DNA of 48,734 nucleotides from the NCBI GenBank assembly GCA_017625155.1, contig JAGALP010000007.1, positions 1-48,734 on the forward strand. The letters are read 5' to 3'. Made by a program: the position numbers and the translations under genes. Below the pieces are notes generated by a model. That model ran no database searches and was not told the DNA's origin. It saw only the letters and a program-made list of their open reading frames with translations. Each line of letters starts with the position of its first letter. Position 1 is the stretch's first letter. Of the stretch, positions 1-48,734 are shown in pieces. Origin of the DNA: Paludibacteraceae bacterium. GTDB taxonomy: Bacteria > Bacteroidota > Bacteroidia > Bacteroidales > Paludibacteraceae.

Positions 1-546
1 TCTTCTGTTGTAGGTGTTGATATTTCTCATAAAATGCTCGAGGTAGCCAAAGAAAAAACACATTTTCCACAGGTTGAATATAAATGCTGTGCTATAGAAG
101 ATGTGGAATTCCCAGAGGAGAGTTTTGATGTAATATTAAGTTCACTTGCGTTTCACTATGTAGCAGATTATGAGATTTTAGTAAAAAAGATATATAGAAT
201 ACTGAAGTCTGGTGGTAAGCTAGTTTTTACGGTTGAACATCCTGTTTTTACTGCCTATGGAACACAAGACTGGCATTATAACGAAAAGGGAGAAATATTG
301 CATTTTCCGGTGGATAATTATTATTATGAGGGCAAACGGACAGCTGTGTTTTTGGGAGAAAAGGTTACAAAATATCATAGAACACTGACCACATATCTAA
401 ATACACTGCTTTCAAATGGTTTTATAATAAATCAGATTGTGGAGCCGCAGCCGCCGGAAAACATGATGGATATTCCGGGGATGCAGGATGAAATGCGCCG
501 TCCCATGATGCTGATTGTATCGGCGAACAAAAAAGTGGATAGATAG
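1..546 (+). CDS. Class I SAM-dependent methyltransferase, 5'-truncated by window edge
   Basis: The frame is open from base 1, so the gene begins outside the window. The visible part starts in the SAM-binding motif I region (VVGVDISHKMLEVAKE) and continues with the motif II/III stretch around 'FDVILSSLAFHYV' and the post-III 'ILKSGGKLVFTVEHP', the usual order of a Rossmann-fold small-molecule methyltransferase. Substrate cannot be told. The DNA is much AT-richer than the element core and the next gene has a GGAGG ribosome site, so this block looks acquired from a low-GC Gram-positive. The stop is followed after about 38 bases by a broken HD-domain gene on the same strand. Confidence 0.8.
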   Translation, partial: SSVVGVDISHKMLEVAKEKTHFPQVEYKCCAIEDVEFPEESFDVILSSLAFHYVADYEILVKKIYRILKSGGKLVFTVEHPVFTAYGTQDWHYNEKGEILHFPVDNYYYEGKRTAVFLGEKVTKYHRTLTTYLNTLLSNGFIINQIVEPQPPENMMDIPGMQDEMRRPMMLIVSANKKVDR

Positions 547-583
547 AACTAAAACACCTATAAGGTATAAATGGAGGTAATTT

Positions 584-1077
584 ATGTTTAAAGAAAAAAT
601 TATTATAGAGATGAAAGAAGTATTCAAGAAATTCCTTTTGGCATAGAGCATACTCTTAAAGTTTTGAAAAATGCAGAAGATATAATGAACGGAGAAAATA
701 TCGGAGAGGAAGAAAAAGAATTCATCAGTATTATTGCTATACTACATGATATTGGTGCGGTTGAAGCACAAAAAAAATACGGTTCTATTGATGGTGTCTA
801 TCAAGAAAAGGAAGGACCAGCAGTAGCGAAAGAAATATTAAAAAAGGTAGGCTATAACAAAAATATTGATAGAATATGCTTTATAATAGGCAACCATCAT
901 ACTCCATCTAAAATTGATGGACTTGATTTTCAAATACAATGGGAAGCTGATTTGCTTGAAAATTTAACGGTTATGGATAAAGAAAAAGAACAGGAAAAGA
1001 TAAAAAAGTGTATAGGTGAAAACTTTAAAACAAACACAGGAAAAAGGATAGCTTATAATCGCTTTATTTTAGATTAG
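584..1077 (+). pseudogene. HD-domain phosphohydrolase, frameshifted near its N-terminus
   Basis: An ATG at 584, preceded by GGAGG at 574-577, reads MFKEKIIIEMKEVFKK and then runs into a stop at 644-646. The natural continuation EIPFGIEHTLKVLKNAEDIM lies in the neighbouring frame, which fits a single-base loss around 625-632. The rest reads through the HD signature 'LHDIG' and a later 'GNHHTP', as in small HD-superfamily metal-dependent phosphohydrolases. A rescued start at the TTG at 664 would lack the first metal-binding His of the fold (in 'IEHTL'), so I call it a pseudogene. It is AT-rich like the methyltransferase before it and probably arrived with it. Confidence 0.75.
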
Positions 1078-1101
1078 TAGTAGATTATTACAGTTATGTA
1101 T

Positions 1102-2162
1102 TTTACTCAAGTTTCGGATTTAGGTTTTATGCAGTCTGAGCGATCAGTTGCATGGCCTTGAACCTGCGGTTATCCCGTATAATTTGCTCCATCAATTCGT
1201 TCTCGTCAATGGTAAAAATCTCAGCCACGATTGCTATTACATCAATAATGATTGACCAGATCTTTTCCACGACGGTGAGCTCGTGTACGCCTTCATATAT
1301 ATCGGCGAACAATCCTCCAATGGTCTCTTCACCATGCTCTTCAGGCGCTCAAGCTTGGATACGAAATACTCTTCCTTGCGTTTTTCGGTCTGGCAGTCTC
1401 TGTCACGCTTGCGGTTGTAGCGCCTCTCGCGCTGCCGGGCCGTAAGACCTTGTTCCTTGCCATCGACCTTCCCTCTCTCGCCGTGAATCGAGAAGTCCAC
1501 GACAAATTGAGAGCGGCCGTCGCTCCAGCACAGGGCCAGCAGCTTGTAGCCGAGAATGCACCGCTGAAACACGTGCGAGAATATCTTGCCAATACACTCC
1601 ATCCTCAATCCGGTCTTCGGCAGGTCGGAATCATCCACAATAAGCACTGCCGGAAGATGGCTCTTTTGATAGTCTTTCCTTATGGTCACGGCCTTGATGA
1701 GATGACAGGCGATGTGCCAGATGATGTTGCTAGTCTATATTGTCCTTGGCCATAAACGAATAGAGTAGGTCCTTCTTACCCCCGAACAGTTTCGAGATTG
1801 ACGATCCGGCATAATGAGAAAAACCCGGGACGGCCATAAACGGCAGAATCAATATGATCTGGAAAAGTTGAAGGTTGGTAAGCTGACAGTTCTCACGTTT
1901 TTTCCCTCCGAGATCTTTGTCTGAAATCCTCATCCCCTCAAGGAGGGTCATAAACTTGGAAAATGCGGGATTGATTCGTTTTCCCGTGAAAAAGTTGCGG
2001 ATCTCCGATGGAATTTTTGTAATTTTGCTCATGGCTTTGAGTGATTGTAATTAGTTGTTTGGGCACCTCTAAATTACTAAATTTCCGTGACATACGGAAA
2101 TCCTCAAAGCCTTTTTTATGCCCAAATCTATCCTCTCAACCTAAATCCGAAACTTGAGTAAA
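1102..2162 (-). mobile_element. Decayed IS4-like insertion sequence with perfect 23-bp ends
   Basis: The ends are a perfect inverted repeat: 1102-1124 (TTTACTCAAGTTTCGGATTTAGG, minus its last bases when compared over 20) is the reverse complement of 2140-2162. The 1061 bases between them hold only a broken minus-strand transposase. I see no convincing target duplication outside the ends. The element is shorter than usual for the IS4 group (about 1.4-1.6 kb), consistent with an internal deletion. It lies between the HD pseudogene and a C-terminal gene fragment. Confidence 0.75.
1127..2032 (-). pseudogene. IS4-type DDE transposase remnant
   Basis: Three minus-strand pieces in different frames make up one transposase: an N-terminal piece (2032 down to 1730, MSKITKIPSEIRNFFTGKR), a central piece with the first catalytic Asp region 'LIVDDSDLPKTG' (about 1690 down to 1330), and a C-terminal tail ending at 1127. 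The first junction is a frameshift just after 'MAKDNID'; the alternative frame continues 'NIIWHIACHLIKAV'. The middle-to-tail junction appears to have lost about 100 codons, including the glutamate region of the DDE triad. It therefore cannot encode an active enzyme. Confidence 0.7.
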
Positions 2163-2319
2163 TTATAATTATGAGATGCTACGTGCTTTTGTTCAATATA
2201 CCCTAAACGTCGATTTAAATGCGCCTGTGATAAAGGATTTAGTTGAAAAGTATAAGGATATAGAACAATTTAATAGGAGCATAACAGATAAATACGTTGC
2301 AATATGTAAACGCTTTTAA
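2163..2319 (+). pseudogene. C-terminal fragment of an unidentified AT-rich gene
   Basis: Directly after the right IS end the plus strand is open and ends with a TAA at 2317-2319. It encodes a protein-like tail (MLRAFVQYTLNVDL, then KDLVEKYKDIEQFNRS and a basic end). The first 5' codons are IS-proximal and there is no ribosome site or promoter. The base composition matches the methyltransferase/HD block. I do not recognise the family. The likeliest reading is the 3' end of a gene cut by the IS4-like element or by a deletion next to it. Confidence 0.4.
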
Positions 2320-2653
2320 TATTTGAATTTAGCCGTTTATGTAGAATGAAGGTGTGCAAACAAACAGACCCTGAAAAGGGTCTCACCCCCGTTAACCGCA
2401 ATGTCAAAGACTTGCGGATGGCCAGATGACTCCTATACATCCGACCCCAACGGGGTCGAACCATATAATCTGTAGAAAGGTTCGACCTCCGTTGGGGTCG
2501 TGGATTGGGAAGGCACTTCGACCCGCACATTGTATCATGTGCGGTTACTTGAAGTTCGACTCCCGTTGGGGTCGATGGCTCGTCGTTATTCTGAATCTTA
2601 GCAAATCCTCTCTTTTTTAATGAACTGTGTGCTTGATCACTGAAAATAATCCT
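2320..2653. repeat. Non-coding stretch with palindromic GACCCC repeats and hairpins
   Basis: No gene is visible here. Three related short palindromes stand at 2442-2458 (CGACCCCAACGGGGTCG), 2483-2500 (CGACCTCCGTTGGGGTCG) and 2557-2574 (CGACTCCCGTTGGGGTCG). Two more hairpins are present: GACCC/GGGTC near 2367-2382 and CCGCACAT/ATGTGCGG at 2523-2544. The last two GACC units are in the opposite orientation to the first, as judged from the CAACGG/CCGTTG centre. They resemble REP-type intergenic repeats rather than one terminator. Confidence 0.6.
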
Positions 2654-2661
2654 TATTTTTG
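2654..2661 (+). promoter_or_regulatory. Bacteroidetes-type -7 box
   Basis: TATTTTTG matches TAnnTTTG. A CTTG stands about 18 bases upstream and the small Cys-protein gene begins 36 bases downstream. Confidence 0.5.
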
Positions 2662-2697
2662 CCACGAGAGTTTTACGAAAGATAAATAGATAAAGTA

Positions 2698-2898
2698 TTG
2701 GAAAAGAAACATAACTGTCAGCAGTGCCCACTGAGGCGGCGATACGACCGTTCACCCAAGTCATTGTTGGGTCGTTTTTGGCGATGGCACATCAATTTCT
2801 GTCCGGGATGGAAAGCCTATTTCCTGTCGCTGAGCGAAGAGGAACGGCATGTATTGAGAAAGCAATACGCTTTTCATAAGCCTCAAATCCGCAACTAA
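2698..2898 (+). CDS. Small Cys/Trp-rich protein, 3' end replaced by IS sequence
   Basis: A 66-residue reading frame with a TTG start begins MEKKHNCQQCPLRRRYDR. It has a CxxC pair near the N-terminus and a tryptophan-rich 'FWRWHINFCPGW' core, and resembles small conserved Bacteroidales proteins of unknown role. The IS1380 element begins at 2881, so the last residues (PQIRN and the stop) are encoded by the IS end. The native C-terminus stops at the lysine codon 2878-2880. A promoter-like TAnnTTTG lies at 2654. The protein may still be made because only the tail is changed. Confidence 0.55.
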   Translation: MEKKHNCQQCPLRRRYDRSPKSLLGRFWRWHINFCPGWKAYFLSLSEEERHVLRKQYAFHKPQIRN

Positions 2899-3051
2899 GT
2901 CCTTCATCGTCCTATTTACGTGTACACGTTCTCTCATTACTGAATTATTAGATAAATTGAGGCTGAAATACCCACTTCTGCCTACAATACCCCCTTACCC
3001 CACAATGCGACTTGAGACAATACGCAGTATCATACCCATAAGTTGTAGTCG

Positions 3052-4338
3052 TCATCCAAAATCAGTCTGGAATACATCTGCGTAAGCATTATTACAGGTA
3101 TAGATATTCAGCACATACCACCTTGATGTTCTGATCCATTTGGCTGGTACAGAGACAAATCTGAAGACAAACGCTTTTATGCGACTTGTTTTATTGGGTC
3201 CGAACCTCTTTACGTCAAGTCTTTGGATAATGACCTTGTAGAAGTTACGGATAAGTGCTGTAAGAAGAAGGAACACTGTGTTCTCTGCCATGAAGGATTT
3301 GGGCAATCTGGACCATCCGAAACCATTGTTCATGTCATCGAAGATGCGCTCCTTTCCTCCGCGGAGGTTATAGAACTCGACAATCTCTCTTACGGAAGGC
3401 TCGTAGTCGTTGGTCAGGATGCAGCGGTATGTGTATTCTCCTTCCCAGAGGTCAAGCTCACCGTCCATCCGTTTCCGCCTTTGAATCACAAGCCGGTATG
3501 TCTTGCCTTTCCACTTCTCTACAAGAATGGAATTCAGCTCAAACTCAATGCCGTTGATTTCTCCCCTCTTCCAGCCTCTGAGAGCGAAGAGGTCATTGTA
3601 GAGCGAACTACAGCGGTTGGCACGGATATAGAAGGTCTTGCAGTGGGTGGCAACCTCTTCCACGATCTCTTCAGAGCACGAGCCGCAATCAGCTCTGAAA
3701 CGATTGATAACAAGATTGTTCTGTTCAAACCTTTCGAAGAATCTCTTCAGCGTGTCCTTCTGATGGAAACGGACGTTTGTGTTGCCGTCGCTGTTCTCAA
3801 TGCCGACAATCAAATCTCCAATAACCGCCACACCTGGTCGATAACCAAGGAACTTCTTGTATGTATGCTTTGCATCATATTTCTCTGTTTCTATGAACTG
3901 GTGGTCGAAATCAACATCATACATCTCACCCTCTTTCAGCTGACCAGCTGCACACATACAATTGAGCAGTAAGGTATTGAGGGTGTCAGCCGTATTGAAA
4001 TCGTAGTTCTTACCCGTATCTGACGTGTATGAAATGTTCTCCTGCGTCAGTTCCTTTATCGCTCTGAGGATAGTGTCAGAGCTGCAGGTACGAAGTGTCG
4101 GATGAAGCGAGAGATGGGGCATCAAATGAGTTGTGACATCCTCAATACATGAGCCGCCACAGAAGTAGATGCTCATGAGAGAACGGATGATTTCGCTGTA
4201 TTGATAACCATACAGCCTGCATCTTAGACCGAGGGTTGTGTCAATTACATATGACAATGTGGAGTCAAATTGCTCCATCATTGCAAATATTCCTCCAAAA
4301 GGAGTGAGTTTCTCAGATTTTATTGCTTTCTTTGCCAT
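3052..4338 (-). CDS. IS1380-family transposase
   Basis: This is a 428-residue DDE transposase catalysing cut-and-paste movement of its IS. It has a DxD-type start of the catalytic fold at 'YDVDFDHQFIE', 'NRFRADCGSCSEE' carrying the second acidic residue, and the family hallmark 'YNLRGGKERIFDDMNNGFGW' with the essential Glu, followed by 'MAENTVFLLLTALIRNFYK'. Length and motif order match the family, with no frameshift, so it is probably active. The start ATG at 4338 lies 70 bases inside a stem-loop near the IS end that may block transcription entering from outside. A second, diverged copy of this upstream region begins at 48595. Confidence 0.9.
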   Translation of the reverse strand: MAKKAIKSEKLTPFGGIFAMMEQFDSTLSYVIDTTLGLRCRLYGYQYSEIIRSLMSIYFCGGSCIEDVTTHLMPHLSLHPTLRTCSSDTILRAIKELTQENISYTSDTGKNYDFNTADTLNTLLLNCMCAAGQLKEGEMYDVDFDHQFIETEKYDAKHTYKKFLGYRPGVAVIGDLIVGIENSDGNTNVRFHQKDTLKRFFERFEQNNLVINRFRADCGSCSEEIVEEVATHCKTFYIRANRCSSLYNDLFALRGWKRGEINGIEFELNSILVEKWKGKTYRLVIQRRKRMDGELDLWEGEYTYRCILTNDYEPSVREIVEFYNLRGGKERIFDDMNNGFGWSRLPKSFMAENTVFLLLTALIRNFYKVIIQRLDVKRFGPNKTSRIKAFVFRFVSVPAKWIRTSRWYVLNIYTCNNAYADVFQTDFG

Positions 4339-4407
4339 GTCTGTCGGGTTTGATACATATTTTGATTTGCAACACTAAGATAGGTGAAAAATCTGACATG
4401 ACAAAAT

Positions 4408-4432
4408 CCTGAGCAACTTTTTGTTGCTCAGG
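4408..4432. terminator. Stem-loop at the IS1380 end
   Basis: CCTGAGCAAC, a five-T loop, then GTTGCTCAGG: a perfect 10-bp stem between the IS end and the transposase start. The same stem-loop, with the loop complemented, is at 48637-48661 in the second IS copy although the flanking bases differ, so it is conserved. It probably insulates the transposase gene from read-through. Confidence 0.6.
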
Positions 4433-4474
4433 TACTTAAAAAGTTATATTTATAATAGTGTTGCGGAATTAAGG

Positions 4475-4975
4475 TATATAAAAGATGTGTTGGGACTTGC
4501 TGACAAAATCAAGAACTTGTCGAAGATATACACCTATGCCCGCAACTTCCTTTATCTCGGTCGTGGGTACAACTACCCCACCGCCCTTGAAGGTGCGTTG
4601 AAGCTGAAAGAAATATCCTATATCCATGCGGAGGGTTATCCTGCTGCGGAAATGAAGCATGGACCGATTGCACTTGTAGATAGCGAGATGCCCACGGTGG
4701 TCATTGCTCCAACGGACTCGCTGTATGACAAGATAATCAGTAATGTAAGGCAGGTGAAGGCGCGTGGCGGTACGGTTGTCGCCATCATTACCAAGGGCAA
4801 TGACGCAATGAAGGACATCGCCGACCATTGCCTTGAAGTGCCCGACGTACCCGAATGCCTTACACCTCTCGTTGTTTCCGTCCCATTGCAGTTGCTGGCC
4901 TATTACATCGCCATCAACAAGGATAGGAATGTTGACCAGCCAAGAAACCTTGCTAAATCAGTTACCGTAGAATGA
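4475..4975 (+). pseudogene. glmS: glmS 3' fragment (glucosamine-6-phosphate synthase, last SIS domain)
   Basis: From the first base after the IS the frame encodes about 166 residues of the GlmS isomerase half. Visible are 'LGRGYNYPTALEGALKLKE', 'ISYIHAEGYPAAEMKHGP', and the highly conserved C-terminus ending 'PRNLAKSVTVE'. Full GlmS is about 610 residues, so the glutaminase domain and first SIS domain are missing and the enzyme cannot work. No start codon with leader exists; an apparent start inside the IS hairpin is not credible. The stop overlaps the start of the next small gene (ATGA), so the two were an operon before truncation. Confidence 0.9.
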
Positions 4976-5160
4976 ATAGAATATTATCACTTATTGTTAC
5001 CATCCTCTTTGCGTTGTGCATTGAGGCTGGCATCTTTATGCTTATTGCCCACTGGTGGGGCATGACTGCGGCCATTACCGTGATAGCCATTGAATGTGTG
5101 TTAGCCTTATGGACAGTTTACGAAATGAGACATGCGAGTGATGAACCAGTTGATGAATAA
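4972..5160 (+). CDS. Small two-helix membrane protein
   Basis: This 62-residue protein is almost entirely two hydrophobic helices (about residues 4-24 and 30-50) followed by an acidic tail. Its start overlaps the glmS stop by ATGA. It resembles in size and layout the 60-residue product at 21582-21764, sharing features such as a central W(W/L)xG/FGxT turn and a 'W-(T/I)-V-YE' second-helix end. Both follow a cell-wall-related gene with an ATGA overlap. Function unknown. With glmS truncated, its expression depends on reading from the IS. Confidence 0.6.
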   Translation: MNRILSLIVTILFALCIEAGIFMLIAHWWGMTAAITVIAIECVLALWTVYEMRHASDEPVDE

Positions 5161-5190
5161 CATTGCAGGCTGTGGTTAGAACGAAAAAGG

Positions 5191-5259
5191 CTAAAAACAA
5201 AAGGACGGGTCGATGATTCGTCCTATTTTTGTGTCTTTTTGGTGGCGAAATGTAGCGAT
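5191..5259 (-). pseudogene. Vestige of an M23 peptidase C-terminus
   Basis: On the minus strand the sequence reads KDTKIGRIIDPSFCF and a stop at 5191-5193, closely matching KDTKKGRAIDPSILLN at the end of the intact M23 peptidase at 7248-7877. Just upstream another frame reads LHFATKK, as in the catalytic HLHF region, so a frameshift separates them. Only about 20 codons survive. This suggests a former M23 gene convergent to the small membrane-protein gene. Confidence 0.55.
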
Positions 5260-5326
5260 TTAGCAAAATAAACATAAATTCCAGTGATATTCAGCATGAA
5301 AATTCGCCCATTTAAGTGAAAATGTG

Positions 5327-5334
5327 TAATTTTG
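5327..5334 (+). promoter_or_regulatory. -7 box of the ImmA/PIN operon
   Basis: TAATTTTG matches TAnnTTTG. It excludes any start upstream of about 5341 and supports the ATG at 5395 as the start of the next gene. Confidence 0.55.
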
Positions 5335-5394
5335 CAACGCAAAATTGTGCCTAAGCATTTGCATCAAAACAACAATAGTTCAATCGAGGCTGAT

Positions 5395-6537
5395 ATGAAA
5401 GTAGAGATTAACAAGAAACGTTTAGAATACCTGCTGGCATTATACAAGATGTCGGTGGATGACTTGTTGTCTCTTCTGAACAAAGGCAGGAAACGGATAA
5501 CAGGAGCCGCAGACATCAGTGGAGATTCTATTGATTTGGGGGTGTTGAAGCGTATAGGTGAGATATTCGACAAAGAAGTCAGTTTCTTTCAAGACTATTC
5601 TAAGTTGTCAACCAATGCAAGCAGCAGTATCTTCTTCCGCAAGACCTCATTCGGAACAGAGCTGAACTTGGAGTCGATCCGTACTGTAAACCGATTCGAG
5701 AGTCTGAAAAACGCTTTGGATGCATACAACAAACTGTCGCAACTGGATGTGAAGTTTGACATAGAACACTACACCCTACAAGATGACCCTAAGACAGTAG
5801 CCGTACGTGCAAGAGATTTTTTTTATCCCGGGGAAACTGTCAATCATAGGCAGTTTCTTGTGAAGATGATAGAAAAAATCGCCGATCATGGCATTTTTGT
5901 CTTTGAATACATAGAGACATGGAACAAGAAAGAGAAAACCAACATTGACGGTTTTTACCTTAAGCCCAATGTGATAGTGCTTAAGCATCATAAGCATTAC
6001 AAGCGAGAAATATTCACTCTGGCGCATGAATTGGGGCATTGTCTATTGGGGATTGAAGAAGTGGAGTCGGTGGACATGATGGACATCTCGGCACAGACTT
6101 CATACAGTGATGTCGAAAGATGGTGCAATGATTTTGCATATCAGTTCATTATGGGACAAGAAGCAGAAACACTTGCTAACATAGCATGTGTAGATTCCCG
6201 TAACGACTACTGCATTGACCTCTTCAAGGCTATCAGTGCACGGACGCACATTAGCCGTCTTGCCTTATATACAAGGATGTATATCGACAGGAAAATCAGC
6301 TATTCGAGCTACAGCAATGTCAAGAGTGAATTGGCAGAGGAATACAGAAGAAGAGAGGAACAGGAAAAGTTGAAAAACTCTGAGAAGAGAGGCGGGCGAA
6401 CACCAAAGCCCATCATTTCTCCGCTATTCTTGAAAACCATGCAATATGCCTATTTCAATGGAGTGGTCAACGAGACCACTTTCTGTTCGAGACTCAATGT
6501 CAAACCAGCAAATTTTGAGAGGGAGTTATGGCGATAG
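5395..6537 (+). CDS. ImmA/IrrE-family metallopeptidase with N-terminal DNA-binding-like region (antitoxin-type)
   Basis: This is a 380-residue protein. Residues 1-55 resemble the helical XRE-like region seen before COG2856 domains. The protease core carries the zincin motif HELGH in 'TLAHELGHCLLGIEE' (about residue 205), with acidic residues following. The C-terminal 100 residues are basic and helical. ImmA/IrrE proteins cleave repressors or act as antitoxin partners. The frame overlaps the next gene, a PIN protein, by 10 bases, a pairing common for COG2856 antitoxins with DUF4411 toxins. The start was chosen because a -7 box sits at 5327-5334. Confidence 0.8.
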   Translation: MKVEINKKRLEYLLALYKMSVDDLLSLLNKGRKRITGAADISGDSIDLGVLKRIGEIFDKEVSFFQDYSKLSTNASSSIFFRKTSFGTELNLESIRTVNRFESLKNALDAYNKLSQLDVKFDIEHYTLQDDPKTVAVRARDFFYPGETVNHRQFLVKMIEKIADHGIFVFEYIETWNKKEKTNIDGFYLKPNVIVLKHHKHYKREIFTLAHELGHCLLGIEEVESVDMMDISAQTSYSDVERWCNDFAYQFIMGQEAETLANIACVDSRNDYCIDLFKAISARTHISRLALYTRMYIDRKISYSSYSNVKSELAEEYRRREEQEKLKNSEKRGGRTPKPIISPLFLKTMQYAYFNGVVNETTFCSRLNVKPANFERELWR

Positions 6538-7085
6538 TTGTTGATACATGCTCATTGGTGATGATTGCCAAGAATTATCTTCCCTTGGATAAGGACGGAC
6601 AGTTGTACTCATTCCTGGAAGAGGCGTTCTCCCGCAAGGATTTGATGCTACTTGATGTGATTCTGGATGAATCAAAACGCACCTCCAAAGGAATTGCAGT
6701 TGAAAAGATGCCTTTCCTCAAAGACAAGAAATTGGTCATTCCGACAAAGGATCTATTTCCATGTGCCCCAGAGAGATTCAGCAACATGATAGACAACAAT
6801 TTCTGTGTAAGACTGAAGAAGCAGGAACTGACTGAAGAAGAATACATAGAGCAAAAGGAAGAATACCTTAAAACAGGTGATGCTAAGATTATCATTTATG
6901 CACTGAATGTACGACACTCGGACGCTATCCATCTGGAAGAGATGCAAGTAATGACGGAGGAAACAAGGCAGCAGAATGACGGTAAGTTGTTCAAGAAACT
7001 TCCTTTGTTGTGTGAGCAGATAGGGATTGGAACACTAACCGTTTCAGAATATCTGCATAGAAACGGGTTCTTTATTGACAAATAG
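6528..7085 (+). CDS. PIN-domain protein, DUF4411 type (probable RNase toxin)
   Basis: The 185-residue protein opens with the PIN signature 'IVVDTCSLV', whose Asp is the first metal ligand. The distal part has 'TGDAKIIIYAL', giving the second acidic cluster, consistent with the PIN/FEN nuclease fold and the DUF4411 subfamily. PIN toxins cleave RNA. Translational coupling with the ImmA-type gene upstream (start 10 bases before its stop) supports a two-gene toxin-antitoxin unit. The unit is free-standing between IS debris and the element core. Confidence 0.75.
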   Translation: MAIVVDTCSLVMIAKNYLPLDKDGQLYSFLEEAFSRKDLMLLDVILDESKRTSKGIAVEKMPFLKDKKLVIPTKDLFPCAPERFSNMIDNNFCVRLKKQELTEEEYIEQKEEYLKTGDAKIIIYALNVRHSDAIHLEEMQVMTEETRQQNDGKLFKKLPLLCEQIGIGTLTVSEYLHRNGFFIDK

Positions 7086-7247
7086 CATAGATATTAGTAT
7101 CATCTTATGACATCTTTCACGAAATCATATTATATTCGTGAATAAAACACTTGTTTTTCAAGAATAGAAATTGTTGAGGATTAGATATTTAAGACATTAT
7201 TGCAATGCGGAAGGGGTGATGTGAACGACAAAAGACAAGGCGTTCTA

Positions 7248-7877
7248 TTAGAGTGGATGCTTGATAAGATTGAGAAGAATGGACGGGTCGATGGCTCGTC
7301 CTTTTTTTGTGTCTTTGAGTGTGAGGTGCAGGTGGGGACCAGTACTGCGACCACTGTTGCCTGTCAGCGCGATGATGATGCCGGGACGGACGTGGGTGCC
7401 TTTGGTGACGAGAGTTTGGGAGAGGTGGCAATAGCTGACGGTGAAGTCGCCGTGACGGAGGGTGACATAGAGGCCTGAACGTTTGTCCTTGCCTACCTTG
7501 ATGACCTCGCCGTGCATCATGGCGTATGTGGGTTCGTAATTTGCCTTCAAATCAAGCCCGTTGTGTAGGGCTTTTCTTTTTGTAAATGGGTCTCTGCGGT
7601 AGCCGAAAGGGCTGGTGACAGAGATATGACGGAGTGGACTGACAAGTGCCGTGTGGCGGTCGGTCTGCTCCGTTTGGGTTTGTAATGGGGCAAAGGCAAG
7701 AGAGTCTCGCCGCTGATGCGGCGAGCACGGAGGCAGTTGTTCGGATGTTGCGGACTGCGTCGTTTTTGGCACAGCCTTGCGGTGTACCTTAGTCTGTGTG
7801 ACGGTATTGAACTGAGCGCATACTGTTGCTGATGAACAGAATATTGCTGCTATTGTGATGAGTAGAAATCGTTTCAT
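7248..7877 (-). CDS. Secreted M23 peptidoglycan endopeptidase
   Basis: A 209-residue protein with a signal peptide (MKRFLLITIAAIFCSSATVCA) followed by a Thr/Gln-rich linker and a C-terminal LytM/M23 domain. Zn ligands are visible as 'HNGLDLK' (HxxxD) and 'GPHLHLTL' (HxH); the fold's 'GNSGRSTG' precedes the latter. It would act in the periplasm, cutting peptide cross-links, plausibly to open the wall for a transfer apparatus. It is divergent from the 8.1-kb operon. A minus-strand TACTTTTG lies only about nine bases before the ATG, so a very short leader or leaderless message is possible. A hairpin at 7278-7301 is part of the coding sequence. Confidence 0.85.
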   Translation of the reverse strand: MKRFLLITIAAIFCSSATVCAQFNTVTQTKVHRKAVPKTTQSATSEQLPPCSPHQRRDSLAFAPLQTQTEQTDRHTALVSPLRHISVTSPFGYRRDPFTKRKALHNGLDLKANYEPTYAMMHGEVIKVGKDKRSGLYVTLRHGDFTVSYCHLSQTLVTKGTHVRPGIIIALTGNSGRSTGPHLHLTLKDTKKGRAIDPSILLNLIKHPL

Positions 7878-7958
7878 GGTGCAAAAGTAACAAGCAATTC
7901 TTTGACTGGCATAAAGAACAAAGGGAAGACAAGAAGATTGTAACATAATATAGCAATC

Positions 7959-7988
7959 GAGTTTGATTTTTGAGCAGAAATCAAACTC
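7959..7988. promoter_or_regulatory. Palindromic operator candidate GAGTTTGATTT-N8-AAATCAAACTC
   Basis: This perfect 11-bp inverted repeat lies between the divergent M23 gene and the 8.1-kb operon. The half-site GAGTTTGATTTT recurs as (A/G)AGTnTGATTTT five times at 33.5-33.8 kb, hinting at one DNA-binding regulator for both places. Confidence 0.5.
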
Positions 7989-8057
7989 AAATAATAATAA
8001 TCGTCAAAAATAACACGCATTATCTTATGCAATTCTGCTTGTCTCTGAATAGGTATA

Positions 8058-8065
8058 TAACTTTG
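8058..8065 (+). promoter_or_regulatory. -7 box of the plus-strand core operon
   Basis: TAACTTTG (TAnnTTTG) with CTTG about 16 bases upstream; it lies 32 bases before the first gene of the 8.1-24.4 kb block. Confidence 0.6.
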
Positions 8066-8097
8066 CATGAGTTTAATTTCAAATTCAAAGTTAAAGT

Positions 8098-8859
8098 ATG
8101 AAGCAAGTACGATTTGAAGAGAGCGAGGTGCCTTATCAGACACTGGCTCGTTTTGGTCTCACACAAGAGAAGATTGAAGACCTGCCCATGTGGGCGTTGG
8201 AAGATATTGGTCAGGGACGACGTTCACCGTTGCTGCCCATTCAGGTGAATAATGATGAGGGCGAGACATTGAAGAGCCGCACCCGATTTGCGTTGGTCCG
8301 TATGGAGGACGGCAAGGTGGATGTGGTCTTCTATCCGCAGTTGGAGAAATCACCATTGGAGGCTTTTACTCAGGAACAGCAGGAGGACTTGCTGGCTGGA
8401 AAGGCTATCCTTGCCGATGTTAAGGATGCTGATGGCAGGAGCAGCAAGGCTTTCGTGCAGATTGACACGGAGACCAATCAGGTGATGTCGGTACCTACGC
8501 CTGTCATCGGGCGCAACTTGGAGGTGCTGAAGGATGAACTGAAACTGAGTTCGGCAGAACTGACCGTGATGCAGAAGGGTGAGCCGCTCACGCTCATCAT
8601 GGAGGACGAACAGGTGACGGTGGGTATTGACCTGAACGATAAGACCGGCATAAGGATTAATCAAGGCGACAGTCAGAAGTGGAAGGAGAACACCAAGCGA
8701 GAGTGGGACAAATACACCTTCGGGTGCTATGGCTGTTGGGTAATGGGCGATGACGGTAATCTTGACTATGTGCCTGAAGAGGAATACACGGAAGAACTTT
8801 GGAATGAGCAGAAGAAGAATGGAGAGCGCAACCGCGCCTCTTTTTCCATGCACAAATAA
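8098..8859 (+). CDS. DUF4099/DUF3945-type protein
   Basis: A 253-residue soluble acidic protein. Its N-terminal half ('EVPYQTLARFGLTQEKIEDLP', then RSPLLPI) matches the DUF4099 style, and a later 'LNDKTGIRINQG' is the kind of motif found in DUF3945-associated proteins of Bacteroidales mobile elements. No catalytic residues are visible. It is first in the plus-strand block behind a clear promoter. Families of this sort sit next to DNA-processing genes in conjugative transposons, but their biochemical role is not established. A C-terminal Cys pair (GCYGCWVMG) is notable. Confidence 0.6.
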   Translation: MKQVRFEESEVPYQTLARFGLTQEKIEDLPMWALEDIGQGRRSPLLPIQVNNDEGETLKSRTRFALVRMEDGKVDVVFYPQLEKSPLEAFTQEQQEDLLAGKAILADVKDADGRSSKAFVQIDTETNQVMSVPTPVIGRNLEVLKDELKLSSAELTVMQKGEPLTLIMEDEQVTVGIDLNDKTGIRINQGDSQKWKENTKREWDKYTFGCYGCWVMGDDGNLDYVPEEEYTEELWNEQKKNGERNRASFSMHK

Positions 8860-8882
8860 TCTACACATAATATAATAAGTAT

Positions 8883-9107
8883 ATGGCATCAAATAAATAT
8901 TATCCAGAGGATGTGCTCGTCGAGAAGATACAGAGCGGCGAGTACGGTTGGTTGGAGTATGTCAACCATCATTCTGCTGAATGGCAGGAAGAATATGAGA
9001 GCTATTGTCTGAACAACGGACTCTGCATTTGTGAAGAGAGTGCGGAGCAGTTTGTCCATCACAAAGATGAGGAACTGGAGAAGGCAATAGAGAACGGTGA
9101 AGCATGA
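8883..9107 (+). CDS. Small acidic mobile-element protein, unknown function
   Basis: A 74-residue strongly acidic protein with the pattern 'IQSGEYGWLEYVNHHS' and a C-terminal 'LEKAIENGEA'. Similar short proteins accompany DUF4099/DUF3945 genes in Bacteroidales conjugative elements. It lies 23 bases after the previous gene and is presumably co-transcribed. No enzymatic motif is visible. The acidic helix content would fit a protein-protein adaptor or inhibitor, but that is only a guess. Confidence 0.55.
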   Translation: MASNKYYPEDVLVEKIQSGEYGWLEYVNHHSAEWQEEYESYCLNNGLCICEESAEQFVHHKDEELEKAIENGEA

Positions 9108-9144
9108 TAAATGAAGAGTGAAGAATGAAGAGTGAAGAATAAGT

Positions 9145-10740
9145 ATGGCGATAAGAAAGAATACGAATCCCCAACAGATGGACCTGCAACCAGAGATGCG
9201 TGACTTGCTCATGCGCAATGGTATGCAGGCTCATGTGGTGAGTAATGGCAGCGGCTATCAGCTTGTGGTGCAAGGGCATGACAGTCCGCTGCTTACCTAT
9301 AACATCACCGAGAAGCAGATGTTGGCTCTGACCGACTGGGGTACGAATCATGCCAACAAGTTAGCCTACAATACCTTTACGGGCATTGTGGGCAACGACT
9401 TCTATATGCCCAAGAACTTCGTTCATGCACGCAATGCCAACGGTCGTGTAGCTATGGGGCTGCACGGCTATCGTGTTGGTATCGGCGAGTATGGACGGAT
9501 GGGGCGCATCGATATGCCACCACCCTTTTTAGGTTGGACACCACGCAGTCAGGAGGGATTCCATCTTCGCAGAGTTGGAGGACGATTGTTCTTCCCCGAA
9601 GCCCCGATTGTGCCTGAACGTTGGGACGGCAGAATGAAGCCTGGCGAATTGCAGAGCGGCGGTTATGGGTTCTATTATAAGGGACAGCAACAGAGTTATA
9701 GCCCTCAGCAACAGGATGTGCTGAAAGATTTGGAGGGAATCATAATGCCTTCCATCAGCCGCACGAGAAGCACGGAGCCAGCCAAGCCTTATAAGGAACT
9801 GATTACCTCGCCTGTCTATTTCACCAATGAGAAGTGGCAGGAGTGTCTGGCATCGCATGGCATCATCATTGATGAGAATGCGAAGACGCTGACCATTCAG
9901 TCGAACAGCGTCAATGCCGACATGGTGTATGACCTGACAGATGAGGAACTGAAGAAACTCACCTCCAACTCCATCAAGGAAGTGCCCGTCGTTCAACGCT
10001 TGGAACTGCTGAATGGCATCATCAAGGACGACTTTGCTGACAAAATCCTGATGGACACACTGAATAGCAAGGAGCGCATCGACCTGCATCTGCATCCCGA
10101 ACTTGAACAGGAGTTGCAGCAGCGTCAGCAACAAGACGAGGAACGGTTGCTTCCGTTGGAAGAGGACGAGACTGTCAGACGTGACGTGTTGCAAGGCGAT
10201 GCCATGGTGAGAGGTGAAGACCTTGCCTTGATTAATGAGAACAAGGGTTGGTATCGTGAGGGAGCGCATGGGCGTGAAGTGAAAGTCGGTGACATCATGG
10301 TGGAGAAAGTGCCTCCGATGGAGGGAGATAAGAAAGGCGAAGATAAGTATCGCATGACCGCCATTATCAATGGAGAAGCCATCACGCACGAAATCAAGCA
10401 GAAGGACTACGACAAGTTCTTGGCGGTGGATGACTACCATCGCATGAAACTCTTCTCCAAGGTTTTCAGTGAAGTGGATATGAAGACACGCCCCGAAACC
10501 AACGCCGGACTGGGCACGAAGATATTGGCGGCTCTGACGGCAGGAGCAGTCGTTACAGCAGAGGTGGCGCATGACATAAGCCACCATCATCACCATCCAG
10601 CCCCGGAGTTCTATGCAGAGCATCATGGCGGTCCACGTCCTTACTTCAAACCGGGAGTGGATTCGCCACAGGAGATTGCGGCAAGGTACTTTGAGGCAGA
10701 AGCAAATCATGTTGCCACGGAGATAAGGAGAGGATATTAA
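9145..10740 (+). CDS. Large uncharacterised mobile-element protein
   Basis: This 531-residue protein has no signal peptide or membrane helix. The N-terminal 200 residues are Gly/Tyr/Arg-rich ('RVGIGEYGRMGRIDMPPPFLG'). A central acidic, Gln-rich stretch (about 305-330) separates it from a beta-rich C-terminal part. Near residue 475 a hydrophobic Ala-rich segment (TKILAALTAGAVVTAEVAHD) is followed by an unusual 'SHHHHHP' run that could bind metal. The preceding 40 bases contain a short tandem repeat (GTGAAGAATGAAGA). It sits in the core operon before the primase. I do not recognise a named family. Confidence 0.55.
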   Translation: MAIRKNTNPQQMDLQPEMRDLLMRNGMQAHVVSNGSGYQLVVQGHDSPLLTYNITEKQMLALTDWGTNHANKLAYNTFTGIVGNDFYMPKNFVHARNANGRVAMGLHGYRVGIGEYGRMGRIDMPPPFLGWTPRSQEGFHLRRVGGRLFFPEAPIVPERWDGRMKPGELQSGGYGFYYKGQQQSYSPQQQDVLKDLEGIIMPSISRTRSTEPAKPYKELITSPVYFTNEKWQECLASHGIIIDENAKTLTIQSNSVNADMVYDLTDEELKKLTSNSIKEVPVVQRLELLNGIIKDDFADKILMDTLNSKERIDLHLHPELEQELQQRQQQDEERLLPLEEDETVRRDVLQGDAMVRGEDLALINENKGWYREGAHGREVKVGDIMVEKVPPMEGDKKGEDKYRMTAIINGEAITHEIKQKDYDKFLAVDDYHRMKLFSKVFSEVDMKTRPETNAGLGTKILAALTAGAVVTAEVAHDISHHHHHPAPEFYAEHHGGPRPYFKPGVDSPQEIAARYFEAEANHVATEIRRGY

Positions 10741-10770
10741 CAATGTATAATTTACAATTTATAATTTATA

Positions 10771-11913
10771 ATGAGTAGTGAACTGACATACGATGACTTT
10801 CTGGACAGGTTGAGCATACAGGAAGTACTGGTGGACGCAGGGTATCATCTGAACAAGAGAGATGGCTTGCGTTATCCGTCGTATGTGCGTACTGACAGTG
10901 AGGGCAGACGGGTGCGTGGTGATAAGTTCATTGTCACGCAGAATGGGAAATGTTGCTTCCAACCACCGCAGCAGAAGGTGTATAATGTCATTTCGTTCAT
11001 CAAGGAGCATCCAGAAATGTTTTCAGAGAACAAGGTGGGAATGTCTCCTGACCGACTCGTCAACCTCGTCTGCAACCGACTGCTCAACCAACCCATAGAG
11101 GACAGACCATCGAAGATTACAGAACCAAGAAAGGACGGAAAGCCATTCAACCTGAATGACTACGACATCCACAAGTTCAATCCGCAGGACAGGGAAACGC
11201 AGAAAAGGTTTTATCCCTATTTTAAGTTCCGAGGCATCGACCTCTATACGCAGTATGCTTTTCATCGGCATTTCTGTCTGGCTACTAAGCATCGGACGGA
11301 TGGACTTACCTTTGCCAACCTTGCCTTTCCGCTTGTACTGCCCAAGACACCCGACAAGACTGTGGGCTTTGAGGAACGAGGACGACCGAAGATGGACGGT
11401 AGCGGCGGTTACAAGGGCAAGGCAGAAGGAAGCAACAGCAGTGAAGGACTGTGGATTGCCAACCTCACGGGCGAGCCGTTGGATAAAGCAAGCGAAATTG
11501 TATGGTTTGAGAGTGCCTACGATGCCATGGCAGAGTATCAGATAAATCCTGTAAAGATGGTGTATGTATCTACGGGCGGCACACCCACCGAGGGACAGAT
11601 GCGAGGACTTCTGTCCGTTACTCCCAACGCACGGCACTATTTGGGTTTTGACAAGGACGATGCAGGGCGGCAGTTTGTTGCAAACTTCAGGAAGGTGGCA
11701 GCAGAGATGGGCTTCCGTCACGAGCATGTGCAAGCCTATCATCCATTGGGTTGCTACAAGGACTGGAACGATGCGCTGCTCAACAAGAAATCAGCAGAAC
11801 TGATTGCCAAGGGCGAACCAGATACCTTCGACTATGCCGAGTTTATCGCAGCCGGCAAGGCAGAGAAACAAAGGGAAAAAGAAGAAAAGAACACATATCA
11901 TAGAAGCGTATGA
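10771..11913 (+). CDS. Toprim-domain DNA primase (mobile-element type)
   Basis: A 380-residue protein. Residues 1-70 form a small N-terminal domain seen in DUF3991/Toprim primases of Bacteroidales elements ('IQEVLVDAGYHLNKRDGLRYP'). The Toprim fold occupies about 235-330, with the catalytic Glu in 'VWFESAYDAMAEY' and the DxD motif in 'YLGFDKDDAGRQF'. Such primases prime the complementary strand after single-stranded transfer. There is no N-terminal CHC2 zinc finger of the DnaG pattern. The stop overlaps the next start by ATGA. It is preceded by a low-complexity TATAATTTA-like spacer. Confidence 0.8.
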   Translation: MSSELTYDDFLDRLSIQEVLVDAGYHLNKRDGLRYPSYVRTDSEGRRVRGDKFIVTQNGKCCFQPPQQKVYNVISFIKEHPEMFSENKVGMSPDRLVNLVCNRLLNQPIEDRPSKITEPRKDGKPFNLNDYDIHKFNPQDRETQKRFYPYFKFRGIDLYTQYAFHRHFCLATKHRTDGLTFANLAFPLVLPKTPDKTVGFEERGRPKMDGSGGYKGKAEGSNSSEGLWIANLTGEPLDKASEIVWFESAYDAMAEYQINPVKMVYVSTGGTPTEGQMRGLLSVTPNARHYLGFDKDDAGRQFVANFRKVAAEMGFRHEHVQAYHPLGCYKDWNDALLNKKSAELIAKGEPDTFDYAEFIAAGKAEKQREKEEKNTYHRSV

Positions 11914-12395
11914 GACAAGAAGATAATAGCATCATCACCTTGTGCCCCAGCATCGGACAGTTTTTCATCAACGAACTGCCTCTGTTGCTGTTGTGCGTGG
12001 CAATGCTCCTAATCGGAGGATTGCCCGGTTGTGCATATAGTACCCTGTTGCTTGTCTTCAGCCTCCTGTTCTCCCTCTGTTTACTCTACCGATTCATCTA
12101 TCTGAGGAGTATCCGCTACCATATCGGGAGCGAGCAACTCATCTGTGAGCACGGAGTGTTTCAGCGGAGCGTGAACTACATGGAGTTGTACCGAGTGGTG
12201 GACTTTGCCGAGCATCAGACATTGATACAACAGTTATGCGGACTGAAAAGCGTGACCGTGTTGTCGATGGATAGAACGACACCGAAACTGGAAATGACCG
12301 GCATCAGCAACAGCTATGACGTGGTGAGTGTGATACGAACAAGAGTAGAAACGAACAAACGAAGAAAGGGCGTATATGAGATTACGAATAGATAA
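11910..12395 (+). CDS. Membrane protein with bacterial PH domain
   Basis: The 161-residue protein has two hydrophobic helices (about 22-42 and 46-68) and then a bPH2-type domain: 'YHIGSEQLICEHGVFQRSV', 'YMELYRVVDFAEHQTLIQQ', 'KSVTVLSMDRTTPKLEM'. PH-like domains of the YdbS/YdbT kind sit at the membrane; the substrate or partner is unknown. Translation is coupled to the primase (ATGA overlap) and to the next gene (20-base overlap), so it is produced together with DNA-processing and exported proteins. I infer a structural role at the transfer site. Confidence 0.75.
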   Translation: MRQEDNSIITLCPSIGQFFINELPLLLLCVAMLLIGGLPGCAYSTLLLVFSLLFSLCLLYRFIYLRSIRYHIGSEQLICEHGVFQRSVNYMELYRVVDFAEHQTLIQQLCGLKSVTVLSMDRTTPKLEMTGISNSYDVVSVIRTRVETNKRRKGVYEITNR

Positions 12396-13077
12396 GATTT
12401 GGTTCATTGTCGTGGCATTGGTACTGAGCGTGCCGTCAGCCCATGCACAGATTGTGACTGCCAACCCTTTGGAATGGATGGCATTAGCAGAGGGCAACGA
12501 AGCCATCAACGGTGAGATAGAGAAGGAAATCAAAGGTCAGACCAAGACTGCCCTGTTGCAGAATACCATCGCCGCAGAGTTCACCAAGATACACGAATGG
12601 GAGAAGAAGTACAACAGTTATCTGAAAACCGCCAGTGGTTATGCCTCTTCCCTCAAAGCCTGTACCTATCTGTACGACGATGGAGTGAAGATATTCATCA
12701 CCTTGTGTAAGATGCGCAAGGCCATCAACAATAATCCGCAAGGCATCGTTGCCACCCTCTCGATGAACAACCTGTATATGGAGACCGCCACGGAATTGGT
12801 GTCCGTCTTCACACTGCTGAAAGATGCAGTCGCCAAAGGAGGCAAAGAGAACATGCTGACTGGTGCGGAAAGGAGCAAGACGCTGTGGGCACTGAACGAC
12901 AAGCTGAGTGCCTTCAGCAAGAAGCTGCATCGTCTTTATCTGTCTATACGATATTACACCATGACCGATGTGTGGAACGGCGTGACGGCAGGGATGATAG
13001 ACCGAAGCAATGGAGAGATAGCCACCCAAGCCCTTAGCAGATGGCGCAGAGCAGGACGTATGACCATCAGTGATTAA
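12376..13077 (+). CDS. Secreted helical protein, paralogue 1
   Basis: A 233-residue protein with an N-terminal signal (ends 'PSAHAQ') and an otherwise all-helical mature part. It is a paralogue of the next gene: both share 'TKTALLQNTIA/KVMLLQSTGH', 'EWEKKYNSYLKTA/LQREFNNYLDSF' and the C-terminal 'YYTMTDVWNGV/KYTTMGDVWMEI' signature ending in 'A..RWRRAGR/RRWKQVG'. Such tandem exported proteins are typical of Bacteroidales transfer loci and are sometimes annotated only as plasmid transfer protein. Probably periplasmic. No enzyme motif. Confidence 0.6.
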   Translation: MRLRIDKIWFIVVALVLSVPSAHAQIVTANPLEWMALAEGNEAINGEIEKEIKGQTKTALLQNTIAAEFTKIHEWEKKYNSYLKTASGYASSLKACTYLYDDGVKIFITLCKMRKAINNNPQGIVATLSMNNLYMETATELVSVFTLLKDAVAKGGKENMLTGAERSKTLWALNDKLSAFSKKLHRLYLSIRYYTMTDVWNGVTAGMIDRSNGEIATQALSRWRRAGRMTISD

Positions 13078-13094
13078 CGATAAAGGAATCAGTC

Positions 13095-13778
13095 ATGAAG
13101 TATTTCATATCAATTGCCATTTTTATGTTTATATCATCTTTTGCAGGAGTGCGGGCGCAGAACGACCCGACTCTTGCGGGGATGATTCTGATGTACACCA
13201 ACAAGGCGGAGAAAGAACTGAAGAATCAGGAGAAAGTGATGCTGCTACAATCCACCGGCCATATCTGGACCAAGGAGGAAGTGGAAGCCACTACCGACCT
13301 GCAGCGGGAGTTCAACAACTATCTGGACTCCTTCCGTTCCATCGTCAGCTATGCCGCACAGATATATGGTTTCTATCACGAGATAGGTCAGTTGGTGGAC
13401 AATATGGGTGGATTGGTGGCGCAGTTGGATGCCCATCCTGCCAACGGACTTGCCGTAGCCCTGTCAGCCAAGCGCAACAAGATATACCGCGAGCTGATTA
13501 TGAACAGCATCGAGATAGTTAATGACATACGCACGGTATGCCTGTCGGGCAACAAGATGACCGAGAAGGAGCGTGTGGAGATAGTCTTCGGCATCCGACC
13601 CAAACTGAAGAAGATGAACAAGCAGTTGAAGCGACTGACGAGGGCGGTGAAATACACCACCATGGGCGATGTTTGGATGGAGATAGACGAAGGGGCAAGA
13701 CCCACCAAAGCGAACAAAGCCGAGATAGCAGCGGCTGCCAAGAGGCGGTGGAAGCAGGTGGGCAAGAACGTAAACTGA
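13095..13778 (+). CDS. Secreted helical protein, paralogue 2
   Basis: A 227-residue paralogue of the preceding gene, 17 bases downstream. The signal peptide ends near 'SFAGVRAQ'. The mature part is helical, with 'LQREFNNYLDSFRSIVSYA', a Lys-rich 'PKLKKMNKQLKRLTRAVKY' stretch and a basic C-terminus. Tandem duplication with divergence suggests a hetero-oligomer or a repeating periplasmic component. The 93 bases to the next gene contain no promoter I recognise. Confidence 0.6.
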   Translation: MKYFISIAIFMFISSFAGVRAQNDPTLAGMILMYTNKAEKELKNQEKVMLLQSTGHIWTKEEVEATTDLQREFNNYLDSFRSIVSYAAQIYGFYHEIGQLVDNMGGLVAQLDAHPANGLAVALSAKRNKIYRELIMNSIEIVNDIRTVCLSGNKMTEKERVEIVFGIRPKLKKMNKQLKRLTRAVKYTTMGDVWMEIDEGARPTKANKAEIAAAAKRRWKQVGKNVN

Positions 13779-13871
13779 TGGAGCAGCGAGAGCAGAGCCG
13801 AACTTGTTCGAGCTATGCCGAGTCGTGACAGAAGAAGACGAAGTCAAACCGTGATTAAAAAACGATAAGAT

Positions 13872-14534
13872 ATGGGATTTTGGAGTTCATTATTGAAATA
13901 TGGTGGCAAGGCGGCACGAGGTACTGGCCATGTCATCGGAGTAACTGGAAAGACCTTAGGCAGTGCGGCACTCCACCCGCAACGCACCCTTATGGGAGCC
14001 GGCAAGGCTATGCAGACGGCCGCAGTGGGTAGTGCCGCAGGCTATGTGACATGGGAGAAGCTGACCACAGACAAGAGCGTGGCACGCATCGTAGGTGATG
14101 CTGTCATCGGCGAGAATGCCACGGAAGCGGTGGCACAAACCGCCAACGATGTGCAACGTCTGACGGGCAAGGCTGGTGAAGCCGTTGATGCGGTGAACAC
14201 TGTAGCCGGAAAGATGGACACCCAGTTCAGCGGCATCAGTGATTTCTTTAGGAATATGTTCGGAGGCGTAGGATGCGACATGATAGGCAATCTCTTTGGC
14301 AATATCGGCAAGGGCAACGTGTCGGGTATGAGCATCGTCGGACTGGTGGCTGCCGCCTTCATGGTATTCGGACGCTTTGGTTGGATGAGCAAGATTGCGG
14401 GTGCCCTGCTTGGAGCGATGATCATCGGGAACAATTCTAAGGTGGCGCAAACTCTGCCTAACAGAGGCGGTACGTCTTCACATGGGCAGAACATGAAAGA
14501 AGCAGAGACCCAAAGCAGAGGGATGAAACGATAA
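13872..14534 (+). CDS. Gly/Ala-rich membrane-associated protein
   Basis: A 220-residue protein rich in Gly and Ala. An amphipathic N-terminal half with many 'GKAARGTGHVIGVTGKT'-like turns precedes an Asn/Gly segment and one strongly hydrophobic stretch at about 155-188 ('GMSIVGLVAAAFMVFGRFGW', then a second short helix). The hydrophilic C-terminal tail is disordered. No family recognised. Its position between exported paralogues and an M23-like protein suggests part of the envelope-spanning machinery. Confidence 0.55.
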   Translation: MGFWSSLLKYGGKAARGTGHVIGVTGKTLGSAALHPQRTLMGAGKAMQTAAVGSAAGYVTWEKLTTDKSVARIVGDAVIGENATEAVAQTANDVQRLTGKAGEAVDAVNTVAGKMDTQFSGISDFFRNMFGGVGCDMIGNLFGNIGKGNVSGMSIVGLVAAAFMVFGRFGWMSKIAGALLGAMIIGNNSKVAQTLPNRGGTSSHGQNMKEAETQSRGMKR

Positions 14535-14549
14535 CCAATATACAGTGAT

Positions 14550-15371
14550 ATGAGATATACAGAAGAAATGATACTGCGCTCATCGAGCGGCTACTGTATG
14601 CCGTTTGAGGAGCCTATAAAGCAGGACGTGCAGATGTCCTTGGGTTACGGAGAGCAGAAAAATCCCGTGACGGGAGAAACATTCTTCCATCACGGCATAG
14701 ACTTCTCAGTGAACCATTACCTGCTGTCGGCGGTGGCAACGGGAACCGTCTCTGCCATTGGGTCGGACGCGGAGCATGGCATCTACCAGACCATCCGCTA
14801 CGGCAAATACGAAGTGACTTACAGGCATCTCTCCAATGTCTTCGCCAACTTCTCCCAAAGCGTCAAGGCCGGTCAGACCATCGCCATCAGTGGCGACCTG
14901 CTGCACATGGAGGTGAGGTTTGACGGAGAGGAAATCAATCCGTTGGAGTTCCTCATCATGCTCTACGGCAATATCAAGGCATTGGAGCACAATTCCCAAA
15001 TGGGCATCAATGAACTGGACATGAACATCCCTTCACCCTACGACACCGACCGTCAGGAGATAGAGGCATTGATGCTCCGCTTCCTTCCCTCCTACTTCGA
15101 GGACCTTCAACAAGGAGCATACTCTCTGCCCGAACATACGGAGCAGTCGTTGAGAAACATCTTCTCGTTGGGAGCGAGCAAGCATTATTTCTACGAGACC
15201 ATGCCGAGCATGGCTAATCCCTTGGGCATCGGCAACCGCTGTATGCCTTTGGCGACTAAGGTGCAGAACCTGCTCATTGCCGACTTTCTCAACTATCTTG
15301 CCATGCGACATCAGGTATATCTCTCCACGATGGACGAGGTGTTAAAAAAAAACTCCAAGAGCAAGCCCTGA
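14550..15371 (+). CDS. Degenerate M23-like protein, zero-frame product
   Basis: 273 residues. Residues 30-130 are a LytM/M23-like fold: 'MSLGYGEQKNPVTGE', 'FHHGIDFSVN' (HxxxD), and 'SGDLLHMEVRF', where the usual HLHF is changed to LHME, so only one of the two distal ligands remains. It may be structural rather than catalytic. The C-terminal half is helical. Zero-frame translation stops seven codons after an A9 run, whereas the -1 frame continues for about 105 more codons without an ATG (see 15344 and 15354), so the intended product may be about 375 residues. Confidence 0.65.
   Translation: MRYTEEMILRSSSGYCMPFEEPIKQDVQMSLGYGEQKNPVTGETFFHHGIDFSVNHYLLSAVATGTVSAIGSDAEHGIYQTIRYGKYEVTYRHLSNVFANFSQSVKAGQTIAISGDLLHMEVRFDGEEINPLEFLIMLYGNIKALEHNSQMGINELDMNIPSPYDTDRQEIEALMLRFLPSYFEDLQQGAYSLPEHTEQSLRNIFSLGASKHYFYETMPSMANPLGIGNRCMPLATKVQNLLIADFLNYLAMRHQVYLSTMDEVLKKNSKSKP
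15344..15353 (+). promoter_or_regulatory. A9C slippery tract, candidate -1 frameshift site
   Basis: In the zero frame the codons are TTA AAA AAA AAC, containing the X XXY YYZ heptamer A AAA AAC. A -1 shift here joins the upstream M23-like protein to the open downstream frame. Transcript slippage, mutation or a homopolymer sequencing error would look the same. Confidence 0.45.
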
Positions 15372-15676
15372 CGCATGACGGCATCATCGACCCTCTTGCC
15401 GACTTGGACGTGGATATCCAGAGCTTCGACATTCCGAGGATAGTGAGCGTCTATCCCGACCGGGCTGGCGTGAGATGGTGGACAAAGGCATGGTTCAATG
15501 GTAAGGAAGAGGGGGAACCCTCCGTGGAGATTGAGGAACGTATGGCCGTGCAGTTCATCCACTGCCAAGTGGACAAGGACGCATGGTTGGAGGAACACTA
15601 TCCTAAGCAGATGGAGATATATCACAATGCCATCGAGCAGACAAAGGAACAGATATTACAGCAGTATAATATATAA
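15354..15676 (+). CDS. -1 frame extension of the M23-like protein
   Basis: The frame entered by a -1 shift encodes about 107 residues starting LQEQALTHDGIIDPLADLD and continuing 'SFDIPRIVSVYPDRAGVRWW', 'AVQFIHCQVDKDAWLEEHYP', ending 'ILQQYNI'. It looks like genuine protein: even composition, codon use like its neighbours, and it ends 9 bases before the next gene's start. The only in-frame initiator is a weak TTG at 15404, so independent translation is unlikely. I infer that it is the C-terminal domain of the preceding protein. Function unknown. Confidence 0.55.
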
Positions 15677-15685
15677 ACAAGGTAT

Positions 15686-17485
15686 ATGGCAGTTAAGAAC
15701 AGTCAGCGATTCGCAGAGATAGAGCGTCTGATGGGCGACTACTTCGGGTGTCACCTTGCCCCCGTGATGGGCAGGGTGCAACGGGACTTGTCCAACAGAC
15801 AGGCAGACGAGATGCGAGCCTACTCCAACAGTACGGCTGGCATCCTACGCTCATTGGCCACTGCCAATATGCCTGGTGATGACCCATACGCCACGCTGAA
15901 GATTACAGGCAAGTGGAACAGCAAGACCACCGAAGACTATCTGGCGATGTGCAAGGAGGCTATTGTCGGCAACAAGGATATGCAGCGTGACCTTGCCGTG
16001 ATGGCTGAGGAATGGCGCAAGGCGGTGGTGACGGAGATAGGACGAGAGCGGTACGATGCACTCTCTAAACAACTCGGTTGTGATTTGGCATACGCCTATA
16101 TCGATCACCGCATGGAGCAGCTGATGATAGAAAAAATGGTGAAAGACCGTATGCCAACATCTTCTGCCGACTATATCATCCGCAAGGCGGCACAAAGCAG
16201 TCTGTTCGGTCTGCCCTACGAACTGAACAAGTCACCCCTTGCCGCAGAGATAGAAGCCAAAGGAGAGGCAGCCTATAAGCCCTCTCGAACAGAGAAGGCA
16301 GCGGGATGGGCAGCCGGAGCGGGTGCCGATGTCGTGGCCATGGGAGGGATTGGCTCATGGGCAACCTTCGCCAAGTTTGTCGGTATCGATATGGTGATGA
16401 ATGTCGGCATGGAGCACCTAAGCAAGAAAGGTAGCAGCCAAGAGGTCTGTGTCGAGGAGTGTATCAGCAAGGGAGTTTTCGGTACGGGCACCAACGTCTT
16501 CGCCTCATTCCGCAAACAGGCAAAAGTCATCAAGAACCACGAGAACAGCTATATCAAGGCTACCAACAGCCATTTCAAGAACAAGATTCCCACGAGCAAT
16601 ATCACTTTTATGGATTGGACGAAACAAACCGAGCAGACCTCTTTTCCTTGGAACAAAGGTACGTTCCTTGACCCTCAGAGAAACGAAGCAACCAAACGTA
16701 CAGGCAAGTACAAGGATGTGCCCTTGATAGTTGCGCCTGGACAGGAAGACGAGTATCTGGAGGTTAAGGCGAGACTGGATGCAGAGGCTGAGAAGGAGAA
16801 GAAGGCAGAACCGAAAGAAACTCCTGATTCATCGACTGAAGAGGCAACACCATCTGTAGTCCAGCAGGAGGAAACAGCCTTACAAACAAACGAAAATGGA
16901 TGGGACGGGCTGTTGCAGAGTTTTGGACTGAACGGCTTTTCAGACATCGGCAAGAACCTTGGTTATGTGTTGGCGATGCTGCCCGATGTACTGGTGGGAC
17001 TGTTCACTGGCAAGACAAAATCGCTGAATATGGACAATAGCCTCCTTCCTTTGGCCTCTATCGTGGCTGGAATGTTCGTGAAGAATCCTATACTGAAGAT
17101 GCTGTTGATGGGTATGGGAGGTGCCAATCTGCTCAACAAAGCGGGACATGAGGTGCTGGGCAGGAAACAGCAGGAAGGCATTGCACCTACAGTTAGTCCT
17201 GCTGCATCTCGCATTCAGTACCGCCAATATCCTGATGAACCACTCAATCCTCGTATCAGCAACCCGATGCTGCAAGGGCGGTGTCTCGTTGCCAACATTG
17301 ACCATGTGCCTTGTACCATTCAACTGCCTGACAGTGTGATTGGGGCGCATCAGTCGGGGGCATTGCCGCTGAATACATTGGCTAACGCCATACTTGCCAA
17401 GAACGACCAGATGCGACAGATGGCAGCAATGCAGTACGAAGAGCAGGCACGGGAGAGCGTGGTGCGACCGAGGGGAATACAGTGA
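15686..17485 (+). CDS. Large uncharacterised transfer-locus protein
   Basis: A 599-residue protein. Residues 1-160 are helical and charged. A Gly/Ala-rich hydrophobic segment appears near 205-240 (AAGWAAGAGADVVAMGGIG). An acidic Glu/Lys-rich linker (about 355-395) leads to two or three hydrophobic stretches at about 420-490 ('LGYVLAMLPDVLVGLFTG', 'LPLASIVAGMFVKNPILKM', 'LLMGMGGANLL'). The last 100 residues are soluble with 'IDHVPCTIQLPDSVIG'. It is probably membrane-anchored, with an architecture like scaffold proteins of mobile-element transfer loci. No named family recognised. Confidence 0.55.
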   Translation: MAVKNSQRFAEIERLMGDYFGCHLAPVMGRVQRDLSNRQADEMRAYSNSTAGILRSLATANMPGDDPYATLKITGKWNSKTTEDYLAMCKEAIVGNKDMQRDLAVMAEEWRKAVVTEIGRERYDALSKQLGCDLAYAYIDHRMEQLMIEKMVKDRMPTSSADYIIRKAAQSSLFGLPYELNKSPLAAEIEAKGEAAYKPSRTEKAAGWAAGAGADVVAMGGIGSWATFAKFVGIDMVMNVGMEHLSKKGSSQEVCVEECISKGVFGTGTNVFASFRKQAKVIKNHENSYIKATNSHFKNKIPTSNITFMDWTKQTEQTSFPWNKGTFLDPQRNEATKRTGKYKDVPLIVAPGQEDEYLEVKARLDAEAEKEKKAEPKETPDSSTEEATPSVVQQEETALQTNENGWDGLLQSFGLNGFSDIGKNLGYVLAMLPDVLVGLFTGKTKSLNMDNSLLPLASIVAGMFVKNPILKMLLMGMGGANLLNKAGHEVLGRKQQEGIAPTVSPAASRIQYRQYPDEPLNPRISNPMLQGRCLVANIDHVPCTIQLPDSVIGAHQSGALPLNTLANAILAKNDQMRQMAAMQYEEQARESVVRPRGIQ

Positions 17486-17487
17486 AG

Positions 17488-17527
17488 CCCGACAACAAAA
17501 TTGTCGGGAACGGTGGCTTGGTAAGCC
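17488..17527 (+). other. Two consecutive hairpins in an intra-operon gap
   Basis: CCCGACAA/TTGTCGGG (17488-17508) is followed directly by GGCTT/AAGCC (17515-17527). There is no T-run, so this is more likely an mRNA processing or stability element than a full terminator, in the 82-base gap before the ArdC-MutS gene. Confidence 0.45.
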
Positions 17528-17567
17528 AATTATAGAATGTGATTGAGATAAACAAAAAGATAAAAGC

Positions 17568-20024
17568 ATGAAAGAGAAATCAGAATTTGAGAAGCGGACG
17601 GCGGAGAAGCAGGTGTCGCTGCTCACTGAGGCACTGACGAGTGCGGTGGATGCCAAGGGACATTGGTTGAATGCAAGCGGCAAACTCTATCCGAAGCTCT
17701 ATCCCAAGGGCTTTTCGGTCAGTCCGTTCAATGCCCTTGTCCTTGCCCTTGACTCCGATGCCAAGGGTTGCAAGAGCAATCTGTTTACGCAGTTCTCCGA
17801 AGCGAAGGCACGGGGTGAGAGCGTGAGGGAGCATGAGAAAGGTGTGCCGTTCCTGTATTACAATTGGAATAAGTACGTCAACCGCAACAATCCCGACGAT
17901 GTCATCACCAAGGAGGCATACGCAGAACTGTCGGAACAGGACAAACAGCAGTACAAGGGAGTGAAAAACCGTGAGATCCGTGTGCTGTTCAATATCGACC
18001 AGACGCTACTGCCTATGGCTAACGAAACAGCCTACACTACGGCATTGAAGAAGGATGGCACGGTGGAGGATAGAGGTTATGGCGACAAGGAGGACAAGCA
18101 GCTGCATGGGTGCGTCAACGGATTCCTTCAGAAGATGAAGGACAACCTCGTGAATGTACGTCAGGACGGCACGGGTGTGGCGCACTACGACACCGAGAAG
18201 GATGTCATCTACCTGCCACGGCAGCGTGACTTCGAGCACTACAATGACTATGTACAGGAGATGATGCGTCAGTTGGTGTCTGCCACCGGTCATCAGCAGC
18301 GGTTGGCACGTGAGGGCATGGTCATGAAGAACGGCAAAGCCCCGTCGGAGGATGCCGTGAAGAAGGAACGACTCATCACTGAGATAGCTTCGGGCGTGAA
18401 GATGCTCGAACTGGGACTGCCTGCCCGTCTGTCAAAGGACAGCCTTAGCATGGTGGACTATTGGACGAGGGAACTGAAGGAAGACCCTTGTCTGATTGAT
18501 GCCATCGAGAGTGAGGTGAACGGTGCGCTGAAGGTGTTGAAGAAAGCCGAACTGGGTGAAAAGGTGGAGTATGCCACCGACCAGCATCAGCGAGAGACGG
18601 CGCAGATACAGGTGCAGTTGCCCAACCACTACTTCGTAGCAGACGAAATCAAGCAGCATCCCAACGAGGAGCAGCGTACTGTGGTCATCGTGCGTGATGA
18701 TGCCAGCAAGACCGCCGATGTGGTGCTGCCACAGGGTGCATCGTTGGAGGTGAACAACGAGATCAAGGGCATGAACAAGCAACGCTTCACCAATGCCTTG
18801 CAGAAAGAGGGTTATGACAACGTGCGTTTCTACAATCCCGACGGAGCCTTGGGCTTCCGTCCCGACGACAGTTATTTCGCCGACAAGAAAATCACGGTAT
18901 CAAGACTGCGCAACTGGTCTATCGAAGACCTATCCTCGTTGGATGCTTCTGAGGCCGTAACCCACAGCCGTGACATCGGTTTCGACAATGTGCAGTTGGT
19001 AAAGGATGACAAGGAGCGGTGGGCATTGTACATCAAGCCCGAAGGTAAGGAGGGCTTTGCCGTCTATCCCGACAAAGGAGACCTCAATCATTTCTTCACC
19101 ACCTTGAAGCAGTCGATGGACAACATCGAGCGTGTGCGTGAGGAACTGGCACAGAAGTATTATGCTATGGCAGAGGCGAAACCCGACCTGAAGGTGGACA
19201 TCTTCGGAGGTAATGAGCAGGAGGTTGATTTGAACCGCATCCAGCGTGTGGCAGTATTCCGTGCCAAATCGGGCGAATGCCTGTGTGCAGCCACTATTGA
19301 CGGCAAGAAGTTGCAGCCGAGAAGTGTCAGTCCGTCACAATGGCAACGATTGTGGGTGGCTCCTGACAGGGATTCCTACAAGCAGAACCTTGCCGCCTCG
19401 CTGTTTGCTGATGTATTGCAGAAAGACAACAATGTCGAGCAAAGTACACAAGAGAAGCAGGAAGAAGCGACGGAGGTGAAGCAAGCGGAGACGGCAATTG
19501 TCGATAAGCATGATGAACAGAAGGAAGTGGTACTTAAGGAAGATAAAAGCTCTGAACAAAGGGAAGAGAAGAAACAAGAGGAAAAGAAAGAAGAAAAGAA
19601 GGATGAAAAGGCTGTCAAGGCTGCTGTCTCTCCCCTTGTCCAACAATATCTTGACTTGAAGAAGAAGCATCCTGATGCCATTCTTTTGTTTCGCTGCGGT
19701 GACTTCTATGAGACCTACAAGGATGATGCGGTGAAGGCATCCAAAATATTGGGTATTACGCTGACAAAGAGCAATGGGCGCAAGGATGATGAAGGCAAGC
19801 CGTTGGCAATGGCAGGATTCCCATATCATGCCCTCGACACCTATCTGCCGAAGCTCATTCGTGCTGGTGAACGGGTGGCCATCTGTGACCAGTTGGAAAT
19901 GCCGAAGCAGACAACATCATCGAAGCGTGGAATTACGGAGATGGTGTCACCTGGAAAAGAGACAGGAAAGCAGATGGCACAGGAAAGTCAAGAAACAGAA
20001 CAACACACCAGTCTAAGGAGATAG
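17568..20024 (+). CDS. ArdC-like protein with lost zincin site, fused to MutS domain I
   Basis: 818 residues in three parts. Residues 1-330 follow the ArdC layout: a DUF1738-like N-terminus ('[20 protein letters not shown]', '[17 protein letters not shown]') and a zincin-like domain at '[20 protein letters not shown]', where the expected HExxH is replaced by '[12 protein letters not shown]', so it should be inactive. A middle part (about 370-640) resembles DUF3945-type repeats. After a Glu/Lys-rich linker, residues about 685-790 are a clear MutS N-terminal domain: '[20 protein letters not shown]', '[10 protein letters not shown]', '[17 protein letters not shown]', '[11 protein letters not shown]', including the mismatch-contact 'FYE'-like triad. 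I infer binding of structured or mismatched transferred DNA. Confidence 0.8.
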
Positions 20025-20028
20025 GCTT

Positions 20029-21585
20029 ATGGGAAAGAACGCAGCGTATGCCGCACAATATGCGGAGGAAGCCAAAGAACAGATGCGGATGTATGGGATT
20101 CCTGCCTCCGTCATCTTGGCGCAAGCCATACTGGAGAGCAGCAACGGACAGAGCCAACTGTCGCGCGAATGCAACAACCACTTTGGCATCAAGGCTACGG
20201 CATCGTGGTTGAAGAATGGCGGAGAGTATGGAGTCTATACGGATGATAGGCCCAACGAGAAATTCTGTAAGTACAAAAGCGTGGGTGACAGTTATGAGCA
20301 TCACTCGCAGTTCCTGAAGCAGAACAAGCGTTATGCGCAGTGCTTCACGCTGTCGCCTGACGACTACAAGGGATGGACGAAGGGCATTGAGCGTGCCGGC
20401 TATGCCACGGGCGGCGGTTATGCTGCAAGTCTGCAGCGCATCATTGAAGCCAACGGACTGGACAAGTATGACAGTGAGGTGATGGCTGAGATGCGGGCAG
20501 AAGGTCGGTCGTTCGGGGTGGAGAATAATCCTCGTAGAGAAATGCCTGCTGCCCATGTACCGCAGTCTGCCGGGTATTCCTTTCCTGTGGAGCGAGAGGA
20601 GTTTCTCTTCATCACCTCGCCTTTCGGCAATCGCCAGGATCCGATGGATGCCACCAAGCAGCAGATGCACAAGGGCATTGACATCAAGACGAACCATGAG
20701 GCGGTGTTGGCCACGGAGAACGGCGGCAAGGTGGTGGCGGTGAACCATAATGCGAACACGGCAGGAGGGAAATCCGTCACCGTGGAATACAGCCGTGAGG
20801 ATGGCAGCAAGGTGCAATGCTCCTACCTGCATCTGTCTGACATAGCAGTAAAGGTAGGTGACGTGGTTAATGCCAGTCAGAAGTTGGGGGTGTCGGGAAA
20901 TACCGGCACCAGAACCACTGGCGAGCATCTGCATTTCGGAGTGAAGAGTGTATCGGCTGACGGCTCAAAAAGGGATATGGATCCAGCCGCTTATCTGGCA
21001 GAAATCGGACAGAAAGGCAACATCAAGCTACAGGCCCTGCATAACGGCAATGACCTGTTGGCAAAATACAAGAGCAATGCGCCACAGGAGCAGAAGGTTT
21101 CGTCGGAGGACTGGATGAAGAAAATCCTTTCCTCGGAGGACAGCGGCGTGGGCATTTCGGGAACGAATGACCCTATACTCGACATGGCGATGACCACCTT
21201 CATGTCGCTGATGATGTTGGCAGCGCAGATTGACAGCAATGATGAGGAACGACAAAAAGGACTTATCTCTGCCATGGCAGCCAACCGGCTCGTAGATTTG
21301 ACCTCGCTTGTTCCAGGCATGAGGCAATGCACCATTACTGTGGGTGAGAACGGCAAGACTGTGCTTCATGCAGAGAGCGGTACGGTGAAGATTGACCGTG
21401 AACTGACCTCCTCGGAGATGAACCGCCTGTCGCTCATTTTGGGCAATGCCAATCTGTCGGAAGAAAGCAAACGGACGAAGATTGCGGGAATGGTGACAGG
21501 CATCGTGGCGACACAGCAGGCTTCGCAGAACTTCGAGCAAGGGATGGAGGCTGAGAGTCAACAACAAAATCTGCAAAGGAAATGA
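20029..21585 (+). CDS. GH73 glucosaminidase - M23 peptidase, bifunctional wall hydrolase
   Basis: 518 residues. Residues 10-150 are a FlgJ/LYZ2-type N-acetylglucosaminidase ('GIPASVILAQAILESSNGQS' with the catalytic Glu, 'CNNHFGIKA', 'GYATGGGYAASL'). Residues 195-330 are an M23 peptidase with intact ligands ('MHKGIDIK', 'GEHLHFGV') and 'SFGNRQDP'-style entry 'TSPFGNRQDPM'. The C-terminal 170 residues are helical and unknown. No signal peptide, as in many transfer-associated lytic enzymes exported by the machinery itself. Starts 4 bases after the MutS-fusion stop; its stop overlaps the next start (ATGA). Likely opens peptidoglycan for DNA transfer. Confidence 0.85.
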   Translation: MGKNAAYAAQYAEEAKEQMRMYGIPASVILAQAILESSNGQSQLSRECNNHFGIKATASWLKNGGEYGVYTDDRPNEKFCKYKSVGDSYEHHSQFLKQNKRYAQCFTLSPDDYKGWTKGIERAGYATGGGYAASLQRIIEANGLDKYDSEVMAEMRAEGRSFGVENNPRREMPAAHVPQSAGYSFPVEREEFLFITSPFGNRQDPMDATKQQMHKGIDIKTNHEAVLATENGGKVVAVNHNANTAGGKSVTVEYSREDGSKVQCSYLHLSDIAVKVGDVVNASQKLGVSGNTGTRTTGEHLHFGVKSVSADGSKRDMDPAAYLAEIGQKGNIKLQALHNGNDLLAKYKSNAPQEQKVSSEDWMKKILSSEDSGVGISGTNDPILDMAMTTFMSLMMLAAQIDSNDEERQKGLISAMAANRLVDLTSLVPGMRQCTITVGENGKTVLHAESGTVKIDRELTSSEMNRLSLILGNANLSEESKRTKIAGMVTGIVATQQASQNFEQGMEAESQQQNLQRK

Positions 21586-21764
21586 AAAGGATAGCAAGTC
21601 ATCTGTGTACATTGCTGGTGGGTATGGTAGCTGTGGCAGGACACTTCATGCTTACCCAATGGCTTTTCGGTCAGACCGTGGCCATCATCTATCTCGGCTT
21701 CCAACTTATCATAGCAGCGTGGATAGTCTATGAACTGATACGTGCGCTAGTATATGATGATTGA
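21582..21764 (+). CDS. Small two-helix membrane protein
   Basis: 60 residues, two hydrophobic helices (about 6-27 and 33-53) separated by a short 'LFGQTV' turn and ending 'YELIRALVYDD'. Translation is coupled to the wall hydrolase by an ATGA overlap. Compare the 62-residue protein at 4972, which follows glmS in the same way; the two look like distant relatives. A role as a small immunity, anchoring or holin-like partner of the hydrolase is possible but unproven. Confidence 0.6.
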   Translation: MKRIASHLCTLLVGMVAVAGHFMLTQWLFGQTVAIIYLGFQLIIAAWIVYELIRALVYDD

Positions 21765-21836
21765 AAAGAGATTATTGTCATTGCTAAGACATTTCACTTG
21801 GACGATGGATATGTATAATTCAAATAGTATCGAGCA

Positions 21837-22442
21837 ATGATCAAATGTAATGTAACAGTGTGCGGAACGGTCAGCAAGGCTGCGACCTGCCGCACGAACA
21901 AGGAGGGCAAGGCATTCGTGAGCTTTGCCATGAACGTAGTCATTCCAGCGAAGAGCGGGATTAACAAGACCATCGAGGTGTCGGTCATCAAAGATGGGAC
22001 ACTGACGGAGGTGGGCAGCTGCAACATCGGCGAACGCATTGAGGTAGCCGGTGTATTGGTACCAAGAAAATGGGGCGATGTCCTTTATTTCAACCTGTCG
22101 GCAAGCAGCATCAGCCACCAGCCTGACGAGGCAGAGGACTGCATCAAGGGCGTGATGGAGTTCCGCGGCAAGGTGGGCAAGAGCATTGAGGACAAGACGG
22201 ACAAGAATGGTGTGCCGTACTGCCAGTTCTCCGCTTTCAGCGCAGAGAAAGTACAGGACGGATTTGAATACATCTGGGTAAGTTTCTTCCTATTCGATGG
22301 CAAATGCGAGGCATGGCTGCAACCAGGCGTGAAAGCGAACATCAAAGGGGCATTGTCTGTCAGTGTCTTCAATGACAAACTGGACTTCTCCTGCCGAGTG
22401 TCTGAAATGAGCGAATATGTTCCGCAGCCCTATAATGGTTAA
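21837..22442 (+). CDS. Tandem OB-fold, SSB-like protein
   Basis: 201 residues without signal. Two SSB-like halves are visible: residues 1-95 ('VTVCGTVSKAATCRTNKEGK', 'IGERIEVAGVLVPRKWGDVL') and 100-195 ('MEFRGKVGKSIEDKTDKNGV', 'VKANIKGALSVSVFNDKL'), each following the beta-barrel order of a single-strand-binding OB fold. The acidic C-terminal tip typical of SSB is absent. Stop and next start are 6 bases apart. Probably coats or guides transferred single-stranded DNA, complementing the two SSBs at 41.4 and 44.6 kb. Confidence 0.6.
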   Translation: MIKCNVTVCGTVSKAATCRTNKEGKAFVSFAMNVVIPAKSGINKTIEVSVIKDGTLTEVGSCNIGERIEVAGVLVPRKWGDVLYFNLSASSISHQPDEAEDCIKGVMEFRGKVGKSIEDKTDKNGVPYCQFSAFSAEKVQDGFEYIWVSFFLFDGKCEAWLQPGVKANIKGALSVSVFNDKLDFSCRVSEMSEYVPQPYNG

Positions 22443-22448
22443 TTGACT

Positions 22449-24371
22449 ATGGGAAAGCCTTATGCTAAGGAAGGTCCGAGTGCCGAAGACAAGGCACTCG
22501 ACCTGTTTGCCGATATGATGATTGAGCGTATTCAGTCGCTGTCGGGCAAAGACGGATGGAAAAAGCCCTGGTTTACTGAAGGTGCGTTGCAATGGCCGAA
22601 AAACCTGAACGGACGAGAATATAATGGCATGAACGCTATGATGTTGCTCCTGCATTGCGAGAAGGAGGGTTACAAGATTCCTCGCTTCTGTACCTTCGAC
22701 CGCATACAGCAGTTTAACAAAACTGGCAAGAAAGACGAGGAACAGAAGCCCCGTGTGTCAGTACTGAAAGGTGAGCATTCTTTCCCCGTGATGCTCACCA
22801 CGTTTACGGTGGTCAATAAGGAAACAAAGGAACACATCAAGTGGGAGGACTACAAACTGCTCTCTCAGGAAGAGCGCGAAAAGTACAATGTATATCCAAA
22901 GCTTCAGACTTACCATGTCTTCAATGTGGCGCAGACCAACCTGAAGGAGGTCAGACCAGAGTTTTGGGAGAAACTGGAACAGGAATACTCGATGCCCAAG
23001 GTAGAGAAGGACGAGCAGTTTGCCTTTGAACCCGTGGATAGGATGATAGCGGACAACCGTTGGATATGTCCCATCAAACCGATGTTCGGTGATTCCGCCT
23101 ATTTCTCCATCAGCAAGAATGAGATTGTGATGCCTGAGAAAAGGCAGTTCAAGGATGGGGAGTCTTTCTACTCGAACCTTTTCCACGAGATGGGACACTC
23201 CACGGGTGCGGAGGGACAGTTAGACCGCATCAAGCCCGCTACCTTCGGCTCGGCAGAGTATGCACGCGAGGAACTGGTGGCAGAACTGACGGCTGCGCTG
23301 ACCGCTCAGCGGTATGGCATGACAAAGCATCTGAAAGGAGATTCGGCTGCCTATTTGAAGTCTTGGCTGGATTCGCTGAAGGAGTCGCCGCAGTTCATCA
23401 AGACCACGCTACTCGATGTGAAAAAAGCTACCTCAATGCTCACGCAGCATATCGACAAGATTGCTATGGAGATAGACCAGGAGAAAAAGGCTGAGCAGGA
23501 AAACGGGCAAGGGAAAAGTTATCTATCCATAGATGACGGCGACCATGCAGTCTTGGCATATAATGGTTCTGCTGTATATATCCAGCATCATGAGAAGGAG
23601 GACTCTGTAAAGATTGCTGTGCCGACGAGTAACGGTCTGGAAGTGAAACTCTCTGTTCCTTACGACCACGGCAAAGACCTTGACACCAATTATCAGGAGG
23701 CTTTTGCCCAGTACAAAAGCCTGACAGAGCCTTCACAATCGAAAGAAAACGTCTATTATGCCTCCATCGCCTATCTCCAATCAACGGATGACACATCGGA
23801 ACTGGATAAGCTAAAGGAGAAAGGTGACTATCAAGGACTGCTGACGCTTGCCAAGGAATACTATGACGGGAACGGCATGGACGAGGAGCAGACCTACAGG
23901 AAGCCGTGCCAGAACAGAGGCGATGACCTGCTAATAGAGGACAAGGACTTTGCAGTGGTCTATAACGGGAGTGTCGGCGGTACGTATGAGGTGTTCCTGA
24001 AGCATACGGAGCAAGAAGTGCGTGACCATATCACTCGCTATGGCATAGGACGTGCCAGTGAGGACGTGAAGGCTGTGGCGAGGGAGATGACCGCCGAAGA
24101 GTTTTCGGAATTGGCGCAGCGAAAAATGCCGATATTCCAAATGCCGAATGGTGGTTTGCTGAACCTGCAATATAACAAGGATAAGGATAGCCTGGATGTG
24201 GGGACTGTGACCAATGCAGGACTCTCTGTGAAGCATACCTTCCCTTTCAGCCACAACCATTCTATGGACGCAAACATCAGCTCTGCGTATGAGCAACTGC
24301 TTGACATGGAGGAGTACCAGAAGGAAGAGGTACAAGAGGAGCACGTTGCCAAGTCCGCTTTCCGAAGATGA
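22449..24371 (+). CDS. ArdC-family protein with intact zincin site
   Basis: 640 residues from the ATG at 22449 (a TTG lies two codons upstream). The N-terminal DUF1738 region ('GWKKPWFTEGALQWPKNLNG', 'REYNGMNAMMLLL', 'THVFNVAQTNL'-like 'YHVFNVAQTNLKEVRP') is followed by the zincin domain with HEMGH in 'NLFHEMGHSTGAEGQLDR' and the downstream 'EYAREELVAELTAA' Glu ligand, as in ArdC antirestriction proteins. The C-terminal 280 residues hold two similar modules ('DDGDHAVLAYNGSAVYIQHH' and 'DKDFAVVYNGSVGGTYEVF'). ArdC proteins bind single-stranded DNA and protect incoming plasmids from restriction. Last gene of the plus block. Confidence 0.85.
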   Translation: MGKPYAKEGPSAEDKALDLFADMMIERIQSLSGKDGWKKPWFTEGALQWPKNLNGREYNGMNAMMLLLHCEKEGYKIPRFCTFDRIQQFNKTGKKDEEQKPRVSVLKGEHSFPVMLTTFTVVNKETKEHIKWEDYKLLSQEEREKYNVYPKLQTYHVFNVAQTNLKEVRPEFWEKLEQEYSMPKVEKDEQFAFEPVDRMIADNRWICPIKPMFGDSAYFSISKNEIVMPEKRQFKDGESFYSNLFHEMGHSTGAEGQLDRIKPATFGSAEYAREELVAELTAALTAQRYGMTKHLKGDSAAYLKSWLDSLKESPQFIKTTLLDVKKATSMLTQHIDKIAMEIDQEKKAEQENGQGKSYLSIDDGDHAVLAYNGSAVYIQHHEKEDSVKIAVPTSNGLEVKLSVPYDHGKDLDTNYQEAFAQYKSLTEPSQSKENVYYASIAYLQSTDDTSELDKLKEKGDYQGLLTLAKEYYDGNGMDEEQTYRKPCQNRGDDLLIEDKDFAVVYNGSVGGTYEVFLKHTEQEVRDHITRYGIGRASEDVKAVAREMTAEEFSELAQRKMPIFQMPNGGLLNLQYNKDKDSLDVGTVTNAGLSVKHTFPFSHNHSMDANISSAYEQLLDMEEYQKEEVQEEHVAKSAFRR

Positions 24372-24374
24372 GAG

Positions 24375-24435
24375 TAGTATCGTAGTATATACTAATCGTA
24401 GGCTTTACTACTCATAGTAGGTACTAACAATAGTC
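24375..24435. repeat. TAGTA/TACTA repeat cluster 1 (partition-site candidate)
   Basis: Seven TAGT(A) or TACTA pentamers within about 60 bases, in both orientations, starting directly after the ArdC stop. The same kind of cluster flanks the ParA pair at 40088-40164 and 41276-41385. I read it as a distal centromere-like site. Confidence 0.6.
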
Positions 24436-24473
24436 AGCCGCAAGGAGTAATGTCCCTGCGGCTGATTTAATTT
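24434..24473. terminator. Terminator of the plus-strand core operon
   Basis: TCAGCCGCA and TGCGGCTGA arms with AGG/CCC inside, followed by ATTTAATTT. It sits between the convergent ArdC and DUF2958 genes and probably works for the plus strand. Confidence 0.7.
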
Positions 24474-24477
24474 GGGG

Positions 24478-24843
24478 TCATTCCATATTATGAAGGAATG
24501 CTTGTAAATCCTCGTCTGGAATGCTCTTCAGTTTCACCGGCTTGAAGCCGTCCAACTGCTCCACTTGAAATATCTCGTCCACTCCATATTTGGAGCCATC
24601 CACCTTTACGCTCTCCATTTCATTGACGGAGGTATAGCCATACTCCGTTTCATGCAGACCGCATACGATGGTGAACAACGTGGTGTCGTTACCTTCCGGC
24701 TGTCCTTCAAGTACGAACCAACGGACGTGTCCGATGAAGAATATTGCCACACAAACGGCATCCTTGCCTTTGCCGTCCTGTGAATACAGAGGATAGGATT
24801 TCAGTATCTCCTCCAATACGGGTGTAATCAATCTGCTTGCCAT
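24478..24843 (-). CDS. DUF2958 family protein
   Basis: 121 residues. Signature pattern 'FFIGHVRWFVLEGQPEGNDT', 'LFTIVCGLHETEYGYTSVNE', 'LESV'-like 'EMESVKVDG' and 'FQVEQLDGFKPVKL', typical of DUF2958 proteins encoded on plasmids and integrative elements across phyla. Function unknown. They often lie near ArdC or antirestriction genes, as here (convergent with ArdC). Start taken at the ATG at 24843, two bases after the upstream gene's stop, rather than the TTG at 24849. Confidence 0.75.
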   Translation of the reverse strand: MASRLITPVLEEILKSYPLYSQDGKGKDAVCVAIFFIGHVRWFVLEGQPEGNDTTLFTIVCGLHETEYGYTSVNEMESVKVDGSKYGVDEIFQVEQLDGFKPVKLKSIPDEDLQAFLHNME

Positions 24844-24845
24844 AG

Positions 24846-25139
24846 TCAATCGTTGTTAAGTGTTCTGTAATACATTCTGTTCTCTACAAGGTGTTCGATG
24901 GCCTCTGCTGCCAATCGGCACACCCACTCGTCACGCTGGTCATAACGACCTTTTTGATAGTCGTTGGCAAGGCGTTCCAAGAAGGCAAACACCACCTTGC
25001 CCTTTTCGTTGATAAGATAGCGATGGTCATCTGCAAGGGCATTGCCTACCTTGGCGGCTGACCCCATCTGACCGTTTACGAACCGTGAGAAGCACTCGAC
25101 AAATGCCTGCTCGTTTTCTGATAATCTGTGTAATTCCAT
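24846..25139 (-). CDS. Small soluble protein of unknown function
   Basis: 97 residues, mostly helical ('LSENEQAFVECFSRFVNGQM', 'KVVFAFLERLANDYQKGRYD', 'LAAEAIEHLVENRMYYRTL'). Coupled to the DUF2958 gene downstream. No family recognised. The start ATG is about 30 bases from a leader box (GGAGGGAAGAAAAAC on the minus strand) also found before the genes at 39675 and 46615, so these genes may share post-transcriptional or promoter-proximal control. Confidence 0.55.
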   Translation of the reverse strand: MELHRLSENEQAFVECFSRFVNGQMGSAAKVGNALADDHRYLINEKGKVVFAFLERLANDYQKGRYDQRDEWVCRLAAEAIEHLVENRMYYRTLNND

Positions 25140-25533
25140 ACGCAAAGAAATTATTTGTTCAACTTGTTTTTCTTCCCTCCTTTTGAAGCCTTTCGGCTCC
25201 TCTTGTCGGGAACTGATTTTTCGTGCATCAAAAGACTGCGGAATGAGGGCGATAAGGCAAGAAAACAGACGGAGGAGTTAATGAAATACCCAAATCTTTG
25301 ATTTGCGGAAAGCTGTCGTTCAGTCCTCTGCCTGTTAGCATGGCGGTACTTGACCATTCGCCCGGGCAGTAACTTTGCAAAGAAAAATGGGCATCGGCAA
25401 GTGGAATAGACACTACAAAACAGGAAAATCATTGATTTTTAGTGCATTTTTCTTTATTTCTTTCTTTGATTTAGGATAAAATATATAACTTTGCCTCCGA
25501 AAAAGTGTCACAAGTGACAGTTTTTCGTAAAAT
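25140..25533. promoter_or_regulatory. Non-coding control region, module 1
   Basis: No convincing gene. The left part (25164-25215) shares the TCTTCCCTCC...CCTTTC...GGGA pattern with the gaps at 39.7 and 43.2 kb; on the minus strand it is the leader of the 25139 gene. A plus-strand TAACTTTG stands at 25373-25380 and could start a short transcript. A second TAACTTTG at 25486-25493 is the promoter of the ATPase gene. Confidence 0.55.
25506..25519. promoter_or_regulatory. Operator candidate TGTCAC-AA-GTGACA
   Basis: A perfect 6+6 palindrome just downstream of the -7 box at 25486-25493 and 15 bases before the ATPase start, where a repressor could block initiation. It could also fold as a leader hairpin, being followed by GTTTTTC. 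Confidence 0.45.
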
Positions 25534-26796
25534 ATGATAGTAAACAGATATAGATACATAGAACAGTTGAGCCGTTCAAAGAACAACGGGCTCATAAAGA
25601 TAATCACAGGATTGCGACGTTCAGGCAAGTCGTTCCTTCTGAAGAAACTCTTTCATCAGCATCTATTGGATGAGGGCGTGAGAGAAGACCATATTCTCGT
25701 CATCGACATGGAGAGTAGGAAGAACAGAGAGTTCAAGAACCCGGACTACCTGTTGGACTGGGTGGAAAAGATGATGATTGACTATGAGACTTATTATATC
25801 ATCATCGACGAGGTGCAGGAGGTGGAAGACTTTGTAGAGGTGCTCTCTTCCTTGTCAGTTACCGAAGGGGCGGATGTGTATGTCACAGGCTCCAACTCGC
25901 GTTTCCTGTCCTCTGACCTGGTGACGGAATTCCGAGGCAGAGGTGACGAGATACATGTGTGGCCACTATCCTTCAAGGAGTTCATGACGGTGTATGATGG
26001 TTCGAAAGAAGACGGTTGGGCTGAATACAGACTGTACGGAGGTTTGCCGCAACTACTTACACAGGTTGGGGATGAGAAGAAGGCTGATTTCCTGCGTCGC
26101 CTTTATCGCACGGTATATCTACGTGACATCTACGAGCGGAACAACATAGAACTGAGACCTGAATTTGAAGAATTGTCGAAGACCGTAGCATCCAGTATAG
26201 GAGCACCTGTCAATGCACTGAATATAGCCAATACGTTCAAGTCCGTAAGCAATGTGCAGAGCATAACCGACAAGACAGTGTCGGCTTATCTGGAATATAT
26301 GCAGGATGCTTTCCTTATCGAAAAATCCGAAAGGTTCGACATCAAAGGACGGAAATACATAGGTTCGTTGTCCAAGTATTATTATCAGGACGTAGGTCTG
26401 AGGAATGCTATTCTGTCGTTCCGTCAGAGCGAGCCGACACATATCATGGAGAACGTCATCTACAATGAGATGCGTATGCGAGGATGGCTCGTGGATGTGG
26501 GTAACGTCTATCATCGAGTGAGGAATACGGAAGGAAAGCAGCAGAGGGTGACATTGGAAGTGGATTTTGTCTGCAACAAAGGGAGCGAGCGGATCTACAT
26601 CCAGTCGGCGTGGCGTATGCCCGATGCAGAAAAGATGGAACAGGAGAAACGGTCGTTGCGTCTTGTAGATGACTCTTTCCGCAAACTGCTGATCGTGGGA
26701 GAACATACCAAGCAGTGGAGCGACGAAAACGGCATACAGATAATGAGTATATATGACTTCCTGCTTGACTGGTCAAGTACTGAGAAACACGGATAA
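25534..26796 (+). CDS. AAA_14/DUF4143 ATPase
   Basis: 420 residues. Walker A 'ITGLRRSGKSFLL' (about 25-37) and Walker B 'YYIIIDEVQEV' (about 87), then 'VYVTGSNSRFLS' (sensor 1) and 'PLSFKEFM', the standard AAA_14 order. The C-terminal DUF4143 part includes 'YLEYMQDAFLIEKSERFDIK' and 'EVDFVCN', with the last resembling a PD-(D/E)xK-like strand. Such free-standing P-loop proteins are very common in Bacteroidales; proposed roles include toxin- or nuclease-like functions but none is settled. Monocistronic, between its own promoter and the terminator at 26841. Confidence 0.85.
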   Translation: MIVNRYRYIEQLSRSKNNGLIKIITGLRRSGKSFLLKKLFHQHLLDEGVREDHILVIDMESRKNREFKNPDYLLDWVEKMMIDYETYYIIIDEVQEVEDFVEVLSSLSVTEGADVYVTGSNSRFLSSDLVTEFRGRGDEIHVWPLSFKEFMTVYDGSKEDGWAEYRLYGGLPQLLTQVGDEKKADFLRRLYRTVYLRDIYERNNIELRPEFEELSKTVASSIGAPVNALNIANTFKSVSNVQSITDKTVSAYLEYMQDAFLIEKSERFDIKGRKYIGSLSKYYYQDVGLRNAILSFRQSEPTHIMENVIYNEMRMRGWLVDVGNVYHRVRNTEGKQQRVTLEVDFVCNKGSERIYIQSAWRMPDAEKMEQEKRSLRLVDDSFRKLLIVGEHTKQWSDENGIQIMSIYDFLLDWSSTEKHG

Positions 26797-26840
26797 AAAA
26801 AAGATATGCGCATAGAATATGCGTTAATACATATATGATT

Positions 26841-26877
26841 AAGGGAGGGCCTATCCATCACGGACAAGCCCTCCCTT
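26841..26877. terminator. Bidirectional terminator
   Basis: AAGGGAGGGC and GCCCTCCCTT arms, flanked by A/T runs on both sides, between the convergent ATPase and OmpA genes. Confidence 0.85.
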
Positions 26878-26936
26878 TCTAAAATTTATCAATGAAAAAA
26901 AAGTTTTAGTGCTCTTGTTCGGAGCTGTATGTCTGG

Positions 26937-28343
26937 CTATAGATACAGCAGGATTCTGGTATGGCGGTTCGCCTCATTGGGCGAGTAATCGTCAATGCCG
27001 CCATCGAAAATCTGAGAGATGGTGCCATTTTCCATACCACGTTTCATCAGTTCCTCTGCAATGAATCTGGCACGGGAACGGCTGAGGTTATCATTGATGG
27101 CTTCACTGCCTGTGGCACTGTCGGCAGCGCCGATGACCTTAACTTTCAAGCCATATTTCTTGGCGATGCGTGCTACTTCGTCGAGATTGACGAGCTGTGA
27201 CCTGTTGAGCAACCTGTCAGTGCCAAGTTCAAAGAAGAAATAGATGGGCGCACCTATGCAAGCCTTTCCTGAGTGGATGAGCGATAGGTAATCGTCTTCC
27301 GGCTCACCTTCAGCATTGCCATATTCTTCTGTACAAGAGGCGGACTCCATGACCTTTGTCTTTTGACCATTACCATACTTGTCTCTCATTCTTGCACGCA
27401 GCGAGTTGAGACCGCTGTAGTCGTTTCGAGGATAGCCATTTGTGACGGAAGAAGCGGCATCGTCAGAAAAGAGGTGGCCGTACTTGTCCAGAAGTCCCTC
27501 GATGGCAAGAATCTTGCGCAGCTGCTCCAGAGTCTGACAATCTCGATCGTGCTGGGCGTGATAGCGGCTGTTGCTGTCAGAAAGGGATGAGGCGTATGCC
27601 GAAAGCCATTCGTTCTGTGCGATGTACGGGCGAGCGTCTATCACTCGCTTCCAGCCAGTCTTGCCGATGCGGACAGAGAGGCCGAGGGATGCGGACAGCA
27701 GATGGTCGCCAAGGCGGTGTGCCTTGCCATAGCCGTCAAAATCCTGCATGGTGGTCATGTTGCCTATCTCTGCCGTAACAGCAATGCGTGGGGAGAGATG
27801 ATACTGCCCCTGTATGCCGTAGGAAATGGCAAAGGGCTTGTGGGCATTCACCTTGTTGTGCAGCATACCCACGCCCACGTATGGAATGACACTCCATCTG
27901 GCAAGAGTGTGTACATCGTCCTTGTAGAGGTTGCCGAGGACATTCCACATGAAATCAGCACGCAGGTACTGGTAGTCCTGCGAGGAGTTGTTGCAGTCGT
28001 TGAACTGCATACCGCCATAGTTCAGACGACCGCCGACGGAAGGTGTGAACCATTTGCCGATCGACACGGAGAATGCCGGTTTCATGCGACCGAATAGGTC
28101 GTTGCATCCGAGCGGTTTGCCGAGGAAGACCGTAGTTCCTCCTGCCGCTTGGACAAACCAGTTGTCCGTCCATGGCGAAGCTACCAATGCCCCTTTCATG
28201 TAGGAAGGTTTAAGCGGACGAAGCATACCGTCTGCCGAAAGTCTGCATACAACGGTGGTGGTGTCCGCCGTGCGGTGATAGTCTTTGGCTTGCGCACCCA
28301 ATGAAAGGGCGAAGCCAAGGGATAGAATAAGTATTTTTCTCAT
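26937..28343 (-). CDS. OmpA-family outer-membrane protein
   Basis: 468 residues from the ATG at 28343. Signal peptide 'ILILSLGFALSLGAQA', then an outer-membrane beta-barrel (about 30-230, alternating strands such as 'GRLNYGGMQF' and 'VIPYVGVGMLHNK'), a charged linker and a C-terminal OmpA peptidoglycan-binding domain: 'YFFFELGTDRLLN', 'LDEVARIAKKYGLKVKVIGA', 'DNLSRSRARFIAEELMKRGM', 'NRHTRILLYL'. It anchors outer membrane to peptidoglycan. Encoded downstream of the MobV relaxase in the same direction; I infer an envelope role during transfer or a surface-modification role for the host. Confidence 0.85.
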   Translation of the reverse strand: MRKILILSLGFALSLGAQAKDYHRTADTTTVVCRLSADGMLRPLKPSYMKGALVASPWTDNWFVQAAGGTTVFLGKPLGCNDLFGRMKPAFSVSIGKWFTPSVGGRLNYGGMQFNDCNNSSQDYQYLRADFMWNVLGNLYKDDVHTLARWSVIPYVGVGMLHNKVNAHKPFAISYGIQGQYHLSPRIAVTAEIGNMTTMQDFDGYGKAHRLGDHLLSASLGLSVRIGKTGWKRVIDARPYIAQNEWLSAYASSLSDSNSRYHAQHDRDCQTLEQLRKILAIEGLLDKYGHLFSDDAASSVTNGYPRNDYSGLNSLRARMRDKYGNGQKTKVMESASCTEEYGNAEGEPEDDYLSLIHSGKACIGAPIYFFFELGTDRLLNRSQLVNLDEVARIAKKYGLKVKVIGAADSATGSEAINDNLSRSRARFIAEELMKRGMENGTISQIFDGGIDDYSPNEANRHTRILLYL

Positions 28344-28397
28344 GTTGTTCAATTTAATCTGGTGAATACTATAACAGGTGATACGTGACAGTGCCGC

Positions 28398-29849
28398 TTA
28401 TCGTTTCTTCCTTTTGCCGGAAGAGGGGCGCATCATGCGTGCAGCTTTCATCATGCAACGGCGTGCCCAAGCGCGTTCATCCTCGTCATCGTCACGTCCC
28501 CATTTGAGGTCGGACGAACTGCCGCCACCGCCATGACCTTCGGCAAAGGTGGTGGCATCATCGACGTAGCCGAGGAATAGAAGCGTGGCACAGTACATCA
28601 CCTCCGTTCCATTCTCCGCAAAGGCCTGAAGCAGGGAACCGTCAAACACGTCCTTGCCCTCATTGGAAAGCCGTGCCACACGTTCGGAGAACTCGCTGAC
28701 CATGTTTTCGAGAAGGGCATTTCTGAGAACGGTGTCCGCACCTTGTCGGATAGTATCGGAATATCTGTGTGCCTCCTGCCGCAACTCCTCCGTGCGCTCC
28801 TTCATGGCGGTCATCTCCTCACGCAGGGCATCGAGCTTGCGGTCAGCCTCTGAGAGCTTCTCCTGCTTGTCGTCCAGTTTCGACTGGATAGCGGACAGTT
28901 CCTGCTCCAGCTCTTGGACTTGCTGACGGAGAGCATCAGGATTGTCGTGACCTGCAAGAATCTGCCGATGCAATTCAGCAAGTGCCGCCTCCTTCTCAGC
29001 CTTCTCCTGCAAGAGGTTGTTGACCATTGAGGTGAGTCCTTTTACTCTCCGCTCTGCCAGACGGATGTCCGATTGGAGCGAGGCGAGTGTCCGCTGATGG
29101 GTGGCGACGGACTGCTCAATGGTGGTGCACTGTTCTGACAGCTGGCGGCGGTATTCTTCGGTGGTGCGGTGGCGTGCTCCCGTCTCTGAGACGGAAGTTC
29201 CGCGCTCCATGCCCCAACGCTTGTTGACATCGGCAAATTCGCTGTGCAGGGCTTTCATCCTGGCAGAAAACTCGTACTTGTCCTTTCCGGCGAATATCTG
29301 TTTGTATGCAAACTTGCCGTCCTTGATTGGCAAGAGGGTGCAGTGAACGTGCGGATTGGTTTCGTCCAAGTGTAAGATGAAAGCGACGATGTTCTCCTCA
29401 CCGTATTTGTCCGCAACAAAGCGGTAAACATCCTTTGCCCATTCCTCAATGTCCTTGCATCGGGTTAGATGCGAATTGTCCGCTCCGTGAGTGAGATTCA
29501 CCTTCTGGTCACCGAATGCCAATTCTGTCATACGTTCTCGTGAGCCTCCGAAGATGAAATTGACCACTGTGCGGAAGCGTGGCTCTGCCAGTCCCTCGTT
29601 GGGGTCTTTGATTCCACGGCTCCGCAGGATGTCTGCCATGCGCTCCGGGATGCTTCGGCTCTTGTCTATAGGACAAACCTTGCCGCCCCGAACCTCGAAG
29701 TTGAGCCGCTCACGGCTGCGGTCGTAGTTGCCTGTTGATTCAGCGGATCCCCAACCCTTTTCCGTCCAACGGCGTTGGTGCTCGTTGCTCTGTGCTGTGG
29801 TGATTCCCTTAGATGGTCGGAAATCCATAACCTGTTTTGGTGTTGCCAT
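28398..29849 (-). CDS. MobV/Pre-family relaxase
   Basis: 483 residues. The relaxase domain (1-215) shows 'MDFRPSKGITTAQSNEHQRR' near the start and the diagnostic metal-binding motif in 'VAFILHLDETNPHVHCTLLP' (HxDExxPHxH), as in Mob/Pre plasmid relaxases. The remainder is a long coiled coil (about 225-360, Glu/Gln/Arg-rich heptads) and a Gly/Ser-rich 'GHGGGGSSS' tail segment with a basic end. It nicks at oriT and pilots single-stranded DNA. A matching cruciform lies about 70 bases upstream at 29916-29977. Confidence 0.9.
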   Translation of the reverse strand: MATPKQVMDFRPSKGITTAQSNEHQRRWTEKGWGSAESTGNYDRSRERLNFEVRGGKVCPIDKSRSIPERMADILRSRGIKDPNEGLAEPRFRTVVNFIFGGSRERMTELAFGDQKVNLTHGADNSHLTRCKDIEEWAKDVYRFVADKYGEENIVAFILHLDETNPHVHCTLLPIKDGKFAYKQIFAGKDKYEFSARMKALHSEFADVNKRWGMERGTSVSETGARHRTTEEYRRQLSEQCTTIEQSVATHQRTLASLQSDIRLAERRVKGLTSMVNNLLQEKAEKEAALAELHRQILAGHDNPDALRQQVQELEQELSAIQSKLDDKQEKLSEADRKLDALREEMTAMKERTEELRQEAHRYSDTIRQGADTVLRNALLENMVSEFSERVARLSNEGKDVFDGSLLQAFAENGTEVMYCATLLFLGYVDDATTFAEGHGGGGSSSDLKWGRDDDEDERAWARRCMMKAARMMRPSSGKRKKR

Positions 29850-29915
29850 AACCTATTTCCTTTTATGTGTGTACAACTCTCCTGTCTCCAGCTTGCTGCT
29901 TGTAAGGACAGCCTC

Positions 29916-29977
29916 CCGATGGTCGGAGACCAAGAGGGGTATTAGGCTACCCAAATTCCCTCATTTCCGACCAACGG
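29916..29977. other. Candidate origin of transfer (oriT)
   Basis: An 11-of-12 inverted repeat, CCGATGGTCGGA (29916-29927) and TCCGACCAACGG (29966-29977), encloses a second nested one (GAGGGG/CCCTC at about 29934 and 29957). A CGGG/CCCG hairpin follows at 29975-29986. Position directly upstream of the MobV gene and the non-coding nature (29850-30057) fit a relaxase site. The nick position cannot be assigned. Confidence 0.5.
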
Positions 29978-30057
29978 GCAAGCCCGATTATTTTACAGCA
30001 ATGGCAGACGTGTAAACACTGTGCCAGTAGAAAAGAAGAAGCGTTGTACGGTGATTA

Positions 30058-30942
30058 TTAGAGGTTAATACAGCCTTTTGATGGACAGGAGCCCTCTTGG
30101 TTGGCTACAATGGCAAGGAACGGTCGGCAGAGTGACTGAAACTGTGACTTGATGGCTGCGCTTTCCTGATGCAAGGCTGGTGAGCTGCCATCCAATGCCA
30201 ATTCTGATATTGCCTTTGCCGCCTCGATGAATGAGAGCCAGTCTCCTCCCAGGTCTTTGTAAAAGAAGGGAAGAAGGGAGGTAACGAGGGCGTTATCTGT
30301 TTCCTGCGAAAGCACCTGATGGAAGGTGGCTTCGCAGACAGCTGTGAGTGCAGTCATACAAAAGGCGTGTCCTACAGATTCGGGAATGTTTCTTCCGCAT
30401 GGCACCTTGCCAATTGAATTGCCATTGTCGGCTTTCTGCAAGATAATGGCTACTTCCTCTGTTGCATCTTCGTAGAGTTGTTCACATTCCGAGGCGCAAG
30501 CCGATGCGGACATCTTGCCGCTTCGCCATTCGTCCAATGCGGTACACATCTTCTGGCGGAACACATCCAAGGCTGCGTCAATCGGAGAAACGGCAGGTGT
30601 CTCAGCCAACATCGGGATGGTGATGATTTGGCTCTTCGTGAGACGGGTGACGGAAATCTGGTTCATCTTCTCCAACTGCTCGATGAAGGTGCGGACAGTG
30701 GCGCGGTGCCAATGCCAGCATCCTGCCAGTTCGGTAATGGTGATTACAAACTGCCCGTTGGACAGGCTGAACTCCTGCTTGCACAGATCCTTGGGGATGT
30801 ACTGTACAGAAGCCTTGTCTACAAGGTCAAGGTAGGCTTCGAGCTTCGACAGCCTTATCCCGGACCTCTCTTTCAAGAACTCCAACAGGGACATCCGTTC
30901 AGACATCTTGCCGGAACTCGTTCTATGTTTCTGTTTCTTCAT
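30058..30942 (-). CDS. Winged-helix protein, replication-organiser-like
   Basis: 294 residues. Residues 35-110 look like a winged helix: 'QFVITITELAGCWHWHRATV' and 'RTFIEQLEKMNQISVTRLTK' resemble the N-terminal domain of DnaD/replisome-organiser type proteins. The remaining 180 residues are helical with several Cys and have no recognised motif. It could be a replication initiator accessory or a transcriptional regulator of the mob operon. It lies just upstream of the candidate oriT and is co-directional with the relaxase. Confidence 0.55.
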   Translation of the reverse strand: MKKQKHRTSSGKMSERMSLLEFLKERSGIRLSKLEAYLDLVDKASVQYIPKDLCKQEFSLSNGQFVITITELAGCWHWHRATVRTFIEQLEKMNQISVTRLTKSQIITIPMLAETPAVSPIDAALDVFRQKMCTALDEWRSGKMSASACASECEQLYEDATEEVAIILQKADNGNSIGKVPCGRNIPESVGHAFCMTALTAVCEATFHQVLSQETDNALVTSLLPFFYKDLGGDWLSFIEAAKAISELALDGSSPALHQESAAIKSQFQSLCRPFLAIVANQEGSCPSKGCINL

Positions 30943-31021
30943 TTCAATAATCTGTTTGGTGAATACTGTTGTTTGTCGCCAGCTCCATTATACAAAAGGA
31001 ACGGCATGATACAGGTGATAC

Positions 31022-31516
31022 TTAATAGTAGTATATGATGAGCATTTCTGTGTCTTCGAGGAGCATCTTGCGGTCAGCCTTGTTCTTCCACAGCGATATG
31101 ACTATGCGCGAGGGATAGAACAGTGATGCCAGAAGGACAAAGGAGATGGTGACAGCAAGCGTGAACAGATGAGGAGTGAAGACAAACACCACTGCCGCCA
31201 ACGCGGCGATGCAGAAGGGTGTCCGCTCCTCGTGCAGACGCTGTAGCCACCTCTCCACATCCATAAAGACAAAGAATATGGCAAACGCTATGGTGGAAGC
31301 CACTACGCCTATGTCGTTATAGTGTACACAGAGGTAGAGGAAGTGGAACACGTACAGCAGGATGAGCAGCATCAACCGGTAGAGCTTCCTTGCTGTCACA
31401 AGCGCGGTCATGCGCAGATAGAACCGTGTCATAAACTGTCTGCGGCTTCTGTGCAGAATCATCGTCACAAAGAAGAACGCTGACATCAGGATGAGAAACA
31501 GTATCTTACTTGTCAT
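31022..31516 (-). CDS. Multi-helix membrane protein
   Basis: 164 residues with four hydrophobic segments (about 3-20, 45-65, 70-86, 100-132) separated by basic loops ('HRSRRQFMTRFYLR'), ending in a charged tail with 'LLEDTEMLIIYYY'. No family recognised. Its start overlaps the stop of the upstream gene by 11 bases, so translation is coupled. Likely an inner-membrane component of the same unit as the three upstream genes. Confidence 0.6.
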   Translation of the reverse strand: MTSKILFLILMSAFFFVTMILHRSRRQFMTRFYLRMTALVTARKLYRLMLLILLYVFHFLYLCVHYNDIGVVASTIAFAIFFVFMDVERWLQRLHEERTPFCIAALAAVVFVFTPHLFTLAVTISFVLLASLFYPSRIVISLWKNKADRKMLLEDTEMLIIYYY

Positions 31517-31988
31517 AATATGTATAGCATGTGAATAATGGAAGTGGACTCAGGTCGGGCTGGACGACACCGTGTGTGGCAGTGGATATGATACGCTCCA
31601 CATCCTCCAGTGTCAGTTCTCCCTTGATTATTCTCTGACGGAAAGCTCCGTCGGTTGTCCGAAGGCTCTTGATAGCCTGTTCCAAGTCGTACTCGGCTAT
31701 CTGCCACACTTGCCCTCTCGTGTAGGGGAAATGATGGTGGATGGCCTTGACCACAAGCACACGGCTGAGGATGTCGGTCATTCTGCCGTTCCTGACTATC
31801 GTGTGGTTGCGGACAGTGGCGATGCTCTCAATCTCCAGCCATGTGCGGTGACGGTCGAGAAGATGGATAATCTTCATGTAAAGCGTTTCCTTCATCAGAT
31901 GGTCGGGAGCTTGTGGCATGACTTTGGCCTTTGTTGTGGACAACAGAATGGAGCGTTGTTGCGGTAGAACAGGACTGTCATCTGGCAA
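31506..31988 (-). CDS. Uncharacterised soluble protein
   Basis: 160 residues if started at the TTG at 31988; a more conventional start is the ATG at 31919 (MPQAPDHLMKETLYMKIIHL). The body has 'SRVLVVKAIHHHFPYTRGQV' and 'LRTTDGAFRQRIIKGELTLE', helical and slightly basic. No motif recognised. It overlaps the membrane-protein gene downstream and follows the gene at 31998 by 9 bases, so all are one operon. Confidence 0.5.
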   Translation of the reverse strand: MPDDSPVLPQQRSILLSTTKAKVMPQAPDHLMKETLYMKIIHLLDRHRTWLEIESIATVRNHTIVRNGRMTDILSRVLVVKAIHHHFPYTRGQVWQIAEYDLEQAIKSLRTTDGAFRQRIIKGELTLEDVERIISTATHGVVQPDLSPLPLFTCYTYYDK

Positions 31989-31997
31989 ATGTAACTT

Positions 31998-32444
31998 TCA
32001 AATGAAGTCGAGCAGGACTTCCTCCTTGGGCTTCATGTATTTGAAGAACCCGTTCTTGCAATGCAGACTGAGGTCGAGGCATACATCTGCCGACATGTGC
32101 TCCAGCGAGTCATAGATGGTCACTTTTATCTGGCTGACCATGCCACGCTCATCTGTGGAGCCGTTGACCTTGAACATCCGTCCGAAAGAAGGGTTGGAAT
32201 AGGCACAGCAGCTGTGTCCGAACTCCGTATGACGGCTTGGAATGTGGTGATAGAGGATTATCATTTCCATCTCGTCTTCGAGCATATCCATCACCTCCTC
32301 TATCGTGAAAGGGGTGTTCAACTGGAAAGTAAGAAGCACGTAATCGTCATACTTGACAGGCTTCTCCATCTTGCGCTTGTCCAGCAGTTCTGGCAACTGC
32401 AAAGGCACGACGGCAAGGAAATCATCGCAAAACTGTTCTAACAT
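31998..32444 (-). CDS. Uncharacterised soluble protein
   Basis: 148 residues, acidic, with mixed alpha/beta pattern: 'YDDYVLLTFQLNTPFTIEEV', 'MEMIILYHHIPSRH', 'SCCAYSNPSFGRMFKVNGST', 'IKVTIYDSLEHMSADVCLDL'. No signal peptide and no known domain that I recognise. Member of the minus-strand operon between the lipoprotein and the 31506 gene, so it is probably part of the same function. Confidence 0.5.
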   Translation of the reverse strand: MLEQFCDDFLAVVPLQLPELLDKRKMEKPVKYDDYVLLTFQLNTPFTIEEVMDMLEDEMEMIILYHHIPSRHTEFGHSCCAYSNPSFGRMFKVNGSTDERGMVSQIKVTIYDSLEHMSADVCLDLSLHCKNGFFKYMKPKEEVLLDFI

Positions 32445-32468
32445 AATCGTATTCTCTGTTTGGGGTGT

Positions 32469-33590
32469 TTATAATCTTGTGACATAAATCTTCATCATGA
32501 GCATGGGCATATCCGACAGGCGTTGCTTGTCGAGGTGCAGTTTCTTGGCCAGACCGTCCATCTCCTTGGGGAGCGCATCGGCTATTTTGTAGAGGTCTGC
32601 CTTGTCCTTGTCGGAGAGCACGCTCACGGAAAGGTCATCCATCGTCATGAACGGCTGCATCATCATCAGGAGGTAGGCGTGCATGGTGTGCTCGTCCTTT
32701 ACCCTGCCACTATTCAGATCCTCGATAGCCGCTTGTGCGTTGCGCAGCAGACGGTGGTTGGTGCGCATGGAGAGGTATATCATTGCATCCTTGTGGGACA
32801 AATCCTTGCGGTCGGCGGCACGGAGTATCTCCCGACAGCAGTGTTCGGTGTTTCGTCTGATGTCACCGATGTCATCGTCAGCAAAATCCGGCAGGTATTG
32901 CAGGAAGGATTTGAAATACAAATGCTCTTCCTTGATGAAAGCGAGCAGGTCTTCCTTGCCGTGAATGCCTTGCTTGGCGGATTTTTGCAGGAACAGCAGG
33001 TAACGCTTCAGTACCGCCTGTTTACCACCTTTATTATATATAGGCAGGCTATCCAAGGAAGCGAAGAATGGCTGTGCTTCCTTCACGGCTTGCTGTAGTT
33101 CCTCATCACCAACATGGGAAGAGGTCTGTTCTCTGAGATAGAGCAGGTCGTGAAAGGTGCGTTGCTTAGACATCGCCATACGGCACAGCTCGATGTGGAT
33201 GGAGTCGTTCAACTCATGATATACCGTGAACGGGTATGAGTGGGCTTTCCTGACAGTGTCACGTGAGATGCACGATGTCACGGAATCGTCCAACACGCGC
33301 CATTCGTTGACAATCTTAACTAATGTCTGAATTGAGACCTTGCCGTTCTGTCGAAGAGTGGTCAGAAAGCCATGATACTCTCTGATGGCTTCATCGCTCG
33401 AATGGAACGACTTCGTGCCGTTTCCGTCTGAACATGCTGTCAGCATGACTACGGCAAACGCAGTGGCAATACAAATGGCAAGTCTGATACAGCCATGCGA
33501 GTTTGATTTTGCATTATGCAATATTTGCTTCATGCAATGGAGGTTGGTTTGTCCTCCGAAAAGTTGGGTTTCATATTTCATTGTTGTCAT
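32469..33590 (-). CDS. Lipoprotein, helical, unknown function
   Basis: 373 residues from the ATG at 33590, or 354 from 33533 (MKQILHNAKSNSHGCIRLAI), which gives a more normal signal sequence. The hydrophobic core 'ICIATAFAVVMLTACSDGNG' carries a lipobox LTAC, so it should be lipidated. The mature part is helical with no catalytic motif. A minus-strand -7 box (TAACTTTG, 33622-33629) precedes it, making it the first gene of the operon that runs to the relaxase and OmpA. I infer an envelope component. Confidence 0.6.
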   Translation of the reverse strand: MTTMKYETQLFGGQTNLHCMKQILHNAKSNSHGCIRLAICIATAFAVVMLTACSDGNGTKSFHSSDEAIREYHGFLTTLRQNGKVSIQTLVKIVNEWRVLDDSVTSCISRDTVRKAHSYPFTVYHELNDSIHIELCRMAMSKQRTFHDLLYLREQTSSHVGDEELQQAVKEAQPFFASLDSLPIYNKGGKQAVLKRYLLFLQKSAKQGIHGKEDLLAFIKEEHLYFKSFLQYLPDFADDDIGDIRRNTEHCCREILRAADRKDLSHKDAMIYLSMRTNHRLLRNAQAAIEDLNSGRVKDEHTMHAYLLMMMQPFMTMDDLSVSVLSDKDKADLYKIADALPKEMDGLAKKLHLDKQRLSDMPMLMMKIYVTRL

Positions 33591-33780
33591 TATTTTGAGT
33601 CTGATTTTGAAATTGACGGTGCAAAGTTAATGCGTTTCAGCGATATATTTGCAAGAATGACAGTAAGTTTAATCTTATTTGTGTATCATACTTGCGAGTA
33701 TGATTTTCAATGAAATCAAGTGAAAAGAAAATGGCAAATTATCGTGTTTAAGTATGATTTTTCGTTCAAGTATGATTGTT
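33501..33780 (+). repeat. Five copies of (A/G)AGTnTGATTTT between divergent genes
   Basis: Copies start at 33501, 33598, 33697, 33751 and 33769 (last one TGATTGTT). The 33697 copy is half of a palindrome ATCATACT-TGCG-AGTATGAT (33685-33704). They occupy the divergent promoter region between the lipoprotein and the resolvase-like gene, the first lying in the lipoprotein's 5' coding region. Likely operator sites; compare the palindrome at 7959. Confidence 0.55.
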
Positions 33781-33796
33781 TCTCGGAAAAATAGTG

Positions 33797-33804
33797 TACC
33801 TTTG
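33797..33804 (+). promoter_or_regulatory. -7 box of the resolvase-like/DUF3800 operon
   Basis: TACCTTTG with a TTG 18 bases upstream that lies inside the last AGTATGATT repeat, so a protein bound there would cover the -33 box. Gene start is 32 bases downstream. Confidence 0.65.
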
Positions 33805-33835
33805 CACTTGATTTCATTTAATAGCGTACAACAGT

Positions 33836-34459
33836 ATGGCAAAAGTAGGTTACATCTTTATCGCCACCAATGGCGAAGAGTATGCAGAAGACAAGGCTTG
33901 GATGCAGCAATACGGCTGTGTTCAGGTGATAGAGGAACTGTCCGAACACGAGAGGCTGCGCCCGATGTGGAAGCAGCTCATATCGAGTCTGGAGCGCGGC
34001 GACGAGCTGGTGGTGTCGAGGTTCAGTAACGCACTGCGTGGCACCCGTGAACTGGCTACATTCATAGAATACTGCCGTGTGAAGGTGGTTCGCATCATCT
34101 CCATCCAAGACCGCATCGATACGTTTGACGAACTTTTCCCCGACACCAAGCCCTCACAGGTCATCCGTATGTTCGGGTCACTCTCTGAGGAGTGTGCCGT
34201 GCTGCGCAAGGCATCGGCACACATCATCCATCTGCAACAGAATATCCGGCCGCCCAAGAAGTCGGAAAGGGCACTGTCGAAACTGGAGCGTGAGAAGAAT
34301 ATCGTGAACATGTACAACGAGGGGCACAGCATAGATGACATCTTTGCCATCAGCGGCTTCACAAGCCGAAGTTCCGTGTTCCGCATACTCAACAAGCATG
34401 GTGTGACGCTGAACCGTGGACCTCATAGTGGACCGCTGAAGAAAAGGAATAAAGAATAA
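33836..34459 (+). CDS. Serine-recombinase-like protein lacking catalytic residues
   Basis: 207 residues. The fold of resolvase/invertases is recognisable: N-terminal 'VGYIFIATNGEE' aligns with 'GYARVST', 'RGDELVVSRFSNALRGTREL' with 'GDVILVKKLDRLGRD', and the C-terminus 'NIVNMYNEGHSIDDIFAISG' plus 'SRSSVFRILNKHGV' is a helix-turn-helix. The nucleophile Ser is Ala, the adjacent Arg is Phe, and the Asp-Arg of the second motif is Ser-Asn. It should therefore bind DNA without recombining. Candidate regulator of the repeats at 33.5-33.8 kb. First of three tightly spaced genes. Confidence 0.7.
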   Translation: MAKVGYIFIATNGEEYAEDKAWMQQYGCVQVIEELSEHERLRPMWKQLISSLERGDELVVSRFSNALRGTRELATFIEYCRVKVVRIISIQDRIDTFDELFPDTKPSQVIRMFGSLSEECAVLRKASAHIIHLQQNIRPPKKSERALSKLEREKNIVNMYNEGHSIDDIFAISGFTSRSSVFRILNKHGVTLNRGPHSGPLKKRNKE

Positions 34460-34475
34460 ACAAAAAACAGATACA

Positions 34476-35159
34476 ATGAATAAGACATTCAACATCTACT
34501 GTGATGAAAGCACCCACATGGTGCATGACGGTCATCCCTACATGCTTTTGGGATGTACAAGTATAGCATACACACAAATCCGCATGGCAAAAGATGCCAT
34601 AAAAGATATTAAGAAGAAGCACGGCTATAGTGATGAGCTGAAATGGACAAATGTCCACGAGGCCACGTATAAAGTCTATGCAGAGCTTATAGACTGGTTC
34701 TTTATGAATGACATGGAATTTAGGGCTGTGGTTGTTGACAAGAGTCAGATTGACGAGAAACGAGAAGACTATACGTTTAATGATTTCTACTTTCGCATGT
34801 ACTACCAATTGCTGCATCACAAGATGGACATGGATTATACATATAACATATATATGGATATCAAGGACACATGCAGTAGCGATAAGCTGGAGAGGCTCAG
34901 AAAAATAATGGAATACAACTCTTCCATTGGCAGGTTTCAGTTTATACGTTCACACGAAAGTGTCTTCATCCAATTGGCAGATGTTCTAATGGGAGCCATC
35001 AACTACAACCTTAGATATGAAAAGGGAGAAGTTGAAGGAAGGGTGAGAGCCAAAATGAAGCTGATTGAAAAGATAAAAAAACACAGTAATATCAGTCTCA
35101 ACACCACAACTCCCAAATTTAGAAAGAAGTTTAATTTGTTTTTTATCGCACTGAAATAG
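34476..35159 (+). CDS. DUF3800 (RNase H-like) protein
   Basis: 227 residues. Starts with 'FNIYCDESTHM', the DUF3800 acidic signature (Asp-Glu), followed by 'YMLLGCTSI', 'LKWTNVHEATYKVYAELIDW', 'YNIYMDIKDT' and the distal 'SHESVFIQLADVLMGAINY' with a further Asp. DUF3800 proteins have an RNase H-type fold and occur in mobile-element and defence neighbourhoods; activity is not established in general. Begins 16 bases after the resolvase-like gene and is followed after 3 bases by the 35163 gene, so the three form an operon. Confidence 0.8.
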   Translation: MNKTFNIYCDESTHMVHDGHPYMLLGCTSIAYTQIRMAKDAIKDIKKKHGYSDELKWTNVHEATYKVYAELIDWFFMNDMEFRAVVVDKSQIDEKREDYTFNDFYFRMYYQLLHHKMDMDYTYNIYMDIKDTCSSDKLERLRKIMEYNSSIGRFQFIRSHESVFIQLADVLMGAINYNLRYEKGEVEGRVRAKMKLIEKIKKHSNISLNTTTPKFRKKFNLFFIALK

Positions 35160-35162
35160 CCA

Positions 35163-35699
35163 ATGAGCAGTTTGAATATTATCAAGAAATACCCTGAGCT
35201 GCTGGAACTGGCATATCTCAGTGAACGAGAAAGAGAGCATGATCTTCATGCAATATTCAAGCGTGATATAGAAGATAACTGTCAATTCTCATTCAGAGGG
35301 TGGCGCATCTATCCTATAAAGACAGATGGCGAGATTGACATGGCAAGATTGTTCAAGCATCTTACCTGTGAAGAAATCATGGTTGAGAACGAAGACGGTA
35401 CGACTTATCCAAAGCGAGTATTCGAGATGGCTCGTTCACAAAGGCTTCATTGGATAAATCACCATGTGAGAGAATTGACACCAGACAATCTGGATGTATT
35501 TACCATAGAAGAGAGGGACGGCAAAAAGCGTAAGGTCAAGAAAACATACATCTATGATAAAGTGGAAAAGTATGTTATTGTCTTGGAACAACAACGTAGC
35601 AACGGATTCTATCTGTTGACAGCATACCATCTTAACAAAGAGTATGGACTAAAGGCTTTGGAAAAGAAGATGAAAAAGAGATTGCAGACACCACTATAA
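35163..35699 (+). CDS. Possible nuclease-toxin-like protein (PBECR/RelE-type C-terminus)
   Basis: 178 residues. The N-terminal half is helical and charged ('LAYLSEREREHDLHAIFKRD'). The C-terminal part 'EMARSQRLHWINHHV', 'KTYIYDKVEKYVIVLEQQR' and 'SNGFYLLTAYHLNKEYGLKA' follows the pattern of the phage Barnase-EndoU-ColicinE5-RelE-like nuclease group, where an Arg/His pair precedes the final strand 'GYYLLTAY'. This assignment is weak. Its tight linkage to DUF3800 suggests a joint role, for example a toxin or effector with a partner. Terminator-like stem follows at 35706. Confidence 0.5.
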   Translation: MSSLNIIKKYPELLELAYLSEREREHDLHAIFKRDIEDNCQFSFRGWRIYPIKTDGEIDMARLFKHLTCEEIMVENEDGTTYPKRVFEMARSQRLHWINHHVRELTPDNLDVFTIEERDGKKRKVKKTYIYDKVEKYVIVLEQQRSNGFYLLTAYHLNKEYGLKALEKKMKKRLQTPL

Positions 35700-35705
35700 A
35701 ACGCA

Positions 35706-35736
35706 AGACCCGAATTGCATCAAAGGCAACCGGGTC
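35706..35736 (+). terminator. Stem-loop after the DUF3800 operon
   Basis: AGACCCG and CGGGTCT arms with a 17-base loop, six bases after the stop; no strong T-run follows, so termination may be partial. Confidence 0.5.
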
Positions 35737-35893
35737 TCGAAACTCCTTCTATCTATAGATGAGCGCTGCAAAGGTACGAATATTCTTTGAAATAACGAAG
35801 GTTTTTCATTGAATTCTTCTCGATTTTAACATTTGCAGGGCAGTATTGTAAGATAACAGGAAAGAAAATAGCATAATTTTACAGAAAATCGTA

Positions 35894-36193
35894 ATGGAAA
35901 CATTCAAAGACGTTATATCAAGTGACCAACTTGTCTTGGTCGATTTCTTCGCCACCTGGTGCCAGCCATGCAAGATGATGCACCCCATCCTTGAGCAGGT
36001 GAAGGAAGTGTTGGGTGACAGAATCCGCATCATCAAGGTAGATGTGGACAAGTATGGGGTGACTGCAAGTCAGTATGGCATACAGTCTGTGCCCACATTG
36101 ATGCTGTTCAGACGCGGCGAAGTGTTGTGGAGGACGAGCGGTGTGATGCAGAAATCAGAGTTGCTGGCAACGATTGACCCGTTTTTAAGATAA
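35894..36193 (+). CDS. Thioredoxin
   Basis: 99 residues, the length of a minimal cytoplasmic thioredoxin. The active site is WCQPCK in 'FFATWCQPCKMMHPILEQ' (Gln where most have Gly), with the cis-Pro loop 'YGIQSVPTLMLFRRGEV' and 'VDVDKYG' in place. No signal peptide. It reduces protein disulfides; on an element it may serve Cys-containing cargo proteins nearby. First of a row of small genes on the plus strand; a weak TAATTTTA sits about 23 bases before the start. Confidence 0.9.
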   Translation: METFKDVISSDQLVLVDFFATWCQPCKMMHPILEQVKEVLGDRIRIIKVDVDKYGVTASQYGIQSVPTLMLFRRGEVLWRTSGVMQKSELLATIDPFLR

Positions 36194-36203
36194 AAGAGCA
36201 GAA

Positions 36204-36779
36204 ATGTCAAAATCTAAATTAAAGTCTGTCCTCATGTCCATGGACAAGAGTGAAATAATAAAAATGGTATTGGAACTTTATTCTGCACGGAAAGAGGCAA
36301 AGGAATATCTTGACTTCTATGCAGAGCCGAATGAGGGCCAGAAGCTGGAAGAGTATAAGCACATCATACGGGAAGAGTTCTATCCGAGCAGAAACAGAGA
36401 GCCAAAGACACGCTTCTCAGTGTGCCGCAAGGCATTGTCCGACTTCAAGAAACTGAAGCCTTCGGAAGATTCAGTCGCAGAATTGATGGTGTTCTATATG
36501 GAGAATGCCTGTCAGTTCACTTATGACTATGGAGACATGTGGGAGCAATTCTATGATTCTGTTGAGAGTAATTTCGACAAGACATTGCGCCACATCGTGC
36601 TTTATGACCTTTGGGACAAGTATGATTCCCGAATCAAGCAATGCCTTCGTTGGGCAAGCCCTTGTGGATGGGGATTTCCTGACGCACTGAATGATATGTA
36701 TGAGGAAATGAAGGCGCAAAATGAGGAACTCCGAAAGAAATACAGGAATTTCAAGATGCCCATCAACGCTGATTATTAA
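36204..36779 (+). CDS. DUF6155 family protein
   Basis: 191 residues, acidic and helical. Pattern 'LKSVLMSMDKSEIIKMVLEL', 'AKEYLDFYAEP', 'IIREEFYPSRNREPKTRFSV', 'ALSDFKKLKPSEDSVAELMV' is that of DUF6155, a Bacteroidales family of unknown function. It begins 10 bases after the thioredoxin stop. No catalytic motif is visible. Confidence 0.7.
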   Translation: MSKSKLKSVLMSMDKSEIIKMVLELYSARKEAKEYLDFYAEPNEGQKLEEYKHIIREEFYPSRNREPKTRFSVCRKALSDFKKLKPSEDSVAELMVFYMENACQFTYDYGDMWEQFYDSVESNFDKTLRHIVLYDLWDKYDSRIKQCLRWASPCGWGFPDALNDMYEEMKAQNEELRKKYRNFKMPINADY

Positions 36780-36793
36780 ACGAATATACTCAA

Positions 36794-37039
36794 ATGGGGA
36801 AACCAAAGAAAAAACATAAGAAAGCGAAACAACTGCCCTTAAGCAAAGAAGAGCAGATTTTTCAAGCGGCAAGAGACCTTGCAGCTGAAATTGGCATATC
36901 CTATTCTGAGGCATTAGGGTTTACTTTGGGCATAAAGGACGTAACGTATGGTTGGGAAGAAGACTATACGGAAGAAGAGTTTCAGGCACTGATTGACCAC
37001 GCTGTGGGAGACACTGATTATGAGCACACCCTCTATTGA
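36794..37039 (+). CDS. Small hypothetical protein
   Basis: 81 residues with a very basic N-terminus (MGKPKKKHKKAKQLPLSKEE), a helical middle and an acidic C-terminus ('YGWEEDYTEEEFQALIDHAV'). No family recognised. The next gene starts 20 bases before its stop, so translation is coupled. Confidence 0.5.
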   Translation: MGKPKKKHKKAKQLPLSKEEQIFQAARDLAAEIGISYSEALGFTLGIKDVTYGWEEDYTEEEFQALIDHAVGDTDYEHTLY

Positions 37040-37223
37040 ATCATCTACACGAGAGGAACGTTTGGATTACGTTCTGAATGAATGGAGATGTCTGCACAAC
37101 TGTGAGCTGTGCGGTAAGTGCCATATTCTGAAAGGCAGAAGCGAAGAAATACTCTATGCAGACTATATAGACGGCAAGCGGTCATATATGGATATAACAT
37201 TAGAAATCAGAAGCAACAGATAA
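37020..37223 (+). CDS. Small Cys-containing protein
   Basis: 67 residues from the ATG at 37020. Four cysteines in 'CLHNCELCGKCHILKG' (C-x3-C-x2-C-x2-C) suggest a metal-binding knuckle. The remainder is short and charged. Overlaps both neighbours (20 bases upstream, 1 base downstream: TAATG). Function unknown; redox or zinc binding near a thioredoxin is conceivable. Confidence 0.5.
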   Translation: MSTPSIESSTREERLDYVLNEWRCLHNCELCGKCHILKGRSEEILYADYIDGKRSYMDITLEIRSNR

Positions 37224-37660
37224 TGATGTCACAGAAATACATATATCCATCGTTGTTCCAAGAGGAAGAGCCGCAAGAAAGCGTTCCTGGTGATAAGAAA
37301 GAGTATGACCTGACGAATCTCTTTGAGAGATTGGCAAAGTCTGATTTTCGCAGCCGGTTCCATCTGTCCAAGCAAGACAGGGAGTATGTAATGGAAAAGG
37401 GATTGCCGACGATACGAAAACACGCAGAGGACTTTGTGGCAAAAAGACTTGCTCCGGCTGTCATACCGAACGACGGCAAGCAGACTCCCATGCGTGGGCA
37501 TCCTGTTTTCCTGGCTCAACATGCCACTGGCTGTTGTTGCCGGGGATGCTTCTTCAAGTGGCATCACATCTCAGCAGGCAGGGCACTGACCAAGGAAGAA
37601 CAGGAATATGCTGTTGCCGTATTGATGGCATGGATTGAAAAACAGATGAATAAAGGATGA
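37223..37660 (+). CDS. DUF4186 family protein
   Basis: 145 residues from the ATG at 37223, which overlaps the previous stop. The C-terminal half carries the DUF4186 signature 'HPVFLAQHATGCCCRGCFFK' and 'WHHISAGRALTKEEQEYAVA', with a CCCxxC cluster and His residues that probably bind metal. The N-terminal 60 residues are variable. DUF4186 proteins are small and of unknown function. The next gene overlaps by four bases (ATGA). Confidence 0.8.
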   Translation: MMSQKYIYPSLFQEEEPQESVPGDKKEYDLTNLFERLAKSDFRSRFHLSKQDREYVMEKGLPTIRKHAEDFVAKRLAPAVIPNDGKQTPMRGHPVFLAQHATGCCCRGCFFKWHHISAGRALTKEEQEYAVAVLMAWIEKQMNKG

Positions 37661-37863
37661 AGATAGAAGAAGCCATAGTATATGTGATGGTAAAGCGAAA
37701 TGGCGGCATGACAACCGACCAGATTGCCGATGCCATCAATCGTCATAGGCTGCACCTGAGAAAGGACGGTCAGCCTGTGACAAGCAAGCAGGTGTATGCA
37801 ACAATCTGCCGTTTCCCTGAAATGTTCACAAAAGAAGCTGGCAGAATCATGTTAATGATATGA
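37657..37863 (+). CDS. Small winged-helix (HARE-HTH-like) protein
   Basis: 68 residues. 'KIEEAIVYVMVKRNGGMTTD' then 'QIADAINRHRLHLRKDGQPV' and 'TSKQVYATICRFPEMFTKEA' give the order of the short HARE-HTH fold seen in chromatin and restriction proteins, here stand-alone. Likely a DNA-binding accessory or regulator. Coupled to DUF4186 by ATGA. Confidence 0.65.
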   Translation: MKIEEAIVYVMVKRNGGMTTDQIADAINRHRLHLRKDGQPVTSKQVYATICRFPEMFTKEAGRIMLMI

Positions 37864-37872
37864 CGTAACGAT

Positions 37873-38109
37873 ATGACAATAGATACAACCAACATGTGCT
37901 CACACCTTCAGAAGAAGTTGTTTGAACCAGAAGGTGTGTATTATCCTATATGGCAAGCCATGCAGGATGATGAGACCTTGACAGCAGTGGTACGAAGCAG
38001 ACAGCTGCACATCTACAGAAACGGGAAGAAAATTCTCGTTCTGGCAGGTAAGGCACAACCGAAGATTATAAGGGAAGACAAAATACAAGAGTTAATAACA
38101 AGATTATAA
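37873..38109 (+). CDS. Small hypothetical protein
   Basis: 78 residues, mixed alpha/beta ('LFEPEGVYYPIWQAMQDDET', 'HIYRNGKKILVLAGKAQPKI'). No family recognised. Nine bases after the previous gene and before the small HTH gene at 38134; part of the cargo operon. Confidence 0.45.
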   Translation: MTIDTTNMCSHLQKKLFEPEGVYYPIWQAMQDDETLTAVVRSRQLHIYRNGKKILVLAGKAQPKIIREDKIQELITRL

Positions 38110-38133
38110 ACAAAACATCAAATCATCAAAACA

Positions 38134-38313
38134 ATGGACGCAAAAGAAAAAGTATTGGCAACAATGAAAGAGGCTGGTCAGCCTCTCAACGCAGGTAAAA
38201 TCGCAGAACTCAGCGGTCTCGACCGCAAAGAGGTAGATGCAGCCATGAAGCAGCTGAAAGCAGAGGGTGCAATCGTCTCTCCTGTGCGTTGCAAATGGGC
38301 ACCTGCAGAGTAA
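38134..38313 (+). CDS. Small winged-helix regulator (59 aa)
   Basis: A 59-residue protein: '[20 protein letters not shown]', '[20 protein letters not shown]' and '[19 protein letters not shown]'. The three helices plus wing match the miniature HTH proteins frequent in Bacteroidales. It probably binds DNA as a dimer. Followed immediately by a strong terminator, so it ends the operon that starts at the thioredoxin gene or later. Confidence 0.7.
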
Positions 38314-38318
38314 GGTTT

Positions 38319-38358
38319 ATACTGCTGTCTTGAAATATAGGCAGCAGTATCTTTATTT
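38319..38358 (+). terminator. Rho-independent terminator
   Basis: ATACTGCTG and CAGCAGTAT arms followed by CTTTATTTTT, six bases after the small HTH gene's stop. Confidence 0.85.
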
Positions 38359-38478
38359 TTATCAAAATGTTAAGGTGAGGAATCTGAATATCCTTGCCTA
38401 CGGACACAATTATCCGCTGCATCTTTTTGGGGTAAGGTGCAGACGTATGGCTGTCAGCGTATCTTGGTTTAAAGACGC

Positions 38479-38598
38479 TTAGCGGTCACGGCGGAAGTCG
38501 TTTCGTCTCTCTCCGCCGAACAAAGCTCTGAGCACATTGCCCAAAGCTCCGAACACGAAGTAGCAAACGATGATTGCAACAATATCGTCCATAAGCAT
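38479..38598 (-). CDS. Short single-helix membrane peptide (39 aa)
   Basis: The minus strand encodes MLMDDIVAIIVCYFVFGALG, then a short basic tail ('RALFGGERRNDFRRDR'). One hydrophobic helix with a positively charged C-terminus is the layout of a small membrane peptide. It is downstream of, and co-directional with, the SLOG gene (16-base gap). Small size makes the call tentative, but the composition and spacing look deliberate. Confidence 0.5.
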   Translation of the reverse strand: MLMDDIVAIIVCYFVFGALGNVLRALFGGERRNDFRRDR

Positions 38599-38613
38599 TT
38601 TCTGTTTTATGGG

Positions 38614-39105
38614 TTATACACTATTATGAAGATTCACTATGTCCAATCCCTGCCTCTTGGCTTCTCTGACGGTGTAGAACGTGCCGCCCTTGGGATTGCC
38701 ATCGAAGTAGGCTATGAGACGTGAACTGCGGTTGACCATATAGTCGTTGCGCCTCAGAAGGCAGCCATTGTAGTATTGCTCGCTCAATACGACCACGTCA
38801 TCCACGATGCGCAGGATGGCATCATACTTGGCTTGCTCTTCCTTGCTCCACCGGTCAGACTGACCACGGAACGGCACAACGGCTATCACCTGCAAGTCCT
38901 TCAACTCGCATTGCAACGAAAGGGCGGCTTCTGCCGCCAGCAGGTCAAATCCCATTGCCATGCCACAATAGAAATACCGGTAGCCGTCGGCATACGCCTT
39001 GGCTATCTCCGATTTGAGACATTGCTTCAACTCCCTCCGCTTGGCGAAAGGTACGCTGCGGTGTCCGCTGAAGCATACGGACACTGCCTTGTCGTACTTT
39101 GTCAT
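38614..39105 (-). CDS. SLOG-superfamily protein (DUF1273/YpsA-like)
   Basis: 163 residues. Begins with 'AVSVCFSGHRSVPF', the DUF1273 'GHR' signature, followed by the Rossmann-like 'YFYCGMAMGFDLLAAEAALS' with a GMAxGxD nucleotide-binding turn, 'LQVIAVVPFRGQSDRWSKEE', and 'RNDYMVNRSSRLIAYFDGNP' with 'GGTFYTVREAKRQG'. SLOG proteins bind nucleotide-derived ligands; DUF1273 members are common on Bacteroidales elements. Three bases after the phosphoribosyltransferase gene, so the pair is probably functionally linked. Confidence 0.85.
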   Translation of the reverse strand: MTKYDKAVSVCFSGHRSVPFAKRRELKQCLKSEIAKAYADGYRYFYCGMAMGFDLLAAEAALSLQCELKDLQVIAVVPFRGQSDRWSKEEQAKYDAILRIVDDVVVLSEQYYNGCLLRRNDYMVNRSSRLIAYFDGNPKGGTFYTVREAKRQGLDIVNLHNSV

Positions 39106-39108
39106 ACT

Positions 39109-39675
39109 TTACCTTACTTTATAATGTGTGCGTGCGAGGAACATACCGCCAATAACACATGCCCCGAGCCTTTCGAGTTGGTTGGCATACTTGGCATAGC
39201 TGAGACCCTTGGTTATCACATCGTCAAAGACCAACACCATTTTGTTGTCGAAGAACGGCTCATCAAACTCAACGACATTCGCCTTGCGGACTTCATCCTC
39301 GTTCTTGCGGTTATCGTGGATGGTCTTACGCTCTCCGCATACCCTCACGTGCTCGTAGCCGTTTTCCGCTCCTGTCAATTCACACACCCTGTGGCAGAAA
39401 GCCTTGTAGCGGAGTTCGTTGCTCTCGCTTGTGGATGCTGGAACGGGGGCGAAGACGATGTTCACGCAACCCTTGCCGTAGAGTGTCAGCATATTCTCTG
39501 CGGTGCGCTGCGCCACTTCCTCGTAGGCTCTTCCGTCCTTGAAGTCAAACACTAATTGTCTGTCGGCAATCTCCTTCTCACCCACATTGCGGATGCGTGC
39601 GGGATAGTATTTGCAGAACCAAGTCTGAGGCTTGTCTAACTGCTTTTGGATTTGATAGTCATTCTTGTGTGCCAT
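39109..39675 (-). CDS. Phosphoribosyltransferase-like protein
   Basis: 188 residues from the ATG at 39675. The PRPP-binding loop is 'KMVLVFDDVITKGLSYAKYA' (hydrophobic-D-D-x-x-x-x-G), as in ComF and type I PRTases; an upstream 'VNIVFAPVPASTSESNELRY' forms the conserved P-x-P strand and loop. No N-terminal zinc finger of ComFC type. Substrate unknown. A leader box GGGAAGAAAAA lies just before the start. The longer reading frame upstream of 39675 runs into the non-coding control region and is rejected. Confidence 0.75.
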   Translation of the reverse strand: MAHKNDYQIQKQLDKPQTWFCKYYPARIRNVGEKEIADRQLVFDFKDGRAYEEVAQRTAENMLTLYGKGCVNIVFAPVPASTSESNELRYKAFCHRVCELTGAENGYEHVRVCGERKTIHDNRKNEDEVRKANVVEFDEPFFDNKMVLVFDDVITKGLSYAKYANQLERLGACVIGGMFLARTHYKVR

Positions 39676-40086
39676 TGCTCTTATGTTTTTTCTTCCCTTA
39701 TTTCGGAGGCTTTTCCTGCCTGCCCAAGGGATATTTTTTGCTTTCCAAGAGTGATGGCGATCAAAAAGCCAAATCGGGAGCGAAAAATACGCTCTGCACG
39801 CAGAGGAAGATTTTTCGGTCAAATGCAATGGACGATTTGGTGTTTGAACAATCGCCAGCATTACCTTTGCAAAACAATATCCGCAGCGGCAAGGCAGGCG
39901 AAAAGAAATCTGTTATGTAAAAGAGGAAACGGGCGGGATGGCGTGGGGCGAAGCTGTATATGGGGAAGGACGATAGTTGATATGAGGGAAAAAGAGAAAA
40001 TCTTGTAATAGGGAACGACATTGCCTTTTATCAGCATGGAGACAGTCCTACAAGCAGAGAAAACTATTGCCCTAAAAATGAGTTGG
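39676..40086 (+). ncRNA. Non-coding control region, module 2, with a short plus-strand RNA candidate
   Basis: No gene. Left part 39687-39735 (leader box TCTTCCC...GGGATATTTT, shared with 43.2 kb) and stem-loop ATAC-GCTCTGC-AC-GCAGAG-GAAGATT (39786-39812) precede a plus-strand -7 box TACCTTTG at 39862-39869 with TTTG 22 bases upstream. The candidate RNA from about 39876 contains AAAGAGG and the box GGCGTGGGGCGAAGCTGTAT (about 39942-39961), nearly identical to the 3' box of the large RNA units at 43.7 and 44.1 kb. Confidence 0.45.
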
Positions 40087-40087
40087 A

Positions 40088-40164
40088 TAGTATTTTCTAA
40101 AAGTAGTATCGACTACGAATAGTATAATAGTCGAATAGTTTTTACTACCATACTACGGATAGTA
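40088..40164. repeat. TAGTA/TACTA repeat cluster 2 (partition-site candidate)
   Basis: About eight TAGT(A)/TACTA units in both orientations within 77 bases, downstream of the ParA partner gene. Same motif as at 24375-24435 and 41276-41385. Confidence 0.65.
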
Positions 40165-40186
40165 AAGTCTGTTTATAGAAGAGATA

Positions 40187-40219
40187 GCGGTATCATCGTC
40201 TGTTCGGCGATGATACCGC
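40187..40219. terminator. Stem-loop after the parA operon
   Basis: GCGGTATCATCG and CGATGATACCGC form a perfect 12-bp stem with a 9-base loop, eight bases past the end of the minus-strand partner gene. No T-run. Confidence 0.6.
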
Positions 40220-40226
40220 GCGGCAC

Positions 40227-40505
40227 TCATGTGTCATGCCGCTTTAGGTATTCTGTCATTGCCTCATTGACAATATCACGCAAGGACATCCCTTTCTTGA
40301 TGGCGAGGTACTTCATCCTCGTGTGGATGCTCTTGTTGATAAGGAAATTGCAATGCACCGGCACTTCGGTAGTCTCAGAAACAGACACAGGTGGTGCTGG
40401 TGTAGTTTCTGTGACTATCTGCTCCTTACTCGGCTTCTTTGTGGAAGAAAGGAGTCCGTTGAGACCGCCTTTCATTCCCTCTTTCAACATACTGCTCTTG
40501 CTCAT
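40227..40505 (-). CDS. ParA partner, small ribbon-helix-helix-like DNA-binding protein
   Basis: 92 residues: a basic, flexible N-terminus with a Thr/Pro/Val-rich linker, and a C-terminal 'CNFLINKSIHTRMKYLAIKK' plus 'GMSLRDIVNEAMTEYLKRH', the pattern of a ribbon-helix-helix or DUF3408-type dimer. Starts 7 bases after the ParA stop. In ParA systems such small proteins bind the centromere and stimulate the ATPase. The TAGTA clusters on both sides are the likely binding sites. Confidence 0.75.
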   Translation of the reverse strand: MSKSSMLKEGMKGGLNGLLSSTKKPSKEQIVTETTPAPPVSVSETTEVPVHCNFLINKSIHTRMKYLAIKKGMSLRDIVNEAMTEYLKRHDT

Positions 40506-40512
40506 GGCTATG

Positions 40513-41268
40513 CTATTTTAAGTTTAACACTTCTTTTGCCAAAGACATATAATCACTGGCACCATTGGATTTGGGATTATACTCAAAGATAGTCTTGCCG
40601 TTGATGGGTGCTTCTGCCAAAGCCACATTATCACGGATGACGGTCTTGAAAACCTTCTCGTGAAAACTGTCATTGACGATTTCCCTCACGCTTCGGTTCA
40701 ACGTCTTGCGGCGATCGAACTGGGTGATGACGATGCCGCCCACTTTAAGGTTGGAGTTGAGCCGCTCCTGAACGATGCGGATGATGTCCATCAACTTTGC
40801 CATACCTCTCATGGCAAGGTATTGCGCTTGAACAGGGATGATGATGTAGTCGGCTGCGGTGAGGGCATTCAAGGTCAGCAAGCCCAATGACGGTGGACAG
40901 TCGATGATGATGTAGTCGAAATGCTCTTTGGCGATGGCTTTGGTGATAAGTCCCTTCAAGATAAGCTCCCGTCCCGGCTCGCTGATAAGCTCTAACTCAG
41001 CCGCAGACAGGTCAAGGCATGAGGGTGAGACGGTGATGCCGTTGTGCAACTTGACCAACGGCAAGGTGTACTGTCCACACATTGCGCCATAGACTGTCTG
41101 TTCTTCCTCGATGGACAATCCCAAGGCTTCCGTGAGGTTGGCTTGTCCATCCATGTCAATAGCCAAGACGTTCTTCTTACTCAGTTGCAGAGCTGCCGCA
41201 AGGCTTACTGCGGTCGTACTTTTCCCTACACCACCCTTGTGATTTAATACTGCAATTATCTGTGTCAT
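40513..41268 (-). CDS. parA: ParA-family partition ATPase
   Basis: 251 residues. Deviant Walker A 'LNHKGGVGKSTTAVSLAAAL', the A' motif 'VLAIDMDGQANLTEALGL', and Walker B 'FDYIIIDCPPSLGLLTLNAL' define a Soj/ParA ATPase without an N-terminal HTH (type Ib size). It segregates low-copy plasmids or excised elements. The gene is between repeat clusters 2 and 3 and upstream of its small partner, with cluster 3 in the promoter position, which suggests autoregulation through the centromere. Confidence 0.92.
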   Translation of the reverse strand: MTQIIAVLNHKGGVGKSTTAVSLAAALQLSKKNVLAIDMDGQANLTEALGLSIEEEQTVYGAMCGQYTLPLVKLHNGITVSPSCLDLSAAELELISEPGRELILKGLITKAIAKEHFDYIIIDCPPSLGLLTLNALTAADYIIIPVQAQYLAMRGMAKLMDIIRIVQERLNSNLKVGGIVITQFDRRKTLNRSVREIVNDSFHEKVFKTVIRDNVALAEAPINGKTIFEYNPKSNGASDYMSLAKEVLNLK

Positions 41269-41275
41269 AACATGA

Positions 41276-41385
41276 TACTACTATTAGTGAATACTACTTT
41301 ACTATTCTACTACTGATAGTACATACTAACCATAGTAAAAGCGGATTTACTACGATTAGTACGTACTACTCTCAGTTGATACTAC
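41276..41385. repeat. TAGTA/TACTA repeat cluster 3 (partition-site and operator candidate)
   Basis: The densest cluster: about eleven TAGTA/TACTA units in 110 bases, between ParA and SSB. The position directly upstream of parA fits a combined centromere and operator. Confidence 0.7.
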
Positions 41386-41387
41386 CC

Positions 41388-41813
41388 TCAGAAGGGAAGG
41401 TCTTCGCTCTTGTCCTGCGGTGCATCGGCTGGCGGTACGGGAGCCTCGCCCTCTGCCTTGGCTGCCTTGCGTGCCTTTGTTGCAGGTGTGTCGGTTGCAT
41501 CCTTCTTCCCTGCATTGACAAAGGCGATGGAGTCAGCTATGATGCTATGCTGTATGTGGTTCTCTCCGTTGCGGTCTGTCCAAATGGAAGAAGTCAGTGT
41601 GCCTTCCACAAGCACCATACGACCCTTGGTGAGGTATTCAGCCAAACGGATATGGTTCTCCTTGCTGCTCTTCACCCTTACCCAAGTGGTGATTTGCTTG
41701 CCCTTACTGTAGTCGTCCACTGCGATGTCAACAGCCATGAATGTTCCGTGTGTACCTGTGATGACGCGGCAATCCTTTGCTCCGATGCGTCCGATAGTGT
41801 GAGTGTAAATCAT
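41388..41813 (-). CDS. ssb: Single-stranded DNA-binding protein
   Basis: 141 residues. N-terminal OB fold with 'GRIGAKDCRVITGTHGTFMA', 'ITTWVRVKSSKENHIRLAEY', 'LTKGRMVLVEGTLTSSIWTD', then an Ala/Pro-rich linker and the acidic tip ending DLPF, the canonical SSB partner-binding tail. It coats single-stranded DNA during transfer or replication and can recruit host factors. Located just upstream of parA with repeat cluster 3 between. Confidence 0.9.
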   Translation of the reverse strand: MIYTHTIGRIGAKDCRVITGTHGTFMAVDIAVDDYSKGKQITTWVRVKSSKENHIRLAEYLTKGRMVLVEGTLTSSIWTDRNGENHIQHSIIADSIAFVNAGKKDATDTPATKARKAAKAEGEAPVPPADAPQDKSEDLPF

Positions 41814-41830
41814 AATGTGAAAATGTTATA

Positions 41831-41867
41831 GTGGCAAGTTGGTTAGACTTGCCGTTACCTTGTTATT
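41831..41867 (-). repeat. 37-bp direct repeat with hairpin, copy 1
   Basis: GTGGCAAGTTGGTTAGACTT... differs from 42236-42272 at one base in 37. The GGCAAG/CTTGCC arms fold into a hairpin. The last bases include the stop codon of the excisionase-like gene. Confidence 0.7.
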
Positions 41868-42223
41868 TAAATGACTTTTCTTGTTGATTGAACATAAGCT
41901 ATTGCTTCATTCATAATTTCTGCTCGTGACCTACTCTTGTTATCTTGCATCCACTCATCAATTTCAGATTTGAGGAACATGATACGTTTCCCCTTCTTAT
42001 GGAATGGTATTTGTTTATTGCTTGTCCAACAATAGATTGTGTGTTCAACTGGATGGGTAGGGAGATACTCACTCAATTCGGAAACACTAAGCCATTCCAA
42101 TCCCTTATCGGGCTGAATTTGAGTCATTAGTGTGGAAAACTTTTCTTCTAAAATCTCCAGCTTGTTTATTACTAATGACAATGCTGATGGCAAGTCATTA
42201 AAACTCAATATTTGCTTTTCCAT
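41867..42223 (-). CDS. Excisionase-like helix-turn-helix protein
   Basis: 118 residues: a coiled-coil N-terminus ('LSLVINKLEILEEKFSTLMT'), then 'LEWLSVSELSEYLPTHPVEH' and 'TIYCWTSNKQIPFHKKGKRI', 'MFLKSEIDEWMQDN', the MerR-like pattern of excisionase/DUF3853-type proteins. Such proteins bend DNA or regulate excision in Bacteroidales elements. It is AT-richer than its neighbours and sits exactly between two copies of a 37-bp repeat, as if inserted as a cassette. Confidence 0.75.
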   Translation of the reverse strand: MEKQILSFNDLPSALSLVINKLEILEEKFSTLMTQIQPDKGLEWLSVSELSEYLPTHPVEHTIYCWTSNKQIPFHKKGKRIMFLKSEIDEWMQDNKSRSRAEIMNEAIAYVQSTRKVI

Positions 42224-42235
42224 ATCAATATATGT

Positions 42236-42272
42236 GTGGCAAGTTGGTTAGGCTTGCCGTTACCTTGTTATT
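42236..42272 (-). repeat. 37-bp direct repeat with hairpin, copy 2
   Basis: Second copy of the repeat at 41831-41867 (36 of 37 identical). Its right end includes the stop codon of the 42271 gene, so it lies at the same place relative to a stop codon as copy 1. Confidence 0.7.
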
Positions 42273-42501
42273 AATATCCTTTCTTCGTCTGCCTTGTATT
42301 GGCGACAAAAGACTTGTTGCTGCCTGTGAGACTGATAGAGCCGCAATTAACAAACTCTCCGTCGGAATAGACTCTGTACTTCTGTCCGCTTACCTCATGC
42401 TTCTGTTTGATGCGCTCTCGCATCCACTTCTTGGCTGCGGTCAATGAGCAAAAGGTCTCGCTCTCCTTGGTCGTCTCGTCATATACGATGCACTGGGTCA
42501 T
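42271..42501 (-). CDS. Small hypothetical protein
   Basis: 76 residues from the ATG at 42501, which has GGAG seven bases upstream and lies 8 bases after the upstream stop. Pattern 'CIVYDETTKESETFCSLTAA', 'KKWMRERIKQKHEVSGQKYR', 'VYSDGEFVNCGSISLTGSNK'. No family recognised. An alternative ATG at 42522 would overlap the upstream gene. Confidence 0.5.
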   Translation of the reverse strand: MTQCIVYDETTKESETFCSLTAAKKWMRERIKQKHEVSGQKYRVYSDGEFVNCGSISLTGSNKSFVANTRQTKKGY

Positions 42502-42509
42502 ACATGCTC

Positions 42510-43064
42510 CTACTTCATCCATGCACCTATACTCGACGTGACATAGTCCAACTGACCGCCAAATATGTCGCTTGGCTCTATGTCGTATTGTCCATCCCTC
42601 ACTTCCTTGTCCTCTCCAAGAAGCGACAAGTTTCCGTCGGCATCCAAACGTGCTGCGTCTATGACGATGTCACGAGGCTCGTCAAAGAGATAACCTGCCA
42701 CGATGGGCTGCTCTCCCTCGAAATGCACCTCAAAGCCTCCGTCCACCTCCGTGCCGTACTTGCGAAGAGCCGCTTTCAGCTCGTCCTGCTCCCGGTGCTG
42801 CAATGCCTGGAGTTGTCCGTGGATAGTGAGGTCTTGCAGTTCTGCCTCTCGTTTGGTGTGGGTTGCCTCGCCGGTCTTGCAGTCGATGTCATACTTGTGG
42901 TAAACCACTGGGATATGGTCTGCCGATGTGACAAGCCATGTGATGTTGTTCACTGAGAAGCCCTGTCTGGTGAGGAACTCCTCGATGTCTGAGCCGAGAA
43001 GGTGGTCGGCTACGTCAAGATACTCGATGCGTGCGTCAGCATCATGCAGGATGATAATCTTCAT
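42510..43064 (-). CDS. Uncharacterised acidic protein
   Basis: 184 residues from the ATG at 43064 (MKIIILHDADARIEYLDVAD); a start at 43106 would add 14 residues. It is acidic, with 'HLLGSDIEEFLTRQGFSVNN' and 'DIFGGQLDYVTSSIGAW'. Similar proteins are carried by Bacteroidales conjugative elements, but I cannot name the family. It is the first gene leftward of the long non-coding RNA-like region, whose minus-strand side would be its leader. Confidence 0.5.
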   Translation of the reverse strand: MKIIILHDADARIEYLDVADHLLGSDIEEFLTRQGFSVNNITWLVTSADHIPVVYHKYDIDCKTGEATHTKREAELQDLTIHGQLQALQHREQDELKAALRKYGTEVDGGFEVHFEGEQPIVAGYLFDEPRDIVIDAARLDADGNLSLLGEDKEVRDGQYDIEPSDIFGGQLDYVTSSIGAWMK

Positions 43065-43376
43065 TGCCTTTCTATTTTTAGTGATACAAATAAGTTTGTC
43101 GCCCATGTCGCTGGACTTGTTTAACTACGTTGAAGAAACTTACGCTCAGCATAGTGAATAAATTCCCTCTGCGTTCGCTTAACCGTTTCTTTCTCTTCCC
43201 TCCTTTCGAGACCTTTCAGCCTGTGGAGGGATATTTTCTGCTCCCACAAGCCGCAAGAAAAGACATAAAGACAAATTATGTGTGAAGAATACTCTTTTCC
43301 GAGGAAAAGGAAGATTGTTCACAGTCACAAGACCTCAAGCAGAATTTGACGATTGTCTCAGACGCGGCTAACTTTG
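43065..43376. promoter_or_regulatory. Non-coding control region, module 3, with plus-strand promoter
   Basis: The leader box (43187-43230: TCTTCCCTCCTTTCGAGACC, then GGGATATTTTCTGCT) closely matches 39.7 kb. A stem-loop AATACTCTTTTCCGAGGAAA-AGGAAGATT follows at 43288-43316. The plus-strand promoter is nearly ideal: TTTG at 43345-43348, 20-base spacing, TAACTTTG at 43369-43376. It points into the RNA array. Confidence 0.6.
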
Positions 43377-43380
43377 CAGG

Positions 43381-44545
43381 AAATATGCCTACCACTGCGC
43401 TGATTGGAAGAAGATTATTGATATTGGCTGCAAGAGGAATGATGTGTTATATATAAAGAGGTAAGAAGAAAGATTGAAACAGTAAGGGTGGGCAGTGAAG
43501 TGTTTGCAGGTCTGCTGTACCGACATAAAGCGAGTGTGTTGGCTGACCGGGATGCAAGTCATCAAAGCTTCAGCCTTGATAGCTTGTAGCACGGACAGAC
43601 AATTCTCTCGCGTCGGTACTTCGGCATACTGTCAGCTTTGGCTAATAGCAACGTGTTGCCATCAGCCAAGGATGTCTGTATGACGACAGACCATGTAACG
43701 CTTCGCAAAGGCGTGGGGCAAAGCAGTATAATTTAGAAGTAGATAGTAACGTATATCAGGCAAGAAGAGACAGTTGCGCAACGGACAAATCGGGCACTCC
43801 TGTCAGCATGACAAATGTGCCTTGTCCTTGCCGCAGGACACTGAGGCAGATTGGACGTAGCAGACATGTCTGCCACATTCAATATGCCTGAGTGGACAAG
43901 AACTGCCTCTTGTATAGCAGAAGAGAAATTGTAAAACAGTTGATTAGTGGTAAAGGTGGTATGGGTGGGCAGAATGGCATTACACGGACATTGCCGAAGC
44001 CCGATAATGGGACAGCCAGACAGCAATAAAGGCAGTTATCAGAAGTGTCAGTTTCTGATAGTGACATTGTTGGCTGCCTGTCACATGGGATTCGTGCGGT
44101 GTCCGTACAGTAATGCCGTTCTGAAGGTGTGGGGCGAAGCGATACAACGCACTTGGACGAAACCACCGCTTATAACAGAAAATATTTTGCAGTCAAAGAG
44201 AAGAAGAATAGTAAAGCAGGTGTGGGTGGGTAGTGAAGCTGTCGCAAGATTGACGGTCTGAATATCAAGGCGAGTGGATAGCCAGTAAAGGACACAATTA
44301 TCAGAAGCCTCGGCTTCGGCATCTTGTGGCATAGATGGCAGTCCTCTCGCGTTCAGACCTTGGCATACTGTCTTTCTTGGCTAATAGCGACTTTGTCGCC
44401 ATCAGCCGGGAATATCTGTATGCCAACCATCTTGGTGACGTTTCGCAAATGGTGAGGGACGAAGTGGTTAGAATAAAGGAAGACGGCGTTGCCGTTATGG
44501 TTAATAAATGCACATGGTTGTTATTAGAGAAGATTATCACACGCT
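43381..44545 (+). ncRNA. Array of three related structured-RNA-like units
   Basis: No convincing protein gene in about 1.16 kb downstream of the strong plus promoter. Unit A (about 43481-43731), B (about 43955-44150) and C (about 44211-44470) share an entry box (GGGTGGGCAGTGAAG-like), stem-loops in the same order and a 3' box (A GGCGTGGGGCAAAGC, B GGTGTGGGGCGAAGC, C a weaker match). A and C align over about 120 bases and show compensatory changes in one stem: GCAAC/GTTGC in A (43648-43659) and GCGAC/GTCGC in C (44387-44399), both closed by GGCT/AGCC. I do not recognise a named RNA family. Confidence 0.6.
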
Positions 44546-44569
44546 ATAACAGCAGATTGATGTCCCTGA

Positions 44570-44597
44570 GCAAAACAAAAGCGACCCGAAGGTCGCC
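44570..44597 (-). terminator. Terminator of the 44.6-kb ssb gene
   Basis: On the minus strand GCGACC-TTCG-GGTCGC is followed by TTTTGTTTT, a classic rho-independent structure with a UUCG tetraloop, 20 bases past the SSB stop. Confidence 0.9.
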
Positions 44598-44616
44598 TTG
44601 TTATGGAGAGGAAAGG

Positions 44617-45003
44617 CTATTTCTTGCCTTTCTTGGTTGCTGGCTTGGCCGGCTCTTCCGCAGGAGTCTCCTCCTTGTCGGGACACTCGTAGAACTTGGT
44701 TGCAACCATGATGATTCTGGAGTGCTTCACGCCATCCTTGTCTGTCCACTCCTCTGGCTTGAAGAAACCCTCGACGGTGAGCAACGTGCCCTTGGTGAGC
44801 TTGTCGAATGATTCGGTGTGCTCGTTCTTGCGCCATGCCTCCATATTCATGAAAGCCGATACGCGGTTGGTTTCCTCGCCGTTCTTCTCCTGACGGCCTA
44901 CTGCCAATGAGAAGCGTGCTACGCTGGCGTTTGCGAACTGACGGATTTCTGCATCCTTACCTACGAAACCTGAAACTGTGAAGTTGTTCTCGATCTTTTT
45001 CAT
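44617..45003 (-). CDS. ssb: Second single-stranded DNA-binding protein, no acidic DLPF tip
   Basis: 128 residues. OB fold with 'NNFTVSGFVGKDAEIRQFAN', 'VARFSLAVGRQEKNGEETNR', 'FDKLTKGTLLTVEGFFKPEE', 'WTDKDGVKHSRIIMVATKFY'. The tail is Lys/Pro/Glu-rich and ends KKGKK, so the partner-binding acidic tip is absent. It may act as a pure coating protein. Isolated between two long non-coding regions with its own terminator. Confidence 0.85.
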   Translation of the reverse strand: MKKIENNFTVSGFVGKDAEIRQFANASVARFSLAVGRQEKNGEETNRVSAFMNMEAWRKNEHTESFDKLTKGTLLTVEGFFKPEEWTDKDGVKHSRIIMVATKFYECPDKEETPAEEPAKPATKKGKK

Positions 45004-45793
45004 TTTGAATTGAATTTAAAAGTGAAACTTAATTTTTACATGCATTCAAAAGCAGGGATGTGGCACCATGTGGGAAGCACCATGAAAATCGTTCGCAATA
45101 CTCTTTTTGTCGTTGGCGGTAAGGGAGAAAAAGGAAGATTACGCACTATTTTATTGGTCACAGCGATAGCGGCCACACAAGAAGGAGGAAGTCCTTCGCA
45201 GCATCACGCTACCTTTGCATGGTAAAAATAAGTGGCTTTCAAATAGCTCAATTCAGAAAAAGACGGGGCCAAACAATGGAACAAAGGTTGTAAGCAAGGA
45301 GGCAATCCGTATGCAACAGACAGGGGCACTGCTATGGCTGTATGCCTGGAGAAACGAAGCGGGAAATCCGACCTTACAGCTGTATCATCAGAAGAGTGAG
45401 GAGCATGAACACTGATGCACGATGAACGACAAGCCTAAGGGTCAGCTTAGCAATAGAGGCATCAAGCCAAAAGAGGACAGACATCAGAGGATTGGCGATA
45501 GCACTGTCATCATGCTAAGACCAAGTTCTGTGTCCGACAAGGAAGAGTCGCAAAAGACAGACGAGTAAAACCAAAAGGCGAAATGACCATTCCTATAACA
45601 AGGTACAGAGACGCTTAAAACGGCGAAGGGACTTTGGCGACGTATCGCTATACAGGTGTCGAAGCATCGCTTCTATAACAGGACTGGAGCAAGTGAGCAA
45701 ACCGCACAACTTGCTCCCAAGGTATTTCAGTTACAACAGCCATAACCTCATTGGAGGATTGTCCTAAAAGAGTTTTTGCAGTCAAAGGAAGAA
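45004..45793 (+). ncRNA. Non-coding region, module 4, with plus-strand RNA candidate
   Basis: No gene I trust in 790 bases. The stem-loop module recurs (AATACTCTTTTT ... GAGAAAAAGGAAGATT, 45097-45140). A -7 box TACCTTTG stands at 45210-45217. The downstream 570 bases contain several short hairpins, AGGGTCAGCTTA (also at about 47064) and, near the end, the conserved TTTGCAGTCAAAG (45775-45787). A short reading frame at 45215-45415 has no start context and looks accidental. Confidence 0.4.
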
Positions 45794-45825
45794 AGAGTCT
45801 GCAAGCCACATAGCCAACAGACTCT
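45794..45825. terminator. Stem-loop AGAGTCTG/CAGACTCT
   Basis: A perfect 8-bp stem with a 16-base loop lies between the RNA-like region and the convergent minus-strand gene at 45833; probably ends one or both transcripts. Confidence 0.6.
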
Positions 45826-45832
45826 CTCCTGA

Positions 45833-46015
45833 TTATTCACAGATGACAACATCATCCTTGTACTCCGTCACTTCCTTGCCGTTGATGAGCTGGACAATGA
45901 CCTCACAACCCAAGTCCTCGACAATCGTTCCCTCTGTCTGACCTCTTCGGGGATAAAGCAAGGTGCAGAAACACCCTACAACGCCGTCCAACTGCTCCAT
46001 GTCTATCGTTGCCAT
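45833..46015 (-). CDS. Small hypothetical protein (60 aa)
   Basis: 60 residues, beta-rich: 'FCTLLYPRRGQTEGTIVEDL', 'GCEVIVQLINGKEVTEYKDD'. The pattern resembles short SH3-like or DUF4314-style proteins, but the match is weak. Starts 15 bases after the upstream gene's stop; the two are one operon. Confidence 0.5.
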   Translation of the reverse strand: MATIDMEQLDGVVGCFCTLLYPRRGQTEGTIVEDLGCEVIVQLINGKEVTEYKDDVVICE

Positions 46016-46030
46016 ATCCGTTCCTCCTTG

Positions 46031-46615
46031 TTAGCCGAATGTGATTGGATTGATGCAGAAATTCGTGTCCTCAGCCTCATACTCGTATTCATTGATGAAG
46101 TCAATCATCTTCTGTTCGCTTCTTCCGTCCTGTGAGACACCAGTCTTCTCACACCACAACTTGATAGCATCACCAAAGGTGGAGTAAGCACCCTCACAAT
46201 CCTCAAAGAGTTCTCCGTATGCAGTGACGTAGCACTCTTCGGGGAAGAAGTCGTTCTCATCGTGCGTATAGAAGATGTCGCAACCTGGCTCAACCTCTCG
46301 CCAACTGATTGAAAGTTCATCGCCAAGTGCCTTGTTCACCTCCTCAAAGAACAAGTCGCATGAAGACCAAGCACTTTCGGTGTCAAAGGACAAGAGGGCA
46401 TAATCGTCTTCCACGTTCTCCTCATACTCTGCCCAATAGATGTGTCCTCTCACCGAGATGCCTTTCTTCTCGTAGTCAATGCCATAGTGTTCTGCCAAGA
46501 GATACAGATACACATTATTACTGTTCACCTCCAACTCTTGGAGTGTGTTCCAAAGGTCTGCCACGGCTTTGCGTGAGCCTGTCACCTTGTACTGAGTGTC
46601 GCAAATGTTAGCCAT
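46031..46615 (-). CDS. Api92/YubB-like protein of unknown function
   Basis: 194 residues, very acidic. It starts 'MANICDTQYKVTGSRKAVAD', a pattern of the YubB/Api92 ferredoxin-like proteins found on plasmids and phages; then 'VYLYLLAEHYGIDYEKKGIS', 'FDTESAWSSCDLFFEEVNKA' and 'ISWREVEPGCDIFYTHDEND'. Function unknown. The leader carries the GGGAAGAAAA box (about 20 bases before the start) shared with genes at 25139 and 39675. Confidence 0.6.
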   Translation of the reverse strand: MANICDTQYKVTGSRKAVADLWNTLQELEVNSNNVYLYLLAEHYGIDYEKKGISVRGHIYWAEYEENVEDDYALLSFDTESAWSSCDLFFEEVNKALGDELSISWREVEPGCDIFYTHDENDFFPEECYVTAYGELFEDCEGAYSTFGDAIKLWCEKTGVSQDGRSEQKMIDFINEYEYEAEDTNFCINPITFG

Positions 46616-47440
46616 AAGATAAAATTTTTATTTTCTTCCCTTATGTAGAACCAACTACCATCGGGATTGATTAAAGAATTATGTTGCCCCAAAAGGTGTT
46701 ATGGCTCATCAATGCAAGGTTTTGCCGTCAAATACTACCTCTGCCACAATCAGAGCGTGGAGATTTCACGGACAAACCACAGGCACCGACCTTGCAGGAT
46801 GAACGCCATGACAGGTACCTTTGCAACACAATTCTTATCAAAGCCCGATGGGGTGGTACATGGCAGACTGCATGGTACAGCAGTGTGAAGTGACGTTATA
46901 GGTGGAGATAAGGCTATAAGAGGTTTTTGCAGTCAAAGGAGAAAAGAGTCCACAAAGTGCAGTATCTACAGGACAAAAACACTTTAGTTTACCTTGGTTA
47001 GCTCTTATATATATGCTAACCTAAAGTAAACTGTATATATGTCCGTCTAAAACCCGAAAACCGTACGGGTCAGCTTACGTCAGAAACAGAAGTATAGAAC
47101 CATAGAAGTGGTTCAAGAAGTCTTTCTTCCTTTGACTGCAAAATATTATCTTTGCACGAATCATAATTGCCCTGTAGGATTTAATATAATTTAACACTCT
47201 TTGTTGAATGCAAGGAAGAACAGCTTCAATATGCTGAATATCAGTAGTATAACATTGTGTTAACCCTTAATCTGTAGAAAAGGATGTTATCATACAAAGT
47301 AATGTCCATTTGTACTTTTTCTATATGGTTTTATACTTACATTTGCATATCATTTGTATCTTGATAACAGTAACTAACTGATTATCAATATACTTTATAT
47401 TTGAGGAAGTGAAGTAATAGCAAAACAATAAGCGAAATAG
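46616..47440. ncRNA. Long non-coding region, module 5
   Basis: No gene in about 820 bases. It contains the leader box, a stem-loop module AAATACTACCTCTGC...CAGAGCGTGGAGATT (46730-46759), a -7 box TACCTTTG (46816-46823) with CTTG 21 bases upstream, TTTGCAGTCAAAG at 46926-46938 and its inverse at 47130-47142, an AT-rich dyad at 46986-47032, and another -7 box TATCTTTG at 47147-47154. The last 280 bases are AT-rich and featureless. Confidence 0.45.
46986..47032. repeat. AT-centred dyad AGTTTAC..GGTTAGC / GCTAACC..GTAAACT
   Basis: Two inverted arms (46986-47002 and 47015-47032) each made of two heptamers, around a TCTTATATATAT centre. This could be a replication or recombination site; no protein gene is adjacent. 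Confidence 0.5.
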
Positions 47441-47483
47441 AAATCCCGTATAACTCTGAGCAGTTATACGGGATTTTCTTTTT
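47441..47483. terminator. Strong terminator
   Basis: AAATCCCGTATAACT and AGTTATACGGGATTT, a 15-bp perfect stem followed by TCTTTTT; near the 3' end of the rhuM pseudogene and the end of the non-coding region. Confidence 0.9.
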
Positions 47484-47553
47484 ATGGAGCTTTATGGTTT
47501 GTTATTGGTTAGATATTTTTTTATTACCTCATCTGACCATTTGTCCGAATGTT

Positions 47554-48553
47554 TCACCCCAACAATTTTCTGATATGCTTATCAAAACCAGAATCAATAA
47601 TTTGAGTGCGATTGAATATATCATACTCCTGTTCTGCTTTTGCCTTTGCTTGGGCAGCAGAAATATGGCCCTTGTCAGGGAGTATTTGATAGCGACGAAA
47701 GGTAAGAAACTCGTTTACGCTATCTGAGAACTGTTTCATATTGGAAGTATTCTCTCGTTCTATAAGGTCTTCTATATAATCGAAATATCCAGTCACCGCA
47801 CGTTCTAATTGACGTATCTCCTTTTCCTGTAGATAATTTTTAGCAACAGTTACATCAGACTTCAATATCCGACCATTAGGAGAGTTCTTCCACGTGGTAA
47901 GTCCCATATGTTCTTTTGTATGTTCAGCCTTATGATATATGATTTCAGCAGCAGTCTGCCCCATAATAGTGGAAACGATTTTGAATCATCGCATAGAAGT
48001 CATGAGTTGTTGGGGAATTTTTGTCATAATCGATACTGCACTCAGCATATATATCCGTTATTTGCTGCCATATACGACGCTCACTCGCACGGATGGAACG
48101 TATCCTTTCAAGCAATTCACGGAAATAATCAACTCCGAAAGATGTTTTACCTTGCTTCAGACGTTCATCATCAAGAACGAACCCTTTCTTTATAAACTCT
48201 TTAAGAATTTTCGTAGCCCAAATACGGAAGTGTGTAGCTTTTGACGAATTTACACGATAACCAACAGAGATGATAGCATCCAGAGAATAGAATCTAGTCT
48301 CTTTTTGTTGAGTTTTACCCTCGATAGCTCCATGCTGAGTGGTTATTTCCATTTTGGAAACAACCACTATTTCGTTGAGTTCACCTTCCTCAAATATATT
48401 CTTCAAGTGCTTACTGATAGCTGGTACACCCACATCAAAAAGTTGTGCCATAGCCTTTTATGTACACCAAAGCGTTTCATCTTTGATGATTACTTGTACC
48501 TTTCCATCTTCGTTTGGAAGATTATATAATATAAATTGAATTTCTTGCGACAT
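47554..48553 (-). pseudogene. rhuM-family gene, inactivated by a stop codon and a frameshift
   Basis: Starting at the ATG 48553 the minus strand reads MSQEIQFILYNLPNEDGKVQ, then 'DETLWCT' and a TAA where RhuM proteins have Gln (CAA), then 'KAMAQLFDVGVPAISKHLKN' in the same frame. At about 47955 a second lesion changes frame between 'DFYAMIQNRFHY' and 'MGQTAAEIIYHKAEHTKEHM'. The remainder ends normally. RhuM proteins are a widespread family of unclear function, often in genomic islands and near restriction loci. Two independent lesions make it dead. The right IS begins 41 bases upstream of the start. Confidence 0.85.
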
Positions 48554-48594
48554 ATATTATCTATTACTTAACTTTTCTATATAAAATTGTTATA

Positions 48595-48734
48595 CCTTAA
48601 TTCCGCAACACTTTGATTTAACTTTATTTATAAGTTCCTGAGCAACAAAAAGTTGCTCAGGATTTTGCCATGTCAGATTTTTCACTTATCTTAGTGTTGC
48701 AAATCAAAACAAGCGTAAATCGTAACAAGACATG
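48595..48734 (+). mobile_element. Left end of a second IS1380-like element (cut by window edge)
   Basis: CCTTAATTCCGCAAC at 48595-48609 equals the right end of the 2881-4474 element in inverted orientation. The stem-loop (48637-48661) and the stretch to TTGCAAATCAAAA are conserved, whereas the bases between end and stem and just before the start codon differ, so this is a related member, not an identical copy. The last three bases of the window are the ATG of its transposase. Confidence 0.8.

Follow-up and report, generated by a model that had tools for sequence, protein, structure and literature searches.

The complementary-strand origin of M13 and the single-strand origin ssoA both carry a hairpin that host RNA polymerase recognises in single-stranded DNA (ssDNA). 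GOLLD and ROOL are large structured noncoding RNAs of bacteria. Promoters that work on the single strand entering a new cell are familiar mainly from plasmids of enterobacteria. For conjugation, the Frpo and ssi sequences of F and ColIb-P9 are described as ssDNA promoters in the accessible text of two studies (PMC9849209, PMC11541004). The second of these, a study of leading regions, looked, according to its accessible text, for sequences already known as Frpo/ssi and for -35/-10 elements of E. coli; no word beginning with 'Bacteroid' occurs in its main text. Our literature search found nothing on ssDNA promoters or Frpo in Bacteroidota in the accessible portions of the works it covered (PMC7314908 and PMC9024699 among them); in those of PMC9024699, Frpo and 'Bacteroid' occur together but are unrelated.

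The DNA analysed here (the window) is a stretch of 48,734 nucleotides from a Paludibacteraceae bacterium, in which a stretch of 1165 bases (43381-44545) had been predicted to encode three structured RNA-like units behind a near-perfect promoter. With moderate confidence, we read the surrounding region as part of the leading region of a Bacteroidales conjugative element with a broad host range, in which four hairpins, H1-H4, would serve as ssDNA promoters and the units as protective folded DNA of the transferred strand. The folds, their covariation, the G-boxes, and the orientation of these features relative to genes, relaxase and TraJ were observed directly.

Plasmid-labelled records of Bacteroides finegoldii and of Phocaeicola massiliensis both contain the 1165-base stretch with 100% identity. 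The neighbouring gene (42510-43064, minus strand) is of leading type, with no assigned function and no Pfam match, and lies 5' of H2 on the plus strand. Of 17 genome loci, 10 had a copy with 100% identity, the hosts being Bacteroides, Phocaeicola, Parabacteroides, Prevotella and Leyella, among others; one further locus had 96% identity and six had 47-48%. Identical copies across these genera show that the DNA belongs to a promiscuous mobile element. A DNA search of 178 genomes of the host's own genus returned only the copy already at hand, and the neighbour protein, searched against 393 genomes, found itself and one 48% relative, on whose contig there was no match to the H hairpins below E 0.5. 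A tblastn search in plasmids gave the two known records only.

Between 38.6 and about 47 kb, every annotated gene lies on the minus strand, save for four short plus-strand CDSs that lie on folds, and the block resembles the leading region of a conjugative element. Pfam searches identified an SSB gene at 44617-45003 (PF00436, E 2e-16), a second SSB gene at 41388-41813, and ParA (40513-41268) followed by ParG (40227-40505). The gene at 39109-39675 is phosphoribosyltransferase-like, with a match below the Pfam cut-off, and is followed by a SLOG gene (38614-39105). The four plus-strand CDSs, taken from the annotation of NZ_OY725908.1 (39669-39920, 43947-44261, 45040-45225 and 46681-46893), overlie H1, unit B, H3 and H4, respectively, and are probably spurious, folds having been mistaken for genes. 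The second of them, a 'hypothetical protein', is the only CDS annotated within the units, and spans the hairpin of unit B.

Bacteroidota promoters follow the consensus -33 TTTG / -7 TAnnTTTG. The near-perfect promoter of the original prediction is indeed a near-consensus element, at 43369, and is one of four plus-strand TAnnTTTG elements (39862, 43369, 45210 and 46816). Each of these belongs to a long imperfect hairpin, in whose 3' arm it sits; the hairpin lies immediately upstream of a minus-strand gene, and the element points away from that gene. All four hairpins are on the plus strand and are candidate ssDNA promoters. H1 (39726-39885), with TACCTTTG at 39862, is upstream of 39109-39675; H2 (43225-43392), with the -7 element TAACTTTG at 43369, would serve the gene block of 42510-43064; H3 (45027-45233), the weakest of the four, has TACCTTTG at 45210 and is upstream of the SSB gene at 44617-45003; and H4 (46671-46839), with TACCTTTG at 46816, is upstream of 46031-46615. 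Four of four window hairpins are placed upstream of leading genes that are read from the hairpin strand.

When folded as ssDNA and compared with shuffles, H1, H2, H3 and H4 gave z values of -3.1, -3.5, -2.3 and -9.6, respectively, the folding of H3 being equalled by 6 of 200 shuffles. Changes on both sides of a pair were present at 11 of 34 pairs in the H2 family (7 sequences) and at 13 of 64 in the H4 family (4 sequences), with 0 of 500 shuffles reaching the result in either family. One relative of H2, in L036, folded no better than its shuffles (z +0.5; 137 of 200 as good). A consensus scan of 38.6-47.4 kb gave three promoters on the plus strand and none on the minus strand. In the predicted folds, the promoter boxes are rebuilt within the stem and the start region is paired; H3 has no -33 match.

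In the mechanism that we propose, the plus strand would enter the recipient first, and H1-H4 would fold on it after entry. Folding would place the host-type -33 element in duplex and the -7 TAnnTTTG within or next to a small internal loop close to the stem base. The RNA polymerase of the recipient would then start on ssDNA with the 5' arm as template, and read the minus-strand leading genes, the SSBs and others. Since these promoters point the wrong way in double-stranded DNA, expression would be transient, much as has been reported for Frpo of F. Units A, B and C, lying 3' of H2, would most likely shield this stretch from SSB or from second-strand synthesis for as long as early transcription needs. 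That a promoter in the 3' arm with its template in the 5' arm would read toward the minus-strand gene follows the logic of Frpo, as we interpret the accessible text of PMC9849209. We infer the transcription of ssDNA, the identity of the transferred strand and the role of the units.

As far as the accessible accounts of Frpo/ssi go, the H hairpins are like them in being stem-loops of a leading region, in having promoter boxes rebuilt in the fold, in lying upstream of ssb and other leading genes, and in occurring more than once per element. Unlike Frpo, they use the Bacteroidota -33 TTTG / -7 TAnnTTTG rather than -35/-10, and carry an apex of their own, AATACTCTT...AAGGAAGATT, sometimes followed by same-strand G-boxes. 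The likeness to Frpo is one of geometry, H1-H4 being known here from sequence and predicted folds. The M13 origin and ssoA would be of the same type, hairpins recognised in ssDNA by host RNA polymerase, whereas the H hairpins are present in several copies upstream of mobile-element genes.

The apex led to relatives in genomes and in IMG/VR contigs. Its pattern matched in 7 of 393 genomes, and the reversed control in 2. Apex matches in viral contigs that had no proper -7 element were dropped as chance; 17 of the 38 new stretches (L038-L075) had the element, and one of these 17, L073, itself looks like chance. Among 26 hairpins examined, not all of them independent, the base after the -7 element pairs upstream in 25. 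At least five of the seven bases of TAnnTTT are paired in 14 of the 26 folds, and at most two in 10. With the element mostly paired in those 14, a pre-melted -7 element is far from universal; in the predicted folds it lies sometimes within the internal loop and sometimes next to it. At the apex-picked sites, 25 in number with near-identical copies included, a complement of 9-10 out of 11 bases was present in the 5' arm in 19; among other TAnnTT[TC]G sites, 13 of 471 had one. In 13 of 19 hairpins, TAnnTTTG is preceded by a TTG or TTTG that ends 17-22 nt before it; in 5 of the 19, H3 included, a TTG is missing from the range of 15-24 nt.

Model R1 was built from 19 hairpins, H1-H4 among them; its matches to these four are therefore by construction, and beyond them it gave no match in the window below E 0.8. 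At E<=0.01, R1 matched 75 of the 393 genomes of the window's order, three of these genomes having been trained on, and 55 of 206 genera. A hairpin model with that reach would make zygotic gene expression testable in a dominant gut group. In 21 of 22 pairs of neighbours no more than 50 kb apart, both hairpins were on the same strand, three of these pairs being those of the window.

The flanks were surveyed in 40 stretches with 47 R1 matches, 43 of which had the -7 element. The gene on the left was on the opposite strand at 37 of 47, and that on the right was also mostly opposite ('minus', 30 of 46), so that gene direction alone tells little. Ten of the 28 left-gene proteins were subjected to Pfam searches. 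Seven of these were SSB, ArdC, two RadC, an N6-methylase, PcfK and DUF6943; of the remaining three, one had a J-domain match below the cut-off and two had no match. The hairpins point to adjoining early-entry genes (SSB, ArdC, RadC, methylase).

In RP4, the transferred strand can be read from the orientation of the relaxase. For the hairpins of 16 chosen genomes, a relaxase was present within 60 kb of 27 of 56, and none was found for the other 29. In 25 of these 27 cases, the hairpin and the nearest relaxase gene were on opposite strands; 21 of the 27 hairpins were on the side predicted to lead in transfer, and 6 on the other. Where TraJ was within 60 kb, the hairpins were on the TraJ strand in 15 of 16. 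When relaxase orientation is read as in RP4, the hairpins would fall on the transferred strand. The window has a Mob_Pre relaxase gene on the minus strand (28398-29849), the orientation of which predicts, by analogy, that the plus strand is transferred; H1-H4 would then be part of the transferred strand in the leading region. Hairpins of this kind could mark the transferred strand and the leading region from sequence.

The three diverged tandem units that had been predicted were confirmed, a model trained on A- and C-type units finding B at E 2e-9. On the plus strand, unit A (43484-43726) consists of the G-box GGGTGGGCAG, a three-way-junction fold and the 3' box GGCGTGGGGCAAAGC; unit B (43961-44142) of a G-box, a long hairpin and the 3' box GGTGTGGGGCGAAGC; and unit C (44222-44467) of a G-box, a three-way junction and the 3' box GGTGAGGGACGAAG. 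A fourth fold, AB, is located between A and B (43754-43915, plus strand) and forms a three-way junction with a TAGC...GCCA stem; it has no G-boxes. A and C have direct repeats of 56 and 53 nt, with 73% and 75% identity, and a 14-nt 5' box is common to A and B. The finer details described earlier were present in the sequence, namely, the stem that changes from GCAAC/GTTGC to GCGAC/GTCGC between A and C with AATA/CATC fixed, the TAAAGG...TTATCAGAAG common to B and C, and the 3' box recurring near 39.94 kb, at 39940. Compared with dinucleotide shuffles, folding gave z values of -4.2 for A, -5.9 for B and -3.3 for C (equalled by 1 of 200 shuffles for C), and -4.9 for AB, for which 43736-43950 was folded.

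Unit covariation was assayed by aligning A and C with their two copies in locus L030 and a remote relative in L012. The alignment had 70 pairs, 89.3% of the cells pairing, and two-sided compensatory changes were present in 19 of the 70. The covariation score and the number of pairs were reached by 0 of 500 shuffles, the structure having been taken from the same alignment that was scored, which favours structure; the count of further pair types was no higher than in shuffles (258 of 500). A covariance model of the same five sequences, R2, scored the untrained unit B at 37.6 bits (E 2.4e-9), and also found untrained units in L035 (E 6e-12), L034 (6e-7) and L037 (2e-4). The repeats, the folding, the covariation and the recovery of untrained B and L035 argue that the units are more than chance.

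The unit model is narrow, R2 matching just 1 of the 393 genomes of the order. This narrowness would agree with the units being by-products of palindromic-repeat insertion or expansion with no function of their own, as would the tandem duplications of relative L035, with its five box-bracketed copies. The compensatory changes on both sides of pairs speak against such an origin, as do the conserved boxes and orientation, and we consider it very improbable.

A search of Rfam gave no match at the gathering score in the window, ruling out a known Rfam family for units A-C at that score; at E<=10, there were only two matches, both at noise level. In size, structure and mobile-element setting the units are like GOLLD and ROOL; unlike these, they are without an Rfam match, form tandem folds bracketed by boxes, and are known here from DNA alone. 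The earlier view of an element-encoded family of RNAs stands as far as being element-encoded, structured, covarying, multi-copy and outside Rfam is concerned; as to their being RNA, the plus-strand letters fit RNA or transferred-strand DNA alike. Read as folded DNA of the transferred strand, the structured units would gain a testable place in conjugation. Among the relatives, the array of L035 (4200-5520, minus strand) has five 3' boxes and an apparent recent duplication of two units. L012 has a lone A/C-type unit (323-537, plus strand) on a contig with integrase-like and capsule-like ORFs (by eye) and no match to the H hairpins below E 0.7.

The plus strand of A folded at -101 kcal/mol compared to -90 for the minus strand, and that of B at -87 compared to -68. 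A, B and C all folded better on the plus strand, with RNA and DNA parameters alike; for AB and L012, both strands folded about equally under RNA parameters. The stems had 52 G.T cells and 13 A.C cells, counted on plus-derived structures. The better plus-strand folding and the excess of G.T suggest that the plus strand is probably the selected form. A minus-strand RNA, in which stem 3 would be continuous with G.U pairs, was also considered, but the superior plus-strand folding of A, B and C led us to drop it.

Any RNA made from the promoter at 43369 would have the sense of the plus strand, which is also the strand predicted to be transferred. The units could therefore belong to a plus-strand regulatory, decoy or anti-defence RNA of about 1.1 kb with A, AB, B and C, for which the TTTG/TAACTTTG promoter would work in double-stranded DNA and the hairpin would only regulate. 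The near-consensus promoter with its 20-nt spacing, the better folding of A, B and C on the plus strand and the unit covariation are all in keeping with such an RNA. Relative L036 moreover ends its unit array with a hairpin plus a T-run (by eye), and a terminator might be seen in the TGGCG...TTTTT that 11 of 12 aligned right flanks from other families share. Against it, plus-strand terminators right of hairpins were not enriched (34 observed, where a crude background predicts about 32), and at the hairpin of 44581-44596 the long T-run is on the minus strand, so placed that it would terminate the SSB gene. Such an RNA also leaves unexplained the pairing below the -7 element with the gene-proximal 5' arm, and the strand linked to the relaxase. 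We regard it as rather unlikely, and lean toward units that act as folded transferred-strand DNA rather than as RNA.

A, B and C are each flanked by GGGTGGG and a GG(C/T)G(T/A)GGG box, 156-220 nt apart. Near H1, both boxes adjoin with no insert between them, forming the uninterrupted G-box GGGCGGGATGGCGTGGGGCGAAGC (39931-39954, plus strand) 3' of that hairpin. In some relatives of other hairpin families, the box consists of four G-tracts, about 50-160 nt right of the hairpin. GGG[TC]GGG was present on the same strand, within 300 nt to the right, for 14 of 52 non-redundant hairpins compared with 2 of 411 control promoters (Fisher p 9e-13), and full quadruplex motifs for 6 of 52 compared with 0 of 411. 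The strict G-box is missing at 38 of 52 hairpins, which counts against the explanation that we favour. No four-run G-quadruplex motif (loops up to 12 nt) occurred in 38.6-47.4 kb, and a four-run quadruplex in units A-C was rejected. The flanking boxes and the same-strand enrichment make the units look like G-boxes that were opened by folded inserts and reiterated; judged by their sequence, A, B and C look like diverged copies of the same-strand G-box that trails some hairpins, split by folds of about 155-220 nt. A literature search for G-quadruplexes in the leading regions of conjugation found nothing relevant among the works it covered.

Some hairpins are located on contigs that appear to come from dsDNA phages, for which no ssDNA stage is known (in L042, there is a terminase-like ORF by eye), and others between convergent genes near integrase-like ORFs (L066, L080-L082). 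A role in conjugation alone would not account for these cases, which hint at a broader class of ssDNA sites for RNA polymerase. Both settings would be covered if the hairpins were single-strand origins, at which RNA polymerase primes complementary-strand synthesis and the G-boxes stop or process the primer RNA. The hairpin-with-promoter architecture is the same for such origins, and the strict G-box, GGG[TC]GGG, occurred on the opposite strand at 0 of 52 hairpins, as they would have it. Priming, however, would need fewer copies than the four that lie within 7 kb, each immediately upstream of a leading gene, and we consider origins improbable.

Returning to ssDNA promoters, we tentatively extend the reading to mobile elements of Bacteroidota in general, which may have a previously unrecognised ssDNA-promoter class of their own, partly paired with a same-strand G-quadruplex or an array of G-box plus hairpin. 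Such an entry module would keep a stretch of the incoming strand single-stranded and transcribe anti-defence and SSB genes before the second strand is made, A-C being the expanded array of one module. We hold this wider proposal to be possible but somewhat doubtful.

In the aligned right flanks of other families, the TGGCG...TTTTT mentioned above is on the same strand, 85-381 nt from the hairpin, and CTGCGAG-like pieces were present in 9 of 12. Loci with this right-flank module are L127, L129, L131, L132, L141, L120, L156, L150, L059, L128 and L142. Rfam searches of 15 right-flank loci (L132 and L142 left out) gave tRNAs only.

Within the window, the motif TTTTGCAGTCAAAG is repeated right of hairpins, at 44183-44205, 45774-45795 and 46925-46946 on the plus strand and at 47124-47151 on the minus strand; its complement adjoins a plus-strand TATCTTTGC site near 47150. 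A 42-nt direct repeat, 93% identical, flanks an HTH gene (41831-41872 and 42236-42277). On the plus strand, a single ORF at 17568-20024 combines an ArdC N-terminal domain, a zincin-like metallopeptidase and MutS domain I.
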